From NCBI RefSeq assembly GCF_023330665.1, contig NZ_CP097127.1, positions 2,170,001-2,234,000 of the forward strand: 64,000 bases of DNA. The letters are read 5' to 3'. The stretch comes from Conexibacter sp. S30A1. GTDB lineage: Bacteria > Actinomycetota > Thermoleophilia > Solirubrobacterales > Solirubrobacteraceae. Numbering within the stretch: position 1 is the stretch's first letter; each line of letters starts with the position of its first letter. The position numbers and the translations under genes were made by a program. Shown piece by piece: positions 1 through 64,000 of this stretch. Under the pieces are notes generated by a model that saw only the letters and a program-made list of their open reading frames with translations, had not been told where the DNA came from and made no database searches.

Positions 1-679
1 CGGCGATCTCCGCGATCGGCTCGTAGCTGCCGTCGAAGGTGGAGCCGAGCACGCCCACCACGCCGATCGTGTTCTCATCGCAGCGCGCGATCGCCTCCGC
101 CGCTGACAGGTGGTAGCGCTCGCCCTCCATCGGCACAAGGCGCGGCTCAACGTCCCAGTAGCGCATGAACTTCTCCCAGCAGACCTGGACGTTTGCGCCG
201 GTCACGAGGTTTGGCCGGTCGGTCGGCTTGCCCGCGGCCCGCATGCGCTCGCGCCAGCGCCACTTGAGCGCCAGCCCGCAGAGCATCGCCGCCTCGCTCG
301 ATCCCGTGGTCGAGCAGCCGGTCGCCTGCTCATCCGGGTCGGCGTGCCAGAGGTCGGCGATTATGTTTACGCAGCGCTCCTCGATCGCGGCGGTCTGCGG
401 GTATTCGTCCTTGTCGATGATGTTCTTGTCGGCGGTCTCGTCCATCAGGCGTCCGGCCAGCGACGGCATCCAGGTGGTCACGAAGGTCGCCAGGTTCAGC
501 CGTGCCTGTCCGTCGAGCAGCAGCTCGCTTGAGATCAGCTCGTAGCTTGTCTGCTCCCCGAGCCCGTGATCGGGCAGCGAGCGCAGCGGCATCAGCGGCT
601 CCGGGCGGTGCTGATGGACCGCCGCCGCCGGCTGCTGGTGGCGGTGGCCGTTGTGCCTGTGGGTGGATAGGGCCATCAT
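1..679 (-). CDS. gad: Glutamate decarboxylase, N-terminal part (runs off window)
   Basis: This is a PLP-dependent enzyme that converts L-glutamate to GABA and CO2, consuming a proton. The 226 codons visible carry the family's N-terminal landmarks: LNLATFVTTWM, then a DKNIIDKDEYPQTAAIEERC block, TGCSTTGSSEAAML (cofactor phosphate region), GLALKWRWRER and CDENTIGVVGVLGSTFDGSY. The PLP-binding lysine lies beyond the window. The start is ATG at 679-677, overlapping the stop of the upstream 119-aa gene (ATGA), with GAGGAG four bases upstream; a second ATG follows at once. The first 35 residues are His/Gln/Pro-rich and not conserved. Its place at the end of a conjugation operon is unusual. Family assignment is firm; whether it is co-transcribed with the transfer genes is inferred from the overlap only. 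Confidence 0.93.
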   Translation of the reverse strand, partial: MMALSTHRHNGHRHQQPAAAVHQHRPEPLMPLRSLPDHGLGEQTSYELISSELLLDGQARLNLATFVTTWMPSLAGRLMDETADKNIIDKDEYPQTAAIEERCVNIIADLWHADPDEQATGCSTTGSSEAAMLCGLALKWRWRERMRAAGKPTDRPNLVTGANVQVCWEKFMRYWDVEPRLVPMEGERYHLSAAEAIARCDENTIGVVGVLGSTFDGSYEPIAEIA

Positions 680-1035
680 TTCTCCTCGCGGTTTGCCTGC
701 TCGCTGACACCCTGCCCGGTCAGCGCCGCTACAAACACGCTGAAGGCGGCGCGGTCACGCTCCGGGTGAAACGGAGCGTTTCCATCTCTCAGCATCGCGG
801 ACACCCTTTCCAGGTCATAAAGCAGGGCGAGCTTGCCCGGCGGATCATCCCACTCGCCGCTGTCATAGCGCGCCACCCACGCGGCCAGTGCCGCCAGGGC
901 CTCGACCTGTAGCGGACTCTCCCACCAGCGGGTGCGCACCGGCAGCAGGTAGCGCTCGCGCAGCCTACAGACATCGAGCCACAGGTCCTCAAACCACTCG
1001 CGGCAGAGCGCAGGGTCCTCGAGCGGCGGCCTCAT
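676..1035 (-). CDS. Hypothetical protein, 119 aa, in the conjugation operon
   Basis: I do not recognise this protein. It is 119 aa, acidic and aromatic, with a WFEDLWLDVCRLRERYLLP segment near residues 14-32 and an alanine-rich helix around 43-56. No signal peptide or membrane segment is visible. Its start codon overlaps the stop of the coupling-protein gene (ATGA at 1032-1035) and its own stop overlaps the glutamate decarboxylase start in the same way, so translation of all three is probably coupled. A small cytoplasmic accessory protein of the transfer apparatus is the likeliest role from context, but nothing in the sequence proves it. Confidence 0.7.
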   Translation of the reverse strand: MRPPLEDPALCREWFEDLWLDVCRLRERYLLPVRTRWWESPLQVEALAALAAWVARYDSGEWDDPPGKLALLYDLERVSAMLRDGNAPFHPERDRAAFSVFVAALTGQGVSEQANREEK

Positions 1036-2591
1036 AGCCCGCCCGCCGCCCAGCCACGATCCGACCGACCGCCATCCTTGCGGCCGTCATCTGCCCGCCC
1101 GACCGCCAGCCGCCGCAGTCGGCGGTCATCAAACCAGGTGCGCAGCCGCACACGCACCGGCGCAAGGCGCCCGTAGAGCAGCAGCGCATGCCCCTCGGGC
1201 AGCTGGCGCAGCGCCTCGGGTGAGATCAGCGGTGCCCGCCTGTGGCCGTAGGAGCGGCTCGAGCCGTCACGGCCACTGGTGCGCGTCAGCTCGCGACGCT
1301 CCTCCTCGCCCGCCAGCCCCGAGAAGTAGCGCAGCGTCTCGAGGTCGGCCACTCCCGGCAACAGCATCCGCGCCCTGTGGCTGTTTACAACCGTCTCGGC
1401 CTGCTGGCGGTAGCGGCTGCGTGCCTGCGCCAGGTCGTGGAAGATCGAGATCAGCTGGATGTTGTGGCTGGGTGCGGTTGAGGCGATCTCCGCCAGGTTC
1501 GGCAGCGGTGCCACGTTGCCGGCCTCGTCCAGGCAGATCAACAGTGGCCGCTCGAGCCGCCCGCCGAGGCTGTTGGCAAGCTCGTAGGCGCCGTCGACGA
1601 TCTCCGAGAGCAGCACCAAAAAGATCGGCCGAAGCAGCTTTGAGGCCTTGGCGTCGCCGATCAGATAGAGCGTCGCGCACGAGCCGAGCAGCCGCTCGGC
1701 GGTTATCTCACAGCCCGCGGCCGAGCGCGCCACGCGCGTGAAGCGGTAGGCGCGCAGCAGCGTCTGCGCGGTCGCCTCGATCGATGTCCGCGTGCGGTCG
1801 GCCTGCGCCTCAAATGCCCTGACCGCCTCATAGGCCGCGCGCGTATCCGCGCGCTCGCGGCTGCCTGACGCGCGGGCCAGCAGGTCATCCAGCGCGCCGT
1901 CAAGCGCCCGTGTGCCCTGGCCGTAGGCCCAGGCTACGACCTGCTCGATCCCAGCGCCGGTGCGCGCCGCCACATACAGAAGCGGTGCCAGCCGCTGCTC
2001 GGCGGCGACCGCCCAGAAGTCGCCGCCCTCGACCCCACGCTGGTCAAGCTCGCCCGCCGCCGCAAGCCGCCAGGCAACCTCCAGGGCGCCGTCCCAGCTG
2101 GTCGCGCCGCGCAGCGGCGACCACGTCTGCCCCGGCACGCCGGCGAGCCCGAACGGGTCAAAGACATAGACCTCACCAAGCGCCTGGCGGCGTGCGAGCG
2201 TCGCGCCGAGCAGGTCGGTCTTGATCGATGAGGCGACCGCCGGCCCCTGCCACTCGAGCAGCGCCGGGATCGCAAGCCCCGCCGACTTGCCCGACTGCGG
2301 CGGCCCGAAGGCGACCAGCGCGTGGCGCTCCTCGGCGCGCAACAGCCGCCGTCCGCTGTAGCCGAGCGCCAGCCGGCCCGCTGGCCGGCTGGCGCCAGCG
2401 GCCTCCCGTTCGCCGCCTCGCCCCAGCGCATGCGACACCGTGCGCCCGTGGGCGTGCAGCGCGGCCAGGTCACGAGGCCTGGCCCAGCGTGCGCCGCGGT
2501 CAGAGTGACCGTCACCGGAGCGCTCGCCGGCCAGCGCGAAGAGCACCAGCGCGAGCAGCAGACCGGCCAGCGGCAGCGCCTCAGCGGCCAT
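1032..2591 (-). CDS. VirD4/TraG-family type IV coupling protein
   Basis: A 519-aa conjugative coupling ATPase that would link the DNA substrate to the secretion channel at the inner membrane. A hydrophobic helix at about residues 4-21 is the likely membrane anchor. Walker A is GPPQSGKS at 96-103; Walker B is LLICLDEAG at about 350-358, followed by the TraG/TraD-type block NVAPLPNLAEIASTAP and by HDLAQARSRY. The ATG start (2591) lies inside the VirB4-like gene, an 11-bp overlap, and the stop overlaps the next gene by 4 bp. Short N-terminal membrane regions are usual in actinobacterial coupling proteins. Function is firm at family level; the relaxase it would work with is not in the window. Confidence 0.9.
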   Translation of the reverse strand: MAAEALPLAGLLLALVLFALAGERSGDGHSDRGARWARPRDLAALHAHGRTVSHALGRGGEREAAGASRPAGRLALGYSGRRLLRAEERHALVAFGPPQSGKSAGLAIPALLEWQGPAVASSIKTDLLGATLARRQALGEVYVFDPFGLAGVPGQTWSPLRGATSWDGALEVAWRLAAAGELDQRGVEGGDFWAVAAEQRLAPLLYVAARTGAGIEQVVAWAYGQGTRALDGALDDLLARASGSRERADTRAAYEAVRAFEAQADRTRTSIEATAQTLLRAYRFTRVARSAAGCEITAERLLGSCATLYLIGDAKASKLLRPIFLVLLSEIVDGAYELANSLGGRLERPLLICLDEAGNVAPLPNLAEIASTAPSHNIQLISIFHDLAQARSRYRQQAETVVNSHRARMLLPGVADLETLRYFSGLAGEEERRELTRTSGRDGSSRSYGHRRAPLISPEALRQLPEGHALLLYGRLAPVRVRLRTWFDDRRLRRLAVGRADDGRKDGGRSDRGWAAGGL

Positions 2592-3819
2592 CGATCCGCA
2601 TCCCGCTGTCTGTGTCGGTCAGCCGCCGCTCGATCCTTGAGCGCTGGTGGGCCACGACGAAGGACCGCGCGCCGACCCGCCAGAGCGCCTGGCCGGGCGA
2701 AAGCTGGGTGAGCAGCTGCGCCTCCGTCCGCGTGAGCCCGAGCAGCTCGCGCGTGAGCTCGATCTGGCTCGCGTCCTGGTGATAGATGATCTTGGTCGAT
2801 GAGTCCGCGATCAGCCCTTCGGCGATCCGCGCCGCCCGCGAGCCGGAGTCGCCTGCCGCCTGCAGGTCGCCGAGCTTGTGCAGCACCACCAGGTTCATCA
2901 CGCCGAACTGCCGGGCGAGCTTGAAGTTGGACTGAAACCACTCCCCCAGGCCGCCGTGCTGGATGATCTTCCAGGACTCATCGGCGACGTTGATCAGCCG
3001 TGCGCGTCCGGGCCGCTCGGCGTCGCGGGCGAGCTGGGCGCTCATCCAGGCGCCGGCGCAGGCCATCAGAATCCCGACCGCGGGCGAGTCGCGCACGGCG
3101 TGCAGGTCGATCACAACAAGCCTCGCGTCCAGGTCGATGCCCGGCGAGGTCGGCCCGTCGAAGATCCCCGCAAGCGGCCCCTCACAGAGATCCTGCAGCG
3201 CCAGCGCCGCCCGCCGCGTCTCAGCGGCGAGTGCCGCGGGTGTGGTCTGCAGGCGCCCAGCCAGCTCGGCCGGCGGGTCAAAGAGCACCTCCGCGATCTG
3301 CGGGAGCGTCGGCTCGATCTCGCGGGCACGCACGGCGCGCAGTGCCTCGCGCAGTGCTGCGGCCTCGACCTGCTCGAGCGTCTGGCCGATCGCCGTCGTC
3401 GTGATCGCGCGCAAGAGCTCGGTCTGCGCGTGCTCCTCGGGCCGGGCGCTCAGCGGGTTCAGTCGCAGACCGCCGCCCGGTGATAGCGACAGCGGCCTCA
3501 CGCCGACGCTCTCACACAGCCGCCCGTACTCGCGCTTGACGTCGAGCACGAAGGCACGGCGCCCGAACAGGAGCATCCGCCACAAAAGCGTCTTGACCAG
3601 CGCGCTCTTGCCCTGGCCGAGCTTGCCGATCACGATCGCGTTGGGGTCATCCAGCGCACCGTCCTCGTAGAGCACCCAGGGGTCAAAGCAGAACGCGCCG
3701 CCATCGCTGTCACGGCCGATGTAGGCGCCGCGCCCGCCCAGACCACCGCCGGAGGTGAACGGGTAGAGCGCCTGCGCGTGGCGGGTGGTGACGCGGTGGG
3801 CGGGCGTCGCGGCGCTCAT
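2581..3819 (-). CDS. VirB4/TraC-like conjugation ATPase
   Basis: A 412-aa ATPase that resembles the C-terminal motor domain of VirB4/TraC proteins, which energise type IV secretion at the membrane. Walker A is GKLGQGKS at residues 65-72, followed by an ALVKTLLWRM helix and FVLDVKREYGRL. A Walker B-like segment (RLINVADESWK) lies near residue 265. It is much shorter than full-length VirB4 (about 600-800 aa), so the N-terminal domain may be supplied by the SCO6880-like protein encoded just upstream. It begins at ATG 3819, overlapping that gene's stop by 4 bp, and runs 11 bp into the coupling-protein gene. ATPase assignment is secure; the split-VirB4 idea is inference. Confidence 0.85.
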   Translation of the reverse strand: MSAATPAHRVTTRHAQALYPFTSGGGLGGRGAYIGRDSDGGAFCFDPWVLYEDGALDDPNAIVIGKLGQGKSALVKTLLWRMLLFGRRAFVLDVKREYGRLCESVGVRPLSLSPGGGLRLNPLSARPEEHAQTELLRAITTTAIGQTLEQVEAAALREALRAVRAREIEPTLPQIAEVLFDPPAELAGRLQTTPAALAAETRRAALALQDLCEGPLAGIFDGPTSPGIDLDARLVVIDLHAVRDSPAVGILMACAGAWMSAQLARDAERPGRARLINVADESWKIIQHGGLGEWFQSNFKLARQFGVMNLVVLHKLGDLQAAGDSGSRAARIAEGLIADSSTKIIYHQDASQIELTRELLGLTRTEAQLLTQLSPGQALWRVGARSFVVAHQRSRIERRLTDTDSGMRIDGR

Positions 3820-5264
3820 CGCAGCCCCCGGCAGAGCGGCAGCGTGAAGGTGAAGGCCTCGGCCTGCTGCCCGTACATGCGTCGCAGCTCGAGGTGCGCG
3901 CGGGCGGCGTGGCGGTGCATCTGCGCACAGGCGCGGCGCAGCTGCGCCTCATCAGCGCCGCTGACGGTCACAAAGCCGCTGAAGCGCACCTCGCTGTGGC
4001 CGGCGGCAAGCTCCGACTCGCGCCGCGCGGCGGCCTCCTGAGCCTGGCGCTGGCGCGCGGTCTCAGACTGTCCGAAGCGGCGCCGCAGCTCGCTGTCGGC
4101 ACGGTCGCGCGTGATGGCCGCCTCGACCTCCCGGGCGGAGCGCTCCGGTGCGACCGGCTCGAAGGTCACCGCAACGGTGCGCACGGTGTCTGAGTCGGCC
4201 AGCAGCGCCTCCATGAACATCGGCGTGACGTCAAGCCGCGGCCAGGCGCTAACCCAGTGCGTGGCGTGCAGGGCACCGTCGCAGCGGTAGTGATCCCACG
4301 CCTCGCTGGTGGCAACCGGGCCGGCCGCCTGCTCACCGGTGCCGTCGCGGCGCCCGAGCGTGTCAAGCGCAGCGAGCTCAGCTCGCGCGTAGGGATCAAA
4401 ACCGGTGCGCAGCACGCGCGCCAGATGGCCGGCCGAGAGCGCGCCGAGCACCTTGATCTCGGCGGTCTCGAGGCCGCGGGCGAGCTGGCCGACCTGCTCC
4501 AGTGCCTGCTCGGCGATGGTGTCCCTGCCGCCCTGAAACCGTGTCGTGTCGAGCTGGATGGCAAGCAGGATCTCGTGGTCGTGGGCCACCTGTGTGCTCT
4601 GTCCGATCAGCTCCAGGTAGGACTCAACGACCGGCGCGCCGCGCGCGGGCAGCTCCGGGTCGCGGGCGCCGTGCAGCCAGCGTGCGAGCTCGTCACCCTG
4701 CGCCGGGGTGGTGCGCTCGAGCCATTGCAGGCGCCTGAGCGGGGTCGTCGCGGTCGCAGCCAGAACCGCGCCCCAGGCCGCCAGCCGCCGCTCCTGCAGC
4801 TCCGGGTCGATCAGCGCAAAGGACGCCGCCTGGCAGGCCAACACGGCCGTCAGCCAGCGTCCACGCCGCTCGTGCAGCGCACCGATCTCGCGCGCCCTGT
4901 GGCTGAGGGTGACGAGCTCGACGCCGCGCAGCGTGGCCGGCAGCGCGAGCGCCGCGGGGCGTCCGGCTGTCGGCGCGGGGGAGCAAAAGCGCCTGTGACC
5001 AGCCGCCGTGCGCAGCGCGAAGCTGACGCCCACGGGCGCCCACTCGACGGGGCTACGGCCCGCGAGCGGCGCGGTCGCGACCGCGGTTGCGAACATCAGC
5101 TCGGCCAGCGCGCAGACCACGCCTGTGCCGCCGCCCAGGCTGTCAAGCAGCACCACCGCCGCCACCAGCGCGCCGGCCAGGCTGAGCGCCTGTCCGGCGC
5201 GCAACGGCCCGAGCAGCCCCCGGCGCTCGAGCGGCCCGAAGCGGTAGCGCACCCGCTCACTCAT
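3816..5264 (-). CDS. SCO6880-like conjugation membrane protein
   Basis: A 482-aa protein of the SCO6880 type, found next to TrbL-like and ATPase genes in actinobacterial integrative and conjugative elements. Two hydrophobic segments at about residues 24-70 form a membrane anchor near the N-terminus; the remaining 400 residues are soluble, Arg/Ala-rich, and end in a helical region rich in charged residues. I chose ATG 5264 rather than the TTG one codon earlier; it overlaps the TrbL gene by 8 bp. Together with the following short ATPase it may correspond to a divided VirB4. No catalytic motif is visible. Family recognition rests on the N-terminal pattern (RVRYRFGPLERRG) and gene order. Confidence 0.75.
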   Translation of the reverse strand: MSERVRYRFGPLERRGLLGPLRAGQALSLAGALVAAVVLLDSLGGGTGVVCALAELMFATAVATAPLAGRSPVEWAPVGVSFALRTAAGHRRFCSPAPTAGRPAALALPATLRGVELVTLSHRAREIGALHERRGRWLTAVLACQAASFALIDPELQERRLAAWGAVLAATATTPLRRLQWLERTTPAQGDELARWLHGARDPELPARGAPVVESYLELIGQSTQVAHDHEILLAIQLDTTRFQGGRDTIAEQALEQVGQLARGLETAEIKVLGALSAGHLARVLRTGFDPYARAELAALDTLGRRDGTGEQAAGPVATSEAWDHYRCDGALHATHWVSAWPRLDVTPMFMEALLADSDTVRTVAVTFEPVAPERSAREVEAAITRDRADSELRRRFGQSETARQRQAQEAAARRESELAAGHSEVRFSGFVTVSGADEAQLRRACAQMHRHAARAHLELRRMYGQQAEAFTFTLPLCRGLR

Positions 5265-6519
5265 CAACGCCGCCTTTGAAGCTGTCGGGATCCAGCGACA
5301 CGGCCGCGTCCGTTGACCTGGGCGACGCGGGCGCTGGCGCTTCCGTCTGCTCCCGAGCGTCCGGCTCGGGTCCGTCAGGCGCCGACATGCCCTCGGCGTG
5401 CGGGGCTGTCGTTACCGGCTCAGTCGCCGCCTGCGCGTCCTGCGCTCCGGCCTCCTGTGGTTGTGAGCCGCCAGCGTCGGGCTCCCCGCCAGCGTCGGGC
5501 TCCGTGGCGGGCGCGCTGAGCTGCCGTGCGTGATCTCGCAACCTGGCCGGGATCGCGGCCAACTGCTCGCCGGCGAGGCCGACCTGCCCCAGGCTGCCGA
5601 CTGCTCGCTCTCGCGCTCCGACCGCCTCCACGCGCAACAGACCGGCGGCGCCGGCCGCCAGTTCGGCAAAGGGCAGGATCCGCATCAGCGCCCAGGGCGC
5701 GAAGGTCGCAAGCAAGAGCAGGGTCATCGCCACGAGCACCTGACCGACGCCGCCAGTGCCCTGGCTGAAGGCGGCCGCCGCCAGCGACAGCACCGCGACG
5801 ATCGCGAACTTCGAGAGGATCAGCGATACGAGCAGCTCGACCGTGCGCGTTGCCCAGATGCGGCGTGCCGGCCAGACGAAGGCGGCAAAGGCAAGCGGCA
5901 GCATCAGCACGACCACGTAGACCGCGGCGGCGCGCATCAGAAGCTCCACCGCCAGCGCGACCGCGCCGACCAGCGCGAGCAGACCGACGCTAACCGCGAG
6001 GAAGGCCGACCCGGTGACAGAGCCCGAGAGCGAGCCCGCCACCGCGGCCGTGTGGTCCAGAAACTGTGCCGCGCCGGTGCTCGCGCCCGCCGAGACCGCG
6101 GCTGACATCTGGTCGGTGGCCGCGAGCATCAGCATCGTCAGTGGCGCCGCCAGGCTGACGCCGATCAGCGCCAGCGGCAGGTGGGTGAAGGCGGCGCGCG
6201 CGAGCAGGCCGATGTCGCCGCGCGCAACCGCCTGCACCGCGGCCGCGCACAGAAACGGGATGGTCAGCATCGCCGCCAGCGCCGCCACCCGCCAGTAGGT
6301 GGAGGAGAACCAGGTGCTGTTGAGGTTGGGCTCGGTGTTCGCGCCGATCGCGGAGGCCACTTCCCGCAGCGCGCCCTGGGTGCCGCCCAGCACCCACGAT
6401 GCGATCCCGTGCAGCGCGGCCTTGGACGCGCTGTCAGCGGTCTGCGCAACCACACCCGTGAGCGGCGAGCCGCCCTCGATCCCTCCGGCCAGCCCATCAC
6501 CGGGCGGATAGAGGTTCAT
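5257..6519 (-). CDS. TrbL/VirB6-like conjugal transfer membrane protein
   Basis: A 420-aa polytopic protein with about six to seven hydrophobic helices between residues 70 and 315, as in TrbL/VirB6 channel components. After residue ~330 the chain becomes a Pro/Ala/Glu-rich, low-complexity tail that includes two adjacent EPDAGG repeats and is probably unstructured and cytoplasmic. The longest open frame extends to 6831, but that extension is Arg/Gln-rich and unlike a protein N-terminus. ATG 6519, which overlaps the stop of the DUF6112 gene (ATGA), is the better start. No strong ribosome site precedes it, consistent with coupled translation. Role in the channel is inferred from topology and neighbours. 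Confidence 0.82.
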   Translation of the reverse strand: MNLYPPGDGLAGGIEGGSPLTGVVAQTADSASKAALHGIASWVLGGTQGALREVASAIGANTEPNLNSTWFSSTYWRVAALAAMLTIPFLCAAAVQAVARGDIGLLARAAFTHLPLALIGVSLAAPLTMLMLAATDQMSAAVSAGASTGAAQFLDHTAAVAGSLSGSVTGSAFLAVSVGLLALVGAVALAVELLMRAAAVYVVVLMLPLAFAAFVWPARRIWATRTVELLVSLILSKFAIVAVLSLAAAAFSQGTGGVGQVLVAMTLLLLATFAPWALMRILPFAELAAGAAGLLRVEAVGARERAVGSLGQVGLAGEQLAAIPARLRDHARQLSAPATEPDAGGEPDAGGSQPQEAGAQDAQAATEPVTTAPHAEGMSAPDGPEPDAREQTEAPAPASPRSTDAAVSLDPDSFKGGVDE

Positions 6520-6806
6520 TTGGCCGTCGCCCCCAGGTGCGCGAAGAAGTTCACGAGCGCCGGCCCGGCGCCGATCACAAGCGCCGCCCCAGCCGAGGTC
6601 AGCGCCGCCATCCGCCCCCTGGCGGCGTAGTGGTTGCTGCTGGTGTGGGAGGCGACCGCCCAGATCGCCGCTCTGACGAACGTGCCGATCAGCGTGATCG
6701 CAAGCGCCCAGGCATCGACGCCGTTGACGATCTGCTGAAGCACGTTGCTGCCCGGCAGGGCGTTTGCATCGGGACTGGCGCTGACGCCGGCGATGGGAAT
6801 GTTCAC
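6516..6806 (-). CDS. DUF6112-family small membrane protein, first gene of the transfer operon
   Basis: A 96-aa protein with an ALPGSNVLQQIVNGV motif followed by two hydrophobic helices (about residues 31-52 and 68-88) and a short charged loop between them. This is the pattern of DUF6112 proteins that precede TrbL and SCO6880 genes in actinobacterial mobile elements; a pilin-like or channel role is possible. The open frame reaches 6842, but GTG at 6806 has an AGGAG seven bases upstream and gives the typical N-terminus (NIPIAGVSA), so I use it. It is the first gene of a seven-gene overlapping run on this strand. Confidence 0.75.
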   Translation of the reverse strand: MNIPIAGVSASPDANALPGSNVLQQIVNGVDAWALAITLIGTFVRAAIWAVASHTSSNHYAARGRMAALTSAGAALVIGAGPALVNFFAHLGATAK

Positions 6807-6911
6807 GCTCACGCTCCTCTCTAGTTGACATCTACTGAGCATGCACGCTAGCGTCCCAATCCTCAGCTAGCTAGATTCAACTGTGCCAAATTAGTTTCAA
6901 TTGGCGATGAG
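6807..6911. promoter_or_regulatory. Divergent intergenic region between transfer operon and sigma factor
   Basis: This 105-bp AT-richer stretch separates the first transfer gene from the divergent sigma-factor gene, so promoters for both must lie here or overlap the coding ends. It contains a TTGACA on the plus strand (6834-6839) and a run of CTAGC/TAGCTAG motifs around 6848-6874, but no pair with good -35/-10 spacing that I would call with confidence. Confidence 0.4.
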
Positions 6912-7475
6912 ATGAGCTATCCATCCATGGCCGTCGAGCCACAGCCCGACGCCCCGCGCCCCGACCAACGAGCACGGGTCGCAGACCTCTACCCGCGGCT
7001 GGCCGCGCAGCTGCGCCGCATCGTGGCCACGAACCTCAGGGCGCCCGACTGGCTGTATGAGGAGGCCTGCCAGACCGCCTGGGAGGCGCTGCTGCGCCAC
7101 AGCGACCAGGTCAGGCAGGGCAGCGAGCTGAGCTGGCTCTCAACCCCCGCGACGCGCAGCGCGCTTCGGGCTCTGCGCCGTGAGCGCGCCTATGCGCGCG
7201 TCGACTTCGGCATTGACCACATCGGCGCCGGAGGCCAGACGAAGTTGGCCGCCGCCACGCCCCGTCCCGCCCCCGACCAGGCCTGCGAGCTGCGTGAACG
7301 GATCGCGAGCGTCTCACGCCTGCCAGACCGCGCGCAGCGCATCCTGCTGCTCCACGGCTTTGGCTACGACTACGCCGAGATCGCACAGGCGACCGGCTGC
7401 AGCCCCCGTACCGTCACCCGCCAGATCACCCGCGCCCGGCGGCGACTGTCGATTGCCGCTACGCCCGAGGATTGA
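6912..7475 (+). CDS. RNA polymerase sigma factor, sigma-70/ECF-like
   Basis: A 187-aa protein with a region-2-like N-terminal half (YEEACQTAWEALLRHS, residues 51-66) and a region-4 helix-turn-helix at the C-terminus (LPDRAQRILLLHGFGYDYAE then IAQATGCSPRTVTRQITRAR). Size and layout match small ECF-type sigma factors that direct RNA polymerase to specific promoters. It is divergent from the conjugation operon and shares its upstream region, so it may control transfer or respond to it. No anti-sigma gene is adjacent. The start is ATG 6912; an in-frame ATG at 6927 is possible. Confidence 0.8.
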   Translation: MSYPSMAVEPQPDAPRPDQRARVADLYPRLAAQLRRIVATNLRAPDWLYEEACQTAWEALLRHSDQVRQGSELSWLSTPATRSALRALRRERAYARVDFGIDHIGAGGQTKLAAATPRPAPDQACELRERIASVSRLPDRAQRILLLHGFGYDYAEIAQATGCSPRTVTRQITRARRRLSIAATPED

Positions 7476-8240
7476 GCCATGATGCGGCGACCCGTACGCG
7501 CAGTGGACCATCGTCGAACGTCGCGGCGCACGCGCCGACGGAGCTGTGGCCCAAGTGGAGTTCGTGCACTCCAAGCGGTCATCTGGATGAACGCACCGTA
7601 CGTGGTGGCCCCACAACTGGCGCGACGCAGCGACCCCACGGGTTCCAGGTAATTAGCTTTCGTGGCCCGTGCGAACCCTCTCATCCCGACGGGCAACTTC
7701 GGACGAACCAGCCAAACAACTTTGGAGGCAGTCTACTACCCTGGCGTGGCTCAACCCTGCCAGATCCAATGTCCTGCACCTGATGAACCTCTCCTACTAC
7801 TCACTGCCGGACACGCGGGCGGCGTTCACCGGAGCCAGCCGCCGCGCGGTCCCTGACCAAGCCCTGGGAGGCGGCACTCTTCCGCGCGTCGCCGACCCTC
7901 CGTGGGCGCGATTCCTCGATTCGGGAGGGCTACGGGCACACCAGCGGTTGTAACAGACCGCTCCGAGCACGCGTCCGCCGGCGACCGTCGTGGCGGACGC
8001 AAAGGCTTGATCGCTAGGTCGAAACGGGGGCCACTCGCGGGATGCGCCGTACGGGCGATAATGGCTGAGACGGAACTCAGCCAAAGCGACTCCGGAGGAG
8101 TTTGAACTCATGGTGCCCTTGAACGGCATCCGGCCATCGGTCGAATCTGTTATCTCGCCACGCCTAGACTTGCTCTCGCGCGGCAGGCCCCTAACAGCAC
8201 CGACGGCCTCCAGACCAAGGACGGGGAGTAGCGAGCAGCC
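7476..8240. other. 765-bp gap without a supportable gene
   Basis: No open frame here has a recognisable protein pattern. A 210-aa frame on the minus strand (7797-8429) is low-complexity and overlaps the start of the following reductase gene, so I do not call it. A short frame near 8078-8115 (TPEEFELMVP) is reminiscent of transposase C-termini but too short to assign. Base composition is less GC-biased than in the transfer operon. The last part must hold the promoter of the reductase gene. Confidence 0.5.
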
Positions 8241-9152
8241 GTGAACACGCTTGTAACAGGGGCCTCTGGGTTCGTCGGCCGCCACGTCGTTCAGATCCTG
8301 CGTGACCGTGGGGACGAGGTGACTGCCTGGGGGCTTGCAGCGACAGACTCCGGCACCACGCCGGTGGACATGAGGAACAGGGAGGAGGTGAGCGCCCACG
8401 ATCTGCGCGACATCGAAGCCGTGATCCACCTGGCTGGCCTGGCCCAGGTGTCCGCGTCGTTCCTTCAGGCCGCGGAGTACGTGAGCAGCAATGCCACCAT
8501 GGAGATCAACCTAATGGAGTCGTTGCTGAGACAGAACGCGTCGCCACGTGTGCTAGTTGTCAGCACCGGCGCCGTTTACGCCGGCGGCAGCGCGCTGCTG
8601 ACAGAGGACTCTGCCACCAGATCGAGCAATCCTTACGTTGTGAGCAAACTCACCCAAGAGCTACTAGCAGCCTATTACCTCGAGCGCGGCGTGGATGTGA
8701 TCATCGCGCGGCCGTTCAACCACGTCGGGCCCGGGCAGCGACCCGGCTACTTGGTGGCTGACATAGCGAGCCAGCTTGCCGCGCTGGAGCGAAACGGCGG
8801 TGGCAGGCTGAGCGTTGGCGACCTCGGCACCAAGCGTGACTTCACCGATGTGCGTGATGTCGCGGCCGCCTATCTGGCTCTGATCTCAGCAGGCCACCGG
8901 GGCGAGACTTACAACGTATCGAGCGGCGCAACACTCAGCGGGGAAGAGATTCTCCACGGCCTCCTGGACCTTGTCTCGGTGCCGATCGAGGTGTTACACA
9001 ATCCCGCTCTGAGGCGGCCAACCGACACGATCGAAGTCCGAGCGTCAAACGAGAAGCTCCGCACACACACCGGCTGGAAGCCAACCATCGCGCTGCCGGT
9101 CACTCTCGCAGATACGCTGGCGTACTGGCGCCAGCAGAGTAGCGACGCATAG
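8241..9152 (+). CDS. NAD(P)-dependent epimerase/reductase, GDP-4-keto-6-deoxymannose reductase-like
   Basis: A 303-aa short-chain dehydrogenase of the extended type. It has the Rossmann glycine motif GASGFVG (residues 7-13), AVIHLAGLAQV, and the catalytic tyrosine/lysine as YVVSK. The block PFNHVGPGQRPGYLVADIA is typical of GDP-6-deoxy-4-keto sugar reductases (Rmd type). The partner enzyme, GDP-mannose 4,6-dehydratase, is encoded convergently 20 bp downstream. Together they would make GDP-D-rhamnose or a related GDP-6-deoxyhexose for a surface polysaccharide. Start is GTG 8241 with a GGGGAG about 12 bases upstream. The exact sugar product cannot be told from sequence. Confidence 0.88.
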   Translation: MNTLVTGASGFVGRHVVQILRDRGDEVTAWGLAATDSGTTPVDMRNREEVSAHDLRDIEAVIHLAGLAQVSASFLQAAEYVSSNATMEINLMESLLRQNASPRVLVVSTGAVYAGGSALLTEDSATRSSNPYVVSKLTQELLAAYYLERGVDVIIARPFNHVGPGQRPGYLVADIASQLAALERNGGGRLSVGDLGTKRDFTDVRDVAAAYLALISAGHRGETYNVSSGATLSGEEILHGLLDLVSVPIEVLHNPALRRPTDTIEVRASNEKLRTHTGWKPTIALPVTLADTLAYWRQQSSDA

Positions 9153-9172
9153 GCTATGGCGCTGCCGAGCGG

Positions 9173-10147
9173 CTAACGGCGCGCGTCACGCAGGAGGCGG
9201 TAATCCGCGTCGACCATCATCCGGATCAGCTCCTCAAAGCCTACAGCGGGCTCCCATCCCAGCCGTTTGCGAGCCTTTCCGGAATCGCCGACTAGATGCT
9301 CAACCTCAGCTGGGCGGATCAGCGACGAGTCCAGGCGAACGTGATCATCGATGGAGAGCCCGGCTTGGTCAAAGGCAACCTCCAGGCACTCGCGCACCGA
9401 GTGCGTCTCGCCTGTCGCGATCACGTAGTCCGCGGGCTCGTCCTGAGAGAGCATCAGCCACATCGCCTTGACGTAATCCCCAGCAAAGCCCCAATCACGC
9501 TTGGCCTCAAGGTTCCCGAGCGACAGCTCGTTACGCAGACCCAGCTTGATCGCTGCGGCATGCCATGTGATCTTCCGCGTCACGAACTCAAGGCCACGAC
9601 GGGGGCTCTCGTGGTTAAAGAGGATGCCACTAGAGGCGTGCAGCCCGTAGGACTCGCGATAGTTGATGGTGATGAAGTGGCCGTAGACCTTCGCCACGCC
9701 GTACGGCGACCGTGGGTAAAACGGCGTCGCCTCCGTCTGCGGCACCTCGAGAACTTTGCCGAACATCTCACTCGATGAAGCCTGATAGAAGCGCGCCTCG
9801 GGACATACCTCGCGTACCGCCTCCAGAAGCCTGGTGACTCCCGTCCCCGTAAACTCTGCGGTGAGCGTGGGCTGGATCCATGACGTTGCGACGAACGACA
9901 TAGCTGCAAGGTTGTAAACCTCGTCGGGACGGCTGGCGCGCAGCGTGTCGACGAGCGAGCGCTGATCCAACAGGTCGCCCTGGTGAAGCATCACGCGGTC
10001 GCGCAGGTGGTCGATTCGGTCAAACTTCTCGGTGGAGGCCCGCCGGACCATGCCGTGCACCTCGTATCCTTGCTCCAGCAGGAACTCCGCCAGGTATGAG
10101 CCGTCCTGCCCAGTGATTCCGGTTATAAGCGCACGCCGACTCGACAT
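9173..10147 (-). CDS. gmd: GDP-mannose 4,6-dehydratase
   Basis: A 324-aa enzyme that converts GDP-D-mannose to GDP-4-keto-6-deoxy-D-mannose using bound NADP. The N-terminal [19 protein letters not shown], the VRRAS cofactor segment, [10 protein letters not shown] with the catalytic serine/glutamate, YGVAK (Tyr/Lys), NHESPRRG and [16 protein letters not shown] are all present and in family order. Length is normal for the bacterial enzyme. It is convergent with the reductase gene, 20 bp apart, so they are not one operon although their reactions are consecutive. Start is ATG at 10147. Confidence 0.95.
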
Positions 10148-10302
10148 CGAACGCCACAGTAGCGGATGCTGGGCCGGAACTGCACTCCCCGACGCCTGCG
10201 TTTGACGCCTGCGGCCACTCAGTTAGGCTTGCACGTAGGGCTTCGCCGCGTGCGCGTTCACCGTTCACCAGGCTGGTGTGAGACGGCAGGCTCGGAACGG
10301 GG

Positions 10303-10530
10303 TCAGGGGCTGGCGGCGAGTGGTGAGGGTGCCGGCTGTCCGTGACGGACGGCGGTCGTGGCTTGGGTGAGGTAGTCGAGCACCGGCCGGTCTTGAAGGC
10401 GCATCGTTTCGCGGTTCGCGAGGATCCGTTCGATCCAGCGGCTGCCTTGATCAGACTGGGTTCCGCCTTGGACGCGCCGAAGGATGACCGCGGGGCGGAC
10501 CGCTGACTGCTCCCACGCAAAGGGGGTCAT
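10303..10530 (-). pseudogene. IS66-family transposase, C-terminal remnant
   Basis: The translated remnant (about 70 residues) has the C-terminal signature of IS66-type transposases: VRPAVILRRVQGGTQSDQGS, then RWIERILANRETMRLQDRP. The preceding residues, where the intact family has a TNNxAER motif, read TPFAWEQSA and look degraded. There is no upstream transposase domain: at about 10530 the sequence switches to a serine-recombinase remnant in an overlapping frame. This is the scar of an old insertion, not a working gene. Confidence 0.65.
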
Positions 10531-11104
10531 CGGGGCGTTTCGAGTGGCGGATGGTGATGGTGTCGTCGGGCCCGCCGATCAGGACTTCGCGGACAACGAG
10601 CCGCAGGATCCGCTGCTGGCCGGCGGTGCCGAGCTGGTCCAGGCCGTCGGTGAGGCGGCCGAGGAAGCCTTCAGGGTGTCGGCGAGCTGGAGGTAGGTGG
10701 CGGCGTCGTGCAGTTCGGTGTTGAAGTTCGATGTTGAGGCTGTGAAGCTGGGCTTGGAGGGTGTTCTGGCGTGCGCGCAGGACGGGCATCCGGGCACGGA
10801 GCTCCTCGAGCGAGATGAGTTGTTCCTGGTAGGCCTCGATCAGCCGCTCGACCGCGGCGCTGGCGCGGGTGAGGTCGCGCTCGATCGTGTCGCGACGGTG
10901 GGTGGCGGGGTGCTCGGTCCGCGCGGTACTGAGGCGGCGGCCGATCTCCGCGCGAACGAGCTCGGGCTGCTGGAGCAGTCGGCGGACCTCCGCCCAGACG
11001 AGCGGTTCGATCTCATCAGCACGGACGGGGTGGCTGTGGCAGCGTTTGCCGTCGGGGTAGCGCCAGCCGTCCTGGCCGAGGCAGCGGTAGTAGCTGATCC
11101 GCAA
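10531..11104 (-). pseudogene. Large serine recombinase, C-terminal remnant with two compensating frameshifts
   Basis: The translation has the zinc-ribbon/coiled-coil half of large serine recombinases: YYRCLGQDGWRYPDGKRC, then VWAEVRRLLQQPELV, a long heptad-like helix, and LDQLGTAGQQRILRLVVREV. The catalytic serine domain is missing. Between about 10680 and 10725 the frame is shifted: the family-like ELHDAATYLQLADTL is readable only in a neighbouring frame, and the original frame is regained a few codons later. Two small indels therefore cancel each other. It abuts the IS66 remnant directly. The element that carried it may have been an integrative element, now decayed. Confidence 0.6.
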
Positions 11105-11262
11105 GCTGTGAGCCGCCTGCCGCTCAAGCCCGTCAACCCGCGCGGCCAACACCGCGTTCTGCGCCAACTGCCCAACAACCGGCTCGTCCAGCCACTAATG
11201 GCTGAGACGAGCCGCCCCGGAGCTTGCAACACGCACGCATGAATCATTCCCCGCGAAGCAGC

Positions 11263-11419
11263 AGGTTCCTGCTCATCGGACTACGACCCGTTGAACGCGT
11301 ACCCCGAGCACGCCCAAGCCGGCATCCAAAAGTTCTGCTAGGGGTTCTATGACCACGTGCTGCGTAACAGCCACATCCTGCAGATGAGCCCCGTCAACTT
11401 CGAGGTGCTAGCCGCATAG
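11263..11419 (+). pseudogene. Probable transposase C-terminal fragment (IS3-like), with internal stop
   Basis: In one plus-strand frame a short stretch reads HAQAGIQKFC, stop, GFYDHVLRNSHILQMSPVNFE, stop. This resembles the end of IS3-type transposases, where a FYNxxRxHSxLxxxSPxEFE pattern is usual. There is an in-frame stop in the middle and no DDE catalytic core upstream. I regard it as a fossil of an insertion sequence in the polysaccharide island. Family assignment rests on a short motif only. Confidence 0.4.
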
Positions 11420-11585
11420 ATCAACCCTTCACGATCCGGGGGAACCACACATCGGCGTCTGGCTTCATTACCGGACTTCGGTGCTCGTGGTGCAGGACGA
11501 AGCGTCGAGGTGGCCACAGCCGCTATGCTGACGTGCGCGGAGCGAGGTCATCTCTTCGCGCGCTCAGTCAAGGGGTGCCAAGATC

Positions 11586-12776
11586 TTGAGCAGCACGACG
11601 CCCAGCGATATCCAGCCCACGACGCTAGATCGGTCCGTGCCGACGGGGCCAACCGTGTCGGTAGTGATCCCGTGCCTCAACGAGGAGGAGGCGATCAGTG
11701 CCTGCGTGGCGTCTGCCGTCGAAGCACTCGCTAGAACTCGCCTCTCAGGCGAGGTTATCGTTGTTGACAACGCATCCGAAGATCGTAGCGCGGAGCTCGC
11801 CGCGGCGGCCGGGGCTCGCGTCGTGTTCGAACCTCGTCGCGGTTACGGCAGCGCTTACCTGGCCGGCTTCCTAGCAGCCACTGGTGACTACGTCGTCATG
11901 GCGGACGCCGATCTCACTTATGACTTCGCCGAGATCCCGCGCTTCGTCGAGCGCATCGAAAAGGGTGCCGACGTAGTGATGGGCGACAGAATGGACAACA
12001 TCGAGCCCGGTGCGATGCCTTGGCTCCATCGGTACGTCGGTAATCCCCTGTTGAGCGGGCTTCTGAATGTACTGTTCCGCACCGGCGTGCGTGACGCGCA
12101 CTGCGGGATGCGTGCCTTCAGGCGCAGCGTTCTGCCGCAACTGGACCTGCGCACCACTGGCATGGAGTTTGCCTCTGAGATGGTCATCAGAGCGGCAAAG
12201 GCCAACCTACGGATCGAGCAGATCCCGATCACTTATCACCCGCGCGAGGGAGAGTCCAAGCTCTCAAGCTTCCGCGACGGGTGGCGACACCTGCGCTTCT
12301 TACTCCTGCACCGCCCCACTTACCTCTTTGTGCTGCCGGGCCTCGTGCTGCTCATACTGGGTTTGATCGCATCCGCCGTTACGATCGGCCAGATTGCGAT
12401 CTTCGGTCGCGGATGGCAGATTCACACGCTCATCGCTGGGTCGCTGCTCGAAATCATCGGCGTCCAGGTCATCGGCCTAGGACTCTGCGCGCTGGCTTAT
12501 GCCACGTATTTCATGTCTGACGACGAGCGGTGGTTCAACCTCATGCGGGCACGGTTTCGACTGGAGCACGGGCTGGCGCTCGGGGTATTGATCGGTCTCT
12601 CGGGGGTCGGACTGGGAGCCGATGTGGTGGTGAGCTGGATCAACAGTGGCTTCGGTCCGCTTGCGCAGGAGGAACAGGCATTGCTGAGCGCGACCCTGCT
12701 CATAATCGGCGTTCAGGTCTTTTTCACCTCGTTTCTGCTGTCCATACTCGGGCTGCGTAGAGAAGAACGTCGATAG
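11586..12776 (+). CDS. Family 2 glycosyltransferase with C-terminal membrane helices (polyprenyl-phosphate sugar transferase type)
   Basis: A 396-aa enzyme. The N-terminal GT-A domain has VSVVIPCLNEEEAI (residues 25-38), the nucleotide-binding VVDNASEDRS, the metal-binding DxD in VMADADLTYDF and GMRAFRRSVL. After residue ~240 there are four hydrophobic helices. This layout is that of dolichyl/undecaprenyl-phosphate mannose-synthase-like enzymes, which load a sugar on a lipid carrier on the inner face of the membrane. The start is TTG 11586 with an AAGGGG about a dozen bases upstream. It stands alone on its strand in the island. Donor and acceptor are unknown. Confidence 0.87.
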   Translation: MSSTTPSDIQPTTLDRSVPTGPTVSVVIPCLNEEEAISACVASAVEALARTRLSGEVIVVDNASEDRSAELAAAAGARVVFEPRRGYGSAYLAGFLAATGDYVVMADADLTYDFAEIPRFVERIEKGADVVMGDRMDNIEPGAMPWLHRYVGNPLLSGLLNVLFRTGVRDAHCGMRAFRRSVLPQLDLRTTGMEFASEMVIRAAKANLRIEQIPITYHPREGESKLSSFRDGWRHLRFLLLHRPTYLFVLPGLVLLILGLIASAVTIGQIAIFGRGWQIHTLIAGSLLEIIGVQVIGLGLCALAYATYFMSDDERWFNLMRARFRLEHGLALGVLIGLSGVGLGADVVVSWINSGFGPLAQEEQALLSATLLIIGVQVFFTSFLLSILGLRREERR

Positions 12777-13679
12777 CTGAAGCCCTGCCCTCCGCACAGT
12801 CCAACGCGCGAGCATTGGCGCTCTCGCATTCCACGCTGCGACCGAAAGCGGTAGATCCGCCGTTAGAGCACGGCAGCGCGCCTTGCAGGTTGACTGTCGA
12901 CCGGCAGCCCCAATGGCGAGGGAGAGGCCACGGTGATGGTCATACGTCCCGGTCGAAGAGCGCATCGCCGACTCGTATCTCGCTGAATGAGTTCACAGTT
13001 CACGCGGGAGACGCGCCCTGGATGCTCGCGGCGCCACCTACGTCTGAGGTTCCGGGCATCTGTTGTCGCCCACCGACTCGCGCGACAGGTCCAACAGACG
13101 TATGGTGGTTCACGGCGTTCGCGCGGCAGCACCTGTCGGAGGCAAGGTCACGGCGGTTCCCCGTGGACAACGCGCCTGCCCCGGAAGCTGGTTTGTGGCC
13201 GACCCGCGCCCGCGCCTGCCGCCGCCAGCCCGCAGCGGCGTGAATACGAGGCCGTTGCCGGAGTTGGGCCTCCAGAACGGAGACAGGTGAAACGCGTGAC
13301 AGCGGTATCGTTTGGCGAGGCCCCGACCCTAGCCGACGAGCTCTCGACGCGTGTGCGGACTGCCGCTGACGAGCCGCCGCGATTGTGAACGACGCACTGC
13401 GTGCGCTGAGCGTTGGTCTTGGAGAAACCAGTGTCGCTCGCCCGTTCCAGCTTGGCATCAATGGCAATCCCAGGACAGCCATCGGATCTGCAAGCTGCCT
13501 GAGTCGACGATCTCGCGCGTCTATTACAGTGCCCACAAGGTAGCGAACGAGCAGTCCGGCGACATGGCGGCGCACCGGATCGCCGCCGAGATCCTCAACG
13601 CCTCCCACTTACCCAACCGACGTCCGGTTCGAAAGGAGCGGCTGAGCCTCCAATCGTAACCTTGGTCCCGTCGGTCGGC
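12777..13679. other. About 900 bp without a supportable gene
   Basis: Open frames are present on both strands but all are Arg/Ser/Pro-rich and without recognisable motifs. The longest (202 aa, minus, 13000-13608) shows no family pattern. One short plus-strand frame near 13508-13605 has a helix-like composition (VYYSAHKVANEQSGDMAAHR) and could be the end of a decayed gene; I cannot name it. No tRNA-like cloverleaf or obvious repeat was seen. Confidence 0.4.
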
Positions 13680-15182
13680 TCACTGGTGCCGGAGACGCTG
13701 CGTCACGCTCGTCGGGATCGCCGACAACGTGTGTCTTATTTCGGGCGGTAGGATGCGAAGCGCCAGCACTAGCACAAGATACAGGCCCCCAAAGGCAACG
13801 GCGCGCACCAGCGATGGGATAAAGGTCAAGAACATCACTGGCGTCGCGCATGCCGTCGCCAGCAGTAGCCGCAGGACTACACTGGTGCTGGGTCGCGAAT
13901 CGGGGTGCGCGCGCAGAAGCGACCCGACCATGAACGTAGCGACCGTTGTCTCACCGCAGATTGTCGCTATCGCCGCGCCCACAGCGCCGAATGCTCCTGC
14001 GAGGGCAACGGTGCTGCTCAGCGTTACGGCCAGTCCGAGGCCATTAGCCCACAACATACCGCGGTACTTACCCTGCGCGAGCAGGCTAAAACTGCACGGC
14101 ATCAGCGTGAAGGAAGCGATTACGGCGAGCGCCTGGACCTCCAGCACGCCAGTCGCGTGTTGGAACGCCCGCCCACCGAGCAGCAGGATGAAATATCGAG
14201 CGCCCGCCACCATCGTCAGCGCGATGCCGACGCCAGCTGCCACCGACACCTCGAGCAGACGCTTGGTCACATAGCTCACGCGCTCGCGGTCGTCTTGTGC
14301 CGCACGCGAGAGCACGGGAAGGGCGGAACTCGCAACCAATGCGGGAATCGCAGCTGTGGCCATGAAGATGCGGAATGAGACGGAGAAGAGGCCCGTCTGC
14401 TCGGGGTTGCTCACCAGGCTGGTGACAATCTGTGTCGTGTAAGCGTAGACCGTGCCGACCGCGGTGGCGAGAGAGAACGCTGCCGCACCGTGGATGAGCG
14501 AGGGCCAAGCGCGGGGGCGGATCGCAAGCCTCGGGTGGTCGAGGTTTCGTGCGATCCGCAGGGTCACGACAACCAAAATCAGGTTCGTCACTAACAGCGA
14601 GGCCATCAACGGAAGAAGGCCAAAGCCTGCGAGCGCTAGCCCGATCAGCAAGCTCCCCCAGATCGCCTGTCTGAGCAGTTCCAAACTCGAGACCACAGTG
14701 AGACGGAGGTCGTTTATCAGCGGAAGCCACATCGTCTGTGCGGATATGAGGGGGACGATTCCGGCGGTTGCGAGCACAACCCCTATCAGGATCGGTAGCT
14801 GATAACCAGCCGCGACAGCGAAGCCTGCCGCCAAGAGAACTCCGAAGGTGGCCGTCGTAACCCGCAACCCAAATATGTCGCCCATGATGCGAGCCCTCTC
14901 AGTTCCATGTCGGGACGCATACTCGCGGGTTGCATAATTCCCCATACCCGCATCGACGAGTGTCGTGGCAACCGAAGTCACCGACATTGCGGATGTGTAG
15001 ACGCCGAAGCGTGCCACACCCAGGCGACGCGCTAGAACCACGGTCCAAAGGACCGAGAGGAGTACCATCCCAGAGTAGGCGAGCACCCGAGCGACACCTC
15101 CTCTAAGGAGCAGGCTGCGCTCGGAGTGATTCTGACCCGCGTCTCCTGGGGTGCGCGCAATCGGTTCGGGCTCGTTCATCAT
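13680..15182 (-). CDS. Oligosaccharide flippase, Wzx/MATE-like
   Basis: A 500-aa polytopic membrane protein with about 12-14 hydrophobic helices and few charged loops, the pattern of the polysaccharide-biosynthesis flippase group (Wzx, MOP superfamily). The first helix begins with VARVLAYSGMVLLSVLWTVVLARRLGVARFG, and the MGNYATREYASRHG loop after helix 2 is typical. It would move lipid-linked oligosaccharide across the cytoplasmic membrane, fitting the glycosyltransferases on either side. ATG 15182 is the start, with a second ATG following it. It is separated from its neighbours by 180-900 bp, so it is probably its own transcription unit. Confidence 0.87.
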   Translation of the reverse strand: MMNEPEPIARTPGDAGQNHSERSLLLRGGVARVLAYSGMVLLSVLWTVVLARRLGVARFGVYTSAMSVTSVATTLVDAGMGNYATREYASRHGTERARIMGDIFGLRVTTATFGVLLAAGFAVAAGYQLPILIGVVLATAGIVPLISAQTMWLPLINDLRLTVVSSLELLRQAIWGSLLIGLALAGFGLLPLMASLLVTNLILVVVTLRIARNLDHPRLAIRPRAWPSLIHGAAAFSLATAVGTVYAYTTQIVTSLVSNPEQTGLFSVSFRIFMATAAIPALVASSALPVLSRAAQDDRERVSYVTKRLLEVSVAAGVGIALTMVAGARYFILLLGGRAFQHATGVLEVQALAVIASFTLMPCSFSLLAQGKYRGMLWANGLGLAVTLSSTVALAGAFGAVGAAIATICGETTVATFMVGSLLRAHPDSRPSTSVVLRLLLATACATPVMFLTFIPSLVRAVAFGGLYLVLVLALRILPPEIRHTLSAIPTSVTQRLRHQ

Positions 15183-15359
15183 CTGCTGTTGGCCCGTCGG
15201 GCGATGCTCTAGTCACGTTTGCCGCCGCGTGACCTCTCCGGCGCGGCCGGCGGTCATGCGGATGGACCATTTGCGAGGCTACTCGGTTGACGAGACTTAG
15301 GTCTGGCGCCAGGCTTTGGAGCGGCCTCCCTGACGCGAGTATGCGATACTAATTGGACT

Positions 15360-16478
15360 TTGGGCGACGCTCAGCCACTGGCGATAGGCATCGACGCTCG
15401 CGCTGCCACCGAGGTGGCAGGAGGCCGGGGAAGGGTCGTGCGGGAGTTGATCAGAGAGCTTGCCGCTCGCGCTGACGATTACCGCTGCATTCTGTATGCG
15501 CGTCGATCATGGTCAGGCGCACAGCTGGACGAACGGTTCCGGTGGCATCTCGCGAGGGCGCCCGATCCCTGGTGGCATCTGCTCACCGCCAGAGCCGCCA
15601 GTCGCGAGTGCACGGTGTACCTCTCAACCAACTCGTACCTCACGCCACTCCTCCTTCGCGGTCCGGCCGTCTCGATCGTGTACGACATGGTTCCTTTCGA
15701 GCCTGCAATGAGGCCGAGCCGGCGTTCATCGCTTATCGAGCCTCTCACGCTGGGGTTCGCGGTGCGTCGATCGAGCACAATGCTTTGCATAAGTAAGACG
15801 ACCGAGAGCGCATTGATCGAGCGCTTCCCGGCAGCAATCGGGCGAACAGCCGTGGCGCTGCTGGGTTCCACCCTGCCCGCGTCACAGCCGCCGGCAGATG
15901 AGATTCAAGCGCTACCCGAGCCGGGCTTCGTCTTAGCGGTCGGGACTCTCGAGCCTCGCAAGAACCTACCCCGGTTGGTTGAGGCGTACCGGATGCTCGA
16001 CGAGGACACCCAGCGGCGACACCCGCTGGTGGTAGTTGGCGCGATCGGCTGGGAAACCGGCGAGACCCTCAGTGCCCTGCGGTCACTTGGCGATCGCTGC
16101 ATCATGCTCGGCTACGTGTCTGATATGGCGCTCGGCGAGCTGTACCGTCGCTGTGGTGTGTTCTGTTACCCGTCGCTTGGCGAGGGGTTTGGGCTGCCCG
16201 TGTTGGAGGCCATGAGCATGGGCGCGGCCGTCATCACTTCCAATCTGACGGCACTGCCCGAGGTGGGTGGCGATGCTGCGTACTATGTCGAGCCCCGGCA
16301 GGCCGCGAGCATCGCTCAAGCGCTGGGCCGCCTGCTGGCGGATGAGCAGCTCCGACTGGACCTCGGGCGCCGAGCCCAGGTACGCGCTCAAGAGTTTTCT
16401 TGGGAGCACTTTACCGACCAAACGCTCGCGGCGTTGCGGGCAGCAGCCGAGACTCCCTCTCAGCGAACACTCCAGTGA
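15360..16478 (+). CDS. Family 4 glycosyltransferase
   Basis: A 372-aa GT-B enzyme. The N-terminal domain starts IGIDARAATEVAGGRGRVV, the pattern of mannosyl/rhamnosyl transferases acting on lipid-linked glycans. The C-terminal domain has VLAVGTLEPRKNLPRLVEAY and the E-x7-E donor motif in LGEGFGLPVLEAMSMG (residues ~278-293). It is retaining by family. The first codon in the frame is TTG 15360, just after a TATGCGATACTAAT stretch that resembles an extended -10 element, and there is no clear ribosome site; the start is therefore uncertain. Acceptor unknown; part of the surface glycan island. Confidence 0.87.
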   Translation: MGDAQPLAIGIDARAATEVAGGRGRVVRELIRELAARADDYRCILYARRSWSGAQLDERFRWHLARAPDPWWHLLTARAASRECTVYLSTNSYLTPLLLRGPAVSIVYDMVPFEPAMRPSRRSSLIEPLTLGFAVRRSSTMLCISKTTESALIERFPAAIGRTAVALLGSTLPASQPPADEIQALPEPGFVLAVGTLEPRKNLPRLVEAYRMLDEDTQRRHPLVVVGAIGWETGETLSALRSLGDRCIMLGYVSDMALGELYRRCGVFCYPSLGEGFGLPVLEAMSMGAAVITSNLTALPEVGGDAAYYVEPRQAASIAQALGRLLADEQLRLDLGRRAQVRAQEFSWEHFTDQTLAALRAAAETPSQRTLQ

Positions 16479-16694
16479 TCCTCAAGCGCCCGCCCCGGGG
16501 TCGGTGCTTACCGATCAGATTCGCCGTTCGCAGATGGGGGTAAGCCGTTCGCGAGCTTGAGCCGTAACGGCTGCCAGTGCCGGTCTTACGCTCCGGAAGG
16601 CGATGAGGCGTGTGCAATGCGGGAGCCGGGCGGGATCACACTCAGGTCAGCAGCAGTCACCTGTGCGCGGTAGACAAGGCGTGACGCGATCGAA

Positions 16695-17615
16695 CTACCG
16701 AAACGCATTTGGAAGGCCGGTGAATCGCCGTTTCAGCGACAGTGGGATGCGCCGGTGGTTGAGACCTGCAAGTAGACCGAGCATTTTGGCAAGCTCGTAG
16801 ATGGCGTTGTAAGGGATCAGCCTCGCCTTTCCTGTGCGCCAGAGCCACCAAACCTCACCCACGACGTAACGTGCCGCCCGGCCGCGCAGGACGCTCGCTG
16901 AGTGCGACTCAGCCGTCATATACGCGCGCTCAGCCGAAACACCCGAGTCGAAGAAGCGCCTGAACGCTGCGAGCAGGGTATAGCTGTGTGAATGACGAAC
17001 AGGCGCGTGTGGTTCATAGATCAGGTCGTAGCCAGCTAACAGTACACGTCGACTCCACTCTTGGTCTTCGCTCATCACGATGTCGGACGAAAACGGGAAG
17101 CGCTGCCAGAGTTCGCGCCTGATAGCTGAGTTCACGTTCGAAAACAACGTGGTGTCCATGCTCACCTGGGCGACGCTGCGTGCACGCTGGCGGCGTCCAT
17201 TCGGGCCGTACATGAAGTTCAGAAAGTAGACCTCCGCAGCGGCCGCTTCGGGATGCGCGAGCTGTCGACCGTAGACGCCTGCCACGTTCTCGTCGTCTCG
17301 TAGCGGAGCGACCAGGGCGCTCAGCCAGCCAGTTCCCATCGGCAATGCGTCCTGGCTAATGAAGACGAGGATGCGGCCGTGAGCGTGCTCAGCGCCGAGG
17401 TTGCGCGATCCTCCGTGTGTGAACTCTTCGGGTGGGATCCGGAGAACCGTGGCTCCGTGACGTAGTGCTGTCTCAACGCTGTCATCCGATGATCCTGAGT
17501 CGACGGCAATGATCTCTACAGGCTCATCTATAATCTGGGCGTCGATTGCCGCAAGACAACGAGCTAGGTCGTCCCCGCCATCTTTGACCGGAATCACAAT
17601 CGACAGCACGAACAC
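16695..17615 (-). CDS. Family 2 glycosyltransferase, rhamnosyltransferase-like
   Basis: A 306-aa GT-A enzyme. It has LSIVIPVKDGGDDLARCLAA at residues 4-23, IIAVDSGSSDDSVE, FTHGGSRNLGAEHAHG and ILVFISQDALPM (the DxD equivalent is QDA), then MSEDQEWSRRVLLAGYDLIY with the conserved ED and an HSHSYT motif. This set is typical of rhamnosyltransferases that extend O-antigen-like chains. The start is GTG 17615. A perfect 14-bp inverted repeat lies 40 bp upstream, inside the probable leader. Cytoplasmic or membrane-associated; no membrane helix is visible. Confidence 0.85.
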   Translation of the reverse strand: MFVLSIVIPVKDGGDDLARCLAAIDAQIIDEPVEIIAVDSGSSDDSVETALRHGATVLRIPPEEFTHGGSRNLGAEHAHGRILVFISQDALPMGTGWLSALVAPLRDDENVAGVYGRQLAHPEAAAAEVYFLNFMYGPNGRRQRARSVAQVSMDTTLFSNVNSAIRRELWQRFPFSSDIVMSEDQEWSRRVLLAGYDLIYEPHAPVRHSHSYTLLAAFRRFFDSGVSAERAYMTAESHSASVLRGRAARYVVGEVWWLWRTGKARLIPYNAIYELAKMLGLLAGLNHRRIPLSLKRRFTGLPNAFR

Positions 17616-17964
17616 ATTTTTACCGCGTTCGACTTCGACTTGCCGGTTGGCGATGCTATGGCACCGTTCCCTCCAACGGTGCCATAGCAGTCCCGATCGC
17701 CACGCGAGACTAGGGCAAAGCCAGACGGTGTGCTGCAGCGCTCGGCCACGGCGACAGGAGACCTAGGACCGACGTGGTCTGTCGCGACGACCGTTCGGCT
17801 CGAGGGTGCGTCGGAGCCGACGCGGCTCCACTGCGTAATTGTGGTCCGCCCGGCAAACGAAGCCGCCATGCAGCGGCCGGCCACCGCTCACGGCTCAGCG
17901 TCCTCGCCCCCGACGTGGGCCGCGAATAGCCACCAGCGCGGGCGGGCGCTAGCTTCCGAGATGC
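17616..17964. other. 349-bp gap holding a hairpin, no gene
   Basis: Apart from the inverted repeat at 17655-17688 I see no coding pattern here. The region separates two minus-strand glycosyltransferase genes and so contains the likely promoter of the downstream one. Confidence 0.45.
17655..17688. repeat. Perfect 14-bp inverted repeat with 6-nt loop
   Basis: GCTATGGCACCGTT (17655-17668) and AACGGTGCCATAGC (17675-17688) are exact reverse complements around the loop CCCTCC. No T-tract follows on either strand, so it is not a standard intrinsic terminator. It lies 40 bp before the start codon of the GT2 gene, where it could be an operator or a leader hairpin. Confidence 0.75.
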
Positions 17965-19101
17965 TCACCGGCGCTCGAGCCGCGCCTGCTCGTAGCTCCT
18001 CATGGTCAGCTGCGCTGTGGTGCGCCAGCTGAACTGCTCCGAATGCTTCATGCCTGCTGTTGCCAAGCGAACACGCAGTTCCTTGTCGTCGAGTAGGCGA
18101 CCCAGCACGTCTGCGATCTCGCGCGGCGAGTGAGGGTCAAAGTAGAGTGCGTTATCGCCCGCCACCTCCCGTAGCACTGGGATGTCCGAGCAGGCAACCG
18201 CCAAGCCTCGCGTCATCGCCTCGAGGACCGGCAGCCCAAAACCCTCATACAACGTCGGAAGCAGCACCAGCGCCGACGCGCAATAGAGGTCCTCGAGCGT
18301 GTCGTCGTCGCAGTAGCCGATCAGCCGGACGTCGTCGGTCACGCCAGCGGCGACGACGGCATCGCGGAGGTCAGGACCGTCGGTCCCGAGACCGGCTAGC
18401 GCCAGCACTGGCCGGTCGGTTGCTGGCATCGTCGCCAACGCGCGGATGCCGGCTACAAGGTTCTTGTGCGGCATATTGGTGGCCACGGACAGGCATGTCA
18501 CCCGCTCGCCCAGGCCAAAAGCCGACCGCGTTTCGGCTACCGACCGCTTACCGGGTTGGCGCGAGCGCCCGACGCCAAGCGGCGCCACGTCCACCTTCGA
18601 CGGGTTTAGGCCGATGCGCGCGCAAATCTCAGCGCAACCGGCATGGGAATCGGCGATGACCCGCGTCGCCTTGCGCGCCGCAGCCCGCATCATGGTTTCG
18701 ATCGTTGTTTGGCGCAACGCTGAGACCGAGCCCGGCACGGCAGTGTCATGCCGGTGTGCATCGTGTACGGTCAGGACGCTTGCAAACGGGCCGGCGACGG
18801 GGCCGAAGTTCGCCAGCGAATGCAGGATGTCTACGCCTCGAAACGCTGCCGCCGTCGGCACCGCGACCAGCTCGCCGGCGGCCCAAGACGGCCGGCTGGC
18901 AACATCAACAGGAAGCTGGACGATCCTCAGTCCCTCTCCGAACGCCTCACGCAAAGCTGCTGACGCCTCGCGGTTCGCAAAGGCAATGAACTCCACGCTG
19001 GTGAATAACTCGAGCATCTCAGCGATCAGTTCCCGAGCGTAAGTCTCCCGCCCGCCCGTCTTCCCCGGCACGAGGTACAAAACGTTCAGTCCGACCCGCA
19101 T
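17965..19101 (-). CDS. Family 4 glycosyltransferase
   Basis: A 378-aa GT-B enzyme starting MRVGLNVLYLVPGKTGGRET. The C-terminal donor domain has VATNMPHKNLVAGIRALA, the YCDDDTLEDLYCASALVLLP segment and the E-x7-E motif in YEGFGLPVLEAMTRG. The longest open frame begins at 19311, but its first 70 residues are Arg/Cys-rich and unlike a protein; ATG 19101 gives the normal family N-terminus. It resembles mannosyltransferases of the WbaZ/MtfB kind, which fits a GDP-mannose-derived glycan. No promoter can be called. Confidence 0.87.
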   Translation of the reverse strand: MRVGLNVLYLVPGKTGGRETYARELIAEMLELFTSVEFIAFANREASAALREAFGEGLRIVQLPVDVASRPSWAAGELVAVPTAAAFRGVDILHSLANFGPVAGPFASVLTVHDAHRHDTAVPGSVSALRQTTIETMMRAAARKATRVIADSHAGCAEICARIGLNPSKVDVAPLGVGRSRQPGKRSVAETRSAFGLGERVTCLSVATNMPHKNLVAGIRALATMPATDRPVLALAGLGTDGPDLRDAVVAAGVTDDVRLIGYCDDDTLEDLYCASALVLLPTLYEGFGLPVLEAMTRGLAVACSDIPVLREVAGDNALYFDPHSPREIADVLGRLLDDKELRVRLATAGMKHSEQFSWRTTAQLTMRSYEQARLERR

Positions 19102-20032
19102 GCTTAGCGCCTGCACATCCCTAGTTTCTCGTCGAGAATCAGCCCGACGTTTGCTGTGGGTCTGCGGCAAAGGACACCGATCGTCAGCATGTGCCGGGAA
19201 CCGATCAAGCTTGACCCACGAGCAACTGTCCCCGTTGCAACGCCCCAACCCCGTAAGCAACGCGACGGCGAAAGCTCCAACCCGACCCGAATGTGCGACC
19301 AACAAGCCCATAGAGTCGGCTCGCGGCGAGGCTGGCCGCAGCCCACGAGATGCTGCCCGTAGTCTGTTGTGGCTTGGTTCTGGTCATCAAAGGAAAATCT
19401 CGGAACACAAATTCTGGGACACAGTTAACCGCACGCGATCCCAGTCGGCAGCAACATGGTGGGAGAGGATGGTCGGTTAGCCGGCAGCCGCCCGGCTCGA
19501 CGCAGCCGAGCGGACCGAGATGGGCCGCCTCGCGACCGATCGCTCTGAACATAGCCTTCCGCCGGATGGCCTCTTCGAACGGTCCTCAGCACCGGCACTC
19601 AGCGTCGCGAACGCCACCGCTGGCAGGGGCCGGGACGCAATCGCGACTCCAGTCAGGGGGTGATCGGCCCGACCGGATCTGGCGAGGCACAGAGATTGGC
19701 GAGTGGTGGCCGATGCTACGCCGTGCCTTGAGCCAGCAGCGACTGGTCTCGCGCAGCCCCTGCAGCTGGCCCCGTCCGCATGAAGCACGAACGGCCCGCG
19801 ACCGCGCTGAACGGATAGCCGCCTCGACCGCGCCACCGGGCCCGCTGCGGGCCCGAACCACCGGACGGAGTTCCGAGTCCAGCTGCTGCCGAGCGCAGCA
19901 CCTGCCAGCAGAGGCGCTCACGTGCGCAGCACATCACGGGGCAGCGCGGCCTGAGAGAGCGCCAACCTCGCAAGCATCGCCCGTTGACGGGCGGGCAGCG
20001 GGAAAGCAGGAGTAAGAGAACGCGGCGCTCCC
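19102..20032. other. About 930 bp without a supportable gene
   Basis: Open frames on both strands are Arg/Ser/Pro-rich and carry no motif that I recognise. The region lies between divergent genes and so must include promoters for both. An AT-richer patch at about 19385-19440 is the most promoter-like part. There are no repeats or tRNA-like structures that I can see. Confidence 0.4.
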
Positions 20033-22069
20033 ATGAGCAATATGCTCGTTTACTCCCGGGACGGTCGGACCGCTGCGGCGCGGGTAATATGGTTTGTCAC
20101 AGCGACTAGAAGGCCGAGCCCACCAAGGGCCAAGCAGACAGCAATGAACTCCTCGCCCGCCCACGTCGCCCACCTCCCGCTCCGTCTAGAGGGGGCCCGG
20201 CGCCCGGCGGTCAGCGATACCAGATCGACAGCGCTACGGCGGTCGCGACACGTCGGCGAAGCGGCGCTCGCAATTCAGCTCGTGGCTCTGCTCGCGTGGA
20301 GCGGAGTGGAGGCTGCCAGACACGCGCAAACCGGAGACTTCTCGGGCTTCTACCAATGGTGGTACCTGATCTCGCATGGCACGCTCAACCCTCCAGGCCT
20401 GTTTCAGGCGCAGGCCATTCTGATCGAGTGGCCCCTGGCCGCCCTCGGATTCATCTGGCCGCACCCCATAACGCTGCTCGTGGTGCAGGACTTTGCGATC
20501 GTCGGTGCAGAGTTCGTCGCCTTTATGTGGCTATGCGACCTGGTCGCCGAGCGGCCCGAGGTTCCCGCAGCCCGCTTTTGCCTGACCGGTCTCGCGCTGC
20601 TCGTTCTGGACCCATGGATCTACTGGTCCGCATCTTGGGACTACCATTCCGAGCCGCTCGGAACCCTGTTCGCGGTACTTGCCGCGCGTGACCTGTTTCG
20701 AGGACGGCGCATCGCCGTGCTCTGGTGTGCCTTGACGCTGGCGAGCGGGCTCGTCACAACCCCATACCTGGTGGGAGTCGGCATTTCCATCCTGTTCGTG
20801 CGCGGCCGACGTGTGTGGGGGGCCGCTGCAATAGCTGCAGGGACCGCCTGGTTTGAGCTAATGCTCAAACTGGGAGTTGGCTTTGGGATCGCCGGAGCCG
20901 TGGGCAAGGGACACCAGGCGGCCGGGCTCCTAGCGAGCCGGGTACCGGCCGCCATTTCGGCGCTTCAGCACTTTTGGCTTGATGCCATCGCAAACCTCGC
21001 ACCGGCAGGCATCCTTGGCGCCGTGACAGCGCCCGCAATAGGCATAACCGCAGTTGTGATGGGCGAGAACTTCAGTCAGGGCATTGTCGGATACGTGCGC
21101 CCATCGTTTCAAGGTCTGCCGCTCTACATCTTTGTACCCATAGGCACCATTCTGGCGCTCATGTGGCTGCGGCGGCGGATATCTCGCCGCTTGGCAGACG
21201 CTCTGGTCGCACTGTCTATCGTAAACGTGCTCGGCTGGGCCGTACTTTGGATACCACAGGTGGTACCGACTTGGCTTCGGGTCAGCCCACGCCAGTCGGA
21301 GGCACTGACACACATCGAACAGATCATCCCCGAACGCGATGGTGTAGTCGCCTCGCAGGGCATCGCCGGAGACTTCGCCGGCCGCAAATACGAGAACTTA
21401 TTCGTGAGCACACCTGACTACTTCCGGCTCACCGCTCCTGACACGTGGTTTGTAATTGCACCTTACTCGGGCATCGAAACAGCGCTCGTTGCCCAATCGA
21501 CACAGGTGATCGCGACTCTCGCACGGGATCGTAACGCCAAGTTGGCGTACGTCAGCGATGACGTGTGGGCGTTCCGGGTGAAAGTCCCAGCGACTGGCAT
21601 CCATTATTTACCTGTTGGAGAACCAGCCAACAGCTATCCCGCCGGCTTGTTCGCAACCTACGGCACCGCCGTCCGTCGCGGGCCCGAGCGCTTTTGGTAC
21701 ATGAAGGGTTCAGACCGCGCGCATGGGCCGATCCTTTGGGGTGACTACTACTTGAAATCTGTGGGCCACTACCGCACCACCGTCCGCCTAGCGGGATCAG
21801 GCGAAGCCCAGGTGCAGCTGTGGAATGTCACGACGAATCGCGAACTCGCGGAAAAGAATGTGGCGCTCTCAGGTCGAGCCACCGTCAGCCTCGCCGGTTC
21901 GATCACGAGGCGTGATCCAAAACGCTCACAAGCGGCGCTTCGCGGTGGTGGCCCGTTCCAGATAAACCCCGTCCCAGCGTACCCGGGGAACAATCTGGAG
22001 ACGCGTGTCTACGCCGAGTCTGCGTCCACCATCAAGGTGCTGCACGTCTCACTGACTCCGGCCAAGTAG
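20033..22069 (+). CDS. DUF2079-family integral membrane protein
   Basis: A protein of up to 678 aa with about ten hydrophobic helices in its first two thirds and a soluble C-terminal third of beta-rich character. The YSASWDYHSEPL-like segment (WSASWDYHSEPLGTLFAVL), a long first extracytoplasmic loop (DFSGFYQWWYLISHG) and the SPRQSEALTHIEQIIPERDGVVASQG block after the helices are typical of DUF2079 proteins, thought to be GT-C-like. ATG 20144 is a possible later start; the first 37 residues look dispensable. A paralogue with the same layout, but broken, lies at 32165-33927. A role in polysaccharide or protein glycosylation is inference from location. Confidence 0.8.
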   Translation: MSNMLVYSRDGRTAAARVIWFVTATRRPSPPRAKQTAMNSSPAHVAHLPLRLEGARRPAVSDTRSTALRRSRHVGEAALAIQLVALLAWSGVEAARHAQTGDFSGFYQWWYLISHGTLNPPGLFQAQAILIEWPLAALGFIWPHPITLLVVQDFAIVGAEFVAFMWLCDLVAERPEVPAARFCLTGLALLVLDPWIYWSASWDYHSEPLGTLFAVLAARDLFRGRRIAVLWCALTLASGLVTTPYLVGVGISILFVRGRRVWGAAAIAAGTAWFELMLKLGVGFGIAGAVGKGHQAAGLLASRVPAAISALQHFWLDAIANLAPAGILGAVTAPAIGITAVVMGENFSQGIVGYVRPSFQGLPLYIFVPIGTILALMWLRRRISRRLADALVALSIVNVLGWAVLWIPQVVPTWLRVSPRQSEALTHIEQIIPERDGVVASQGIAGDFAGRKYENLFVSTPDYFRLTAPDTWFVIAPYSGIETALVAQSTQVIATLARDRNAKLAYVSDDVWAFRVKVPATGIHYLPVGEPANSYPAGLFATYGTAVRRGPERFWYMKGSDRAHGPILWGDYYLKSVGHYRTTVRLAGSGEAQVQLWNVTTNRELAEKNVALSGRATVSLAGSITRRDPKRSQAALRGGGPFQINPVPAYPGNNLETRVYAESASTIKVLHVSLTPAK

Positions 22070-22087
22070 CCGAGAAGCACTTCGCGC

Positions 22088-22090
22088 TTA
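22088..22090. repeat. Target duplication TTA, left side of IS5-family element
   Basis: TTA at 22088-22090 is repeated at 26324-26326, immediately outside the two terminal inverted repeats. A 3-bp TNA duplication is the habit of the ISL2-like subgroup of the IS5 family. Confidence 0.7.
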
Positions 22091-22174
22091 GGACCTATCC
22101 CGGTAGAGGGATTATGTGGACCGTCTCGAATTTCGTGATCGGCGTCTCTGTGGCAATGCGATCAGGAGGTTCCG

Positions 22175-23094
22175 ATGGGGCTCGTTGACCGTGATTATGG
22201 CTGGCGGCCTGATTGGCTGTGGCAGGGGATCGAGGTATCGCTTCCGCCGCGGCCCTCACGCCCGCGGGGCTGTCATAACCCAAGGGTGCCCGATCGCTCT
22301 GCGATGAACGCGATCTTGTTGGTCTTGCGGACCGGGATGCAGTGGAACGCGCTGGACGTGACCGGGGTCTGCTCGTCCTCCTCAGCACACCGTCGCTTCC
22401 AGGAATGGCGTGAAGCTGGAGTGTTTCAGGAGATCTGGCGTCAGGGGCTGCTGGAGTTGGATGAAACCGTCGGAATCGACTGGTCGTTCCTGGCGGTCAA
22501 CGGCGCGATGACCAAGGCCCCGTTGGGCGGCCACAAGACCGGTCCGAACCCCACAGACCGCGGTAAAAAAGGGTCAAGCGCTCCGTCGTCACCGACGCCG
22601 CTGGTGTCCCTCTCGGGATAGCTGTCGAGGGCGCGAGACGCAACGATCACCTGCTGTTGGCAGCGCCCCTGCAGTCAGCGCCGGTCGCCCGGCCGATCCC
22701 CACCGAGCCAGCACCCCAAGGGTTGTGCTTGGACAAAGGCTATGACTACTCGACCATCAGACCGTCGGTGACCTCGCAACGGTTCATCCCGCACATCCGC
22801 ACCCGTGGGGAGGAGATCGAGGAGAAGACCCAGAACCCGGACTGGAGAGCCCGCCGCTGGGTTGTTGAGGCCTGTCACTCCTGGCTGAGCCGCAACCGGG
22901 CCATCCTGATCCGCTGGTCAAAGAAGGACGAGAGCCACGAGGCGCTCCTCCAGCTCGCCAGCGGCCTCATCGCGCTCAAACGCGCTCACGCCTGGCGGCT
23001 CGCTAACCCGAAGTTCCCCCCGGTGACGCGGCGAAATCTGGCTTATTTGCTGGGATCGTCAGGGTTTTGGGGTGTCGGGGTTGTGTCTACTTGA
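22175..23094 (+). CDS. IS5-family transposase in two frames (probable programmed -1 frameshift; 3' end disrupted)
   Basis: ORF A (22175-22621) has the family N-terminus (WLWQGIEVSLPPRPSRPRG, MNAILLVLRTGMQWNAL, FQEWREAGVFQEIW) and the first catalytic aspartate in VGIDWSFLAVNGA. ORF B continues one frame back with RSVVTDAAGVPLGIAV, LCLDKGYDYS (second Asp) and RRWVVEACHSWLSRNRAIL (catalytic Glu). The frames overlap at AAAAAAG (22565-22571), the standard slippery heptamer for -1 frameshifting, so an A-B fusion would be made by slippage. Start ATG 22175 follows AGGAGG by six bases. The last codons before 23094 are probably derived from the IS1634 insertion, so the protein end is altered. Confidence 0.8.
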
Positions 23095-24366
23095 TCACGA
23101 CTGGGGCGTTCGTGGTGAGCTTGAGCGCTTGGGCTTGGAGTGCTGTGGGCTGGGTCAGCTTCTCGAACGTGTCGGTCCGGCCGGCGAGTCGGGTGCGGTT
23201 CCGGGTCTGGGTCGCCAGTTCGCTGAGCAGCGTCTGGTAGCTGTGAGCAGTGCTGCCGTCGGTCGTCTGTTTCGTCCGGGCCTTGGTCTCAGCTTCGGGT
23301 GAGCGGACGGCTTTGGCGACCGGGTCGTCGTTCTCGGGGCGGTTCTCGTCGGTGAACAGCAGTGGTTTCCATGCGGCCTTCAAATGCCAGGTGAGGTAGT
23401 AAGCGAGCATGCAGATGAACACGTGGGACCGGACCCGGTTCTCGAGGTGGTGATGGATCGGCCGGATCTGTAGGTCCGGGCCTTTCAGGGACCGGAACGC
23501 TCGCTCGGCCTGCTCAAGGTTCTTGTAGGTGCGGACGACATCTCCGGCTGGAACCTCAGCGGCGGTGTGGTTGGTGCGCAGGATGTAGAACCCGTCGAGG
23601 GCGGCCTCCGTGTCGATCTGCTCCTGTTTGCGCTGGTAGGTGAACTCCATGTCGCTTATGTGGATGTCGAAGTGTTTCTTGACGTGGAAGCGCTTCAGGG
23701 CCGGCCCGACGGCCAGGCCGATCTGCGCTGAGCCGAGCAAAGTGCCTTTGTCCACCCGGGTCTTGATCGCCGCCAGTTCCTGCTCTGTCGCGTCCAGCAA
23801 CAGGGTGCGTTTGCGGGCGCGCTGAGCACCAACAAGTGGGTTGCGGCACACGATCAAACGCTCCCCAGGGAACTCGTTGACGTCGGTAATCTCGCCGAGG
23901 TTCTGCTCATCAAACAGCGACGGCTGGAAGATGCCGTCGCGGACGAGTTTCTTGATCGTGGGGGCCTTCAGCGCAGTGATCCAGGAGACCCCCTCCGTGC
24001 GGGTGAGGGTCTCGATGTTCGCTTTGGTGACCATCCCGCGATCAGTCACAACAGTGACACGCGCCAGCCCGAAGCGGTCCTTGACCTTCCTGACCTGTGC
24101 GGGGAGGGTCTTGTCGTCATGGGTCTCGCCGGAGAACACCTCGATGCTGACGGGCCGGCCGTGCTTGTCACAGAGCAACCCGTAGACGATCTGGGGCAGG
24201 TTCTTCTGTCCGTCCCGCGAGTAGCCGAGCTTCCCCAAAGGACAGGCACGGCCCTCGAAATAGGAGGAGGACACGTCATAGAGCACCATCTCCCCAACGT
24301 TGAGGTGACGCTTGGCGAGACGGTCCTCGATCCGGGCCTGGCGCTCGTAAAGCCAGTCCATCGCGG
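23087..24366 (-). pseudogene. IS1634-family transposase, 3' (C-terminal) part, split by ISL3 insertion
   Basis: About 425 residues of an IS1634-type DDE transposase: MVLYDVSSSYFEGRACPLG with the first catalytic Asp, LGYSRDGQKNLPQIVYGLL, VTDRGMVTKANIE with the second Asp, and EQAERAFRSLKGPDLQIRPI with the Glu region. It lacks its first ~150 residues, which lie at 25717-26171 beyond the inserted ISL3 element. Removing that element and one 8-bp duplication restores an unbroken frame (DEDDLY joined to AAMDWLYERQ) that matches the intact copy at 26451 (ELLSAMDWLLERQ). The disruption is thus a clean insertion, with no other damage seen. Confidence 0.85.
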
Positions 24367-24374
24367 CGTAAAGA
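24367..24374. repeat. Target duplication CGTAAAGA, left side of ISL3-family element
   Basis: CGTAAAGA at 24367-24374 recurs at 25709-25716, directly outside both ends of the ISL3-family element. Eight bases is the usual duplication length for ISL3. Confidence 0.85.
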
Positions 24375-25708
24375 GGCTCCTCGCTGGTTTTCGTGGGTAG
24401 CGTCGGCTGAAGTTTGGTTTCCTGGACGGCTTGTGATCCTCGATGATGGGAGTCTGTGATGCAAGCCCAGGACCTTCTGCTGTTTCAGGCTGCGCTGGGG
24501 TTGAGCGCCCCGTGGCAGGTCACCAGTGTTGAGTTCGACCGGGACGCCCGGCGGCTGGATCTGCGGGTTGATTTCCTAAAGGGCGCGACGTTCTCATGTC
24601 CGGAGTGCGGCGTGTCTGGGTTGAAGGCCTACGACACCTCGGAGAAGTGCTGGCGGCACATGGACTTTTGGCAGCACCAGACTTATCTGACGGCGAGGGT
24701 GCCGCGCGTTCGCTGCGCCGAGCATGGGGTGCGCCAGGTGGCGTTGCCGTGGGCCAGGCCGCAGTCGGGGTTCACGCTGCTGTTCGAGGCGCTGATCATG
24801 GCGATGGTCGCTGAGATGCCGGTCGCGACGCTCGCGGCCTTGGTCGGGGAGCACGACACGCGTGTGTGGCGAGTCGTGCACCACTACGTCGATGTCGCGG
24901 TCGACTCCCAGGATCTGGCGGGGCTTGAGCGGGTCGGTGTTGATGAGACCTCAAGCCGGCGTGGGCATGACTACGTGACGGTGTTCGCCGATCTGGATCA
25001 GCGCCGTGGCGTGTTCGTGGTCGAGGGCAAGGATCATGAGACTGTGCAGGCGTTCTCGCTGTTTCTACAGACCCATGGCGGTGATGTCGGCCAGGTCAGC
25101 GAGGTCTGCCAGGACATGTCTGAGGCGTTCTTGAAAGGGACGCGTGAGAACCTCCCCGAGGCGCAGATCACCTTTGATCGATACCACGTCCGCTCCCATC
25201 TCTCCAAGGCTGTGGATGAGGTTCGTCGCCAGGAGTCAAAGCACCACAAGGACCTGCTGCGCAATACCCGGTACATGTGGCTCAAACGGCCGGCGAACTT
25301 GACCGACCGTCAGCGTGATCTGCTAGACGAGCTGCTCGCCCAGCCGCTTGAGACGGTGCGCGCCTACACCCTCGCTCAGCAGTTCGACAGCTTCTATGAG
25401 ATCGCTGACCCGGACACCGCACAGGAGTACCTGCGGCGCTGGATCATCGAGGTCGACGCAAGCGGCCTTGAGCCAGGCAAACGGTTCGCAAGGATGCTCG
25501 AGGATCACTGGGATGGGGTGATCCGCTGGCATCACAGCCAGATCAGCAACGGGCTGCTCGAAGGGCTCAACAGCCTCATCCAGGCAGCGAAACGCCGCGC
25601 CCGCGGCTACCGCTCAAACCGCAACTTCATCACGATGATCTACCTCATCGCAGGCAAACTCAACGCCGGGCCCGTCATCGCGTAACCCACCCCAATCAGC
25701 GAGGAGCC
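24375..25708 (+). mobile_element. ISL3-family insertion sequence, complete
   Basis: A 1334-bp element. The left end begins GGCTCCTCGCTG (24375-24386) and the right end is CAGCGAGGAGCC (25697-25708), a perfect 12-bp terminal repeat with weaker similarity further in (both continue to a GTGGGT). It is flanked by the 8-bp duplication CGTAAAGA. It sits inside the IS1634-family transposase gene. One gene fills it. It appears intact and recent, since both repeats and the duplication are unchanged. Confidence 0.92.
24456..25685 (+). CDS. ISL3-family transposase
   Basis: A 409-aa transposase of normal ISL3 length. An N-terminal zinc-finger-like pattern (FSCPECGVSGLKAYDTSEK, then VRCAEHG) is followed by a helix-turn-helix region and the DDE core: RVGVDETSSRRGHDYVTVFAD (first Asp), VCQDMSEAFLKG (second Asp) and a C-terminal segment with ISNGLLEGLNSLIQAAKRRA holding the Glu. 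It starts at GTG 24456 or ATG 24459; the second is the simpler choice. The gene is intact and fills the element, so it could be active. Confidence 0.93.
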   Translation: MMQAQDLLLFQAALGLSAPWQVTSVEFDRDARRLDLRVDFLKGATFSCPECGVSGLKAYDTSEKCWRHMDFWQHQTYLTARVPRVRCAEHGVRQVALPWARPQSGFTLLFEALIMAMVAEMPVATLAALVGEHDTRVWRVVHHYVDVAVDSQDLAGLERVGVDETSSRRGHDYVTVFADLDQRRGVFVVEGKDHETVQAFSLFLQTHGGDVGQVSEVCQDMSEAFLKGTRENLPEAQITFDRYHVRSHLSKAVDEVRRQESKHHKDLLRNTRYMWLKRPANLTDRQRDLLDELLAQPLETVRAYTLAQQFDSFYEIADPDTAQEYLRRWIIEVDASGLEPGKRFARMLEDHWDGVIRWHHSQISNGLLEGLNSLIQAAKRRARGYRSNRNFITMIYLIAGKLNAGPVIA

Positions 25709-25716
25709 CGTAAAGA
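25709..25716. repeat. Target duplication CGTAAAGA, right side of ISL3-family element
   Basis: Right-hand copy of the 8-bp duplication at 24367-24374. Deleting one copy together with the element rejoins the transposase reading frame exactly. Confidence 0.85.
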
Positions 25717-26171
25717 TCGTCCTCATCAACACCTTCGACCCCGAGCTCTGACGCCAGCGTCGACTGCCCCAACGAGCGCACGGTCGACAGCTTCGATCCC
25801 GGACAGATCACCCGCGAGACGATCATCGCCATGCACAGATCCCGATCACGCGAGGACCGCGGGTCCAGCAGCTCCGCCAGCCCCAGCCGCCGCGCCATGA
25901 TCAGCGCGGCGTTCACATGCCCCGCGGGCAAGGACCGCTCGATCTCAAACGCGTCATCGGCGCTCATCAGGCTCTCGCCCGCCAGCACCCGCCGGATCGC
26001 GTCGATCGCCTCGGCCGGGAGGTGCGAGAGGTTCGCGAGCGTTTCCTTCTTGACCTTCCCGTCCTCACGATAGGACCGGCGCAGCAGCGTCGCGGTGTAC
26101 TCCTTCTCACCACGACGAATCCTGTTCGTGACCACATGCATCGCACCGATGTGACGTGTCTTCGCTGGCAT
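25717..26171 (-). pseudogene. IS1634-family transposase, 5' (N-terminal) part, split by ISL3 insertion
   Basis: The first ~150 residues of the disrupted IS1634-type transposase, starting MPAKTRHIGAMHVVTNRIRR at 26171 and including LRRSYREDGKVKKETLANLS, IERSLPAGHVNAALI and SRVICPGSKLSTVRSLGQST. All of these have close counterparts in the intact copy at 26451. The frame then runs into ISL3 sequence at 25716. In-frame start alternatives exist at 26189 and at the internal Met near residue 11. The outer boundary of this IS copy lies between about 26200 and 26300 and was not resolved. Confidence 0.8.
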
Positions 26172-26328
26172 GCCTGGACTATATCGCACCCACCGGACGG
26201 ATGTTGTGACTACACTGTTGCCCGTAGAAAAGGCCGCTATCCCCGACGAACACAGGGAATGCGGCCGTTTTCAAGCGTGACTACCGAAGGAACTTCGGGC
26301 TAACCCTCTACCGGGATAGGTCCTTAGA

Positions 26329-28285
26329 CGGAAGTTTTCGTAGGTTCTGAGCCGGATTGCCTGTCGTTGCGGGCGGTCCGGCTTCTTTGGGCTGGCGGTT
26401 GTAGCCAAGGAATGGTTGACCGTAGCGGGATTTGCCGGTAATCTCTGCTTATGCCGAGGCGGTCTGAGGGAGCGATTCATGTAGCCAGGATCAAGTCCAG
26501 GTACAAGGATCGGGAGTATGAGTCCCACATCTTGCGGCGCTCCTATCGCGAGGATGGGAAGGTCAAGCACGAGAATCTCGGGAACGTCTCGCACCTTCCG
26601 CCTGCCGCGCTTGAGGCGCTGCGTCGCGCGTTGGCTGGGGAGACGCTCGTCTCGGCAGAGGATCGCTTCTGTGTTGAGCGCTCGCTGCCGCACGGGCATG
26701 TCCAGGCGGTGCTGGGCACGTTGCGTTCACTTGATCTGGAACGGCTCTTGTCACGCGAGCGCTGTCGGGAGCGGGACTTGTGTGTGGCGATGATCTGTCA
26801 GCGGCTGATCGCTGCAGGGTCGAAGCTGTCAGTCACCCGGCTGGTCTCCCAAACGACGCTTGCCTCAGAGCTTGAGCTCGGGACAGTCAGCGAGGCTGAG
26901 CTGCTCTCGGCGATGGATTGGCTGCTGGAGCGCCAGGACCGCGTGGAGCGGACCCTCGCGCGCCGGCACCTGAGCCACGCGCACGGCAGTGACATGGACG
27001 GCTTTGTGCTCTATGACCTGTCATCAAGCTATCTGGAGGGCCGCCACTGTGAGCTCGGGGCGATCGGGTACTCACGCGACGGGGTGCGCGGCAAGCATCA
27101 GATCGTCTACGGGCTCTGCTGCTCACCCGAAGGCCGGCCGGTGTCAGTGCGAGTATTTGAGGGCAACACCGCTGACCCCGCAACGCTCCAAGACGCCGCT
27201 GAGCGGGTCAAGGACACCTTCGGGGTCAAGCACGTCGTGTTCGTCGGCGATCGCGGGATGATCACTCACGCGCGGACGGTCGAGCTCAAGCAGCTCGGGG
27301 TCGGGTTCCTGTCCTCCCTGCGCGCACCGCAGATCCAGAAACTGACTGTGGCGCCCGGCTATCAGCTCTCGCTGCTGGATGAGACCGGCCTGTGTGAGAT
27401 CGAGAGCCCGGAGTTTCCCGGCGAACGGCTGATCGTGTGCCGCAACCCCGCCGTCGCGGCCGAACGTGCCCGCAAACGCCAGGCGCTGCTTGAGGGCACC
27501 GAGACCGAACTTGCGAAGGTCAAGAACATGGTGCAGAACCCCCGCGGCCGACTGCATGGCGCAGAAGCGGGAAAGATCGGTGAACGTGCCGGACGGATCA
27601 TCAACCAGAAGAAGATGGCCAAGCACTTCACCCTCACCATCACCGACGGCCAGTTCGCCTACCAACGCAACCAGGCACAGATCGACGAGGAGGCCGCGCT
27701 TGACGGGATCTACGTGATCCGCACCGACCAACCCGCCCAACGGCTCGGCGCCAGCGCCGCAGTCCGCGCCTACAAGCAACTCAAAGTCAACGAACGATCG
27801 TTCAAACAGATGAAACACACGCTCGAGATCCGCCCGGTCCACCACCGCCTCGCAGAACGCGTTCGTGCGCACGTGTTCCTCTGCATGCTCGCCCGTCACG
27901 TCCAGTTCGAACTCGAGCAGCGCCTCGCCCCGATGCTGTTCACCGACCCCGCCCCGCACAGCCCAACGGACCCGACCCGCCCTGCTGAGCGCTCACGCTC
28001 CGCGACCCACAAAGCCAGCCGTGCCGGACAGCCCAGCCCCAGCGAGCATCCCGCCCACACGCTCGCTGATCTGCTCTCAAACCTCGCCACGATCTGTGAG
28101 AACACGATCCGGATCGGTGACACCAACACGAGGATCGTCAAGCACACCGAACCGACCAGCCTGCAAGCCAAAGCGCTCGAACTGCTCGGCCTCACCACCA
28201 ACAAGTAGCCAAGCAAAACCCCGCCCGGAACCGCGCGCGCCCAGCGATTCCAGGCGTTTTCACGCCCTGGAACCGAAAACTTCCG
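26329..28285 (+). mobile_element. IS1634-family insertion sequence, complete second copy
   Basis: A 1957-bp element. The left end CGGAAGTTTTCG (26329-26340) and the right end CGAAAACTTCCG (28274-28285) are perfect inverted repeats, and a 6-bp duplication CTTAGA flanks it (26323-26328 and 28286-28291). The left target copy uses the last base of the IS5-family element and its TTA duplication, so this copy landed exactly on that element's edge, after it. It is related to, but clearly diverged from, the split copy inside the IS5 element, so the two arrived independently. Its right end is 12 bp from the stop codon of the GT-C gene. Confidence 0.9.
26451..28208 (+). CDS. IS1634-family transposase, intact
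   Basis: A 585-aa DDE transposase of normal IS1634 length. N-terminal ARIKSRYKDREYESHILRRS and SYREDGKVKHENLGNVSHLP, then SAMDWLLERQDRVERTLARR, the catalytic blocks VLYDLSSSYLEGRHCELG (Asp) and VFVGDRGMITHARTVELKQL (Asp), and a C-terminal VNERSFKQMKHTLEIRPVHH with the Glu region. It ends in a Ser/Pro-rich segment and LQAKALELLGL. It is 122 bp from the left end and 77 bp from the right end of its element. ATG 26451 is the start. Confidence 0.93.
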   Translation: MPRRSEGAIHVARIKSRYKDREYESHILRRSYREDGKVKHENLGNVSHLPPAALEALRRALAGETLVSAEDRFCVERSLPHGHVQAVLGTLRSLDLERLLSRERCRERDLCVAMICQRLIAAGSKLSVTRLVSQTTLASELELGTVSEAELLSAMDWLLERQDRVERTLARRHLSHAHGSDMDGFVLYDLSSSYLEGRHCELGAIGYSRDGVRGKHQIVYGLCCSPEGRPVSVRVFEGNTADPATLQDAAERVKDTFGVKHVVFVGDRGMITHARTVELKQLGVGFLSSLRAPQIQKLTVAPGYQLSLLDETGLCEIESPEFPGERLIVCRNPAVAAERARKRQALLEGTETELAKVKNMVQNPRGRLHGAEAGKIGERAGRIINQKKMAKHFTLTITDGQFAYQRNQAQIDEEAALDGIYVIRTDQPAQRLGASAAVRAYKQLKVNERSFKQMKHTLEIRPVHHRLAERVRAHVFLCMLARHVQFELEQRLAPMLFTDPAPHSPTDPTRPAERSRSATHKASRAGQPSPSEHPAHTLADLLSNLATICENTIRIGDTNTRIVKHTEPTSLQAKALELLGLTTNK

Positions 28286-28297
28286 CTTAGAGCTCCG

Positions 28298-30442
28298 CTA
28301 CTTCTTGAACCTGATATCCAGCGGCCCCGTGGTCCCGTAGACGTAGTCAGCGCCCTTGTCCACAAGGTGACCGGCGAAGGTATCAGGCACACCACCGGGC
28401 GTGACCCCGACGATGTAGAAGGTCGCGACGCCGTGGGAGTTGGTGTAGGAGACGATGTTTGACTTGCCGGGCACGCCGTCATTCTTGGTGCCGGGGGCGC
28501 CGAAGATCTCAGCGGTCCCCTTTCGCACGCCGCGGCTCAAATAGCGCAGCTGGCTGAGGTAGACGCCCACGCCCGCCCTGTTGACCGCATTGTCAAAGTG
28601 ATCAAGGATGTCCACCTGCAGCTTCAGGCGCTTGCCGACGGGCTCCGCGGCGTTGAAGGCCTGCGGGATGAACGCGGTACGCCAGAGGTTCATCAGGAAG
28701 CGGTGGCTGACGCTGACCGTGCCCGGGCCGGCGGTGAACGCCAGCACGGAGAAGCCGTCGCCCAGGCCGACCTCTCCCTGGACGTTCGGGGCCTGGATCT
28801 CCACGGTCGCGTGCTGGTGGGGCGCCAGCGTCTTGGGTCCGCTCCAGCGATCCCAGAAGGTGGTGTCGCCATGGTCGGTCTGGATCGTGTAGTAGGGGGT
28901 GAGCGGGCGGCCGGTCTCGTTTCGCACGTTCAGGACCAGCGCCCTGATCCCGGCGAGATAACCGGTCGTGCGGATCCCGACGATCTTGACGTAGAGCGGC
29001 GAGGCAACCAGCAGCGCATAGGCGAACACGATCGCCACCACCGCCGTGCAGGCACCCGTGATCCAGGCCCAGCGGATGTCGCGCAGCACCCCCCACACGC
29101 GGCCGGGGATCGCGGTCAGCGCCCGCACCTCCGGCGCGACGCTGACCGCCGCGAGCAGCGTCGGCGGCACCAGTGAGACCAGGTAGTTGGTCTGCGAACG
29201 CGCCGCGACGAAGTAGGCGAGTGCCGCCAGCAGGAAGGTGGCCGGTCGCAGCAGCGGGTAGGTGCCCACGAAAATCACCACCAGGAGAAGCGCCACCATC
29301 ACCAGCGCCACGCTGTAGATGGTCAGCGAGCCGCCGCCCAGGTGGGCAAACAGCGTCAGCGAGATGAGCCCCTGGCCGGAGGGCACGAGGTTGCTCACAA
29401 GCGGCGTGAAGACCCCCTTGAACCAGGCGCCGGGCGACATGATCAGCCACGGCAGGTTCGGGACAAGGAAGGCGACCAGCACGATCCGCAGGTAGCGCCA
29501 GGCCCGCTGCAGTGCTGCGCGCAAATCCCGGTTGCGGTCGTACTCGTCCATGCCGAGCGCGAGCAGCACGAAGCCGAGCACCGGCCAGGGTGTCTGTTTG
29601 ATCCCCATCGCGCAGGCCAGCGCCACCGGCCCGATCCAGGAGCGCCAGCCGCGCACCCGCCCGAAGCGATCCCACTTGTAGGCGGCGATCATCAGCAGCG
29701 GGATGTAGAGCATGTCGGTGACGTCACCGACGGCAAACGCCAGGTAGACGTCGATGCTCGAGAGCAGCAGCGCCACGGCACGCAGCTCGCGCGGCAGCAG
29801 CACAAACAGCAGAAGCACCGTCGCGACCCAGCCAACGACGTCAAGCGCCGAGCCGAGCTCCGTGTACCAGCCAAACAGCATGAACGGCACGTAGAGCAAA
29901 AACGACAGCGAGGGGTAGGACAGCGACTTGATCGGGTGGCCGGTGATCGTGTACGAGTAGGCGTCCGGCGAGAGGCGGTAGAGCGGCGGCGCCCCCGCCA
30001 TCGAGTGCGTGTAGGGGTTCAGCCCGTGGACGACCAGCTGCGCCGCATATTGGTCAAAGGAGAGCTCGTCGGTGGAGTACGCGGGGTTGCCGTGAAACTG
30101 GAGGTAGGTCCAGATTCCGATCAGCAGCACGATCAGCAGCGCGTTGGCCCAGGCAAACCAGTTCTCATAGCGCCGCAGCCCTCGGATCGAGCGCAGGTCC
30201 AGCAGGCTGATGATGATCACGCACAGCCCCCAGAAGCCGACCAGCACGTCCACGAGCGCGATCGGCGAGAAGTACGACGCCGGGCCATACAGCGTCGTTG
30301 ACCAGTTGAGGATCACCACCCCCACCAGCGCCCACAGGATCCGTTCGCCCCACGGCTTCGGCGGACGCACCGGCGCCCTCAGCGGCTCCAGCTGGAGCTC
30401 GGGAGGCGACTGTTGTTTTGCTTGAACTATCAGGGAGATCAC
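28298..30442 (-). CDS. GT-C-fold membrane glycosyltransferase with C-terminal extracytoplasmic domain
   Basis: A 714-aa protein with about eleven to twelve hydrophobic helices in residues 35-500 and a soluble beta-rich tail of some 200 residues. The first large loop contains YSTDELSFDQYAAQLVVHGL and NPYTHSM, where the acidic pair resembles the catalytic site of GT-C/GT87-type sugar transferases that use lipid-linked donors. MGIKQTPWPVLGFVLLALGMDE is another conserved-looking block. The tail looks Ig-like (GVATFYIVGVTPGG) and would face outside. GTG 30442 is the start. The IS1634 element sits 12 bp past its stop codon, so the gene is intact but has lost whatever followed. Substrate unknown. 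Confidence 0.75.
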   Translation of the reverse strand: MISLIVQAKQQSPPELQLEPLRAPVRPPKPWGERILWALVGVVILNWSTTLYGPASYFSPIALVDVLVGFWGLCVIIISLLDLRSIRGLRRYENWFAWANALLIVLLIGIWTYLQFHGNPAYSTDELSFDQYAAQLVVHGLNPYTHSMAGAPPLYRLSPDAYSYTITGHPIKSLSYPSLSFLLYVPFMLFGWYTELGSALDVVGWVATVLLLFVLLPRELRAVALLLSSIDVYLAFAVGDVTDMLYIPLLMIAAYKWDRFGRVRGWRSWIGPVALACAMGIKQTPWPVLGFVLLALGMDEYDRNRDLRAALQRAWRYLRIVLVAFLVPNLPWLIMSPGAWFKGVFTPLVSNLVPSGQGLISLTLFAHLGGGSLTIYSVALVMVALLLVVIFVGTYPLLRPATFLLAALAYFVAARSQTNYLVSLVPPTLLAAVSVAPEVRALTAIPGRVWGVLRDIRWAWITGACTAVVAIVFAYALLVASPLYVKIVGIRTTGYLAGIRALVLNVRNETGRPLTPYYTIQTDHGDTTFWDRWSGPKTLAPHQHATVEIQAPNVQGEVGLGDGFSVLAFTAGPGTVSVSHRFLMNLWRTAFIPQAFNAAEPVGKRLKLQVDILDHFDNAVNRAGVGVYLSQLRYLSRGVRKGTAEIFGAPGTKNDGVPGKSNIVSYTNSHGVATFYIVGVTPGGVPDTFAGHLVDKGADYVYGTTGPLDIRFKK

Positions 30443-30519
30443 CGGTGCCGCCGTGGCGGAGAAATATAGATATGCGCAGCTCGTGCCCGGGCAAACACCA
30501 TCAAACCTCCAGCGGACCT

Positions 30520-31089
30520 TTAGTAGCGGTCCGGCCGCTGCGGGTAGACCTCGTCGATCGTGGTGAGCGCGACGTACGGCGCGTCGGCGGCCGCGCTGAT
30601 CGCCTCGCCACCACCTGCGAGACGATCGCAGATCGCAAGTACCCCCACCACCTCAAGCCCCTCGGCCCGCACGGCCTCGAGCGCGCGGATCGTGGAGCCG
30701 CCGGTGGTCACAACGTCCTCAACCAGCATGCAGCGGTCCACGCCGGGCTCGAGCAGCGGCCCCTCAAGGCGCCGGCCCAGGCCATGCGCCTTGGCCTCCT
30801 TGCGCACGAAGAAGGCCTTCACGTCAGCGCCGCCCGCGAGCGCCGCGCAGGCGATCGGGTCAGCGCCCATCGTCATCCCGCCGACCGCGGTGGCGCCCCA
30901 CCGCGCGGCCTGGCGGGCAACCAGTTCGCCCAGCGCCATGAAGCCCTCGCGGCGCAGGATCGCGCGCTTGACGTCGACCAGGTACTGGGCCACCGCGCCG
31001 CTTGTCAGCACCACCTCGCCGATCACCAGCGCGTGTTCGCGCAGCTCGTTCAGCAGGCGCGCGCGAGGCTCAGTCTCGACGGCGCCCAC
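30520..31089 (-). CDS. pyrE: Orotate phosphoribosyltransferase
   Basis: A 189-aa enzyme that joins orotate and PRPP to give orotidine 5'-phosphate in pyrimidine synthesis. It has the PRPP-binding signature CMLVEDVVTTGGSTIRALEA (residues ~118-137), a flexible loop with FFVRKEAKAHGLGRRLEG carrying the catalytic lysines, and VGGMTMGADPIACA near residue 70. Length is a little below the E. coli enzyme but normal for the actinobacterial form. GTG 31089 is the start. No other pyrimidine genes are adjacent, so it stands apart from the rest of the pathway. Confidence 0.92.
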   Translation of the reverse strand: MGAVETEPRARLLNELREHALVIGEVVLTSGAVAQYLVDVKRAILRREGFMALGELVARQAARWGATAVGGMTMGADPIACAALAGGADVKAFFVRKEAKAHGLGRRLEGPLLEPGVDRCMLVEDVVTTGGSTIRALEAVRAEGLEVVGVLAICDRLAGGGEAISAAADAPYVALTTIDEVYPQRPDRY

Positions 31090-31155
31090 AGCCCCGGCCG
31101 CCGCCCGCAGTCACGCCAATCCGCCGCTTCACCCGGCCTAGTAAACCAGGCGGGC

Positions 31156-32007
31156 CTACCGACCGGCGGCGGGCGCCGCGGCGGCTGCCGTGGCGCCCGC
31201 CCGGCGCTGCGCCAAAGGACCGGTCACGAGCGCGATCAGCGCCAGCGAGCCGGCCGTCACCAGGACGATCTCGCCGGCGTTCAGGTGCAGCTCGTTGACC
31301 CCCAGCGCGACACAGTTGTTGATCGAATGAAGCGCCATGCACGGGTACAGCGACCGCGTGCGCCAGCGCAGGATGCACAGCACGAAGCCCAGGAAGCCGA
31401 GCGGCACCAGAAACTGCGGCTGGGCGGAGTCGTAGTGCGCCAGGCCGAACAGGAGACCCACCACCACCGCTGCGATCCAGGGACCCAGCTCAAGTCCGCG
31501 CACGCGCACGCGCATGCGCGAGAGCAGCCCGAACAGGAAGCCGCGGAAGAAGAACTCCTCCGCCATCGGCGCCGCCACACAGACGAACAGCGACACGAAG
31601 ACCGCCGCCCAGACGCTCTGCTTGACGCCCATGTTGCCCGGCAGCGTGTCGGTGCCGTGCAGTGTCAGCAGGGCGGAGTAGAGCAGCGTGCCGCCGTAGT
31701 AGACCACCGCGGCCAACACAAGCGCCCCCGCCCCGAGCTTCCAGGAGATCCGCCGGTAGCCGAAGTCGGCCCGATCAAAGGACCGCGTGATCCGCACGAA
31801 GTAGAGCGCCGAGGCCACGAAGGCCCCGTCAAAGAGGAAGTCGGCGGTGATGTTGACCGCTGGCGTCGGGTTCGTCGTCGGCGAGCCGAAGGCCGAGCCG
31901 ACAAGCTCGGCCAGCAGCGTGACAAAGACCCCGGCGGCAAAGCCCGTGAGCACGGCGCTGGCCGCGATCCAGTAGGGCGCACGCTGTTTCTCGGGCTCGC
32001 CGCTCAC
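31156..32007 (-). CDS. CPBP-family intramembrane metalloprotease
   Basis: A 283-aa membrane protein with about eight hydrophobic helices and the three CPBP (Abi) motifs: EEFFFRG (residues ~151-157), FGLAHYD (~188-194) and HSINNCVA (~229-236). These glutamates and histidines would form an intramembrane zinc protease site, as in Rce1-like enzymes. Bacterial members have varied roles, including maturation or immunity to peptides. The C-terminus is an alanine-rich tail. Start ATG 32007. It is followed on the same strand by pyrE but the two are 67 bp apart. Confidence 0.9.
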   Translation of the reverse strand: MSGEPEKQRAPYWIAASAVLTGFAAGVFVTLLAELVGSAFGSPTTNPTPAVNITADFLFDGAFVASALYFVRITRSFDRADFGYRRISWKLGAGALVLAAVVYYGGTLLYSALLTLHGTDTLPGNMGVKQSVWAAVFVSLFVCVAAPMAEEFFFRGFLFGLLSRMRVRVRGLELGPWIAAVVVGLLFGLAHYDSAQPQFLVPLGFLGFVLCILRWRTRSLYPCMALHSINNCVALGVNELHLNAGEIVLVTAGSLALIALVTGPLAQRRAGATAAAAAPAAGR

Positions 32008-32164
32008 AGGCGCCGAGCTTAGCCGGGTCCCCTGAAAACCGCCCTTTAACGGTGCTTGCGACTGCCTGTGTCATCCTGCCCGCCTCGAGCCACAGCCGAC
32101 GACCGCCCGGGCACAGTGGCCGAAGAGCCTGCGTCGTGCGCGGCGGGCGGGAATCGCGCTGATC

Positions 32165-33927
32165 GTGGCGCAGTTCGTGGCGCTCTGCGTGTGGAGCGCC
32201 ATCCAGTCAAGCCGCGGCGGCCTGACCAGCGACTTCGCGCTCTTCCAGCAGGCGATCACGCTGATCACACGCGGAGACCTTTACCCATGGTCGACCGTCG
32301 CCGGCTACCACTTCTTCCAGGACCACGGGTTCGCGCTGCTGTGGCTGCTGGCGCCGCTCGAGGCGCTGTGGCCGCACCCCGTAACCCTGCTCTGGATCCA
32401 GAACGCGGCCCTGCTGGCGGGTGAGCTGGTCGCCTTCTGCTGGATCTGCGACATCGCCGCGGGCGTCGCCAGCGAAAGGCGGCCGCAGGCCAACTGGCCG
32501 GCGGCGCTGGCGCTGCTCGGCGCGCTGCTGTTGGTCGCAAACCCCTGGCTTGTGTGGGCGCAGGCGTTTGACTTCCACGTGGAGGTGTTTGCGATGGCCG
32601 CCGCTTCCTCAAACCCGGACTGATCGTCGCGGCCTGCGGATTCGCCTGGGCGATGCTGCTCCAAGCGACCGGCGCCACCCTGGGCACGCACGTAGCCGGG
32701 CTCTACCCCGGCCTCACGGCGGGCCTTGGCAACCCGCGCGACGCGTCGATGCTGACGGTGCTCCATGGGCTGCTGACGCGCCCGGTAACGGCGCTTCACG
32801 TGCTGTGGCTGAATCGCCTGGCGGCCTGGAGCAACCTGTCGGCGAGCGGCCTGATCGGGATCGCCTGGCTGCCGGTCACCGTTCCCGCGCTGATGGTGCT
32901 GGCCGAGGGGCAGCTCGCGCCCTCCGCAAACTTCTCGCTGCCCGGCTTCCAGCAGGTGGCGCTCTACGTGTTCGTGGCCGTGGGCACGATCGGCCTGCTC
33001 GCCTGGCTGGCGCGCACCGTGGCGGCAAGGCATCCGCGGGCGCTGTCGGCGCTCCTCGCCGTGCTCGCCCTCAACGCGGTCGCCTGGTCGGCGGTGTGGC
33101 TGTGGGCTGTGCCGGTGCGCTGGCTGCGGGTCGCCCCCGCGACCGCCACGACGCTGCGGCAGCTGGCGGCCGAGATCCCATCCGGCGATGAGGTCGTGAC
33201 CCAGAACGGCATCCTCGAGGACTTCGCCTCGCGACGCTACGTCTACTGGGTCAGTGGCGGCAGGTCCACCGTGCCGGTGCGCACCCGGCAGGTCTGGTTC
33301 GTGCTGGCCCCCTACGAGGGCATTCAGCCGCAGAGCGTTGCCGAAGCAAACCAGGACATCCAGAGGATCTCCGCTCTGCCCGGTGTGCGCCTGCTCGCAC
33401 ACCAAAACGGCGTCTGGGTGTTCCGCTGGACAGCAGCCGCCCACGGCGCACGCAGGCTCACAATCGGCGCGCCCGTGGCCAGGCGGATGCCGGCCTGGGC
33501 GATCGCGGGCACGGCCGGGCAGGCGCTGCTGAGCGGGAGCAGCTCGCACTGGTCGGTGGCCGGCAACGGTCTGGCCGGCTACGTCGTTGACCAAGCCTAC
33601 TGGCGCTTCGGCTCAGGGCGCTACCGCGCGCGCGTCTGGATGCAGAGCTCAGGGCCCGTCCACGTGGAGCTCTGGAACGCGACCACCGACAGGCTGCTCG
33701 CGCGCGTGAGCCCGGACGCTGTGCGCGGACCGGCGCCCGTGGCCTTGACCGCGCGTCTGGAGCGCGCCAGCACCCAGCAGCTCTACAGCGGCTGGGGTCC
33801 CTGGAGCACGCGCCCGGACCCGCCGCCCGGCGACGAGCTCGAGGTGCGTGTCTGGTCCCCCGGCGGCCGCGTGCGGGTGCGCGTCTACTCGGTCTCGCTG
33901 ACACCGATCAGCGCCGGCAGCTCCTGA
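32165..33927 (+). pseudogene. DUF2079-family membrane protein gene, broken by internal deletion and frameshift
   Basis: Two open frames (32165-32623 and about 32614-33927) together match the intact DUF2079 protein at 20033. The first has the N-terminal helix, the GGLTSDFALFQQAITLITRG loop, PHPVTLLWIQNAALLAGELV and WAQAFDFHVEVFA, then stops. The second resumes one frame away at DGRRFLKPGLIVAACGFAWA and continues through all later helices and the C-terminal domain to VYSVSLTPISAG. About 40 residues found in the paralogue (its ARDLFRG to GISILFV part) are absent at the joint. The most economical reading is a deletion of about 110-120 bp causing a frameshift. If the C-terminal frame is still translated it would start inside the membrane region. 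The 3' end overlaps the HAD gene by 43 bp. Confidence 0.75.
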
Positions 33928-34649
33928 AGCGAGCCGATCACGGGCACGCCGGCCGGCACAGCCTCGCGCCCACCCGTTTCCCGCCCGCCTGCGTCGCGCA
34001 CCACAAGCACCGCCGCCACCCCGGCCGCCTGCGCAGCTCCCACGTCCTCCTCGAGGCTGTCACCGACATGAACGGCCTGCGCGGCGCCGACACCGGCCAG
34101 CGCAAGCGCCGCCTCAAGCAGCCGCGGGTCGGGCTTGGCGGCACCGACGGCGGCCGAGCTGACCACGCCGTCGACGAGCTCCGACAGGCCCAGACGGTCG
34201 AGCACCTCGCTCAGCGACACATCCCAGTTGCTTGCCACAACCAGCCGCAGACCGGCGTCGCGCAGACGGGCGAGCACCCCCGGGACCTCCGCAAAGACGC
34301 GGAAGCGCAGCATGTCGAGCAGGATCGAGCGCATCATCTCGGGCGTTGCGGCGGCGAGCTCAGCCGACGGCGGCAGGGCGTCGCGCAGCACCGCGGCACA
34401 GCGGTCGTGCAGGGCAGCCAGCGACCGCGCATCGGCGCCCTGGTGCATGTGGGTGCGGTAGTAGGCGACCTCGGCAGCCACCGCTGTGGCGGCCTGTCGC
34501 TCGCTGAGCACGAGCCCGAGCCGGCGTTCAAGCAGCGCCCGCAGCAGCGGCGCGGGCGCGTCGAGCGAGATCAGGGTGCCGAAGGCGTCGAGCAGCACCG
34601 CCCGGGGGCGCGGTCGCGGGGGTGCCTTCACGCCCACCGGCGGCGTCAT
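33885..34649 (-). CDS. HAD-superfamily hydrolase
   Basis: A 254-aa phosphatase-like protein with all four HAD motifs: LLDAFGTLISL (motif I, though the family's usual DxD second Asp is replaced, DAFGT), VVASNWDVS (motif II), GAAKPDPRLL (motif III Lys) and HVGDSLEEDVGAAQAAG (motif IV). The helical cap lies between motifs I and II. This DxFGT form is common in the REG-2/HDHD3-like group. Translation starts best at ATG 34649, which overlaps the stop of the PIG-V gene (ATGA); a GTG/ATG a few codons earlier is possible. Substrate not predictable. Confidence 0.85.
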   Translation of the reverse strand: MTPPVGVKAPPRPRPRAVLLDAFGTLISLDAPAPLLRALLERRLGLVLSERQAATAVAAEVAYYRTHMHQGADARSLAALHDRCAAVLRDALPPSAELAAATPEMMRSILLDMLRFRVFAEVPGVLARLRDAGLRLVVASNWDVSLSEVLDRLGLSELVDGVVSSAAVGAAKPDPRLLEAALALAGVGAAQAVHVGDSLEEDVGAAQAAGVAAVLVVRDAGGRETGGREAVPAGVPVIGSLQELPALIGVSETE

Positions 34650-35881
34650 GCCACCCAGTGCCACGTGGCGAACTCGACGGTGAACAGCCCGAGCGCGACC
34701 GCCAGCGCCGGTATCACGTAGGGCGCAAGGCGGCTCTTTGTCAGGCGGCGGGCGGCGCTGATGAACAGCGGGAACATCACGAGCTCAAAGCGTGGCAGTG
34801 AGGCCAGAGGCTGCGGGCTGACCGGGGCGGAGAGGACGAGCACGAACAGCGCCAGCGTGTAGAGCGAGTAGGCGGGCGCCAGCGTGAAGGCGACATACAC
34901 CAGGCCCACCAGCCCCGCGAACAGGAACAGGAAGAGGTAGATGTCCTGAAAGGCGGCGCTGATCGGCGCCTGGGCGTAGGCGGGCACACGGTAGGGCGCG
35001 ACCGGTCCCTGCAGCAGCTGGCGCAGCCCGTCCCAGGCCTGTTTGGCGCCCTCCCAGACCGTCACCGGCGGCAGCGTCGTGTGTCGGTACCACACCGACT
35101 GCACGTTGAGCGGTGCAAACGGCTGCCCGTAGCGCAGCCCGAGGTAGGCCAGGTAGGTGACCGTGCCCAGCGGGATCAGCGCCAGCGCCAGCACGTTGGG
35201 GCGCAGGCGGTAGCGCGGCCCGCTGGCCGCCCGCGGCCCGTAGAGGTAGATCACCACGGCGGGGATGATCAGCGCAAGGCTGGTCACGGCCGTCGCCGAC
35301 GCCAGCGCGCCCGCCAGCCCGCAGGTAAGCCAGCGCTCACGCCTGGCGGCGTAGACGCAGCCCAGCGTCAGCGCCAGAAGCAGGCCCTCGGTGTATACGG
35401 CCGAGAGGAAGAATGAGACCGGGAAGAAGGCGACCAGAAGCACGGTCGTGTCGGCCACCTCACGGCTCTGATCGAGGCTCACGAGCCGGTGCAGGAGGTT
35501 GAGCGCCGCGGCAGTGCAGGCCAGCGATATCAGGATGCCCGCCACCAGGTCCGAGCGCACGACCCAGCCGAGCACGTGGATCAGCAGCGGGTAGAGCGGG
35601 AAGAAGGCCATGCGCTCGTAGACGTGCTGGTAGCCGTGGCCGGCGATCGTCAGATACCAGACGGAGTCCCAGCGCGCCATGGGCGCGACGAACGCGTTCG
35701 CCAGATAACCGAACGGAGTCGTCAGCCCGCTCGGGTCGTACACGGACGCGGCCCCGGGGGCCAGTCCGATCTGGACGACGCCCGCCATGCCGGCGAAGAT
35801 CACGACCAGGCGCGATGTCCACAGGGCGCGCCAGACGACGCGGCCGGCGCTTGGGGCCGGGGCGGGAGGCGATGACTGCAC
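34646..35881 (-). CDS. PIG-V-like membrane mannosyltransferase
   Basis: An integral membrane protein of about 411 aa with some ten hydrophobic helices. The first loop has MARWDSVWYLTIAGHGYQHV with the acidic residue expected at the catalytic site of GT76/PIG-V mannosyltransferases, then AFFPLYPLLI. It would use polyprenyl-phosphate mannose on the outer face of the membrane. The frame is open to a TTG at 35917; I prefer GTG 35881, which gives a usual short N-terminus (VQSSPPAPAPSAG) before the first helix. It overlaps the HAD gene by 4 bp. Acceptor unknown. Confidence 0.8.
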   Translation of the reverse strand: MQSSPPAPAPSAGRVVWRALWTSRLVVIFAGMAGVVQIGLAPGAASVYDPSGLTTPFGYLANAFVAPMARWDSVWYLTIAGHGYQHVYERMAFFPLYPLLIHVLGWVVRSDLVAGILISLACTAAALNLLHRLVSLDQSREVADTTVLLVAFFPVSFFLSAVYTEGLLLALTLGCVYAARRERWLTCGLAGALASATAVTSLALIIPAVVIYLYGPRAASGPRYRLRPNVLALALIPLGTVTYLAYLGLRYGQPFAPLNVQSVWYRHTTLPPVTVWEGAKQAWDGLRQLLQGPVAPYRVPAYAQAPISAAFQDIYLFLFLFAGLVGLVYVAFTLAPAYSLYTLALFVLVLSAPVSPQPLASLPRFELVMFPLFISAARRLTKSRLAPYVIPALAVALGLFTVEFATWHWVA

Positions 35882-35955
35882 GCGCTCAGTGTCCCACGGC
35901 CGGTGGACCCCGGCCAACGCGGGGCTGAAGGGCTACCGCGGACAGGGTGCGTCGG

Positions 35956-35969
35956 TATACTCAGAGTAT
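35956..35969 (+). promoter_or_regulatory. Promoter -10 box inside a palindromic operator, at the antitoxin start codon
   Basis: TATACT (35956-35961) is a good -10 hexamer, with its expected start point on the A of the antitoxin ATG (35968). The palindrome ATACTC-A-GAGTAT (35957-35969) covers the -10 box and reaches into the start codon. This suggests a leaderless mRNA repressed by its own antitoxin. The -35 region is weak. Confidence 0.6.
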
Positions 35970-36192
35970 GACAACGACGATCAAGGTGTCCAACGAGGTA
36001 CGTGATCAGCTGAAAGGCCAAGCCGCGCTGGCGCACCGCACGTTGGGCCAGCACCTGGAGTATCTGGCGAGCCTTGGAGCGCGCGAGGCACGGATGGCCA
36101 GCCTGCGTGCAGCGCTCAAGGCAACATCTCCCGAGGAGCTTGCGTCCTATCGCGAGGAGCTGCGGGCCTGGGATCGCATCACGAATGACTGA
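35968..36192 (+). CDS. Antitoxin of a MazEF-type pair
   Basis: A 74-aa protein starting MTTTIKVSNEVRDQLKGQA, the ribbon-helix-helix pattern of DNA-binding antitoxins, followed by a charged helical tail (RAALKATSPEELASYREELR) that would wrap the toxin. The open frame extends seven codons further up, but ATG 35968 gives the family N-terminus and no ribosome site is present before it, consistent with a leaderless transcript. The toxin gene overlaps its end by 8 bp. Likely binds the palindrome at its own promoter. Confidence 0.75.
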   Translation: MTTTIKVSNEVRDQLKGQAALAHRTLGQHLEYLASLGAREARMASLRAALKATSPEELASYREELRAWDRITND

Positions 36193-36541
36193 AGCCGAAG
36201 CGCCGGCCGCCACGCTGGCGCCCGGTGACGTGGTCTGGGTGCAGCCGGAGATCGTCGTCGGGCGCGAGCAGGCAGGACGACGACCGGCCCTGGTCGTTGC
36301 CGGCGCCGGCTATCTGCAGACCGTTGACACGCTCGTGCTGGTGGTGCCCATCACCACGGTGGATCGGGGCTGGCCGAACCACATAGAGGTGCTGGGGAGT
36401 GAGCTGCAGCAGCGCTCCTGGGCGATGTCCGAGCAGGTCAGAACCATCTCACGCGGGCGACTGGTGGGTCGCGCGGGACGTGCCAATGACGTGACGCTGG
36501 CCGCGGTGCGCAGCTGGCTGGCTGACTTCCTCGAGCTCTGA
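36185..36541 (+). CDS. MazF/PemK-family toxin (mRNA endoribonuclease)
   Basis: A 118-aa protein with the PemK/MazF fold markers: LAPGDVVWVQPEIVVGREQA near the N-terminus, RRPALVVAGAG with the catalytic arginine, VVPITTVDRGWPNHIEV with the conserved T/DRG segment, and MSEQVRTISRGRLVGRAG. Such toxins cleave mRNA at short sequences and are neutralised by their antitoxin. It begins at ATG 36185, inside the antitoxin gene, so the two are translationally coupled. All expected residues are present and the toxin should be functional. Confidence 0.88.
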   Translation: MTEAEAPAATLAPGDVVWVQPEIVVGREQAGRRPALVVAGAGYLQTVDTLVLVVPITTVDRGWPNHIEVLGSELQQRSWAMSEQVRTISRGRLVGRAGRANDVTLAAVRSWLADFLEL

Positions 36542-37011
36542 GCCGATGAGCGCTTCCCCCTGCGACGCCCGGGCCGCCCGTGACGGTAGCGATGGCGATG
36601 GCGCGCGCCATGGCTGATGGTGGGCACTCCGCGGAGTTGTGGTTGCGTGCTCAAGCACCACTCCGCGGAGTTCTCCGCCAGGCTTCGCAAGCCGGCGCTA
36701 CGGAAGCCCGATTCGCAGTCGCAGCCTTCGCCGGCACCAAGGGCCCATGGATCGACCAGTTGCGCTCCTGGGGGACCGGTCCGCGCTCGTACTACACCTC
36801 AGCGTCGATGGTCGTGCCAGACGAATTTCCGCGGAACACAGAGTCAACCGCGACGGGCATCAGCAAGCGGGCACTCATGCCCTGCTCATAGCGGGCGCAG
36901 ACCAGGCGGCGGCGGAGCGCAACGGCCCACGACCTCGTCCAACTGTACCGGCCCCGATCAGCGGGGTCTGGGCTCGTAGATCCGCAGCGGCGTGCAGCTG
37001 ATGAGAGGCAA
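36542..37011. other. 470-bp stretch with one repeat copy and no gene
   Basis: This part follows the MazF-like gene and contains the first palindromic repeat (36624-36670). Open frames on both strands run through the repeat but show no family pattern. The distal part may be the lost 3' half of the decayed VapC gene on the minus strand. Confidence 0.45.
36624..36670. repeat. Palindromic repeat, copy 1
   Basis: ACTCCGCGGAGTTGTG (36624-36639), a 14-base loop, and CACCACTCCGCGGAGTT (36654-36670): the arms are inverted copies with one mismatch. Each arm itself contains the palindrome CTCCGCGGAG. The loop GTTGCGTGCTCAAG is identical to that of copy 2 at 38198-38245, 1.57 kb away. Confidence 0.85.
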
Positions 37012-37212
37012 CGGACCGGGAACGCTTGCAGGTGCCGCTCAAGCTCGGTGGCCTCCGCGTCGCTCCTCAGACCCTGCAGCAACTGCGCGAAGATCACGTC
37101 GGTGTGGGCGACCGGCTCGCCGCTCTCGATCAGCTCAATGCACGTTCGCGCGGGACGGCTGTCTGCGTCGTTGAGAACGTCGACCCAGACAACTGGTATC
37201 GACGACGATCAC
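37012..37212 (-). pseudogene. VapC-type PIN toxin, frameshifted remnant
   Basis: The gene starts at GTG 37212, overlapping the antitoxin stop (GTGA), with VIVVDTS containing the first PIN aspartate. A one- or two-base indel near 37190 then shifts the frame; the neighbouring frame continues VWVDVLNDADSRPARTCIEL, ESGEPVAHTDVIFAQLLQGL and SDAEATELERHLQAF, all typical of VapC. Beyond about 37015 the sequence no longer matches a PIN domain in any frame, so the C-terminal catalytic acids are missing. The toxin is inactive although its antitoxin gene is nearly intact. Confidence 0.7.
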
Positions 37213-37412
37213 CGGGGCCCGCGGCCGCGGCGAGACTGGCCAAGGTCACCCTGCCAGTGCACCTTACCCCGCAGGTCGAGCACGCCGAGCCGCCGATGGC
37301 GCGCGACGAGCTCGCGAGGGGCGTGATCGACTGTCTGGCGCTTGGTGGCCATCCCGGTCAGCCGTCTCGCCTCGTCCAGGAGAGCGTCGTCGATCTCGGT
37401 GTTCGTTCTCAT
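37209..37412 (-). CDS. VapB-type antitoxin (orphaned)
   Basis: A 67-aa protein with the VapB pattern MRTNTEIDDALLDEARRLTG (DNA-binding ribbon-helix-helix), then MATKRQTVDHAPRELVARHR and a C-terminal LDLRGKVHWQGDLGQSRRG that normally binds the VapC toxin. ATG 37412 is the start; the open frame extends further up but without similarity. Its partner gene directly downstream is frameshifted. It may still repress its own promoter or neutralise a related toxin elsewhere. Confidence 0.78.
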   Translation of the reverse strand: MRTNTEIDDALLDEARRLTGMATKRQTVDHAPRELVARHRRLGVLDLRGKVHWQGDLGQSRRGRGPR

Positions 37413-37553
37413 GCGCCTGAGTATCCACCACCCGCTGTGTCGAGCGGTGTGAAGGCGTCGCGGTGTCAAGGCGTCGTTGGCTGCGGGGTGGTTACGTACG
37501 TCCGCCAGCCCACGTTGAACCGGTCAGCCGACCGCGCAAGGCATGATCACGGT

Positions 37554-37847
37554 ATGACACATGCACGTCGACCCAGTACTTCGACAACGAAGATCGCCCG
37601 GACCGCCGTGAGCCGGGCTAAAGGTAGGACCAAGGTTCGCAAGACCCTCACCCTCGACCCTGAGCTGGTCATGGCTTTTGGCGATGCCGAAGGTGGACTC
37701 TCCGCCGCCGTCAACGCCGCGCTGCGCGAGCACCTCGCTCGGATGGAGCGGCAGGATGCGTTGGCGGCAAGAATTGCCGAGCTGGAGACTGAATACGGAC
37801 CGGCTGACCGCGCCGAGGTGGAGCGCTTCGCTCGGCATATGCGATGA
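37554..37847 (+). CDS. RHH-type antitoxin-like protein
   Basis: A 97-aa protein with a basic N-terminus, a ribbon-helix-helix-like segment (RKTLTLDPELVMAFGDAEGG, then LSAAVNAALREHLARM) and a charged helical tail (ALAARIAELETEYGPADRAE). The longest open frame begins at 37026, but only the part from ATG 37554 looks like a protein. Its stop overlaps the start of a PIN-domain gene (ATGA), the usual antitoxin-toxin arrangement. Probably represses its own operon. Confidence 0.72.
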   Translation: MTHARRPSTSTTKIARTAVSRAKGRTKVRKTLTLDPELVMAFGDAEGGLSAAVNAALREHLARMERQDALAARIAELETEYGPADRAEVERFARHMR

Positions 37848-38257
37848 GCGTCGTCGTCCTCGATTCCGAGGCGATGTGGTCGCTGACCCGCTGGCCCGGC
37901 GTGAACCCAAAGGGCGCTCTGGCGGCGCTCACAGCGACCCGTGAAAACAACTGGGACGTTGTCGTTCCGGCGGCCGTTCTGGCTGAGCTCTACTGGGGAG
38001 GCCCACAACAACAAGCGATCGACGCCACGCTCAGGGCCCACGGCGATATCGCCGTGACGGCGACCGATCAGCGACTGGCACCCTATATCGGAACCCATGC
38101 TCGCCGCGCACGCCCCACGCGTGGCGGGGGAGCCACTTTCGGGGGGCCGGCGATCCCCGCCGGCGGCAACAACGAACCGCGGATGGCAGCTGGCGAGAAC
38201 TCCGCGGAGTTGTGGTTGCGTGCTCAAGCACAACTCCGCGGAGTTTCCCCTCTGTAA
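37844..38257 (+). CDS. PIN-domain toxin, truncated; C-terminus encoded by a palindromic repeat
   Basis: The first ~85 residues look like a PIN-domain ribonuclease: MSVVVLDSEAMWSLTRW with the first acidic pair, VVVPAAVLAELYWGG with the second acid, and IAVTATDQRLAPYIG. A normal PIN protein would then carry a DAFVVATA-like helix and a final Asp segment; here the frame instead enters Arg/Gly-rich sequence from about residue 85 and ends in NSAELWLRAQAQLRGVSPL, translated from repeat copy 2 (38198-38245). The catalytic site is therefore incomplete. It is translationally coupled to the antitoxin by ATGA overlap. Probably inactive as a nuclease. Confidence 0.65.
   Translation: MSVVVLDSEAMWSLTRWPGVNPKGALAALTATRENNWDVVVPAAVLAELYWGGPQQQAIDATLRAHGDIAVTATDQRLAPYIGTHARRARPTRGGGATFGGPAIPAGGNNEPRMAAGENSAELWLRAQAQLRGVSPL
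38198..38245. repeat. Palindromic repeat, copy 2
   Basis: AACTCCGCGGAGTTGTG (38198-38214) and CACAACTCCGCGGAGTT (38229-38245) are perfect 17-bp inverted arms around the 14-base loop GTTGCGTGCTCAAG. The same loop and nearly the same arms occur at 36624-36670. It supplies the last codons of the truncated PIN toxin gene. Confidence 0.88.
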
Positions 38258-38262
38258 TTCGC

Positions 38263-38280
38263 TATGCTGGCTAGCATAAT
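38263..38280 (+). promoter_or_regulatory. Palindromic operator/promoter at the GntR gene start
   Basis: TATGCT-GGCT-AGCATA (38263-38278) is a perfect inverted repeat. TATGCT also serves as a -10-like box whose predicted start is close to the ATG at 38279, so the GntR gene may be leaderless and self-repressed. GCTAGC, the centre of this site, is repeated at 38745-38750 before the BNR protein gene. Confidence 0.5.
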
Positions 38281-38626
38281 GCTGAGCGTCAGGCTCGACC
38301 CCGAAGACGGTGCCGCGCTGCACAGCCAGGTGGCCGCCCAGATCCGCCAGGCGATCGCCGACGGCGAAGCCAAGCCGGGCGAGCGCCTGCCGCCGGCCCG
38401 CCACCTGGCCGCGGTGATGGGCGTCAACACCAACACTGTGCTGCGGGCGCTGCGTCAGCTGCGCGACGAGGGCCTGCTCGAGATGCGCCCCCGCCGCGGC
38501 ATCCACGTCACCGGCACGCCCGAGCAGAGCGAGCTGCGCGCCCGAGTCGCCGAGCTCGTCGAGCTCGCACGCAGCAGCGGCCACACGCGCGCCGAGCTGT
38601 TGGCGATGATCTCACAGGCGCCCTGA
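38279..38626 (+). CDS. GntR-family transcriptional regulator, YtrA type
   Basis: A 115-aa regulator made of a winged-helix domain and a very short C-terminal helix, as in the YtrA subfamily. Landmarks are ALHSQVAAQIRQAIADGEA, PGERLPPARHLAAVMGVNTN and TVLRALRQLRDEGLLEMRPR, then RGIHVTG. YtrA regulators usually control an adjacent membrane-protein or ABC-transporter gene. The next gene on the same strand encodes a membrane-anchored beta-propeller protein and is a candidate target. I chose ATG 38279 over the ATG 15 bases upstream, because it gives the family's usual N-terminus. Confidence 0.88.
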   Translation: MLSVRLDPEDGAALHSQVAAQIRQAIADGEAKPGERLPPARHLAAVMGVNTNTVLRALRQLRDEGLLEMRPRRGIHVTGTPEQSELRARVAELVELARSSGHTRAELLAMISQAP

Positions 38627-38750
38627 CCGCCAGGACGCGGGCGGTTTTGCTGGTCACAGGCACGCGAGCACTCGTCAAGCGCGGCCACATCTTCCCCGGG
38701 CAGGCTGCTGCTGATCGTGGTGCTTGACAGCGCTGAATGTGATAGCTAGC

Positions 38751-40070
38751 GTGTCACAAAGCGTGACTGTCACCGCTCCCCCACCCGGCCCCGAATCCGC
38801 TGACCCGCTTGAGGGCGGCGTGATCGAGGACGCGCGCAGACGCCAGCGCCGGCACCGCCTCGGCGGCTCCGCACTCATCGCCGGCGCGCTGGTGGTGGCG
38901 GGCGGGCTGGTCGGCGTAGCCGGCGGTGGCGGCAGGCCGGTCGCGCACCCGGGCGCCGGTGGCCGCCAGGCACGTCCAGCGGCTGGCCTGCGAGAGCACG
39001 CCCAGACAGCGATCACACGCCCGGCGGGAGTCGATCGGCTCGGGCTGCTGGCCCCCGGTGTCGGGTGGGTCGATGACGGCCAGGCGACCTACCTCACGCG
39101 CAACGGTGGGCGCGACTGGAGCCGGGTCAAGGCGATCGGCGCGGGCGCGGAGCTCGCCAGCGCAAGCTCCTCCGGCCCCGGCCAGGTGATCTTCGCCCTG
39201 GCCGACGGCGCCCAGTCCCAGCACAGCTGTGGCCAGAACTGCGCGAGCGAGACGACCGCGGCCGTGGGGAGCTCAACCTCGCAGCGCGGCCAGGTGGTGC
39301 TCACCAACGACGCCGGGCGATCCTGGAGCTCTGACCCCTTCCCGACCCGCGCGGTGCCCGCCGCGATCAGCTTCCCGACCGCTCAGGACGGGTTTGCGAT
39401 CGCCTACCGGCCCACGGCCCACCGAGACCCGCGGCCGAGCCTCTACGCAACCCGTGACGGCGCCCGCACGTGGTCGCGCGTCAGCGTCCCGCCTTTCCAG
39501 GGGTCGCTGAGCTTTGCGAACGCCCGCGACGGCCTCGGCGGCGCCTTCACGCTCGGCGGCGGCATGGTTGACAGCGGCGCGATCTACCGCACGAGTGACG
39601 GCGGACGCTCCTGGGTCAGGACTCCTCTGTGCCGTCCGGCAAGCGTCTACGCCTGCGAGGCTCCGTATCTCTTTGCATCCGGGCGCGGCGTGGTGGCGGT
39701 CGTAGCCCACTACGAGCAGGCGGGCGCAGGCAGCGTCGAGGTTTACACAACCCGCAACTACGGCGTCAGCTGGCACCGGCACATCCTGCCCCACACCCCC
39801 GCGCTGAGCAACCAGCCCACCTACATCCCGTTCTCGGCGCCCAACCCAGAAGACCTCTTTGCCTGGGTGAGCCCCTACCTCTACACGAGCACCGACGGCG
39901 GCGCAGCCTGGTCGCGCCACGCCGCCACCAGCCTGGTCGTACCCGGCGTGCCCGGCTCCGAAGGAGAGCTTGCGTTCGCCAACGCGAGCTACGGCTGGTA
40001 CGGGATCGGTCCGGTGTTTGACTACACCACCGACGGCGGCCGCCACTGGACCAGCATGAACGGCCGTTAG
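38751..40070 (+). CDS. Membrane-anchored BNR/Asp-box beta-propeller protein
   Basis: About 439 aa. A cytoplasmic N-terminus with a basic stretch (DARRRQRRHRLGG) precedes one hydrophobic helix (SALIAGALVVAGGLVGVAGG), then an exported domain. That domain has six to seven Asp-box repeats of the form S/T-x-D/N-x-G-x-x-W: TRNGGRDW, TNDAGRSW, TRDGARTW, TSDGGRSW, TRNYGVSW, TSTDGGAAW and TTDGGRHW. This predicts a seven-bladed propeller. Cysteine pairs (CGQNC, and C..C near residue 300) could form disulphides. The start is uncertain: TTG 38724 looks more like a -35 element (TTGACA), so I use GTG 38751. Role unknown; not obviously a sialidase, as catalytic residues are not apparent. Confidence 0.75.
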   Translation: MSQSVTVTAPPPGPESADPLEGGVIEDARRRQRRHRLGGSALIAGALVVAGGLVGVAGGGGRPVAHPGAGGRQARPAAGLREHAQTAITRPAGVDRLGLLAPGVGWVDDGQATYLTRNGGRDWSRVKAIGAGAELASASSSGPGQVIFALADGAQSQHSCGQNCASETTAAVGSSTSQRGQVVLTNDAGRSWSSDPFPTRAVPAAISFPTAQDGFAIAYRPTAHRDPRPSLYATRDGARTWSRVSVPPFQGSLSFANARDGLGGAFTLGGGMVDSGAIYRTSDGGRSWVRTPLCRPASVYACEAPYLFASGRGVVAVVAHYEQAGAGSVEVYTTRNYGVSWHRHILPHTPALSNQPTYIPFSAPNPEDLFAWVSPYLYTSTDGGAAWSRHAATSLVVPGVPGSEGELAFANASYGWYGIGPVFDYTTDGGRHWTSMNGR

Positions 40071-40140
40071 CAAGCGGGGTACCCAGGAGCGCCGGCCGGC
40101 AGCGGCGCCACCGTCCGACGGCTGGGATACAAGTTTCCCG

Positions 40141-41490
40141 ATGGGCAAGAACAACCGGCAGCGACGGGCCGCCAAGGTGCGTAAGCGCGCTCAAGCGCGG
40201 CGCTCATCCGGTGAGCCGCGCGGCCATGACAGTCGGACGCACTCCGGGTTTCATAGCTGGGACTCTGCGCCCGCAGATCTGTCGTTCACGCCCCGAGAGC
40301 TGTTCCTGTTCGCGGTCTGGGAGCGGCAGTCGGGCAGCGCCGAGCGCGTCACACACGCTGTCACCAGACTTGCGAGCGCCCCGCCTGACCGGGTCGGCAA
40401 GGAGGTTGCCGAGTCCATGGAGAGCCATATAGCTGACCTGTGGGAGCACGGCTGGCAGCCAGCCGATGTCGACCGGATCGTGCTGCAGCGTCTGGGCGCG
40501 GATGAGACTCGCCTGGTTCGCTTGGCGATCGCGTCACAGTCGCGGCACTATGAGGCGCTCGGACGACAGGTCCAGCCGGGCTGGATGGCCCAGCTCGAGC
40601 GGATCGGAGCGCGGCGCGATTGGCCTGGCGACGAGCTCTTCCTTCGCCAGCTCGGCGACAGCTGGCCCGATGCCCTGACCACCGCGGTGACTCTCATGGC
40701 GCTGCTGATGTCGCTACCTCGCCTGCCGCACCTCGTCGACCCGCCCGGCCACTGGCGCCAGGGATGGGTGGCGGAAGCGCCAACGGTGCCGCCGGCGATC
40801 TTCGGCAAGGTCCGCGCGCTCCTCGCCAAAGCCGAGTCAACGACCTTTGACGCCGAGGCCGAGGCGCTGACCGCGAAGGCCCAGGAGCTGATGGCTCGCC
40901 ATCGCATCGACCGTGCCCTGCTTGAGCACGACCTGCAAGGCTCGCGGATCCGCCCCGTCGGGCGCAGGATCGGCGTCGATGACCCCTACGCCGAGGCGAA
41001 GGCGCTGATGCTCGGCGAGATCGCAACCGCCAACGGCTGCCACGCCGTCTGGTCGAAGAGCCTTGGGTTCACGACCGTGTTCGGCTTTGCCGACGAGCTA
41101 GACGCGGTCGAGGAGCTCTTCACCTCCCTGCTCGTCCAGGCCACGGTGGCGTTACGCCGTGAAGGCTCCAAGGTTGACCGTCACGGGCGTAGCCGCACCA
41201 CCCGCTTTCGGCGCTCGTTTCTGGTGGCGTTCGGCGTGCGGATCGGCCGGCGGCTGCGCGCAACCGTCGCGGCCACGGTCACCGCCGCGGACGCCGAGAC
41301 GGCGCTGGCTCTGGTCCCGATCCTCGCCGAGCGTGATGCAGCCGCCAAGCAAGCGGCGTCGGCCGCATTTCCGGAGGCCGGCCAATTCTCGCCGGCGGCC
41401 ACCGACGGGGAAGGCTGGTACGCCGGAACACTGTTCGGTGACCTCGCCGATCTGGGCATCGATGCCATCGAATCCGAACGGGCCGCCTGA
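40141..41490 (+). CDS. DUF2786-domain protein
   Basis: A 449-aa soluble protein. The N-terminus is Arg/Lys-rich (GKNNRQRRAAKVRKRAQARR). A DUF2786 block lies around residues 220-260: GKVRALLAKAESTTFDAEAE then ALTAKAQELMARHRIDRALL. A further conserved-looking stretch contains ANGCHAVWSKSLGFTTVFGF and SFLVAFGVRIGRRL. DUF2786 proteins occur in many actinobacteria and phage genomes; their function is not established. It follows the BNR gene after 70 bp but has its own ATG without strong ribosome site. No membrane helices. Confidence 0.82.
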   Translation: MGKNNRQRRAAKVRKRAQARRSSGEPRGHDSRTHSGFHSWDSAPADLSFTPRELFLFAVWERQSGSAERVTHAVTRLASAPPDRVGKEVAESMESHIADLWEHGWQPADVDRIVLQRLGADETRLVRLAIASQSRHYEALGRQVQPGWMAQLERIGARRDWPGDELFLRQLGDSWPDALTTAVTLMALLMSLPRLPHLVDPPGHWRQGWVAEAPTVPPAIFGKVRALLAKAESTTFDAEAEALTAKAQELMARHRIDRALLEHDLQGSRIRPVGRRIGVDDPYAEAKALMLGEIATANGCHAVWSKSLGFTTVFGFADELDAVEELFTSLLVQATVALRREGSKVDRHGRSRTTRFRRSFLVAFGVRIGRRLRATVAATVTAADAETALALVPILAERDAAAKQAASAAFPEAGQFSPAATDGEGWYAGTLFGDLADLGIDAIESERAA

Positions 41491-41516
41491 GCCAGAGTGC
41501 CGTCCGCACTATCCGT

Positions 41517-41966
41517 TCAGGGGGTCGGCCTCCGGAGCGGGTCCCACGATGTGTCTCCACCCCGTTCATGGTGCGGCAGGTGATCATCGGGAATGTCGTA
41601 GTAGTCACCCGCGCTCCCGACGTACCAGTGCGCCCCAATGTGGAGTCCAGTTGGTTGGTCAAGGGTTCCTGCGGCGATGCTAATCGTGCTCCGGTGGGGG
41701 CCGTCCCAAAACAAACTCGACCCGCAGTTGCGACAGAACCCGCGCCGAGCCTCGGAATCACTCTTCGGGCTGTCGATCCAGCTCAGCGTGGCATCAGTCA
41801 ATAGCCGCAGATCATCACGCGCCACCGCAGTGCACGCGGCTACGTGCCCGTGCCAGCGCCGGCACTCTTCGCAGTGGCAAACAAACACCTCCCGCATTGG
41901 ACCGCGTATCTCATACCGCACTGATCCACAGAGACACCGCCCGGAAGCACGCGATGCAGCGGCCAT
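41517..41966 (-). CDS. GFA-family zinc protein (glutathione-dependent formaldehyde-activating-like)
   Basis: A 149-aa protein with the cysteine pattern of the GFA/CENP-V fold: CLCG near residue 11, CHCEECRRW (C-x-C-x2-C) and FCRNCGSSLFWD (C-x2-C), which bind two zinc ions. The founding member was described as an enzyme joining glutathione and formaldehyde, but most family members are uncharacterised. The open frame is longer (to 42143), but the N-terminal 59 residues are not family-like; ATG 41966 is the natural start. It is convergent with the DUF2786 gene, 26 bp apart. Confidence 0.87.
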   Translation of the reverse strand: MAAASRASGRCLCGSVRYEIRGPMREVFVCHCEECRRWHGHVAACTAVARDDLRLLTDATLSWIDSPKSDSEARRGFCRNCGSSLFWDGPHRSTISIAAGTLDQPTGLHIGAHWYVGSAGDYYDIPDDHLPHHERGGDTSWDPLRRPTP

Positions 41967-42129
41967 CAGAGATACATACCATGAGCCGCGGACGCACAGT
42001 GGCGCCTGGAGCGTGGGCGCCCGCGGCTGGCGCCGGCACCGGAACGCGTGACCGCCGCGACCGGTGGGTGCCTGTTCGCTGGCGTAGATATCAGTAGATA
42101 ATCCGGCGCAGGCCCGATAGCCTGAACCC

Positions 42130-42381
42130 ATGAAGACGATCACCGTGGGCCAGCTGCGACAGAACCCAACGGCGATGCTCGCCGACGTCGAGGCCGGCGC
42201 CAGCTACCTCATAACGCGCCACCACCGCATCATCGCGCGGGTGGTGCCGGCAGACGAGGAGCCCAGACTGCTCCCCGCCAAGCGAGTTGGCGCCTCGTCG
42301 CTTGCCGCCCTTCCGCGGCACGAGCCGCTGACCGCCGCGACCATCGATGAACTGATCGATGAGGAGCGCGGCGAGCGGTGA
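42130..42381 (+). CDS. Phd/YefM-family antitoxin
   Basis: An 83-aa antitoxin with the Phd pattern MKTITVGQLRQNPTAMLADV, EAGASYLITRHHRIIARVVP in the DNA-binding N-terminal domain, and a helical, acidic C-terminus (TAATIDELIDEERGER) that would occupy the toxin's active site. Its stop overlaps the GTG start of the PIN toxin gene. A TAGATAAT element at about 42092-42099 could be the -10 box. Confidence 0.88.
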   Translation: MKTITVGQLRQNPTAMLADVEAGASYLITRHHRIIARVVPADEEPRLLPAKRVGASSLAALPRHEPLTAATIDELIDEERGER

Positions 42382-42779
42382 GATGGTTTCTGCTCGACGC
42401 GTCCGTTGCGCTGCGCGTCGTGCTCGGGCGCTCGCCCGCCGCGGCCACCTGGATTGACTCGGTCAACGGCGACCCAGACCAGGGGCTCATCGCCTCACGG
42501 CTCCTGAAGACGGAGATAACGCGCGTGCTGCGTCGGGAGGGTCTCCCCGTCTCAATGCGGGATGAGCTGCTCGACTACGTGCAGCTCATCCCGATCTCCG
42601 ACGCGGTGCTGGCCCAGGCCGAGGCGATCGTGCCACACATCAAGTCGCTTGACGCGATCCACCTCGCATCGCTGATCCACACGGGGATCGACGCCACCGT
42701 CGCCACCCACGATGCGACGATGGCACACGTTGCGCAGCTGCTCGGCTACCCGGTGCTCGACCCGGTCGCAGGCGGGTGA
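42378..42779 (+). CDS. VapC-type PIN-domain toxin
   Basis: A 133-aa PIN ribonuclease with a complete set of acids: FLLDASVALRVVLGR (first Asp), LLKTEITRVLRREGL (Glu), IKSLDAIHLASLIHTGI (third, D) and VATHDATMAHVAQLLG (fourth, D). Such toxins cleave tRNA or rRNA and are held by the cognate antitoxin. It starts at GTG 42378 and overlaps the antitoxin gene by 4 bp. Of the PIN toxins in this region it is the only one that looks fully intact. Confidence 0.9.
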   Translation: MRWFLLDASVALRVVLGRSPAAATWIDSVNGDPDQGLIASRLLKTEITRVLRREGLPVSMRDELLDYVQLIPISDAVLAQAEAIVPHIKSLDAIHLASLIHTGIDATVATHDATMAHVAQLLGYPVLDPVAGG

Positions 42780-42848
42780 CCGCAACGCCTCCGTCAGGCT
42801 CACGCTTTACGCCGTCCTAAACTCCCGTTGACGGCGAGCGCTCCGGGG

Positions 42849-45122
42849 ATGGCGCCCCGTGCGCCGCCACCGGCCACCAGGCAACGCCCACGAGGCTCCT
42901 TTCAAAGTCACCGCCCGATGACCCGACGTGAACGCAAGCGACGCGCCCGCAAACACGTGAGCCCTGTACGGCTGGCGTTCCTGATCGCCACGGGCCTGAT
43001 CGTGACGATCGGCCTGGCCGCGGTCGCAGGGTTCGCCGCCTGGGTCGTCACCACCGCCAACGCCGCCCCCAACATCAATCAGCTGCACCCGCGCGTGCCC
43101 GGCCAGACCTCGGAGTTCTTCGCCGCCAACGGGCAGCCGCTCGGGTACGTCGCCTCGGACGTGCTGCGCACCGCGCTCACCCAGGCGCAGGAGCCCCGAC
43201 TGCTGCGCGAGGCGACGGTCGCGATCGAGGACCGCCGCTTCTACCAGCATGGTGGGGTTGACTATCTGGGCCTGTTGCGCGCTGCCCTCAAGGACGTCTT
43301 CGTGGGCGGTGGCCTGCAGGGCGGTTCGACGCTGACGATGCAGCTGGTCACAAACGTCTACCTGCCGACCAACATCAAGGCTGTCCACAACCTCCGCTAC
43401 AAGGTCATCCAGCTGAAGCTCGCCACCGAGCTCGCCAACCGCGAAAGCCACGCGCAGATCCTCACCCAGTACCTCAACGACGTTCCCTACGGCTCGATGT
43501 ACGGGGAGACCGCGATCGGCGTAGCGGCCGCTTCGCAGATGTTCTTTGACAAGCCCGTCGACAAGCTGGATCTGGCGCAGATGGCGCTGCTGGCGGGGCT
43601 GCCGCAGGCCCCCAGCCAATACAACCCGTTTGAGGATCCGAGCCTCGCGCGCTGGCGCCGCGGCCTGGTGCTGCAGGCGATGGTCCGCTCCCACTACATC
43701 TCTCAGGCGACCGCCGACGCCACGCAGGCACTGCCGCTGCAGGTAAAGCCCAACGACTCCTACCAGGGCATGCGCCAACCCTACGTGGTCAACTACGCCG
43801 AGCAGCAGCTCGTGCAGGACCTGGGCCAGAAGGTGGTGGACCGTGGTGGCCTGAAGATCTACACGACGATCAACCTCGCCGACCAGCGCGCCGCGGCGCT
43901 TGCGATCAAACAGCACGAGGGCCAGCCCGGCGACCCCGCCGCCTCGCTGGTGTCAATCAACCCCGCCAACGGCAACATCGTCGCGCTGCAGAACTCAACC
44001 ACCTACGGGGTCGGCAAGGGGCAGACCACCTTCGACTACGCCACCGAGGCTGAGCGCCAGACCGGCTCGGCGTTCAAGGCCTTCGTGCTGATGACCTTGA
44101 TCCACGATCACAACGGCGACCCCAACAGCACCTACTACGTCTCCAAGTACCTCAAGGCGGGATGGCTGCCCGGCTACCCGACCTACTCCGTGCAGACGGC
44201 CGAGAAGACCTATGCGGGCACGATCAGCGTCACCCAGGCAACAGCGGTCTCCGATAACACCGTCTACGCCCAGCTGGGCGTGGACGTCGGTATGCAGAAC
44301 GTCGACAACATGGCCCACGCGATGGGGATCACCGCACCGCTCTACGGCAACCCATCGGAGGCGATCGGCGGGCTGCGGATCGGCGTGTCGCCGCTGCAGA
44401 TGGCAGACGCCTATGCGACCATCGCCAACGGCGGCGACCACATCGCGCCGACGATCATCTCCAAGGTCGTGCTGCCAAGCGGCAAAACCGTCTATTTCGG
44501 CAACCCGCACAAGACCCAGGTCTTCAGCCCCGGTCAGGCCTATGCGGGCACGCAGACGCTCGAGACGGTGCTCCAGTACGGCACCGCCACGGACGCCAAC
44601 TATGGCTGCCCGGCGGCAGGCAAGACCGGCACCACCAACAACTACACCGACGCCTGGTTCGTGGGCTACACACCGCGCCTGTCAACCGCTGTCTGGGTCG
44701 GCTACCCGAACTCCGACGTCTACATGAACGACGTCAACGGGCTCGGTCCCGGCTACGGTGCGACGCTCGCGGCGCCGATCTGGAAGCAGTTCATGCAGTC
44801 CGCATCGGACGGCTACTGCGGTGACTTCACACCGCCAGCCCAGTACTGGCACGGCGTCGAGTACCTGGGCGCACACGCCGTCCGGCCCTACGTACCGCCG
44901 CCGCCCACGACCACCACCAGGACGAGCACCGCCAGCACGAGCACAACCGGCGCGGCGACCAGCACCACCGGTGGTGCCACCCTGCTCACGCCGACCAGCA
45001 CCGGCGCCACCCCCACCAGCCCACCGGCCGCGCCGAGCACGCCCGCGGCCCCCAATCCGCCGGGCACGCCGCCCAAAAAAGGCGCGAACTCAACCGCAAC
45101 CGGCGGCGCAAGCGGCTTCTGA
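42849..45122 (+). CDS. Class A penicillin-binding protein (transglycosylase/transpeptidase)
   Basis: A bifunctional peptidoglycan synthase of about 757 aa. A basic N-terminus (MTRRERKRRARKH) and one membrane helix are followed by the GT51 domain (AIEDRRFYQHGGVDYLG, LQGGSTLTMQLVTN) and a transpeptidase domain with the serine motif SAFK (in QTGSAFKAFVLM), SDN (AVSDNTVYAQLG) and KTGT (AAGKTGTTNNYTDAW). The C-terminal ~90 residues are Thr/Pro/Ala-rich and probably span the wall. The frame opens at TTG 42828; ATG 42849 or ATG 42918 are better candidates. It is followed after 17 bp by infA. Confidence 0.92.
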   Translation: MAPRAPPPATRQRPRGSFQSHRPMTRRERKRRARKHVSPVRLAFLIATGLIVTIGLAAVAGFAAWVVTTANAAPNINQLHPRVPGQTSEFFAANGQPLGYVASDVLRTALTQAQEPRLLREATVAIEDRRFYQHGGVDYLGLLRAALKDVFVGGGLQGGSTLTMQLVTNVYLPTNIKAVHNLRYKVIQLKLATELANRESHAQILTQYLNDVPYGSMYGETAIGVAAASQMFFDKPVDKLDLAQMALLAGLPQAPSQYNPFEDPSLARWRRGLVLQAMVRSHYISQATADATQALPLQVKPNDSYQGMRQPYVVNYAEQQLVQDLGQKVVDRGGLKIYTTINLADQRAAALAIKQHEGQPGDPAASLVSINPANGNIVALQNSTTYGVGKGQTTFDYATEAERQTGSAFKAFVLMTLIHDHNGDPNSTYYVSKYLKAGWLPGYPTYSVQTAEKTYAGTISVTQATAVSDNTVYAQLGVDVGMQNVDNMAHAMGITAPLYGNPSEAIGGLRIGVSPLQMADAYATIANGGDHIAPTIISKVVLPSGKTVYFGNPHKTQVFSPGQAYAGTQTLETVLQYGTATDANYGCPAAGKTGTTNNYTDAWFVGYTPRLSTAVWVGYPNSDVYMNDVNGLGPGYGATLAAPIWKQFMQSASDGYCGDFTPPAQYWHGVEYLGAHAVRPYVPPPPTTTTRTSTASTSTTGAATSTTGGATLLTPTSTGATPTSPPAAPSTPAAPNPPGTPPKKGANSTATGGASGF

Positions 45123-45139
45123 CATAGAATCGGCTGAAG

Positions 45140-45361
45140 ATGCCAAAGGAAGAGAAGGTCGAGTTCGAAGGCGAGGTCGTTGAGGCGCTGCCCAACGCCA
45201 TGTTCCGGGTGAAGCTCGACAACATGGATCGGGTTGTGCTTGGCCACGTGGCCGGCAAGATGCGGCGCTTCCGTATCAGGATCCTGCCGGGCGACCGCGT
45301 GCGGGTCGAACTCTCGCCCTACGACCTGGACCGCGCGCGGATCGTCTACCGCCACCGCTAG
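45140..45361 (+). CDS. infA: Translation initiation factor IF-1
   Basis: A 73-aa protein with the S1-type OB fold of IF-1: [59 protein letters not shown] and ARIVYRHR at the end. It binds the A site of the 30S subunit during initiation. Genomes usually have infA beside ribosomal genes (rpmJ, rpsM); here it lies between a PBP gene and thiL. It may be the only infA moved elsewhere or a second copy. A ribosome site is not strong but the ATG is unambiguous. Confidence 0.95.
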
Positions 45362-45395
45362 CGCTGGCCCTGCGGCTGACCAGGCTGAGCGCGGG

Positions 45396-46403
45396 ATGTC
45401 AGAGCTCGAGCTGATCGGCGAGCTGCACTCGCTGCTGAGCCATCAGGACCCGCGCCTGGTGCTCGGGATCGGCGACGACGTGGCCGTGGTGCGCGGGCGT
45501 GGCTACGCGGTGACCTCGGTGGACACGATGGTTGACGGTGTTCACTTTCGCTCGGCGCAGCTGCCCCCCGAGGCGATCGGCCACCGGGCGCTGGCCGGCG
45601 CGCTCTCTGACCTCGCAGCGATGGGTGTGCGCTGTGAGCGCCGCGGCGACGTGCAGGCCTACCTGGCGCTGGGCCTGCCCGCCGGCGGTGGTGAGCTCGG
45701 GCTCAGGCTGGTTACGGGGGCCGCCGGACTGGCCGACGAGTACGGCGTGAGCATCGTGGGCGGCGACCTGACGAGCGCCCCGGCGCTGACCGTGAGCTTC
45801 ACCGTCGTCGGCTGGTCCGACGATCCGGGCGAACTGGTCCGGCGCGACGGCGCCCGACCCGGCGACCTGGTCGGGGTTACGGGCGTGCTCGGCGGCGCCG
45901 CCGCGGGCCTTGCCCTGTACGAGGGCCGTGTCCCCGATTCGGCGCTTGACCTGTCGTTGGCCGGCACCCTGCGCGAGCGCCACGCACGGCCGTGGCCGCT
46001 GCTTGCCGCCGGCCGGGCACTCGCGCACGCCGGCGCGAGCGCGATGCTCGACCTCTCCGACGGGATCGCCAGCGACGCCGCCACGCTCGCGCGCGCAAGT
46101 GGGGTGAGGATCGAGCTCGATCTCGCCCGCCTGCCGCTCGCCGCCGGCGTCGCCGAGCTCGCCGGCAGGCTCGGCGAGCACGCGGGGCGCTTCGCAGCCT
46201 GCGGCGGTGAGGACTACGAGCTCTGCTTCACCGCAGGACCCAGCAGCCGTGAGGCGATCGAGACGGCACTCGCCGCCTGCCCCGGGGCGAGTGTCGCCGT
46301 CACCTGGATCGGTGAGGTGCTCGCCGGCGACCCGCCCGGGTTGCACTTCCGGGACGCCGGCGAGCGCTCAGAACCGTTCACCGGCTACGAGCACAGCTTC
46401 TGA
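45396..46403 (+). CDS. thiL: Thiamine-monophosphate kinase
   Basis: A 335-aa enzyme that phosphorylates thiamine monophosphate to thiamine diphosphate, the cofactor needed by the transketolase encoded further on. Motifs: MSELELIGELHSLL at the start, VLGIGDDVAVV with the metal-binding Asp pair, SVDTMVDGVHF, ALAGALSDLAAMG, SIVGGDLTSAP, ARPGDLVGVTG, MLDLSDGIASDAATLARAS and CGGEDYELCFT. Length is normal. The longest frame opens at 45234 inside infA; ATG 45396 is the proper start. The 3' end overlaps the convergent FlgM-like gene by 19 bp. Confidence 0.95.
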   Translation: MSELELIGELHSLLSHQDPRLVLGIGDDVAVVRGRGYAVTSVDTMVDGVHFRSAQLPPEAIGHRALAGALSDLAAMGVRCERRGDVQAYLALGLPAGGGELGLRLVTGAAGLADEYGVSIVGGDLTSAPALTVSFTVVGWSDDPGELVRRDGARPGDLVGVTGVLGGAAAGLALYEGRVPDSALDLSLAGTLRERHARPWPLLAAGRALAHAGASAMLDLSDGIASDAATLARASGVRIELDLARLPLAAGVAELAGRLGEHAGRFAACGGEDYELCFTAGPSSREAIETALAACPGASVAVTWIGEVLAGDPPGLHFRDAGERSEPFTGYEHSF

Positions 46404-46609
46404 TCCGGGCGGCTCTGGCCGCCCGCGAGCAACAGCCACATAAGAGGCCTGCGCACGATCGCATCCGCAACCTTGGTCGCGTCCACGCGGTACTCGCCCC
46501 GCTCCAGCCGATCCTTCAGCGTCATTAGTCTGGACTCCGCATCCGTGGTCATCCTGACAACCTGATCGGCATGGATCCGCCCCCGCCTTGAACCTACGTG
46601 GACGCGCAT
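46385..46609 (-). CDS. FlgM-like (anti-sigma-28) small protein, orphan
   Basis: A 74-aa protein whose central part, SRLMTLKDRLERGEYRVDAT followed by KVADAIVRRPLMW, matches the C-terminal pattern of FlgM (helix, G-x-Y-x-V-D, then VA-x-A-I). In flagellated bacteria FlgM holds the flagellar sigma factor until the hook is complete. I chose ATG 46609 because the sequence before it in the open frame is Arg/Cys-rich. No flagellar gene is in the window. The first ~20 residues (MRVHVGSRRGRIHADQVVRM) are less typical. It may control a sigma factor encoded elsewhere; assignment rests on a short motif. Confidence 0.6.
   Translation of the reverse strand: MRVHVGSRRGRIHADQVVRMTTDAESRLMTLKDRLERGEYRVDATKVADAIVRRPLMWLLLAGGQSRPDQKLCS
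46406..46425. terminator. GC-rich hairpin after thiL
   Basis: CGGGCGGC (46406-46413), loop TCTG and GCCGCCCG (46418-46425) form a perfect 8-bp stem two bases after the thiL stop codon. No T-run follows, so if it terminates transcription it does so weakly or in both directions. It is also inside the 3' end of the convergent FlgM-like gene. Confidence 0.4.
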
Positions 46610-46643
46610 CAACGGACGACCCATGGCCGCGTCCACGCTGCGC

Positions 46644-48437
46644 TCAGCGCCGCAGCGCCGAACCGGTCCCGCCCAGCGAGCCCGGGCCGGCGTAGGTGGC
46701 GGGGCCACGCACGCTGACCGGCGCCGCGGCCAGCGCTGCACCCGCGCGCAACGCCCGCACCGACAGGATGCCCGCGCTGGCCAGGCAGCCGACCGCCACC
46801 GACCAGTAGAGCGCGGCGCCGAGAGACATCGCACCACCCGGCAGCAGCACCAGGCTTGCGATCAGCGCAAACGGGGACAGGCCGTAAGCGTTGGCGTAGT
46901 AGAAGAGGATCAAAAGGGCTGGCAGGCTGCCGAGCGCGAGCAGCAACGCGACCGCCCAGCGGCGGCTTCGCACCTCGGCTTGAGCGAGCCAGACCCATAG
47001 ATGCAGCGCCGGTATCAGCAGCAGCGCGGCAAAGGGATTCGCACTCCAGACGACCACGGTCAGCACGCACAGGACCGCGCTGAGCGCCACCGCCGCAGCA
47101 TCGGCCGCCGGCGACTCGGGGCGGCGACGGCTCTCTGGCAGGCGTCGCGCGAGCAACCGCAGGAAGACCGGACGCAGGATCAAAAACGAGACCGCGACGG
47201 CCACCAGCACCAGGACCAGCGCCGTCAGATCGCCGCCGCTCAGCGCGGTCGCGGCCACGGCTCCAGCCGGCGCGAATGACAAAACGCCGGACGCGCGCGC
47301 GAGCAGCAGGGTCAACAGACCGATGACGAACGGCGCCACCCCGGCAAGCACCCAGGCCAGCCAGCGCGTCAACATGTGCCCGCGGCGGCGCACGCGCGCG
47401 GCGGCGTCCAGCGTCACCGCCGCCACCGGCAGGATCAGCGCCAACACCAAGAGCCGCACCGCCCACAGCGGCACCAACTGGCCGCTCAAGCTCAGGTAGG
47501 AACCGGGCGAGCCGACAGCGCGGCCGCGGTCCAGAGCGTTCACCGCGTTGAGCAGCGCGGTCCCGAGCGCCGCCGGGCGGCCGGCTGGCCCGAGCGCGAC
47601 GGGCCCCACAACGGTACGGTCACCGGACAGCGACACCAGCACGGCGGGCAGACCGCTGGCCGCAAACGGCGCCTGCTCCGTGACCGCAAACGGGAAGGCC
47701 ATGCGCGCCACCTGTCCCGCCAGGCCGGTCGCGACGTTCGCGATCCCCGCCTGCGAGCTGATCGCGTGTGCGAGCGTGCCGACCAACAGCGGCGGCGCCA
47801 GACGGTCGGTGTTTGACCAGGGGACCACCACCGGCCCATGCACGACCTCACCGGCGAGGTTGCCAAGCTCGATCACCGCGTCCACGGGCTGGCCGGCGAG
47901 CGTCTGGGCGAGGTGCGTCGCGCCGGCGACGCCGACCTGCCCACTGGTCGAGACCAGAGTCACCGAGCGACTCAGCGTCTCAGCTGACAGCGCCTGTGCG
48001 AGCCCCAGCATCACCGCGGTGCTGTAGAGCTCGGTCCTGCCGGGGACGGTCGGCGCGTCGCGGTCGCTGACGACGACGATCGTGCCGCTGCCGAGCCCCG
48101 GCTTGGTGGCGATCACGTTCTCGAGCGTCCGAGGACCGGAGGGCGTCGATGACGTGAAGCGCTGGGTCTGCACGCTGAAGCCGCTGATCCCCGAGCCGCC
48201 GCCGGCCAGCGCCCGCGCGAGGTACGCCGCCAGACCGGCGTCGCCGGCCGAGCCGGGGCTGCGCTGTGGGTAGCGGGCCGCCATCGTGCTCTCGTTCGAC
48301 TGCAGGCTGGCGAAGAACTGGCCCGGTGCGAGCCTGGCGCTGAGCGGGGCGGGCCGACGCTGCAGCGAGAAGCCGAAGACGATCACGGCAAACGCGACCA
48401 CCACCATCAGGGCGCGGTAGATGCGGGGATCGACCAT
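46644..48437 (-). CDS. Polytopic membrane protein with an M28-like (Gaa1-like) domain lacking metal ligands
   Basis: A 597-aa protein. One helix at residues ~9-25 precedes an exported domain of ~290 residues, then about nine hydrophobic helices. The exported domain follows the M28 aminopeptidase order: GTIVVVSDRDAPTVPG, where active enzymes have H-x-D; GRTELYSTAVMLGLAQAL, where they have D-N-A-S-G; VSTSGQVGVAGATHLAQTL, where they have G-E-E-x-G-L-x-G; and VIELGNLAGEV, where they have L-D-M. Every zinc ligand is replaced, so peptidase activity is unlikely. The fold followed by several helices resembles the GPI-transamidase subunit Gaa1, which is also non-catalytic. The role in this bacterium is unknown. 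ATG/GTG choice at 48437 is clear. Confidence 0.75.
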   Translation of the reverse strand: MVDPRIYRALMVVVAFAVIVFGFSLQRRPAPLSARLAPGQFFASLQSNESTMAARYPQRSPGSAGDAGLAAYLARALAGGGSGISGFSVQTQRFTSSTPSGPRTLENVIATKPGLGSGTIVVVSDRDAPTVPGRTELYSTAVMLGLAQALSAETLSRSVTLVSTSGQVGVAGATHLAQTLAGQPVDAVIELGNLAGEVVHGPVVVPWSNTDRLAPPLLVGTLAHAISSQAGIANVATGLAGQVARMAFPFAVTEQAPFAASGLPAVLVSLSGDRTVVGPVALGPAGRPAALGTALLNAVNALDRGRAVGSPGSYLSLSGQLVPLWAVRLLVLALILPVAAVTLDAAARVRRRGHMLTRWLAWVLAGVAPFVIGLLTLLLARASGVLSFAPAGAVAATALSGGDLTALVLVLVAVAVSFLILRPVFLRLLARRLPESRRRPESPAADAAAVALSAVLCVLTVVVWSANPFAALLLIPALHLWVWLAQAEVRSRRWAVALLLALGSLPALLILFYYANAYGLSPFALIASLVLLPGGAMSLGAALYWSVAVGCLASAGILSVRALRAGAALAAAPVSVRGPATYAGPGSLGGTGSALRR

Positions 48438-48500
48438 GCTCGTCCCAGGTTACCCGGCTGCCGGGTTGACTGCCACGGCCGCGCCTCCGGCGGACGAGAC

Positions 48501-48974
48501 TCAGGCGAGCGTGCTGCGCGCCTGGTTTTCCGGGGTTGACAGCCAGGCAGGGCCGGGGCCGTGAGCGGCCTGCTCGTCGCCGGGGTTGCGCAGCGCACAG
48601 TTACGCAGCGACAGGCAGCCGCAGCCGACGCAGCCGGTCAGCTTGGCCCTGAGGCGCTCGAGGTCTGAGATCTGCCGATCGATCCGGGCCGTCCAGTCGC
48701 GTGAGACCCTGGCCCAATCGGCCTTGGTCGGAGTTCGGTTATCGGGCAGGCTCCGCAGCGCCGCGGCGATCTCCTCGAGGCTCAAGCCGACCCGCTGGGC
48801 GGCGCGGATGAAGGCCACACGCCGCAGCGTGTGGCGTGGGTAGCGCCGCTGGTTGCCGGTGGTCCGTTCGGCGCAGATCAGTTGCTTCTGCTCGTAGAAG
48901 CGCAGCGCCGAAGCGGACACCCCGGAGCGGGCCGACAGTTCGCCGACGGTCAAGGTCGCAGGCAGCTTGGTCAA
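48501..48974 (-). CDS. soxR: SoxR-type MerR-family redox regulator
   Basis: A 157-aa regulator. The winged-helix MerR domain reads LTVGELSARSGVSASALRFY then EQKQLICAERTTGNQRRYPR, followed by a dimerisation helix and the 2Fe-2S cluster motif CVGCGCLSLRNC (C-x2-C-x-C-x5-C). Redox-cycling agents or nitric oxide oxidise the cluster and switch the protein to an activator. It starts at TTG 48974 with GAAGGGG a few bases before it. It is divergent from the transketolase genes; a SoxR-box palindrome lies in the 53 bp between them. In actinobacteria SoxR usually controls small sets of redox genes without SoxS. Confidence 0.92.
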   Translation of the reverse strand: MTKLPATLTVGELSARSGVSASALRFYEQKQLICAERTTGNQRRYPRHTLRRVAFIRAAQRVGLSLEEIAAALRSLPDNRTPTKADWARVSRDWTARIDRQISDLERLRAKLTGCVGCGCLSLRNCALRNPGDEQAAHGPGPAWLSTPENQARSTLA

Positions 48975-48990
48975 CTTTTCCCCTTCACAC

Positions 48991-49021
48991 TTGACTTCAA
49001 CCTAACTTGAAGTTTTAGCAT
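48991..49021 (+). promoter_or_regulatory. SoxR-box promoter of the transketolase genes (19-bp spacer)
   Basis: TTGACT (48991-48996) and TAGCAT (49016-49021) are separated by 19 bp, the overlong spacing typical of MerR/SoxR-activated promoters. The palindrome ACTTCAACCTAACTTGAAGT (48994-49013) lies in the spacer and is close to the SoxR consensus (CCTCAA-N6-TTGAGG). The expected transcription start is at or next to the transketolase ATG (49028), so the mRNA would be leaderless. Confidence 0.8.
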
Positions 49022-49027
49022 CGGCGC

Positions 49028-49741
49028 ATGACCAACACGATCACCGACGCCAAGCGTCGCTACGGCTACCCGGACCTGCGCCTCCTGATGGCACTCCAGA
49101 CCGGCGACGAGAAGCACGACGGCGCCTCCACCTCGACCCTGGATGTGCTCTGGGTGCTCTACGAGCAGATCCTGGACGTCGCCCCCGAGCGCGCGAAGGA
49201 TCCGGAGCGCGACCGTTTCTACCTCAGCAAGGGCCACGGGCCGAGCGCCTACTACGCGGTGCTCGCCGCCAAGGGCTTCATCCCGGTCGCCTGGCTGAGC
49301 GGTTTCGGCGACGTGGAATCGCCGCTCGGCTACCACCCCGATCGCAACCTGATCCCCGGCGTGGAGATCTCCTCCGGCTCGCTCGGACACGGCCTGCCGT
49401 TGGCGGCCGGGACCGCACTCGGGCTCCGTGCCCAGGGCAACGGTGCGCGTCTGGTGGTGCTGGTCGGCGACGCCGAGCTTGACGAGGGCAGCAACGCCGA
49501 GGCGATCGAGTTCGCAGGCGCCGCCGGGCTGGCTGCGTTGACCGTGGTCGTGGTCGACAACCATTCGACCACCTGGCCGTGGCGTGGTGGTGTGCAGACC
49601 CGCTTCGCGGTGGCCGGCTGGCATACCGCCACCGTCAACGGGCGCGACCACGCCGCGCTGGCGCGGGCGCTGCGCCGCCGCGAGGCCGCAGCCGAGCCGA
49701 ACGTCGTTGTCGCGGACGTCGGCGCGGAGCGTGCGGCATGA
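49028..49741 (+). CDS. Transketolase, N-terminal (TPP-binding) subunit
   Basis: A 237-aa subunit that equals the first domain of transketolase. It has FYLSKGHGPSAYYAVLAAKG, PGVEISSGSLGHGLPLAAGT and the thiamine-diphosphate motif GDAELDEGSNAEAIEFA, ending with a VVVVDN segment (normally GDG...NN). Transketolase moves two-carbon units between sugar phosphates in the pentose-phosphate pathway. No ribosome site precedes ATG 49028 and a SoxR-type promoter ends seven bases before it. The stop overlaps the start of the C-terminal subunit gene. Split transketolases occur in archaea and some bacteria; substrate range of this pair is unknown. Confidence 0.88.
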   Translation: MTNTITDAKRRYGYPDLRLLMALQTGDEKHDGASTSTLDVLWVLYEQILDVAPERAKDPERDRFYLSKGHGPSAYYAVLAAKGFIPVAWLSGFGDVESPLGYHPDRNLIPGVEISSGSLGHGLPLAAGTALGLRAQGNGARLVVLVGDAELDEGSNAEAIEFAGAAGLAALTVVVVDNHSTTWPWRGGVQTRFAVAGWHTATVNGRDHAALARALRRREAAAEPNVVVADVGAERAA

Positions 49742-50664
49742 GCGACCTGTCCATGCGCGAGCAGTTCGCCCACACGGCCACAGCCCTGCTGGACGAAGAC
49801 GGATCGGTCGCGGTGCTGCTGGCCGACATCTCGGCGGGCCTGTTTGCCGAGGCCGCCCGCAGGCACCCGCAGCGGGTGATCAACCTCGGCATCCGCGAGC
49901 AGCTGCTGGTGGACGCCGGCGCGGGTCTGGCCCTATCCGGCATGCGCCCGATCCTCCACACGTTCGCAAGCTTCCTGGTCGAGCGGGCCTTTGAACAGAT
50001 CAAGCTCGGTTTCGGCCACCAGGGCGTGCCCGGGGTCCTGGTGAGCGCGGGCGCCTCCTATGACATGGCGCAGGCCGGGCGCACCCACCAGGCGCCGGGT
50101 GACGTGGCGCTGATCGACACGCTGCCGGACTGGGTCGTGCACGTGCCCGGCCACCCGAGCGAGCTCGACACGCTGTTGCGCGCGGCGGTGGGCGGTGAGC
50201 GCCCAGCCTACGTTCGCACCTCCACCCAGCAGAACGCCCAACCGCAACCGATCGACGAACGCGGCCGCATGACACTCCTGCGAGCAGGCTCGCACGGAAC
50301 CGTCGTGGCGGTCGGCCCGCTGCTTGACGCGGTGCTCGCCGCGACCAGCGGCATGGATGTGAGCGTGCTCTACGCCGCCACCGTCAGGCCCTTCGACGCC
50401 GCGACCCTGCTCGCCACGCTCCAGACCCCAGATGTCGTCCTCGTCGAGCCCTACCTCGAGGGCACCTCGGCCCGCTGCGTGTCAGGCGCGCTCGCCCATC
50501 GCCCGCACCGGCTGCTCTGCCTGGGTGTGGCGCGGCGCGAGCTGCGCCGCTACGGGACCCCTGCCAACCACGACCGCGCCCACGGGCTGGACCCTGCCGG
50601 CCTGCGGGCCAGCCTGGAGGCGTTTCTGAACGCTCAGTGCGTCGGCGGGACCTCACCGTCGTAG
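49738..50664 (+). CDS. Transketolase, C-terminal (pyrimidine-binding) subunit
   Basis: A 308-aa partner of the preceding gene. It has the pyrimidine-binding domain (ADISAGLFAEAARRHP, RVINLGIREQLLVDAGAGLA with the catalytic Glu, PILHTFASFLVERAFEQIKL) and the transketolase C-terminal domain. The open frame extends further upstream, but ATG 49738 (ATGA overlap with the first subunit) gives the right N-terminus, MSDLSMREQFAHT. Together the two make up a full transketolase-like enzyme. The AGRTHQAPGDVALIDTLPDW segment fits a sugar-phosphate site. Its 3' end overlaps the convergent cupin gene by 31 bp. Confidence 0.88.
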   Translation: MSDLSMREQFAHTATALLDEDGSVAVLLADISAGLFAEAARRHPQRVINLGIREQLLVDAGAGLALSGMRPILHTFASFLVERAFEQIKLGFGHQGVPGVLVSAGASYDMAQAGRTHQAPGDVALIDTLPDWVVHVPGHPSELDTLLRAAVGGERPAYVRTSTQQNAQPQPIDERGRMTLLRAGSHGTVVAVGPLLDAVLAATSGMDVSVLYAATVRPFDAATLLATLQTPDVVLVEPYLEGTSARCVSGALAHRPHRLLCLGVARRELRRYGTPANHDRAHGLDPAGLRASLEAFLNAQCVGGTSPS

Positions 50665-51116
50665 TAGGGAACCTGACCGTCCGCGGCGCGGAAGCGCCAG
50701 TGGTCTGACTCACTGGCGAAGACCCCGACCTTGCCGCCGTCCGGGTAGACGCACACCGAGGGCTCGGCGGCTGACGAGAACATCACCACGCGCGCGGCCT
50801 GCTGGCCGTCGTTCCAGATGTTGTGGGCGCCGTCGGGACCCGAGGGGAAGCGCACCAGCTCACCGGCCCGCGCCGGCTCCACACCCGCCGGCGTGCGCAC
50901 CTGCACCTCGCCAACCATCACCAAGAGCCACTCCTCGACGTACTCGTAGTGGTAGGGGCAGAGCGTCTGGCCGGGGGGCAGCTCGAAGAGGTTCACGGCT
51001 AGCTCCTTGCCACCGGCCGCCTTGCCGAAGGGCACCGCGGCGCAGTGGTAGCCGTCGGGGTCGCCATCCTCATAGGCGCCGGAGAAGTCGGCCTGAAATG
51101 CGTTCGGTCTGGTCAT
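50634..51116 (-). CDS. Cupin-domain protein
   Basis: A 160-aa single-cupin protein. The metal site is in CPYHYEYVEEWLLVMVGEVQ (H-x-H replaced by H-x-E, with the downstream Glu present) and in GPDGAHNIWNDG, which supplies the last histidine. The N-terminus includes GDPDGYHCAAVPFGKAAGG. Function of this group is unknown; many are small-molecule isomerases or sensors. ATG 51116 is the start; no ribosome site is visible. It is convergent with the transketolase pair and divergent from the IMPase-family gene, with a 70-bp shared upstream region. Confidence 0.82.
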   Translation of the reverse strand: MTRPNAFQADFSGAYEDGDPDGYHCAAVPFGKAAGGKELAVNLFELPPGQTLCPYHYEYVEEWLLVMVGEVQVRTPAGVEPARAGELVRFPSGPDGAHNIWNDGQQAARVVMFSSAAEPSVCVYPDGGKVGVFASESDHWRFRAADGQVPYYDGEVPPTH

Positions 51117-51186
51117 TACGGGATCATCGCACCATCGGCACGTCGCGGCCATGACAATCTCTCTACAGACGGGACGCAGGACAACC

Positions 51187-52137
51187 ATGACCGACGAGCC
51201 CTCCCACCCCGAGCTTGTGCTGGCGCTGGCCCGCCGCCTGCGTGAGGTAGTGCTGCCCGAGCTCGGCTCCCACGCGGGCCGGGCGATCGACCCGGACAGG
51301 CCCGGAGGCGCCGGCGGCGACCTCACCTTTGCGATCGACGCGACCGCCGAGGCGGCGCTCGCCGAGTTCGTCGCCGAACACGCGCCGTGGGCGGCGTTCT
51401 ACTCCGAGGACCGCGGGCTGGTCGCGCCCGGCGGCGGCGAGACGCATGTGCTGGTGGTGGACCCGATCGACGGCACCCGCCCGGCGATGGCGGGCCTCGA
51501 GTCGGCGTGCGTGGCGATCGCGCTGGCACCGCTCGAGGGCGCCGTGCGCATGTCCGACATCACCTGCGCCTGTGTGCTCGAGATCAAGACAGGCGACTGG
51601 TTTTTGGCCCGCCGCGGCGAGGGCGTGCGCTCCAGTCGCGCGATCAGCCTCTCGGCCAACACCGAGATCGACACCATGTTCTGGGCCTACGGCTTCCGCG
51701 GACGGCCCGCGCGCGCCACCACCGAGCTGCTCGCTGAGCTGATCGACGCCTCCTCGGTGACCGGCGGCACCTTCGAGCTCGGCTCACAGGCCTTCGCGAT
51801 GACACGCCTGGCAACCGGCCAGCTGGACGCCGTGATCGAGGTCGGCTCGCGCATGATCGACGAGGTCCCCGGCATGGAGCAGGAGTTCCGGCGAGTCGGC
51901 CGCGGACAGATCCTCAACAACTCACCCTACGACCTGGCGGCCCCGTGGCTGTGCCTGGTGGAAGCCGGGGGCGTGGCGAGCGACGGCTGGGGGCGCCCGC
52001 TCGACGACCGGCTGCTGCTCGGTGCCGGCCACGACTTCCAGATCTCCTCGATCTGCGCCGCCAACCCGAAGCTTCACGCGCAACTGGTGGACGCCGTGGA
52101 CGACGGGATCGGCCGCCTGCGGGCACTGGCAAGCTGA
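51187..52137 (+). CDS. Inositol monophosphatase-family enzyme
   Basis: A 316-aa protein of the IMPase/FBPase superfamily. The metal-binding motifs are readable: FYSEDRG (acidic loop), VVDPIDGTRPAMAG (the D-P-I-D-G-T signature), and the C-terminal YDLAAPWLCLVEAGGVASDG. Members hydrolyse inositol phosphates, fructose-1,6-bisphosphate or PAP; the substrate here cannot be told. ATG 51187 has AGGA six bases upstream. The next gene, trehalose-phosphate synthase, follows after 8 bp, so the two form an operon; a sugar-phosphate substrate fits this context. Confidence 0.87.
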   Translation: MTDEPSHPELVLALARRLREVVLPELGSHAGRAIDPDRPGGAGGDLTFAIDATAEAALAEFVAEHAPWAAFYSEDRGLVAPGGGETHVLVVDPIDGTRPAMAGLESACVAIALAPLEGAVRMSDITCACVLEIKTGDWFLARRGEGVRSSRAISLSANTEIDTMFWAYGFRGRPARATTELLAELIDASSVTGGTFELGSQAFAMTRLATGQLDAVIEVGSRMIDEVPGMEQEFRRVGRGQILNNSPYDLAAPWLCLVEAGGVASDGWGRPLDDRLLLGAGHDFQISSICAANPKLHAQLVDAVDDGIGRLRALAS

Positions 52138-52145
52138 GCGCTCGG

Positions 52146-53603
52146 ATGCAAGACCCGCTGATCCTTGTCTCGAACCGCGGCCCGGTCACCTTCCAGCCGG
52201 ACGGCAGCTCGCGGCGCGGCACCGGCGGCCTGGTCACCGCGCTGATGGGCCTGGCGCGCCACCGCGAGGTGACCTGGGTGGCCTCGGCGATGAGCGACGG
52301 TGACGTCGCCATGGCAGCCCGCCACGGTGGCCGCGCGTTCCCCGTTACCGGTGCCGAGGGCAGCCAGTACCGCGTCAAGCTCGTCGCCTCCGACCCCGAG
52401 GCCTACGACCGCTTCTACAACATCATCGCCAACCCGATGCTGTGGTTCATCCAGCACTACCTCTGGGACCAGTCAAACGCCCCTGACATCCGCCGCAACG
52501 AGACCGAGGCCTTTGAATTCGGCTACAACATCGTCAACGAGGACCTCGCCCGCGCCGTGGTCGAGGAGATCGAGGGCATCCGGCAGCCGGTCGTGATGAT
52601 CCACGACTACCACCTCTACACGCTGCCGGCGCTCATCCGCCGTGCCCGCCCCGACGCGTTCATGACCCATTTCGTCCACATCCCCTGGAGCCAGTCAGAC
52701 TCCTGGCGGGTGCTGCCGACGGTCATGCGCGAGGAGCTCTACCGGGGCATTCTCGCCAACGACATAGTCGGCTTCCACACAACCTCCTACCGGCGTAACT
52801 TCCTGCAGTGCTGCGAAGACCTGCTCGGGCTCGAGGTCGACCACAGCGCCGGCGTGGTCGCGCTCGACGGTCGCCGCGTCTGGGTGCGCGCCTACCCGCT
52901 GCCGATCGATGTGGGGGCCGTGCGCCGCGTCGCGGCGCGCCCACGCGTGGGCGAGTTCGAGCAGGAGCTCCTGCGCCGCCGCCGCGACCACGTGATCCTG
53001 CGCGTGGACCGCGCGGACCTCTCAAAGAACGTGCTGCGCGGCTTCACCGGCTTTGACCTGTTTCTCGAGCAGCACCCTGAGTTCCGTGAGCGCGTCACCT
53101 TCATCGCCCAGCTGATGCCCTCGCGCACCGATGTGGCGGAGTACCAGGAGTACCTCGAGCGCATCGAGGCGGTGGTGGCGCTGGTCAACCACCGCCACGG
53201 CTCGCCGGACTGGATGCCGATCCAGCTCAAGCTGCGCGACGATTTGGAGGAGGCGGTCGCCGCCTACAAGCACTACGACGTGCTGATGGTCAACGCGATG
53301 TTCGACGGCATGAACCTGGTTGCCAAGGAGGGTCCGATGGTCAACGAGCGCGCCGGCGTGTCGATCCTGTCGGAGAACACCGGCGCGCACGAGGAGCTCG
53401 GTGACTACGCGCTGTCGGTCAACCCGTTTGACGTGCAGGAGCTGGCCGACTCGATTCACGCGGCGCTGACGATGCCGGCGGCGGAGCGCGAGCGCCGGAT
53501 CGCGGGGCTCAGGGAGCGGATCACGGCCCGCAACCCGGGGGACTGGATCGACGAGCAGCTGCGCGACATCCGTGCCAAGGAGCGCGGCGCCAGCGGCGAG
53601 TAG
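52146..53603 (+). CDS. otsA: Trehalose-6-phosphate synthase-like glycosyltransferase (GT20)
   Basis: A 485-aa GT20 enzyme. It has SNRGPVTFQPDGSSRRGTGG (UDP/ADP-glucose loop), ANPMLWFIQHYLWD, VVMIHDYHLYTLP, THFVHIPWSQSDSWRVLPTV, VDRADLSKNVLRGFTGFD (in place of the usual R-x-D-Y-x-K-G) and NAMFDGMNLVAKEGPMVNE with the donor-binding residues. Length matches OtsA. It would make trehalose-6-phosphate or a related glucosyl sugar phosphate. The longest frame begins inside the IMPase gene; ATG 52146 is the right start. No OtsB phosphatase is adjacent; the IMPase-family protein could in principle substitute, which is inference. Confidence 0.88.
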   Translation: MQDPLILVSNRGPVTFQPDGSSRRGTGGLVTALMGLARHREVTWVASAMSDGDVAMAARHGGRAFPVTGAEGSQYRVKLVASDPEAYDRFYNIIANPMLWFIQHYLWDQSNAPDIRRNETEAFEFGYNIVNEDLARAVVEEIEGIRQPVVMIHDYHLYTLPALIRRARPDAFMTHFVHIPWSQSDSWRVLPTVMREELYRGILANDIVGFHTTSYRRNFLQCCEDLLGLEVDHSAGVVALDGRRVWVRAYPLPIDVGAVRRVAARPRVGEFEQELLRRRRDHVILRVDRADLSKNVLRGFTGFDLFLEQHPEFRERVTFIAQLMPSRTDVAEYQEYLERIEAVVALVNHRHGSPDWMPIQLKLRDDLEEAVAAYKHYDVLMVNAMFDGMNLVAKEGPMVNERAGVSILSENTGAHEELGDYALSVNPFDVQELADSIHAALTMPAAERERRIAGLRERITARNPGDWIDEQLRDIRAKERGASGE

Positions 53604-53636
53604 AGGGGCGCGGGCCAGCGGGCCAGCGCCGACGTG

Positions 53637-54605
53637 TCAGTGTGCGGCGAGCTTTGCGCGCTGGCGCTCGGGTGCGATCCGGATCACGTTCCAGGCCAGG
53701 CCGAGCTTCTCCATGACGGCGATGATCGCGGCGGAGATGTCGAGCTCCCACCACTTCAGCCCGTGCACGGCCGAGCGCGGGAAGGCGTGGTGGTTGTGAT
53801 GCCAGGACTCGCCCAGCGAGAATGGCGCAAGCCACCAGACGTTGGTGGAGCGGTCCTCGATGTCAAAGCGGCGGCGGCCGAAGATGTGACAGACCGAGTT
53901 GACCGACCAGGTGACGTGGTGCACGAAGAAGATGCGCACCAGACCACCCCAGATGAAGCCCTCAAGCGCCCCCTTGGCGGTGAAGCCCGCGAGCGCAAAG
54001 CCGGCCAGTGTGGGGATCAGCAGCGTGAGCGCAACCATCAGCGGGAACATGCGTCCGATGCGGCGCATCGCCCGGTCGTCGTAGAGGTCGGCGGCGTACT
54101 TCTTCCAGTCAGCCTGCCCCTGGGTCTCCATCAGCCAGCCGGCGTGCGCGTGCCAGAACCCGGCCAGGCCCTGACCGTGGCCGACGTGGGGGCTGTGCGG
54201 GTCGCCCTCGACGTCGGTGAACGCGTGGTGCTTGCGGTGATCTGCCACCCAGTCGAGCACCGAGCCCTCGACCGACAGCGAACCAAGAACCGCGAAGGTG
54301 CGCTCAAGCCACGGGTACGTCTGGAAGGCTCGGTGTGTGAGCAGGCGATGGAAACCCACGGTCACGCCCATCGCGGTCAGCAGATACATGGCGACCATGA
54401 TCGCGATGTCGGCCCAGTCGACCCAGTTGTTCCACAGCAGCACGATCGCCGCCACCACGCCGGCGAACGGGACCATGACACCGGCGAGATTTGCCAGCCG
54501 CTCGCGCTGGGTGATGGGTGGCGGAATGAAGTCCTCCGCGGACCGCGTGGGGGCGGTGCGGGGCTTGGCTGGCTGTCGCGCTGTGGTGCTCATGGTCTTG
54601 AGCAT
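53637..54605 (-). CDS. Acyl-CoA/acyl-lipid desaturase
   Basis: A 322-aa membrane-bound diiron desaturase. The three histidine boxes are HRLLTH (about residue 86), HRKHH (about 123) and HNHH (near 263), with GFHRLLTHRAFQT, ADHRKHHAFTDVEGDPHSPH and GESWHHNHHAFPRSA as context. Four hydrophobic helices are in the expected places. It would insert a double bond (delta-9 type) into membrane acyl chains, using reduced ferredoxin or rubredoxin. ATG 54605 is the first start, with another ATG four codons later. A perfect palindrome upstream suggests a dedicated repressor. Confidence 0.92.
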   Translation of the reverse strand: MLKTMSTTARQPAKPRTAPTRSAEDFIPPPITQRERLANLAGVMVPFAGVVAAIVLLWNNWVDWADIAIMVAMYLLTAMGVTVGFHRLLTHRAFQTYPWLERTFAVLGSLSVEGSVLDWVADHRKHHAFTDVEGDPHSPHVGHGQGLAGFWHAHAGWLMETQGQADWKKYAADLYDDRAMRRIGRMFPLMVALTLLIPTLAGFALAGFTAKGALEGFIWGGLVRIFFVHHVTWSVNSVCHIFGRRRFDIEDRSTNVWWLAPFSLGESWHHNHHAFPRSAVHGLKWWELDISAAIIAVMEKLGLAWNVIRIAPERQRAKLAAH

Positions 54606-54659
54606 TACATACTTATGAGATCAAATCTTGTCTAGCCAAGAGCACTGAGCCCGTGACTT

Positions 54660-54678
54660 TTCATACATTGTGTATGAA
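54660..54678. promoter_or_regulatory. Palindromic operator upstream of the desaturase gene
   Basis: TTCATACA-TTG-TGTATGAA (54660-54678) is a perfect 8-3-8 inverted repeat, 55 bp before the desaturase start and just after the livF stop. Its form resembles operators of TetR-type fatty-acid regulators. A weak promoter (TTGGCT, 18 bp, TAAGTA on the minus strand) lies between it and the gene. Confidence 0.6.
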
Positions 54679-54684
54679 TTGCGA

Positions 54685-55443
54685 CTACTCGATGCCGAAG
54701 TACGCCCGCGTCAGCGCCGCGTCGTCTCGCAGCTGCGCAACCGTGCCGTCAAAGCGGTTCCTGCCACCCTCGATCACCACCGCCCGCTGCGCTAGGTCCA
54801 GAAAGGCGGTGTTCTGCTCGGCGATCAGGAGCGCTGCGTCGCTGCGCTCGATCCTGCGCAGCACGTCAAGCACCTCCTGCACCGCAACCGGCGAGAGGCC
54901 CGAGGAGGGTTCGTCCATCACGATCAGACTGGGATCGCCCATCAGCACCTTCGCTACGCCCACGAGCTTGCGCTGGCCGCCCGACAGGCTCCCAGCAGAC
55001 CGTGACCTGAACTTGGCAAGCAGTGGAAAGCCTTCATAGGTGCGCTCGAGGTTTGCCTGCGCCTGCCTGCGGCCGAGCCGATAGGCGCCAAGCAGCAGGT
55101 TCTCGCGCACGCTCAGCTCGGGGAACACGCCGACCTCCGTCATGAAGCCGATGCCCTGCGCCACGCGGCGGTCGGTGCGCAGACCGCTGACATCCTCCCC
55201 CCGCAGCCTGATCGTGCCGCGCATCAGCGGCAGCAGGCCGAGCGCCACACGCAGAAGCGTGCTCTTGCCGGCGCCGTTGGCGCCGAGAATGACGACGTGC
55301 TCGCCCTCCCCAACCGACAGGTCGATGTCCCACAGGACCTGCATCGACCCGTAGCCGGCGCCAATCCCGCGCAGCTCAAGCAGCACCCCAGCCGCAGCCT
55401 CGGGCGCACCGGCCGCAGCCATGGTCTGCTCCGGATCAGCCAC
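54685..55443 (-). CDS. livF: Branched-chain amino acid ABC transporter, ATP-binding protein LivF (cluster 1)
   Basis: A 252-aa ABC ATPase. It has Walker A GANGAGKST, the Q-loop segment GFMTEVGVFPELSVREN (acid replacing Gln/Pro-usual), the signature LSGGQRKLVGVAK, and Walker B LIVMDEPSSGLSP with H-loop AEQN. The H-loop position holds Gln, as is usual for LivF (EQN). It partners LivG to power the LivH/LivM channel. It starts at GTG 55443, overlapping livG by 8 bp, and is the last gene of the livKHMGF operon on this strand. Confidence 0.9.
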   Translation of the reverse strand: MADPEQTMAAAGAPEAAAGVLLELRGIGAGYGSMQVLWDIDLSVGEGEHVVILGANGAGKSTLLRVALGLLPLMRGTIRLRGEDVSGLRTDRRVAQGIGFMTEVGVFPELSVRENLLLGAYRLGRRQAQANLERTYEGFPLLAKFRSRSAGSLSGGQRKLVGVAKVLMGDPSLIVMDEPSSGLSPVAVQEVLDVLRRIERSDAALLIAEQNTAFLDLAQRAVVIEGGRNRFDGTVAQLRDDAALTRAYFGIE

Positions 55444-56179
55444 CGATGAACACCTTGATCACCGCCGGGTCCGCGAGCGCCTCCGAGAGCCCGCCGGAGA
55501 AGATAACGGCCCCGGCGTTCAGCACCGTGACCCTGTCGGCCACCTGCTCAAGAAAGCCCATCAGGTGCTCGACGACGACCATCGTCATCCCCAGCTCGGC
55601 AACGAGCCTGCGCAGAATGACCGCGAGCTCGTCAAGCTCTGTCTTGGAGAGCCCGGCTCCGAGCTCGTCGACCAGCAGCACTCGTGGTCCGGTGACCAGC
55701 GCACGGGCCAGGTCCAGGCGCTTCTGGTCTGAGGCGGTGAGCTCGCCGGCCAGCCGCTCGGCGCGGCCGCCGAGCCCGACCAGCTCGAGGATCTCACCAT
55801 CCGAGAGCGTGCCGCCGTGGTGAGCGACCTCGAGGTTCTCGCGCGCGGTCAGAGCCGGGAACGGCTTGGGGATCTGGAAGGTCCGGTTGATCCCGCGCCG
55901 CGCAAGGCGAAATGGGGCCTTTCCCGAGACGTCATGGCCGTCCAGCAGGACGCGGCCACTGGTGGGCGCAAGCAGACCTGAGATCACGTTTATGACGGTC
56001 GTCTTGCCCGATCCGTTGGGACCGACGAGCCCCAGGACCTCGCCCTGCTTGACGCCCAGGCTGACGTCGTCGAGCGCCCGCAGCGGCCCGAACAGCTTCG
56101 TGACGCCTTCAACCTCGAGCAACGCGTTCGCCCGCGGCGCCTCGTTGCTCGGCGCCGCCGACGCCGACTCAGCGAACAT
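55436..56179 (-). CDS. livG: Branched-chain amino acid ABC transporter, ATP-binding protein LivG (cluster 1)
   Basis: A 247-aa ABC ATPase of LivG type. Motifs: Walker A GPNGSGKTT, INRTFQIPKPFPALTARENL (Q-loop), the signature region LTASDQKRLDLARAL (LSGGQ is replaced by LTASDQ, common in LivG), Walker B VLLVDELGAGLS, where Pro/Glu of the usual DEP is DEL, and VVVEHLMGFLEQVADRVTVL with the H-loop. It lies between livM and livF with overlaps on both sides (11 bp and 8 bp). ATG 56179 is the start. Confidence 0.9.
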   Translation of the reverse strand: MFAESASAAPSNEAPRANALLEVEGVTKLFGPLRALDDVSLGVKQGEVLGLVGPNGSGKTTVINVISGLLAPTSGRVLLDGHDVSGKAPFRLARRGINRTFQIPKPFPALTARENLEVAHHGGTLSDGEILELVGLGGRAERLAGELTASDQKRLDLARALVTGPRVLLVDELGAGLSKTELDELAVILRRLVAELGMTMVVVEHLMGFLEQVADRVTVLNAGAVIFSGGLSEALADPAVIKVFIGG

Positions 56180-57161
56180 CGCCGCCTCGCAGCGCCAGCC
56201 GCCGTCGCGCGCCGACCAGCACGGCGGCCAGGCCTCCCGGGAGGAAGAGAGCGATGATCACGATCACCACACCAAATATGAGCTGGAAGTACTGAGGGTC
56301 GCTGACACCGATGGCGTTGTAGACGTAGTACAGCACCACGGCGCCCACCACCGGGCCGAGCACAGTCCCAACTCCGCCGAACAGGGCAAAGACGATCGCG
56401 AACAGTGAGATCGTCGTGTCGAACACCGCGGTCGGATAGAACACCGAGATCGACCATGCGTAGACGCCGCCGGCCAGTCCGGCGAGCAGCGCGCTGAGCA
56501 GCCATGCCCCGGTGCGGGCCGCGACCACGTTGACACCGGCGTAGCCGGCGCTGACCTGATCGGCGCGAACGGCCCGCAGCTGCAGGCCCAGTCGCGAGCG
56601 GCGCAGGACGACAACCGCGAGCATCGCGACGGCGACGATCACCACAGCCATCCAGTAGCTGCCACCGGCGCTGAAGACCTTCGAGAGATCAGCCCCGTAG
56701 GGCCCGTTGGTGACGGACGTGAGCGCCGGGTTTGAGACAAGCGAGGACAGCGCCAGCGCTGCCGCCAGGCTGGCAATTGCGAAGTAGGCGCCGCGCAGGC
56801 GCAGCAGCGGGATCAGCACGACCGCGACAAGCACCGCGGCCACACCGCCGAGCACCGTCGCCTCGACGGCGTTCGCACCGAGGTGGGCGACCGCAATGTA
56901 GGTGCCGTAGGCGCCGGCCCCGAAGAAGCCGACGTAGCCGAACGGCAGGTAGCCGGTGAAGCCGTAGATGACGTTCACACCCTGCGCGAGGACTACGTAG
57001 ACCATGATGGTGACCAGCAACAACAGGTTTGAGTCGACCGTGCGCGCCAGCGCAAAAAGCACCGTCGGCACGAGCACGGCGGCCAGATCGGCGCCGCGCC
57101 TTCGCCATTGCCGCGCGCGAGTGGCCCGCTGGCCACTCGCGTCGGCGTCGCGCTCAGGCAT
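56169..57161 (-). CDS. livM: Branched-chain amino acid ABC transporter, permease LivM (cluster 1)
   Basis: A 330-aa inner-membrane permease with about nine hydrophobic helices. LivM-type landmarks are VLAQGVNVIYGFTGYLPFGY, FFGAGAYGTYIAV, LRLRGAYFAIASLAAA, GLQLRAVRADQVSAGYAGVN (the ATPase-contact EAA-like loop) and ALFGGVGTVLGPVVGAVVL. The N-terminus is Arg-rich. It forms the channel with LivH. ATG 57161 overlaps livH by 8 bp; its stop overlaps livG by 11 bp. Confidence 0.92.
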   Translation of the reverse strand: MPERDADASGQRATRARQWRRRGADLAAVLVPTVLFALARTVDSNLLLLVTIMVYVVLAQGVNVIYGFTGYLPFGYVGFFGAGAYGTYIAVAHLGANAVEATVLGGVAAVLVAVVLIPLLRLRGAYFAIASLAAALALSSLVSNPALTSVTNGPYGADLSKVFSAGGSYWMAVVIVAVAMLAVVVLRRSRLGLQLRAVRADQVSAGYAGVNVVAARTGAWLLSALLAGLAGGVYAWSISVFYPTAVFDTTISLFAIVFALFGGVGTVLGPVVGAVVLYYVYNAIGVSDPQYFQLIFGVVIVIIALFLPGGLAAVLVGARRRLALRGGDVR

Positions 57162-58029
57162 AGCGCACCCGCCTGCTGAGCAGGCCCTCTGGCTTGACCA
57201 GCATCACCGCGAGCAGCAGCACGTAGGGGACCATCCCAGCCCAGTTGGGCTCATAGCTCTGCGCGAACTGCTCGGCCAGGCCGAAGACAAGGCCGCCAGC
57301 AAGCGCTCCGGCGGGGTTGCCGAGCCCGCCGATCACGACAACCGCAAAGGCGGTGGTCGTCAGGTCAGTCCCCTGGCTGGGGGAGACACCGCCGTTGACA
57401 TAGATGCTGAGTGCCCCCGCCGACGCTGCCAGCGCCAGGGCGATGCCGAAGGAGAGGGCTGAGGTGCGGCCAACGTCGATGCCCGAGAGCATCGCATCGG
57501 CCCTGCTGCTCATGAGCGCGCGGGTCGCAAGACCCAGGCGGCTGCGGTAGAGGTAGAACATCACGAGCAGCGCCCCCGGCACCGCAACCGCGGCCGCCAC
57601 CGGGTAGTAGTTGGGGAAGCTCTGTCCGAATATCTGTACGGAGGCGTTTCCAACAGGTCCGGTCAGCAGCGTGTCCTGGTTGACACTGAAGCCGATCGTG
57701 GCCAGCGCCTCGATCACCTGCGAGACGCCGAAGAAGAGGATCAGCGAGAGCATCTCCGGATCCTTGGAGCGACCCAGGCTCGGAGCGACGAAACGGTAGA
57801 AGACCATGCCAATGGCGACCGCCAGCGGCACCGCGATCGGAATCGCAAACAGCGGATTGATGTGCGCCTGGGTGCTCAGCTCGTACGCCAGGTAGGAGCC
57901 GAGCACGATCACATCACCGTGAGCGATGTTCACGACTCGCAGCACGCCGAAGGCGAGGCTCAGGCCAAGCGCCGCGAAGCCGTAGAACAGTCCGATCAGG
58001 ACGCCTGCAATGAGTGCGTAGAGGACCAT
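57154..58029 (-). CDS. livH: Branched-chain amino acid ABC transporter, permease LivH (cluster 1)
   Basis: A 291-aa permease with about eight hydrophobic helices. It has the LivH pattern LIGLFYGFAALGLSLAFGVL, VVNIAHGDVIVLGSYLAYEL, RSRLGLATRALMSSRADAML (the ATPase-contact loop) and AFAVVVIGGLGNPAGALAGG. It pairs with LivM. Start ATG 58029, 27 bp after the substrate-binding protein gene, so it is in the same operon. Confidence 0.93.
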   Translation of the reverse strand: MVLYALIAGVLIGLFYGFAALGLSLAFGVLRVVNIAHGDVIVLGSYLAYELSTQAHINPLFAIPIAVPLAVAIGMVFYRFVAPSLGRSKDPEMLSLILFFGVSQVIEALATIGFSVNQDTLLTGPVGNASVQIFGQSFPNYYPVAAAVAVPGALLVMFYLYRSRLGLATRALMSSRADAMLSGIDVGRTSALSFGIALALAASAGALSIYVNGGVSPSQGTDLTTTAFAVVVIGGLGNPAGALAGGLVFGLAEQFAQSYEPNWAGMVPYVLLLAVMLVKPEGLLSRRVRYA

Positions 58030-58056
58030 TCAAACGGCTCCGCGGCGGGCTTCAGC

Positions 58057-59334
58057 TCAGCCCTTCGGGGCCGGGTACTTTGCCTTGGTGGTGGCCATGC
58101 TCGTCGGATAGACCACCTTGATCGTGGTGCCCCCATGGCTGGGGAAGACCTGGCCGACCGGCAGGAACTCGCCTTCCTGCGCGCCATCCTTGGTGATCTT
58201 GAACTGCCCGATCGCCGTGGTCAGCTTGCCGGACTCGTTGCCGATCGCCCGGCGCATCGCCAGCTGCGTGAAGCTGGACGCCTTGGCCAGCGCCTCCTGG
58301 GCGATCAGCGCCGTGCCGTATCCGGCCATCGCCGGATAGGTGACCGGGACGCTCGGGAAGCTGTGCTTGAAGGCCCGCGAGAACTGTGCGGTGTTGAGGC
58401 CGAGGTTGACCTTCGAGTACGGCACCAGCGGTGGTGTCGCGTACGTGTAGGTGTAGCCGAGGTTCTTGGTGCCGACCTCCTGCTGGAAGAGCTGCGGCAG
58501 CTGTCCCGGAAACACGGTGAACACCATGTTGAAGCGGTGCCCCGAGGTGGGGATCGTGTTCAGGAACGGTACGTCGTTGGTGTTGTAGCCGAACTCGATC
58601 ACGGCCTGTGGGTTGGTGGCGGCGATCGAGTCGATCAGCGTGCCGTAGGTCGTTGTGGTGGTGGCCGTCGACTGGTAGTAGACCGGCCTGATCCCGTGCG
58701 CCTTGAGTCCGTGGTCAAGCGTCGCCGCCTGCGCCGCGTCAAAGTCGTTGGCGTCGTAGAGGATGGCGATCTTCTTGATGTGCTTGGCGACCAGGAACTG
58801 CACCAGCGGCTGCGGCCAGAAGGCGGAGTTGCGGATGCCGGAGCCGACGATGTAGGGGTTGTTGGGCGTGAAGAAAACCGTGCCACTGGCAGTCGCGTCA
58901 AACAGCAGCTGGTGATGGTCCTGTGCGATCGAGACGGCGGGCGCGGTCAGCACCGAGCCGAAGTCCGGAATCATGATGTTGACGTGATTCTGGGTGATCA
59001 GCTGGCTGTACAGGGTCGCCGCGGTGGTCGGCGAACTCTGGTCGTTGTAGGCGACCAGCTTGACGTGGATCTTCTTGTGATAGGCCGCGACATAGACGCC
59101 GCCTGACTTGTTCATCTGATTGACCCAGAACTTGACGCCGTCGTACTGCGGCAGCGAGTCGGCGGCGTAGGCGCCGGAGGACGCGTAGAGCGTGCCGACC
59201 ACGATCTGCTTGGGCGCAGCGGCAGCCGAGGCGCGCGTGTGACCTGCCTGGGCCCCGGTGGCGAGGACAGCAACCGCACCGCCGGTCGCCGCGCAGACGC
59301 CAGCGAGGCCGAGAAGCCTTCGATGTACCTTCAT
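58057..59334 (-). CDS. livK: ABC transporter substrate-binding protein, LivK type (cluster 1)
   Basis: A 425-aa periplasmic-binding-like protein of the type I Leu/Ile/Val-binding fold. The first 30 residues form a signal peptide (RR then LLGLAGVCAATGGAVAVLAT, cut near AQA); no lipobox cysteine is present. The mature part has VVGTLYASSGAYAADSLPQY, AYNDQSSPTTAATLYSQLIT and FTVFPGQLPQLFQQEVGT. Ligand cannot be told. ATG 59334 follows a GGAGAGGG ribosome site. A promoter can be placed just upstream. A paralogue with a similar C-terminus begins at the right edge of the window. Confidence 0.9.
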   Translation of the reverse strand: MKVHRRLLGLAGVCAATGGAVAVLATGAQAGHTRASAAAAPKQIVVGTLYASSGAYAADSLPQYDGVKFWVNQMNKSGGVYVAAYHKKIHVKLVAYNDQSSPTTAATLYSQLITQNHVNIMIPDFGSVLTAPAVSIAQDHHQLLFDATASGTVFFTPNNPYIVGSGIRNSAFWPQPLVQFLVAKHIKKIAILYDANDFDAAQAATLDHGLKAHGIRPVYYQSTATTTTTYGTLIDSIAATNPQAVIEFGYNTNDVPFLNTIPTSGHRFNMVFTVFPGQLPQLFQQEVGTKNLGYTYTYATPPLVPYSKVNLGLNTAQFSRAFKHSFPSVPVTYPAMAGYGTALIAQEALAKASSFTQLAMRRAIGNESGKLTTAIGQFKITKDGAQEGEFLPVGQVFPSHGGTTIKVVYPTSMATTKAKYPAPKG

Positions 59335-59354
59335 GTCCCTCTCCTTACGTTTAC

Positions 59355-59383
59355 CTTATAGCGCCAGCTCACCGGCCGTGCAA
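59355..59383 (-). promoter_or_regulatory. Promoter of the livKHMGF operon
   Basis: On the minus strand TTGCAC (59383-59378) and TATAAG (59360-59355) are separated by exactly 17 bp, a good sigma-70 match, and the start point falls about 15 bases before livK. A hairpin CGGGCG-TTAT-CGCCCG (59385-59400) lies directly behind the -35 box. Confidence 0.7.
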
Positions 59384-59424
59384 GCGGGCGTTATCGCCCG
59401 AGGCCTCCGGCATGGCGCCTGTAT

Positions 59425-59449
59425 ACACCGTAACATGCCAATACGGCGT
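59425..59449. promoter_or_regulatory. Inverted repeat between livK and the GntR gene, probable regulator site
   Basis: ACACCGTA (59425-59432) and TACGGCGT (59442-59449) are inverted with one mismatch and a 9-bp gap. The site is in the 156-bp divergent region between livK and the FCD-type regulator, where the regulator would be expected to bind. Confidence 0.5.
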
Positions 59450-59490
59450 GTGCAAGTGAGATCCCGTCTACACTTGAGTACACTCGTTCG

Positions 59491-60183
59491 GTGGCCCCCA
59501 ACCTGCGACCCGATCAGCTTGCGAGCCTTTTGCGGCGGGCGGTGCGGGAGCGCATGCTGCTTCCGGGCCAGACGCTCAATCAGGACGAGCTCGCTTCGCG
59601 CTTCGGGGTCAGCCGGATACCGCTGCGCGAGGCTCTGCGCACACTCGCCGGCGAGGGCCTGATCGTGATGCGCCCGGGCATCGGCGCGGTGGTTGCCGAG
59701 CTGCGGCCCGACGAGCTGGAGGAGCTGCTCGAACTGCGCATGGCACTGGAGCCACCGCTGCTGGCCTCTGTCGTCGGCAAGGTCAGCGCCGAACAGCTCG
59801 CTGAACTGCGCGCACACGCGCAGCGGCTGAGCGAACTGGCGCTGGAAGGCGACGTTGACAGCTGGTGCTCAGAGCACTACGCCTTCCACCGCCGGCTGCT
59901 CGAGCTGGCGGGGCGGCGGCACTCGCTACGCCTCGTGATGCAGGTTGTGAACCTGATGGAACCCTACGCGCGTGTGGACGCGTCGCTGGCCGCCGACGGG
60001 GCGCGTAGTCGCTGTGACCACCAGGCCCTCCTTGATGCGATCGAGGCCGGCGACCGCGAAGCCACACGCGAGCGGGGCGCCGCAATGATCGAAGCCTCGC
60101 GCACACGACTCACCGGGCTGATCCAGGACCAGCCCGCCGACGAGGATCCGCTGGCCGCGATGCTGCTCGACCTCAAGCGATGA
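59491..60183 (+). CDS. GntR-family transcriptional regulator with FCD domain
   Basis: A 230-aa regulator: an N-terminal winged helix (LRRAVRERMLLPGQTLNQDE, LASRFGVSRIPLREALRTLA, GLIVMRPGIGAVV) followed by an all-helical FCD ligand domain (LEELLELRMALEPPLLASVV, HYAFHRRLLELAGRRHSL with a metal-binding His, DHQALLDAIEAGDREATRER). FCD regulators sense small organic acids or amino-acid-derived ligands. GTG 59491 lies 6 bases after a TACACT element, so the message may be leaderless. It lies between two liv clusters, divergent from one and upstream of the other on the same strand, and probably controls both. Confidence 0.9.
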   Translation: MAPNLRPDQLASLLRRAVRERMLLPGQTLNQDELASRFGVSRIPLREALRTLAGEGLIVMRPGIGAVVAELRPDELEELLELRMALEPPLLASVVGKVSAEQLAELRAHAQRLSELALEGDVDSWCSEHYAFHRRLLELAGRRHSLRLVMQVVNLMEPYARVDASLAADGARSRCDHQALLDAIEAGDREATRERGAAMIEASRTRLTGLIQDQPADEDPLAAMLLDLKR

Positions 60184-60223
60184 CCGGGCACCCCGCCGAG
60201 CGACCCGTGTAGCGGTACGCGCC

Positions 60224-61099
60224 TTGAGCAGCGCCCTGGCCAACGGTGCACTGAGCGGCGGGTTGATCGGCTTGGCCGCCGCCGGCTTCACCGCGCTGTG
60301 GCGACTCACCGGCGTGCTCAACCTCGCGCAGGGCGCGCTCATGGTCGCCGGAGCCTACGCGACCTGGGTGGTGGCCGCCGCACTCGATGCCCCGGCAGGA
60401 CTTCTGGTCGCGCTGCTCATCGGTGCGCTGCTTGGCTACGTGCTACAGCGCGGGCTGCTCAACCTGCTGCTCGGCCAGCCTGGCTACCTCGCGCTGGCCG
60501 GAACGTTCAGTGTCGGTTTGGCGCTCGACTCCCTGGCCGCACTGTTGTTCGCCAACGACTATCGCGTGGTGCCTTCAGTGATCACCACGACTGTGATCAC
60601 GCTCGGTCCGCTGCACCTGCTCGCTGCCAGCCTGGTGGCGTTCTGCTGCGCGGCGCTCGGCACCGGTGCGCTCGGCTACCTGCTCGGTCACACCCACTTT
60701 GGGCTTGCGCTGCGAGCAGCGAGCATCGACCGGGACGCGGGCCGGCTGACGGGACTACCAGTGCCGGTGCTGTTCGGCGTGGCGGCGGCGCTGAGCGCGG
60801 CCGCCGCGACGTTCGCCGGCGGGCTGCTGTCGCTGACGGGACCATTCACAGCCACCGACGGGAATCAGCTGTTGGTCCTGATCGCCGCCGCCGCGATGAT
60901 CGGTGGTGCCGGGCGACTGTGGCGCGCGTTTGCCGCCGGAGTCTTGTTGGGCGCGATTCAGGCGACCGTGGGCTACCTCGCCCCCGCCGGGCTGGCCGAC
61001 GCGGCAGCGATCGTGATCCTGCTCGTGGCGCTCGCGCCGCGGGCACTGGAAGCGCGCGCCGCGAGCGGCGACGTCACCGGCCTCGGCGGGCTCTCGTGA
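60224..61099 (+). CDS. livH: Branched-chain amino acid-type ABC transporter permease LivH (cluster 2)
   Basis: A 291-aa permease with eight to nine hydrophobic helices and LivH landmarks: LIGLAAAGFTALWRLTGVLN, LNLAQGALMVAGAYATWVVA, THFGLALRAASIDRDAGRLT (ATPase-contact loop) and LLVLIAAAAMIGGAGRLWRA. It starts at TTG 60224, 40 bp after the regulator gene. Its stop overlaps the GTG of the next permease gene. It is only distantly like the cluster 1 LivH, so the two systems probably take different ligands. Confidence 0.88.
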   Translation: MSSALANGALSGGLIGLAAAGFTALWRLTGVLNLAQGALMVAGAYATWVVAAALDAPAGLLVALLIGALLGYVLQRGLLNLLLGQPGYLALAGTFSVGLALDSLAALLFANDYRVVPSVITTTVITLGPLHLLAASLVAFCCAALGTGALGYLLGHTHFGLALRAASIDRDAGRLTGLPVPVLFGVAAALSAAAATFAGGLLSLTGPFTATDGNQLLVLIAAAAMIGGAGRLWRAFAAGVLLGAIQATVGYLAPAGLADAAAIVILLVALAPRALEARAASGDVTGLGGLS

Positions 61100-62010
61100 G
61101 CAGCTTCCTTGACAGCACGCTGACCGCGCTCTTCCTGTACATCGTGGTAGCGCAATCCTGGAACCTGATCGGCGGCATGGCGGGCTACGCCAGCTTCGGA
61201 CAGGTCGCCTTTTACGGCGTGGGCGGCTACGCCGTGGCGCTGCTGATGCTCGACGCGTCACTCAGCTTCTGGGTGGCGCTGCCGCTCGCAGCCGTCATTG
61301 CGGGCGCCTATGGCCTGCTGCTCGGTCTGCCGCTGCTGCGCCTGCGCGGCGAGTACTTCGCCGTGGCGACACTCGTCGCGGCGGCCGCCACCCAGGCCCT
61401 GGCGTCCTGGCAGCCCGCGTTCACGAGCCAGGGTGCGGGACTCACGATCACCACCGTCGGGACCCACCAGACGACCCCCTACCTGGGCGCAGGCGGCTTC
61501 ACGCTGCTGTTCGCCGGCCTCGCGCTCTTCTCCGTGTGCCTGGTGGCGGCCCTGACACACACGCGGCTTGGCTACGCGCTGCGCGTGGTGCGCGACGACG
61601 AGCGCCTGGCGCGGGCCGTGGGCGTACGCGCCGGAGCAACGAAGCTGACCGCGTTTGCGGTCTCGGCCGCGCTGGCCGGGCTGGCGGGCGGCGCCAGCGC
61701 CTTCCGGCTGGTCACGGTCACACCCGGCCAGATGTTCGACCCGACGATCACCGTGCTGACAATCGCGATGGTCGTGCTCGGCGGCGCCGGGACGGTGCTC
61801 GGCCCCGTGGTCGGAGCGATCGTGCTGACGGCGCTGACAACCGCCGTGGACGCCGTGCTCCCCGCTTCACGCGACCTGATCCTTGCACTCGTAATCCTCG
61901 CGGCGGTCCTGTTCGTCCCGCGCGGGATCGGGCGTGGGGGCCAGGGCATCAGACTCCCCGCCCACCTCAGAGGGTCACGCCCGCCGGGACACACGACCCT
62001 GCTGCGATGA
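61096..62010 (+). CDS. livM: Branched-chain amino acid-type ABC transporter permease LivM (cluster 2)
   Basis: A 304-aa permease of LivM type, with IVVAQSWNLIGGMAGYASFG, QVAFYGVGGYAVALLM, LRLRGEYFAVATLVAAAATQ, LGYALRVVRDDERLARAVGV (contact loop) and VLGGAGTVLGPVVGAIVL. The longest open frame in this phase begins at 60298, inside livH, in Arg-rich shadow sequence. GTG 61096, overlapping the livH stop (GTGA), is the correct start. The stop overlaps the ATG of livG. Confidence 0.9.
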   Translation: MSSFLDSTLTALFLYIVVAQSWNLIGGMAGYASFGQVAFYGVGGYAVALLMLDASLSFWVALPLAAVIAGAYGLLLGLPLLRLRGEYFAVATLVAAAATQALASWQPAFTSQGAGLTITTVGTHQTTPYLGAGGFTLLFAGLALFSVCLVAALTHTRLGYALRVVRDDERLARAVGVRAGATKLTAFAVSAALAGLAGGASAFRLVTVTPGQMFDPTITVLTIAMVVLGGAGTVLGPVVGAIVLTALTTAVDAVLPASRDLILALVILAAVLFVPRGIGRGGQGIRLPAHLRGSRPPGHTTLLR

Positions 62011-62777
62011 GTGACCGCGTTTTGAGCACAACCCCGCCACGCTTGGAGACAGTCGGGCTGAGCTGCCACTTTGGTGGCGTGCGCGCACTGAGCCAGGTGT
62101 CGGTGTGCGTCGCTGACGGCCAGATAGCCGTGCTGCTGGGCCCCAACGGCGCCGGCAAGTCGGTGTTCGTGAACGTTGTCTGCGGAGAGCTGCGCGCCAG
62201 TGCAGGGCGCGTGCTGATCGGCGGGCGCGATCTCACGCACAGCCCAGGCTGGCGACTTGTCTGCCACGGTGTGGCCCGCACGTTTCAGATACCACGGCCG
62301 CTGCGCAGCTGCACGGTCTGGGAGAACGTTTACGGCGCCGCTGGCCGCGTGCGTGAGCCAAGCGCACAGCATCCCCCGTCCGCCCGGCTAAGGGCCGAGC
62401 AGGCGCTGGCCAGAGTGGGGCTGCTTCACCGGCGAGACTCGCTGCCGGACTGCCTGTCGCTGGCGGAGCTGCGCAAGCTGGAGCTCGCACGGGCGCTGGC
62501 GCTGGCCCCGCGCCTGCTGCTGCTGGACGAGCCGATGGCCGGCCTCAGCGCGGAGGAGATTGACGACACGGTCGGGCTGCTGACTGAGCTGCGGGCTCAG
62601 GGCATGGCGATCCTCGCGGTCGAGCACGTGATGCGGGCCGTTCTGGCGATGGCCGACAGCGTCTACTTCCTGCATCAGGGCAGCGTGCTGCGCAGCGGTC
62701 CCCCGGCGGAAGTCCTCGCCGACCGGCGCGTGGTCGCCATGTATCTGGGCGTGCCGCCGGGCGCGATTGCCGGCTGA
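62007..62777 (+). CDS. livG: Branched-chain amino acid-type ABC transporter ATPase LivG (cluster 2)
   Basis: A 256-aa ABC ATPase. Walker A is LGPNGAGKS (followed by VFVN), the Q-loop region is VARTFQIPRPLRSCTVWENV, the signature is CLSLAELRKLELARALAL (LSLAE in place of LSGGQ, a form seen in LivG), Walker B is LLLLDEPMAGLSAEE and the H-loop is AVEHVMRAVLAMADSVYFL. ATG 62007 overlaps the livM stop by 4 bp. LivG subunits tolerate signature variation, so it can be active. Confidence 0.88.
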   Translation: MSDRVLSTTPPRLETVGLSCHFGGVRALSQVSVCVADGQIAVLLGPNGAGKSVFVNVVCGELRASAGRVLIGGRDLTHSPGWRLVCHGVARTFQIPRPLRSCTVWENVYGAAGRVREPSAQHPPSARLRAEQALARVGLLHRRDSLPDCLSLAELRKLELARALALAPRLLLLDEPMAGLSAEEIDDTVGLLTELRAQGMAILAVEHVMRAVLAMADSVYFLHQGSVLRSGPPAEVLADRRVVAMYLGVPPGAIAG

Positions 62778-62786
62778 GACCGGGCT

Positions 62787-63479
62787 GTGCGCCTGCAGGT
62801 TGACAACCTCACGGTCATGCGCCGGCAGGCAGCGGCCATCGACAGCGTGGACATGCAGATCGACGGAGCAGAGCTGGTCGCGCTGGTCGGCCCAAACGGT
62901 GCCGGCAAGACAACCCTGCTGCGGACGCTGGCGGGCCTGATGGCGCCCCACCAAGGCAGCATCACCCTGCTTGGTACCGAGATCACCGGCCTCACACCGG
63001 AGGCGCGCGTCAAGCGCGGCCTCGTGCACGTGCCCGAGGGACGGCGGCTGTTCGGGGCGCTCACGGTTGCGGAGAATCTCGAGCTCGGCTGCTGGTGCCA
63101 CGGCGAGCGTGATCTGGGGCACGTGCTGGACCTGCTGCCGGAGCTTGTGCCCTTGCTCGAGCGGCCGGCCGGCAGCCTGAGCACTGCTGAGGCGCAGCTC
63201 TGCGCGGTGGCACGCGCGATCGCGGCCAACCCAGTCGTGCTGCTGATCGACGAGATCTCGCTCGGCCTGTCGCCGGCGGCCGCCAGTCGGCTCTTCTCGC
63301 TGCTGCCGGAGCTGGTCTCCACCGGAATGGCGATCCTGTTCGTGGAGCAGGACGTGGGGCGTGCGCTGTCGGTCGCCGACCGCGTCTACGCGCTCGACCG
63401 AGGCCGTATCGTGGCCGCCGGAGCGCCGGGCGAGCTACTGGTTCACCACGCCTTTCGTGGCTTCGAGCTGGGCGGCTGA
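62787..63479 (+). CDS. livF: Branched-chain amino acid-type ABC transporter ATPase LivF (cluster 2), unusual signature motif
   Basis: A 230-aa ABC ATPase: Walker A GPNGAGKTT, VHVPEGRRLFGALTVAENLE (Q-loop region, typical of LivF), Walker B VLLIDEISLGLSPA and H-loop FVEQDVGRAL. The signature motif, LSGGEQQ in normal LivF, reads LSTAEAQLCAVARAIA: the two glycines that contact ATP across the dimer are missing. As cluster 2 LivG also lacks them, the dimer would have no canonical signature site. It begins at GTG 62787, 9 bp after livG, and is convergent with the following substrate-binding protein gene. Confidence 0.87.
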   Translation: MRLQVDNLTVMRRQAAAIDSVDMQIDGAELVALVGPNGAGKTTLLRTLAGLMAPHQGSITLLGTEITGLTPEARVKRGLVHVPEGRRLFGALTVAENLELGCWCHGERDLGHVLDLLPELVPLLERPAGSLSTAEAQLCAVARAIAANPVVLLIDEISLGLSPAAASRLFSLLPELVSTGMAILFVEQDVGRALSVADRVYALDRGRIVAAGAPGELLVHHAFRGFELGG

Positions 63480-63536
63480 CAGGGGCCACGAGCGCTTGCC
63501 GTAAAGCGCGCGGCGACGCGACCGCGGCCGACAGGC

Positions 63537-64000
63537 TCAGCGTCCGCCGGCATGCTCGACCTGTCGGAACACGAGTTCACCGCCGCGGCCGACAAGCAGT
63601 CGCGCGACGGCTGGGATCTCACCCACCTGCGCACCGTTCGCGCTCAGCCTGAAGGTGCCGTCAAGCGTGCGCAGGTGGCCCGAGAGCCGTGTCAGCGCCG
63701 CCCGCAGGCCGAGCTGTGTGGCCGTGGTCGCCTGGCTCAGCGCCGCGCCGATCACCAGCCCGGTGTTGTAACCGGCGATGTTGAGGAAGTTGAGCGGACC
63801 CGTGGCGCCGGCTTGGCCGACCACGTCCGCGAAGTGCGGGTCGAGTGCCTGCGCCAGTCCGTGGTCGGTCAGCCCGACACTCGGCGGCAGGCGTTGCACG
63901 AAGGGCGGGAAGCCGTAGCTATAGGTCCCCGCCAGGGCGCCGGTGCCCACGGCGTGCCGGAGCACGCCGGGGAGCTGCCCGGCGAAGACGGTGAACACGA
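63537..64000 (-). CDS. ABC transporter substrate-binding protein, LivK type, C-terminal part (cut by window edge)
   Basis: The visible 154 residues match the C-terminal third of the LivK-type protein of cluster 1: FTVFAGQLPGVLRHAVGTGA against FTVFPGQLPQLFQQEVGT, then GTYSYGFPPFVQRLP and NIAGYNTGLVIGAALSQATT. It probably serves the cluster 2 transporter, although it is encoded convergently with it. Frame open to the window edge; the N-terminus and signal peptide are outside. The stop at 63537 is 57 bp from the livF stop. Confidence 0.85.
   Translation of the reverse strand, partial: VFTVFAGQLPGVLRHAVGTGALAGTYSYGFPPFVQRLPPSVGLTDHGLAQALDPHFADVVGQAGATGPLNFLNIAGYNTGLVIGAALSQATTATQLGLRAALTRLSGHLRTLDGTFRLSANGAQVGEIPAVARLLVGRGGELVFRQVEHAGGR

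Follow-up and report, generated by a model that had tools for sequence, protein, structure and literature searches.

The window analysed here is a 64-kb stretch of DNA with 67.6% G+C, corresponding to positions 2170001-2234000 of a host genome that is assembled as a single contig of 3,458,291 bases (G000:C1). At positions 22088-28291 of the window lies a stack of four insertion sequences, approximately 6.2 kb in total: an IS5-family element contains a first IS1634-family element (IS1634a), which in turn contains an ISL3-family element, and a second IS1634-family element (IS1634b) adjoins the right edge of the IS5 element. A first-pass annotation of the same DNA had described these four elements, their outer coordinates and three target duplications (TTA, CGTAAAGA and CTTAGA), and all of these are found exactly as described.

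With all elements removed, two convergent genes are left about 30 bp apart, with stops at 22069 and 28298, so that the elements occupy the gap between the gene ends and break no gene. Neither flanking gene (20033-22069 and 28298-30442) has a Pfam or NCBIfam match. The right gene is 92% identical in the same-genus genome G024 and is present in 9 of the 61 genomes searched, host included. G024 carries homologues of the left flank (51% protein identity, tblastn) and the right flank (87.8% DNA identity over 3779 bases) with two other frames between them, showing that the content of the gap varies. No empty site was seen among relatives; the nearest locus (L053) has the two other frames and L054 ends at a contig edge. 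The polysaccharide genes that the first-pass annotation placed ahead of the stack are found at about 8.2-19.3 kb of the window and include sugar-nucleotide epimerases, glycosyltransferases and a flippase-type protein. Near them, on the minus strand at 1032-3819, are conjugative coupling-protein and TraG-like P-loop domains, a segment that may belong to an integrated conjugative element.

The four elements and their junctions

The IS5-family element is IS427-like and runs on the plus strand from 22091 to 26323, with a length of 936 bp once its insert is discounted. It is bounded by perfect 20-bp terminal repeats (22091-22110 and 26304-26323), the 17-bp core of which occurs twice in the window and in none of 100 shuffles, and is flanked by TTA target duplications at 22088-22090 and 26324-26326. 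Its transposase is encoded on the plus strand in two frames, the first at 22175-22621 (DUF4096) and the second, carrying the DDE domain, at 22657-23094. The last codons of the second frame now extend into IS1634a, and only these last few were altered by that insertion. The transposase matches both PF13340 and PF13586 above the gathering score, while against NF033580 the halves of the split frame score 98.2 and 71.5 bits, each below the cut-off of 110 bits. Judging from the three-frame translation, the two frames would be joined by a −1 shift at six consecutive A (22565-22570, plus strand). DNA and model searches of the host genome found no second copy of the element, empty or filled, and the 27 other genomes of the genus that we searched yielded only diverged relatives with at most 76% protein identity.

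IS1634a lies on the minus strand at 23008-26298, is 1949 bp long without its insert and has the ends CCGAAGTTCC. Its 6-bp target duplications, GCTAAC, are at 23002-23007 and 26299-26304, and the right one shares its last C with the right IS5 end, whose innermost base this C forms. The transposase gene is split into a C-terminal piece at 23087-24361, which scores 278.4 bits against NF033559 (cut-off 100), and an N-terminal piece at 25614-26189 that extends into ISL3, both on the minus strand. Two complete, ISL3-free copies are present in the host genome near 2131990-2133940 and 2530700-2532650, flanked by their own duplications TCTAGC and CCTAGG; their edges and duplications fix the ends of the window copy and confirm its reading frame. 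The first-pass annotation had anticipated a duplication of 5-6 bp for IS1634a, as is found, but had placed the ends near 23060 and 26290, misplacing the left one by about 50 bases and the right one by 8, and the intact copies rule these positions out. A 4-bp CTAA duplication with an 11-bp end was also considered, and the 6-bp reading was preferred because differently flanked copies share their ends only from CCGAAGTTCC onward.

When ISL3 and one of its target duplicates are taken out, IS1634a returns to the 1949-bp length of both intact copies, with one open frame, bearing out the earlier claim that the frame is restored exactly. The transposase is 586 aa from the ATG in the intact copies, and the window copy has GTG at that codon. 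Relative to the two intact copies, the window copy has 24 and 31 differences in 1949 positions; the 24 that separate it from both comprise 15 silent changes, 8 in five changed codons and 1 in the start codon. By this make-up, most of the differences arose before function was lost, and we rejected the decay of IS1634a as a means of dating the entry of ISL3. The two intact copies (L019 and L020) are themselves identical but for 7 substitutions in one 24-bp stretch, element positions 949-972, and 8 positions of the window copy within 210-234 match neither. Clustered changes of this sort resemble the outcome of short gene conversion or of a consensus error.

The ISL3-family element (24375-25708, plus strand, 1334 bp) sits between 8-bp duplications of CGTAAAGA at 24367-24374 and 25709-25716. 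Its transposase frame is intact (24456-25685, plus strand) and scores 336.6 bits against NF033550, where the cut-off is 180. The host genome holds one full-length relative, 81% identical.

IS1634b (26329-28285, plus strand, 1957 bp, ends CGGAAGTTTTC) is flanked by CTTAGA at 26323-26328 and 28286-28291, the first base of the left duplicate being the last base of the IS5 element. It encodes an intact transposase of 585 aa (26451-28208, plus strand) that scores 305.6 bits against NF033559, again with a cut-off of 100. Relatives in the host genome are L021, with 4 differences in 1957, and L022, at 84%. A search with this transposase against genome contigs returned 15 loci, one of them 93% identical over 210 residues in an Actinomycetes MAG and the others 41-48% identical.

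Order of the insertions

We replayed the insertions as a string test over 22000-28400, placing ISL3 into IS1634a at CGTAAAGA, IS1634a into IS5 at GCTAAC, and then IS5 and IS1634b into the rejoined flanks. With each insertion made at its computed target, the string obtained matches the window at every letter. Given that IS1634a lies inside IS5 and ISL3 inside IS1634a, the IS5 element predates the entry of IS1634a, and IS1634a predates the entry of ISL3. This part of the order proposed in the first-pass annotation is upheld by both the nesting and the replay; the further claim, that IS1634b came after IS5, is not.

The sequence of the empty site is ...GCG C TTA GA GCT.... If IS5 arrived first, its right edge would read C-TTA-GA, a word subsequently duplicated by IS1634b at the last base of IS5. 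If IS1634b arrived first, the CTTAGA of the empty site would be duplicated and IS5 would then enter the left duplicate at its TTA. Either history gives the observed sequence exactly, whereas two control histories fail. The outcomes are identical because the base before TTA and the last base of IS5 are both C. Thus, although the IS5-first order reproduces the sequence and accounts for the first base of CTTAGA as coming from the IS5 end, the reverse order yields the same letters, the junction carries no order information, and we give the IS5-first order an even chance. More generally, when the target of an abutting insertion overlaps the duplication of another element and the adjacent bases match, the junction cannot tell which of the two came first.

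The age that nesting gives to an insertion is relative to the element it entered and not to arrival at the chromosomal site. Since both 20-bp IS5 ends are intact, with TTA flanking the entire nest, all of it, up to 4.2 kb, could have arrived in a single move, IS5 being already loaded with IS1634a, with or without ISL3, and the small effect of IS1634a on the IS5 transposase would be compatible with such a move. Set against this are the lack of any second IS5 copy in the host genome, the finding of only diverged relatives in the 27 other genomes and the greater simplicity of insertion in place, and we consider a pre-loaded arrival unlikely.

Target words and the probable cause of the pile-up

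Eight IS1634 copies in the host genome exceed the model cut-off, and their duplications are GCTAAC, CTTAGA, TCTAGC, CCTAGG, GCTATC, GCTAGC, GCTAGT and CCTAGC. All eight 6-bp targets contain a YTA core and seven contain YTAR, the exception being GCTATC (binomial P = 4.5e-20 for YTAR, treating the copies as independent and taking the YTAR frequency from this one window). Such words are scarce in the window, where YTAR occurs 82 times compared with approximately 420 expected from base composition, and CTAG occurs 40 times compared with approximately 98 expected from a Markov estimate. The rejoined IS5 element and its close flanks contain three YTAR words, at the left edge, at the inner GCTAAC and at the right edge, and the IS1634 elements occupy the last two.

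End-finding covered 21 IS1634-family loci, 6 in the host genome and 15 elsewhere. Outside the host, a credible pair of ends with a duplication was found at 4 of the 15 loci, with ACTAAT and ATTAAG fitting YTAR and GCGAGT (L087) and TCACG (L088, a distant relative at 32% identity) departing from it. The other 11 loci gave no credible ends, a weak ACTAA pair at L073 not being counted. The YTA-core rule is thus strong in the host genome and only partly seen outside it. Among IS5 relatives in the genus, matching duplications were found at C-TAA-G (L126) and T-TA-A (L125), and two (L131 and L134) of the five IS5-family loci with two recognisable ends, the window counted, had no matching duplication.

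Two further observations concern IS1634-like sequences elsewhere in the host genome. At L109 (G000:C1:2268101-2272738), an IS1634-family element of a third type occupies CCTAGC, a word that fits the target preference. Another transposase gene is present on either side of it, in two inverted copies; its flanks make up an inverted repeat of at least approximately 90 bp, and both sides show the same protein start. Separately, more than 10 places, all with the same score and below the cut-off, carry a transposase-like frame of approximately 506 aa with only weak similarity to the IS1634 model; another element is therefore much more numerous in this genome.

Taken together, these results point very probably to a stack of independent and ordinary insertions, with target preference and site tolerance as the likely causes of the pile-up in place of a special hot spot. 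IS1634a would have entered IS5 next to the right terminal repeat, at gCTAAc, the sole YTAR word inside the element; ISL3 would later have entered IS1634a, splitting the transposase; and IS1634b would have used the CTTAGA word at the right edge of IS5, a word present in the empty site too. A gap between convergent genes would cost nothing to occupy, and both IS5 and IS1634 seem to choose short YTA-core words that are rare in this G+C-rich DNA. An IS5 insertion at C-TTA-G leaves YTA-core words at both edges, so that IS1634 copies would tend to land in or beside IS5. We propose, tentatively, that in this lineage IS5 and IS1634 may share a YTAR word otherwise lacking in the chromosome, each IS5 planting IS1634 targets at its own edges. 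If this holds, chains and nests of IS5 and IS1634 would be an expected product of target chemistry and not a mark of hot spots. Target words alone do not fully explain the nearness of the two IS1634 copies.

The first-pass annotation had instead called the site clearly an insertion hot spot just behind the polysaccharide genes. Four elements within 6.2 kb, the position of those genes and the variable gap content at L053 would suit this reading, which we judge distinctly improbable: no more than two of the four insertions were into the chromosomal site, the other two lying within earlier insertions; both IS1634 sites follow the YTAR preference and with it the YTA-core rule general to the host genome; and the variability of the gap is known from a single relative in which the two flanking homologues share a contig. 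Finally, while every layer is a repeat of the kind that breaks assemblies, chance and assembly error are very unlikely sources of the stack, since each layer carries an exact duplication of its own and can be re-inserted with every letter matching, the host genome was assembled as one contig, and the 24 and 31 differences from the other two copies mean that the window IS1634a is not a collapsed copy.

Relation to known systems

Nested insertion sequences are common, and the stack is ordinary biology involving three standard families; its value is as a well-resolved case, a clean worked example of nesting in which all junctions are resolved. The ISL3 element shows no notable departure from its family, with a model score over the cut-off, a length of 1334 bp and the 8-bp duplication that is the family norm.

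The IS1634 family was formerly called IS1549. In the passages of PMC2266710 on this family, its members are described as 1500-2000 bp long with 5-6 bp duplications of AT-rich tracts, while IS1634 and IS1549 themselves have long, variable duplications. A 6-bp duplication is given for ISPfe2 of Paracoccus in the relevant passage of PMC3281130 and for ISGka5 of Geobacillus in that of PMC8024623. Both IS1634a and IS1634b (1949 and 1957 bp, GCTAAC and CTTAGA) lie within the family ranges, and their ends, CCGAAGTT and CGGAAGTT, fit the end consensus C-----YT in the table of PMC2266710. They resemble ISPfe2 and ISGka5 in having a transposase over the model cut-off, a length of 1.9-2.0 kb, a single long frame and 6-bp duplications. 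In contrast to the AT-rich tracts in those family descriptions, the duplications here share a YTA core and are mostly CTAG-like, and the long, variable duplications that PMC2266710 gives for IS1634 and IS1549 themselves were not seen here. We found no description of a YTAR or CTAG target for IS1634 in the literature searched, which is no proof of absence. The target word is a small refinement over the known families, and finding element ends in G+C-rich genomes would be easier with a YTA-core rule for this IS1634 clade.

The IS5-family element resembles the IS427 group, for which the corresponding part of PMC3281130 gives short 2-4 bp duplications and a frameshift motif: it is approximately 0.9 kb long, has a short duplication and has two frames around an A run, which a −1 shift would join. 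What sets it apart from that group are a 3-bp TTA duplication, its status as a single copy in the genome and the 3.3 kb of other elements inside it. An insertion at the terminal repeat of another element, where the target word lies, also has precedents in IS231A, which inserts in the ends of Tn4430 since its target word is found there, and in further elements that insert at the ends of others. The arrangement of IS1634 and IS5 in this window is similar, but the word here is just 4-6 bp long and is used elsewhere on the chromosome too.

Follow-up and report, generated by a model that had tools for sequence, protein, structure and literature searches.

The question posed by this locus is what governs a split transketolase-like gene pair that stands head to head with a soxR gene, and what kind of chemistry is placed under that control. 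The window analysed here is a 64,000-nucleotide stretch of the genome of Conexibacter sp. S30A1. The initial annotation, made from the letters of the window, had proposed that a 20-bp palindrome close to the SoxR box lies in a promoter that begins at the transketolase ATG, so that a redox sensor would directly control an enzyme dependent on thiamine diphosphate (TPP). Direct control of the tktN-tktC promoter by SoxR is now given a probability of roughly 0.88, as judged from the operator, the spacer and their conservation, and this regulatory part of the proposal is strongly supported. Outside the enteric bacteria, the accepted picture of SoxR regulons is one of pumps and oxidoreductases directed at redox-active antibiotics; a TPP carbon-carbon bond enzyme under a near-invariant predicted SoxR promoter in three phyla, and apparently the sole SoxR target of its host, would suggest a form of stress chemistry, and no assay for it was found. 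The features concerned are as follows.

48501..48974, minus strand: soxR, a [2Fe-2S] MerR-family redox sensor with a TTG start and the cluster motif CVGCGCLSLRNC (TIGR01950 plus Cys motif)
48980..48985, minus strand: likely soxR ribosome site, AAGGGG (from sequence)
48991..48996, plus strand: -35 element TTGACT of the tktN promoter (from sequence; TTGAC kept at 96-100% per position across 78 sites)
48994..49013, no strand assigned: predicted SoxR operator ACTTCAACCTAACTTGAAGT, between the -35 and -10 elements and within the soxR upstream region (from sequence)
49016..49021, plus strand: -10 element TAGCAT, 19 bp past the -35 (family consensus NANNNT)
49028, plus strand: predicted transcription start, on the first base (A) of the tktN start codon, which would make the mRNA leaderless (from the -10-to-ATG distance of 6-7 nt in 74/78 sites)
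49028..49741, plus strand: tktN, the short N-terminal subunit (237 aa) of a split transketolase-like TPP enzyme (PF00456, 2.7e-25; closest solved relative 6yak)
49738..50664, plus strand: tktC, its C-terminal subunit (308 aa; PF02779, 2.5e-28; closest solved relative 6yaj)

By its sequence, the divergent gene encodes a genuine SoxR: the product scores 200.1 bits against the NCBIfam model TIGR01950, whose curated cut-off is 116.9, and it carries the four-cysteine [2Fe-2S] motif CX2CXCX5C that was found in every SoxR of the set. The start codon of tktC and the end of tktN overlap as ATGA, which suggests translational coupling. At its 3' end, tktC overlaps a convergent minus-strand gene for a cupin-domain protein by 31 bp (window 50634-50664).

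Where SoxR has been studied elsewhere, its box lies between the -35 and the -10 across a 19-bp spacer, and the protein occupies it in either redox state and activates in its oxidised form. The promoter ahead of tktN has the same layout of box and spacer. The letters and coordinates first described for TTGACT, the palindrome and TAGCAT were all confirmed, with 19 bp (48997-49015) separating the two elements and the palindrome between them consisting of two 7-bp arms, 100% complementary, around a 6-bp centre. It is identical at 14/18 positions to the Escherichia coli SoxR box CCTCAAGTTAACTTGAGG (quoted in PMC4411124), the same score as that of the experimentally proven mfsA box of Stenotrophomonas maltophilia. 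At up to 2 mismatches the palindrome occurs once in the 64 kb window, where 0.01 occurrences are expected, and two promoter patterns built on it each match this site only in the 3.46 Mb host genome, while a reversed-control pattern has 0 matches there; at that stringency the host apparently has one predicted SoxR target. A sigma-70 scanner did not detect the tktN promoter because it allows spacers of 16-18 nt only.

The nearest known parallel is the soxR-mfsA pair of S. maltophilia (TTGACC, 19 bp, CATGCT), for which SoxR binding and redox induction have been proven and in which soxR is autorepressed (PMC4411124). Both are head-to-head arrangements of soxR and a target, with the same placement of the box, the same spacer and the same likeness to the E. 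coli box; mfsA, however, encodes a major-facilitator pump and has an mRNA with a 39-nt leader, whereas the target here is a TPP enzyme whose transcript is predicted to start at the ATG. SoxR very probably both binds and activates the tktN promoter, to go by these sequence features. In the off state, SoxR seated on 48994-49013 would hold RNA polymerase at a promoter in which 19 bp is too wide a gap between -35 and -10; oxidation of its [2Fe-2S] cluster by redox-cycling compounds would then distort the DNA so that the two elements are read as correctly spaced, and transcription would begin at the first base of the tktN start codon, yielding a leaderless tktN-tktC mRNA and, from it, a two-subunit, thiamine-diphosphate-dependent, transketolase-like enzyme. 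The bound dimer would probably also limit divergent transcription of soxR.

The initial annotation had left it to a survey of related genomes whether the gene pairing and the palindrome recur, and had counted a lack of conservation beside this pair as a refutation; the survey came out strongly positive. Scanning the genomes of bacteria and archaea gave 80 loci, of which 76 (L032-L107) belong to this enzyme family; these 76 were the ones that matched the enzyme of the window best, which leaves distant family members under-sampled. They span Actinomycetota, Chloroflexota and one Acidobacteriota genome. The pattern TTGAC-Y-TCAA-N6-TTGA-R-GT-N3-A-N3-T, with its fixed 19-bp spacer and with no more than 4 specified positions changed, stands ahead of tktN in 75/76 of them, and soxR is the divergent neighbour in 33/76. 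The sole family locus without the box is L036, although soxR is present in its genome. When both strands of all the family loci (1.23 million positions) were searched at up to 3 mismatches, 75 matches were found, about the number of promoter sites themselves.

These 75 promoters, together with those of L003, L004 and the window, make up a set of 78 sites in which the half-sites of the dyad co-vary: 77% of cells are complementary, with 93 compensated changes, as against a mean of 48 and a maximum of 63 in 500 column shuffles and at most 15 when the centre is slid. Half-sites that change together are the pattern expected of a symmetric protein-binding site, though the family loci are related and the counts of 75/76, 74/78 and 93 are accordingly not independent events. 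Short palindromes are common in general, and one might take this one for a chance match or for a DNA or RNA hairpin. Chance origin was rejected on the expectation for the window, the match count over 1.23 million positions and the shuffled covariation; the genome-wide uniqueness of the site and its retention with symmetric covariation tell against a hairpin as well, and the palindrome would not be transcribed with tktN if the start is at the ATG. The probability left to this explanation is negligible.

Whether the operator follows the SoxR protein bears on a second alternative, namely that another MerR-family regulator reads it. Adjacent soxR is missing from many loci, which speaks for such a reader; against it, 36/86 family rows of the tree set (the window among them) have soxR as divergent neighbour. 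The operator is retained in the loci where soxR is not adjacent. The genes upstream in these loci show no relation to one another, and no other regulator recurs among them. SoxR is encoded elsewhere in 40/41 of the genomes whose family locus lacks it as a neighbour, a count that is supporting rather than decisive, since many of these are Streptomyces, in which soxR is universal (PMC4146615); in one genome, G377, the box is present and no soxR was seen. In a sample of 297 genomes from the host's phylum, the enzyme family occurs in 8, and 6/8 of these have soxR against a base rate of 70/297 (hypergeometric p about 0.003). The box is missing ahead of the family members L124 and L125, whose genomes lack soxR, and ahead of a second family copy, L123; among 22 conventional split transketolases (L126-L147) there is likewise no box, the best match having 7-10 mismatches. 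The conventional split transketolases of the phylum sample differ from the window's enzyme family in having no SoxR promoter.

A point in favour of another regulator comes from L023 (1383-1930), where SoxR-like palindromes lie beside a ferredoxin gene and the gene for a MerR-family regulator that shares only about 33% identity with SoxR. A regulator related to SoxR may there share its operator sequence, and the palindrome alone is for this reason no proof of SoxR. Taken with the recurrence of SoxR as the one divergent regulator and the absence of the box where soxR is absent, a different MerR-family reader of the tktN operator seems quite improbable.

The same box could in principle serve the regulator's own gene only, with tktN read from another promoter. 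In loci with adjacent soxR, it lies mostly 16-23 bp from the soxR start, where SoxR could cover its own promoter as it does in S. maltophilia. Yet the box, its 19-bp spacer and the distance of 6-7 nt to the tktN ATG persist after soxR has been lost from the locus, which makes an exclusive role in autoregulation more improbable still. Repression of soxR by the dimer bound ahead of tktN is, on the position of the box, somewhat favoured.

The expected start point at the ATG, also part of the initial annotation, is likewise strongly supported as a predicted leaderless start. Six bases separate TAGCAT from the ATG at 49028, and a reading of the sequence ahead of this ATG confirmed that it contains no Shine-Dalgarno or purine-rich ribosome site. 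In 74/78 sites the start codon lies 6-7 nt past the -10, one of the 74 being a GTG (L100). The -10 itself is weak in most relatives (CANNNT), a point against direct control by SoxR. Leaderless genes of Actinobacteria are marked by a -10 that lies about 12 bp ahead of the start codon (PMC3160421), and 22% of Streptomyces avermitilis mRNAs are leaderless (PMC8780764). The tktN promoter resembles the leaderless TANNNT promoters described in those studies in the place of its -10 and its lack of a ribosome site, and differs from them in combining a leaderless -10 with a MerR-type operator in a 19-bp spacer. On this geometry a leaderless start of tktN is highly probable, and soxR/tktN-tktC would offer a clean two-gene system for testing a MerR-type activator on a leaderless promoter.

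As to the enzyme, the TPP-binding and pyrimidine-binding transketolase domains (PF00456 and PF02779) are both above cut-off, while for NF004559 the two subunits score 124 and 85 bits against 488, an unfair comparison of the halves of a split protein with a full-length cut-off. The TPP/Mg motif (GDx..N) is kept, as GDAELDEG and N178, and these, the catalytic Glu (GIREQ) and the active-site His (H117) are invariant or nearly so across the enzyme family. In the canonical THDSIGLGEDGPTHQ segment (THDSIGLGEDG), by contrast, nearly all family members have small residues in place of the substrate-contact His and Asp, with Gly, Ala or Asn at the His position and mostly Gly or Ala at the Asp position. 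The family N subunit, of 209-250 aa, also stops before the HGxPLG segment, at which the host's canonical transketolase has HGSPLG. The replaced and lost positions correspond to E. coli His461, Asp469 and the His261 region, which contact the phosphate and hydroxyls of sugar substrates.

Among solved structures, both subunits are nearest to the Carboxydothermus hydrogenoformans split transketolase (6yaj/6yak), which shares the two-subunit transketolase fold but has an N subunit of 309 aa and keeps the His and Asp of its HAGLTVGEDG segment, both of which the window's family lacks. Two invariant Arg residues of tktC (R7 and R160) align with Arg in the Carboxydothermus enzyme, and an anionic group such as phosphate may therefore still be bound.

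The initial annotation had linked the gene pair to the pentose-phosphate route and NADPH supply or, failing that, to a special substrate. The first link is not supported. Besides the split enzyme, the host has one canonical transketolase (C1:390824-392791, 852 bits), and a canonical transketolase is present in 30/30 tested genomes with the enzyme family, the host included; the split enzyme is an extra one that supplements it. In the Phytoactinopolyspora genome of L098, there is in addition a second full-length transketolase, tail-to-tail with soxR (G388:C36:134812-137259), alongside the split enzyme with its SoxR box. The presence of the canonical enzyme elsewhere and the loss of the substrate-contact motifs make a pentose-phosphate or NADPH role doubtful.

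It might still be held that the switch works as described and that the enzyme is an ordinary extra transketolase, raising non-oxidative pentose-phosphate flux and with it NADPH under oxidative stress. The transketolase domains, the intact TPP/Mg motifs and the two aligned Arg residues with their possible phosphate would fit this, and E. coli SoxRS raises zwf. The canonical enzyme already at hand, the small residues in place of the THDS/GEDG His and Asp, the N subunit that ends ahead of its HGxPLG-bearing segment and the absence of pentose-phosphate genes from the recurrent neighbours all speak against it, and an ordinary role is considered unlikely. No pathway-revealing neighbour recurs across distant genera beyond soxR, tktN and tktC. 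The special substrate fits better than the pentose-phosphate route, though it is unproven; from the altered active site, the odds of a non-pentose-phosphate substrate for TktN-TktC are about even. The substrate of such an enzyme would most likely be a different or unusual carbonyl compound that the cell produces or encounters under stress from redox drugs. The fuller proposal is more tentative: TktN-TktC may be a hitherto unrecognised TPP-dependent carboligase or C2-transfer enzyme, rather than a pentose-phosphate transketolase, reserved for some substrate that arises alongside redox-active compounds (such as a reactive carbonyl or the redox-active metabolite itself), and soxR, tktN and tktC may move from phylum to phylum as a cassette that brings along a leaderless SoxR promoter.

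Among openly licensed full texts, the only link found between SoxR and a transketolase is a table footnote that independently predicts a conserved SoxR site at S. avermitilis SAV_1623, a "putative transketolase" (PMC4146615); subscription journals may hold earlier notice. The Streptomyces SoxR targets tested in that study are oxidoreductases, a monooxygenase, an epimerase/dehydratase and an ABC transporter. The present locus agrees with it in the occurrence of SoxR boxes in actinobacterial promoters, that of SAV_1623 included, but SAV_1623 is there a single line on one species, with no mention of the split enzyme, the leaderless start or the conservation across phyla. The features that appear to be new are the promoter's conservation across phyla, its leaderless geometry, the restriction to one predicted SoxR target in the host and the altered active site of the enzyme.

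As to the history of the cassette, close relatives of this SoxR and enzyme were found within the host genus in only two other sampled genomes (L003 and L004). In quick tree searches with both TktN and SoxR, the window groups with these two and with a Propionibacteriales MAG (L032), and the simplest reading of the agreement between the trees is that soxR, operator and enzyme were transferred laterally as one unit. The usual SoxR of the host order belongs to a different lineage; its partner in many genomes is a small protein with a PF17648 luciferase domain, mostly behind an ordinary leader. At ten loci (L005, L006, L007, L009, L010, L012, L016, L018, L020 and L021) a SoxR about 58% identical is divergent from the PF17648 gene across the same type of box, which makes that gene a predicted second conserved SoxR target; its ATG lies mostly 37-44 nt downstream. 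In L019, from another genome of the host genus, the gene for a Rieske-domain protein adjoins soxR and has a SoxR box (at 1948) directly ahead of it.
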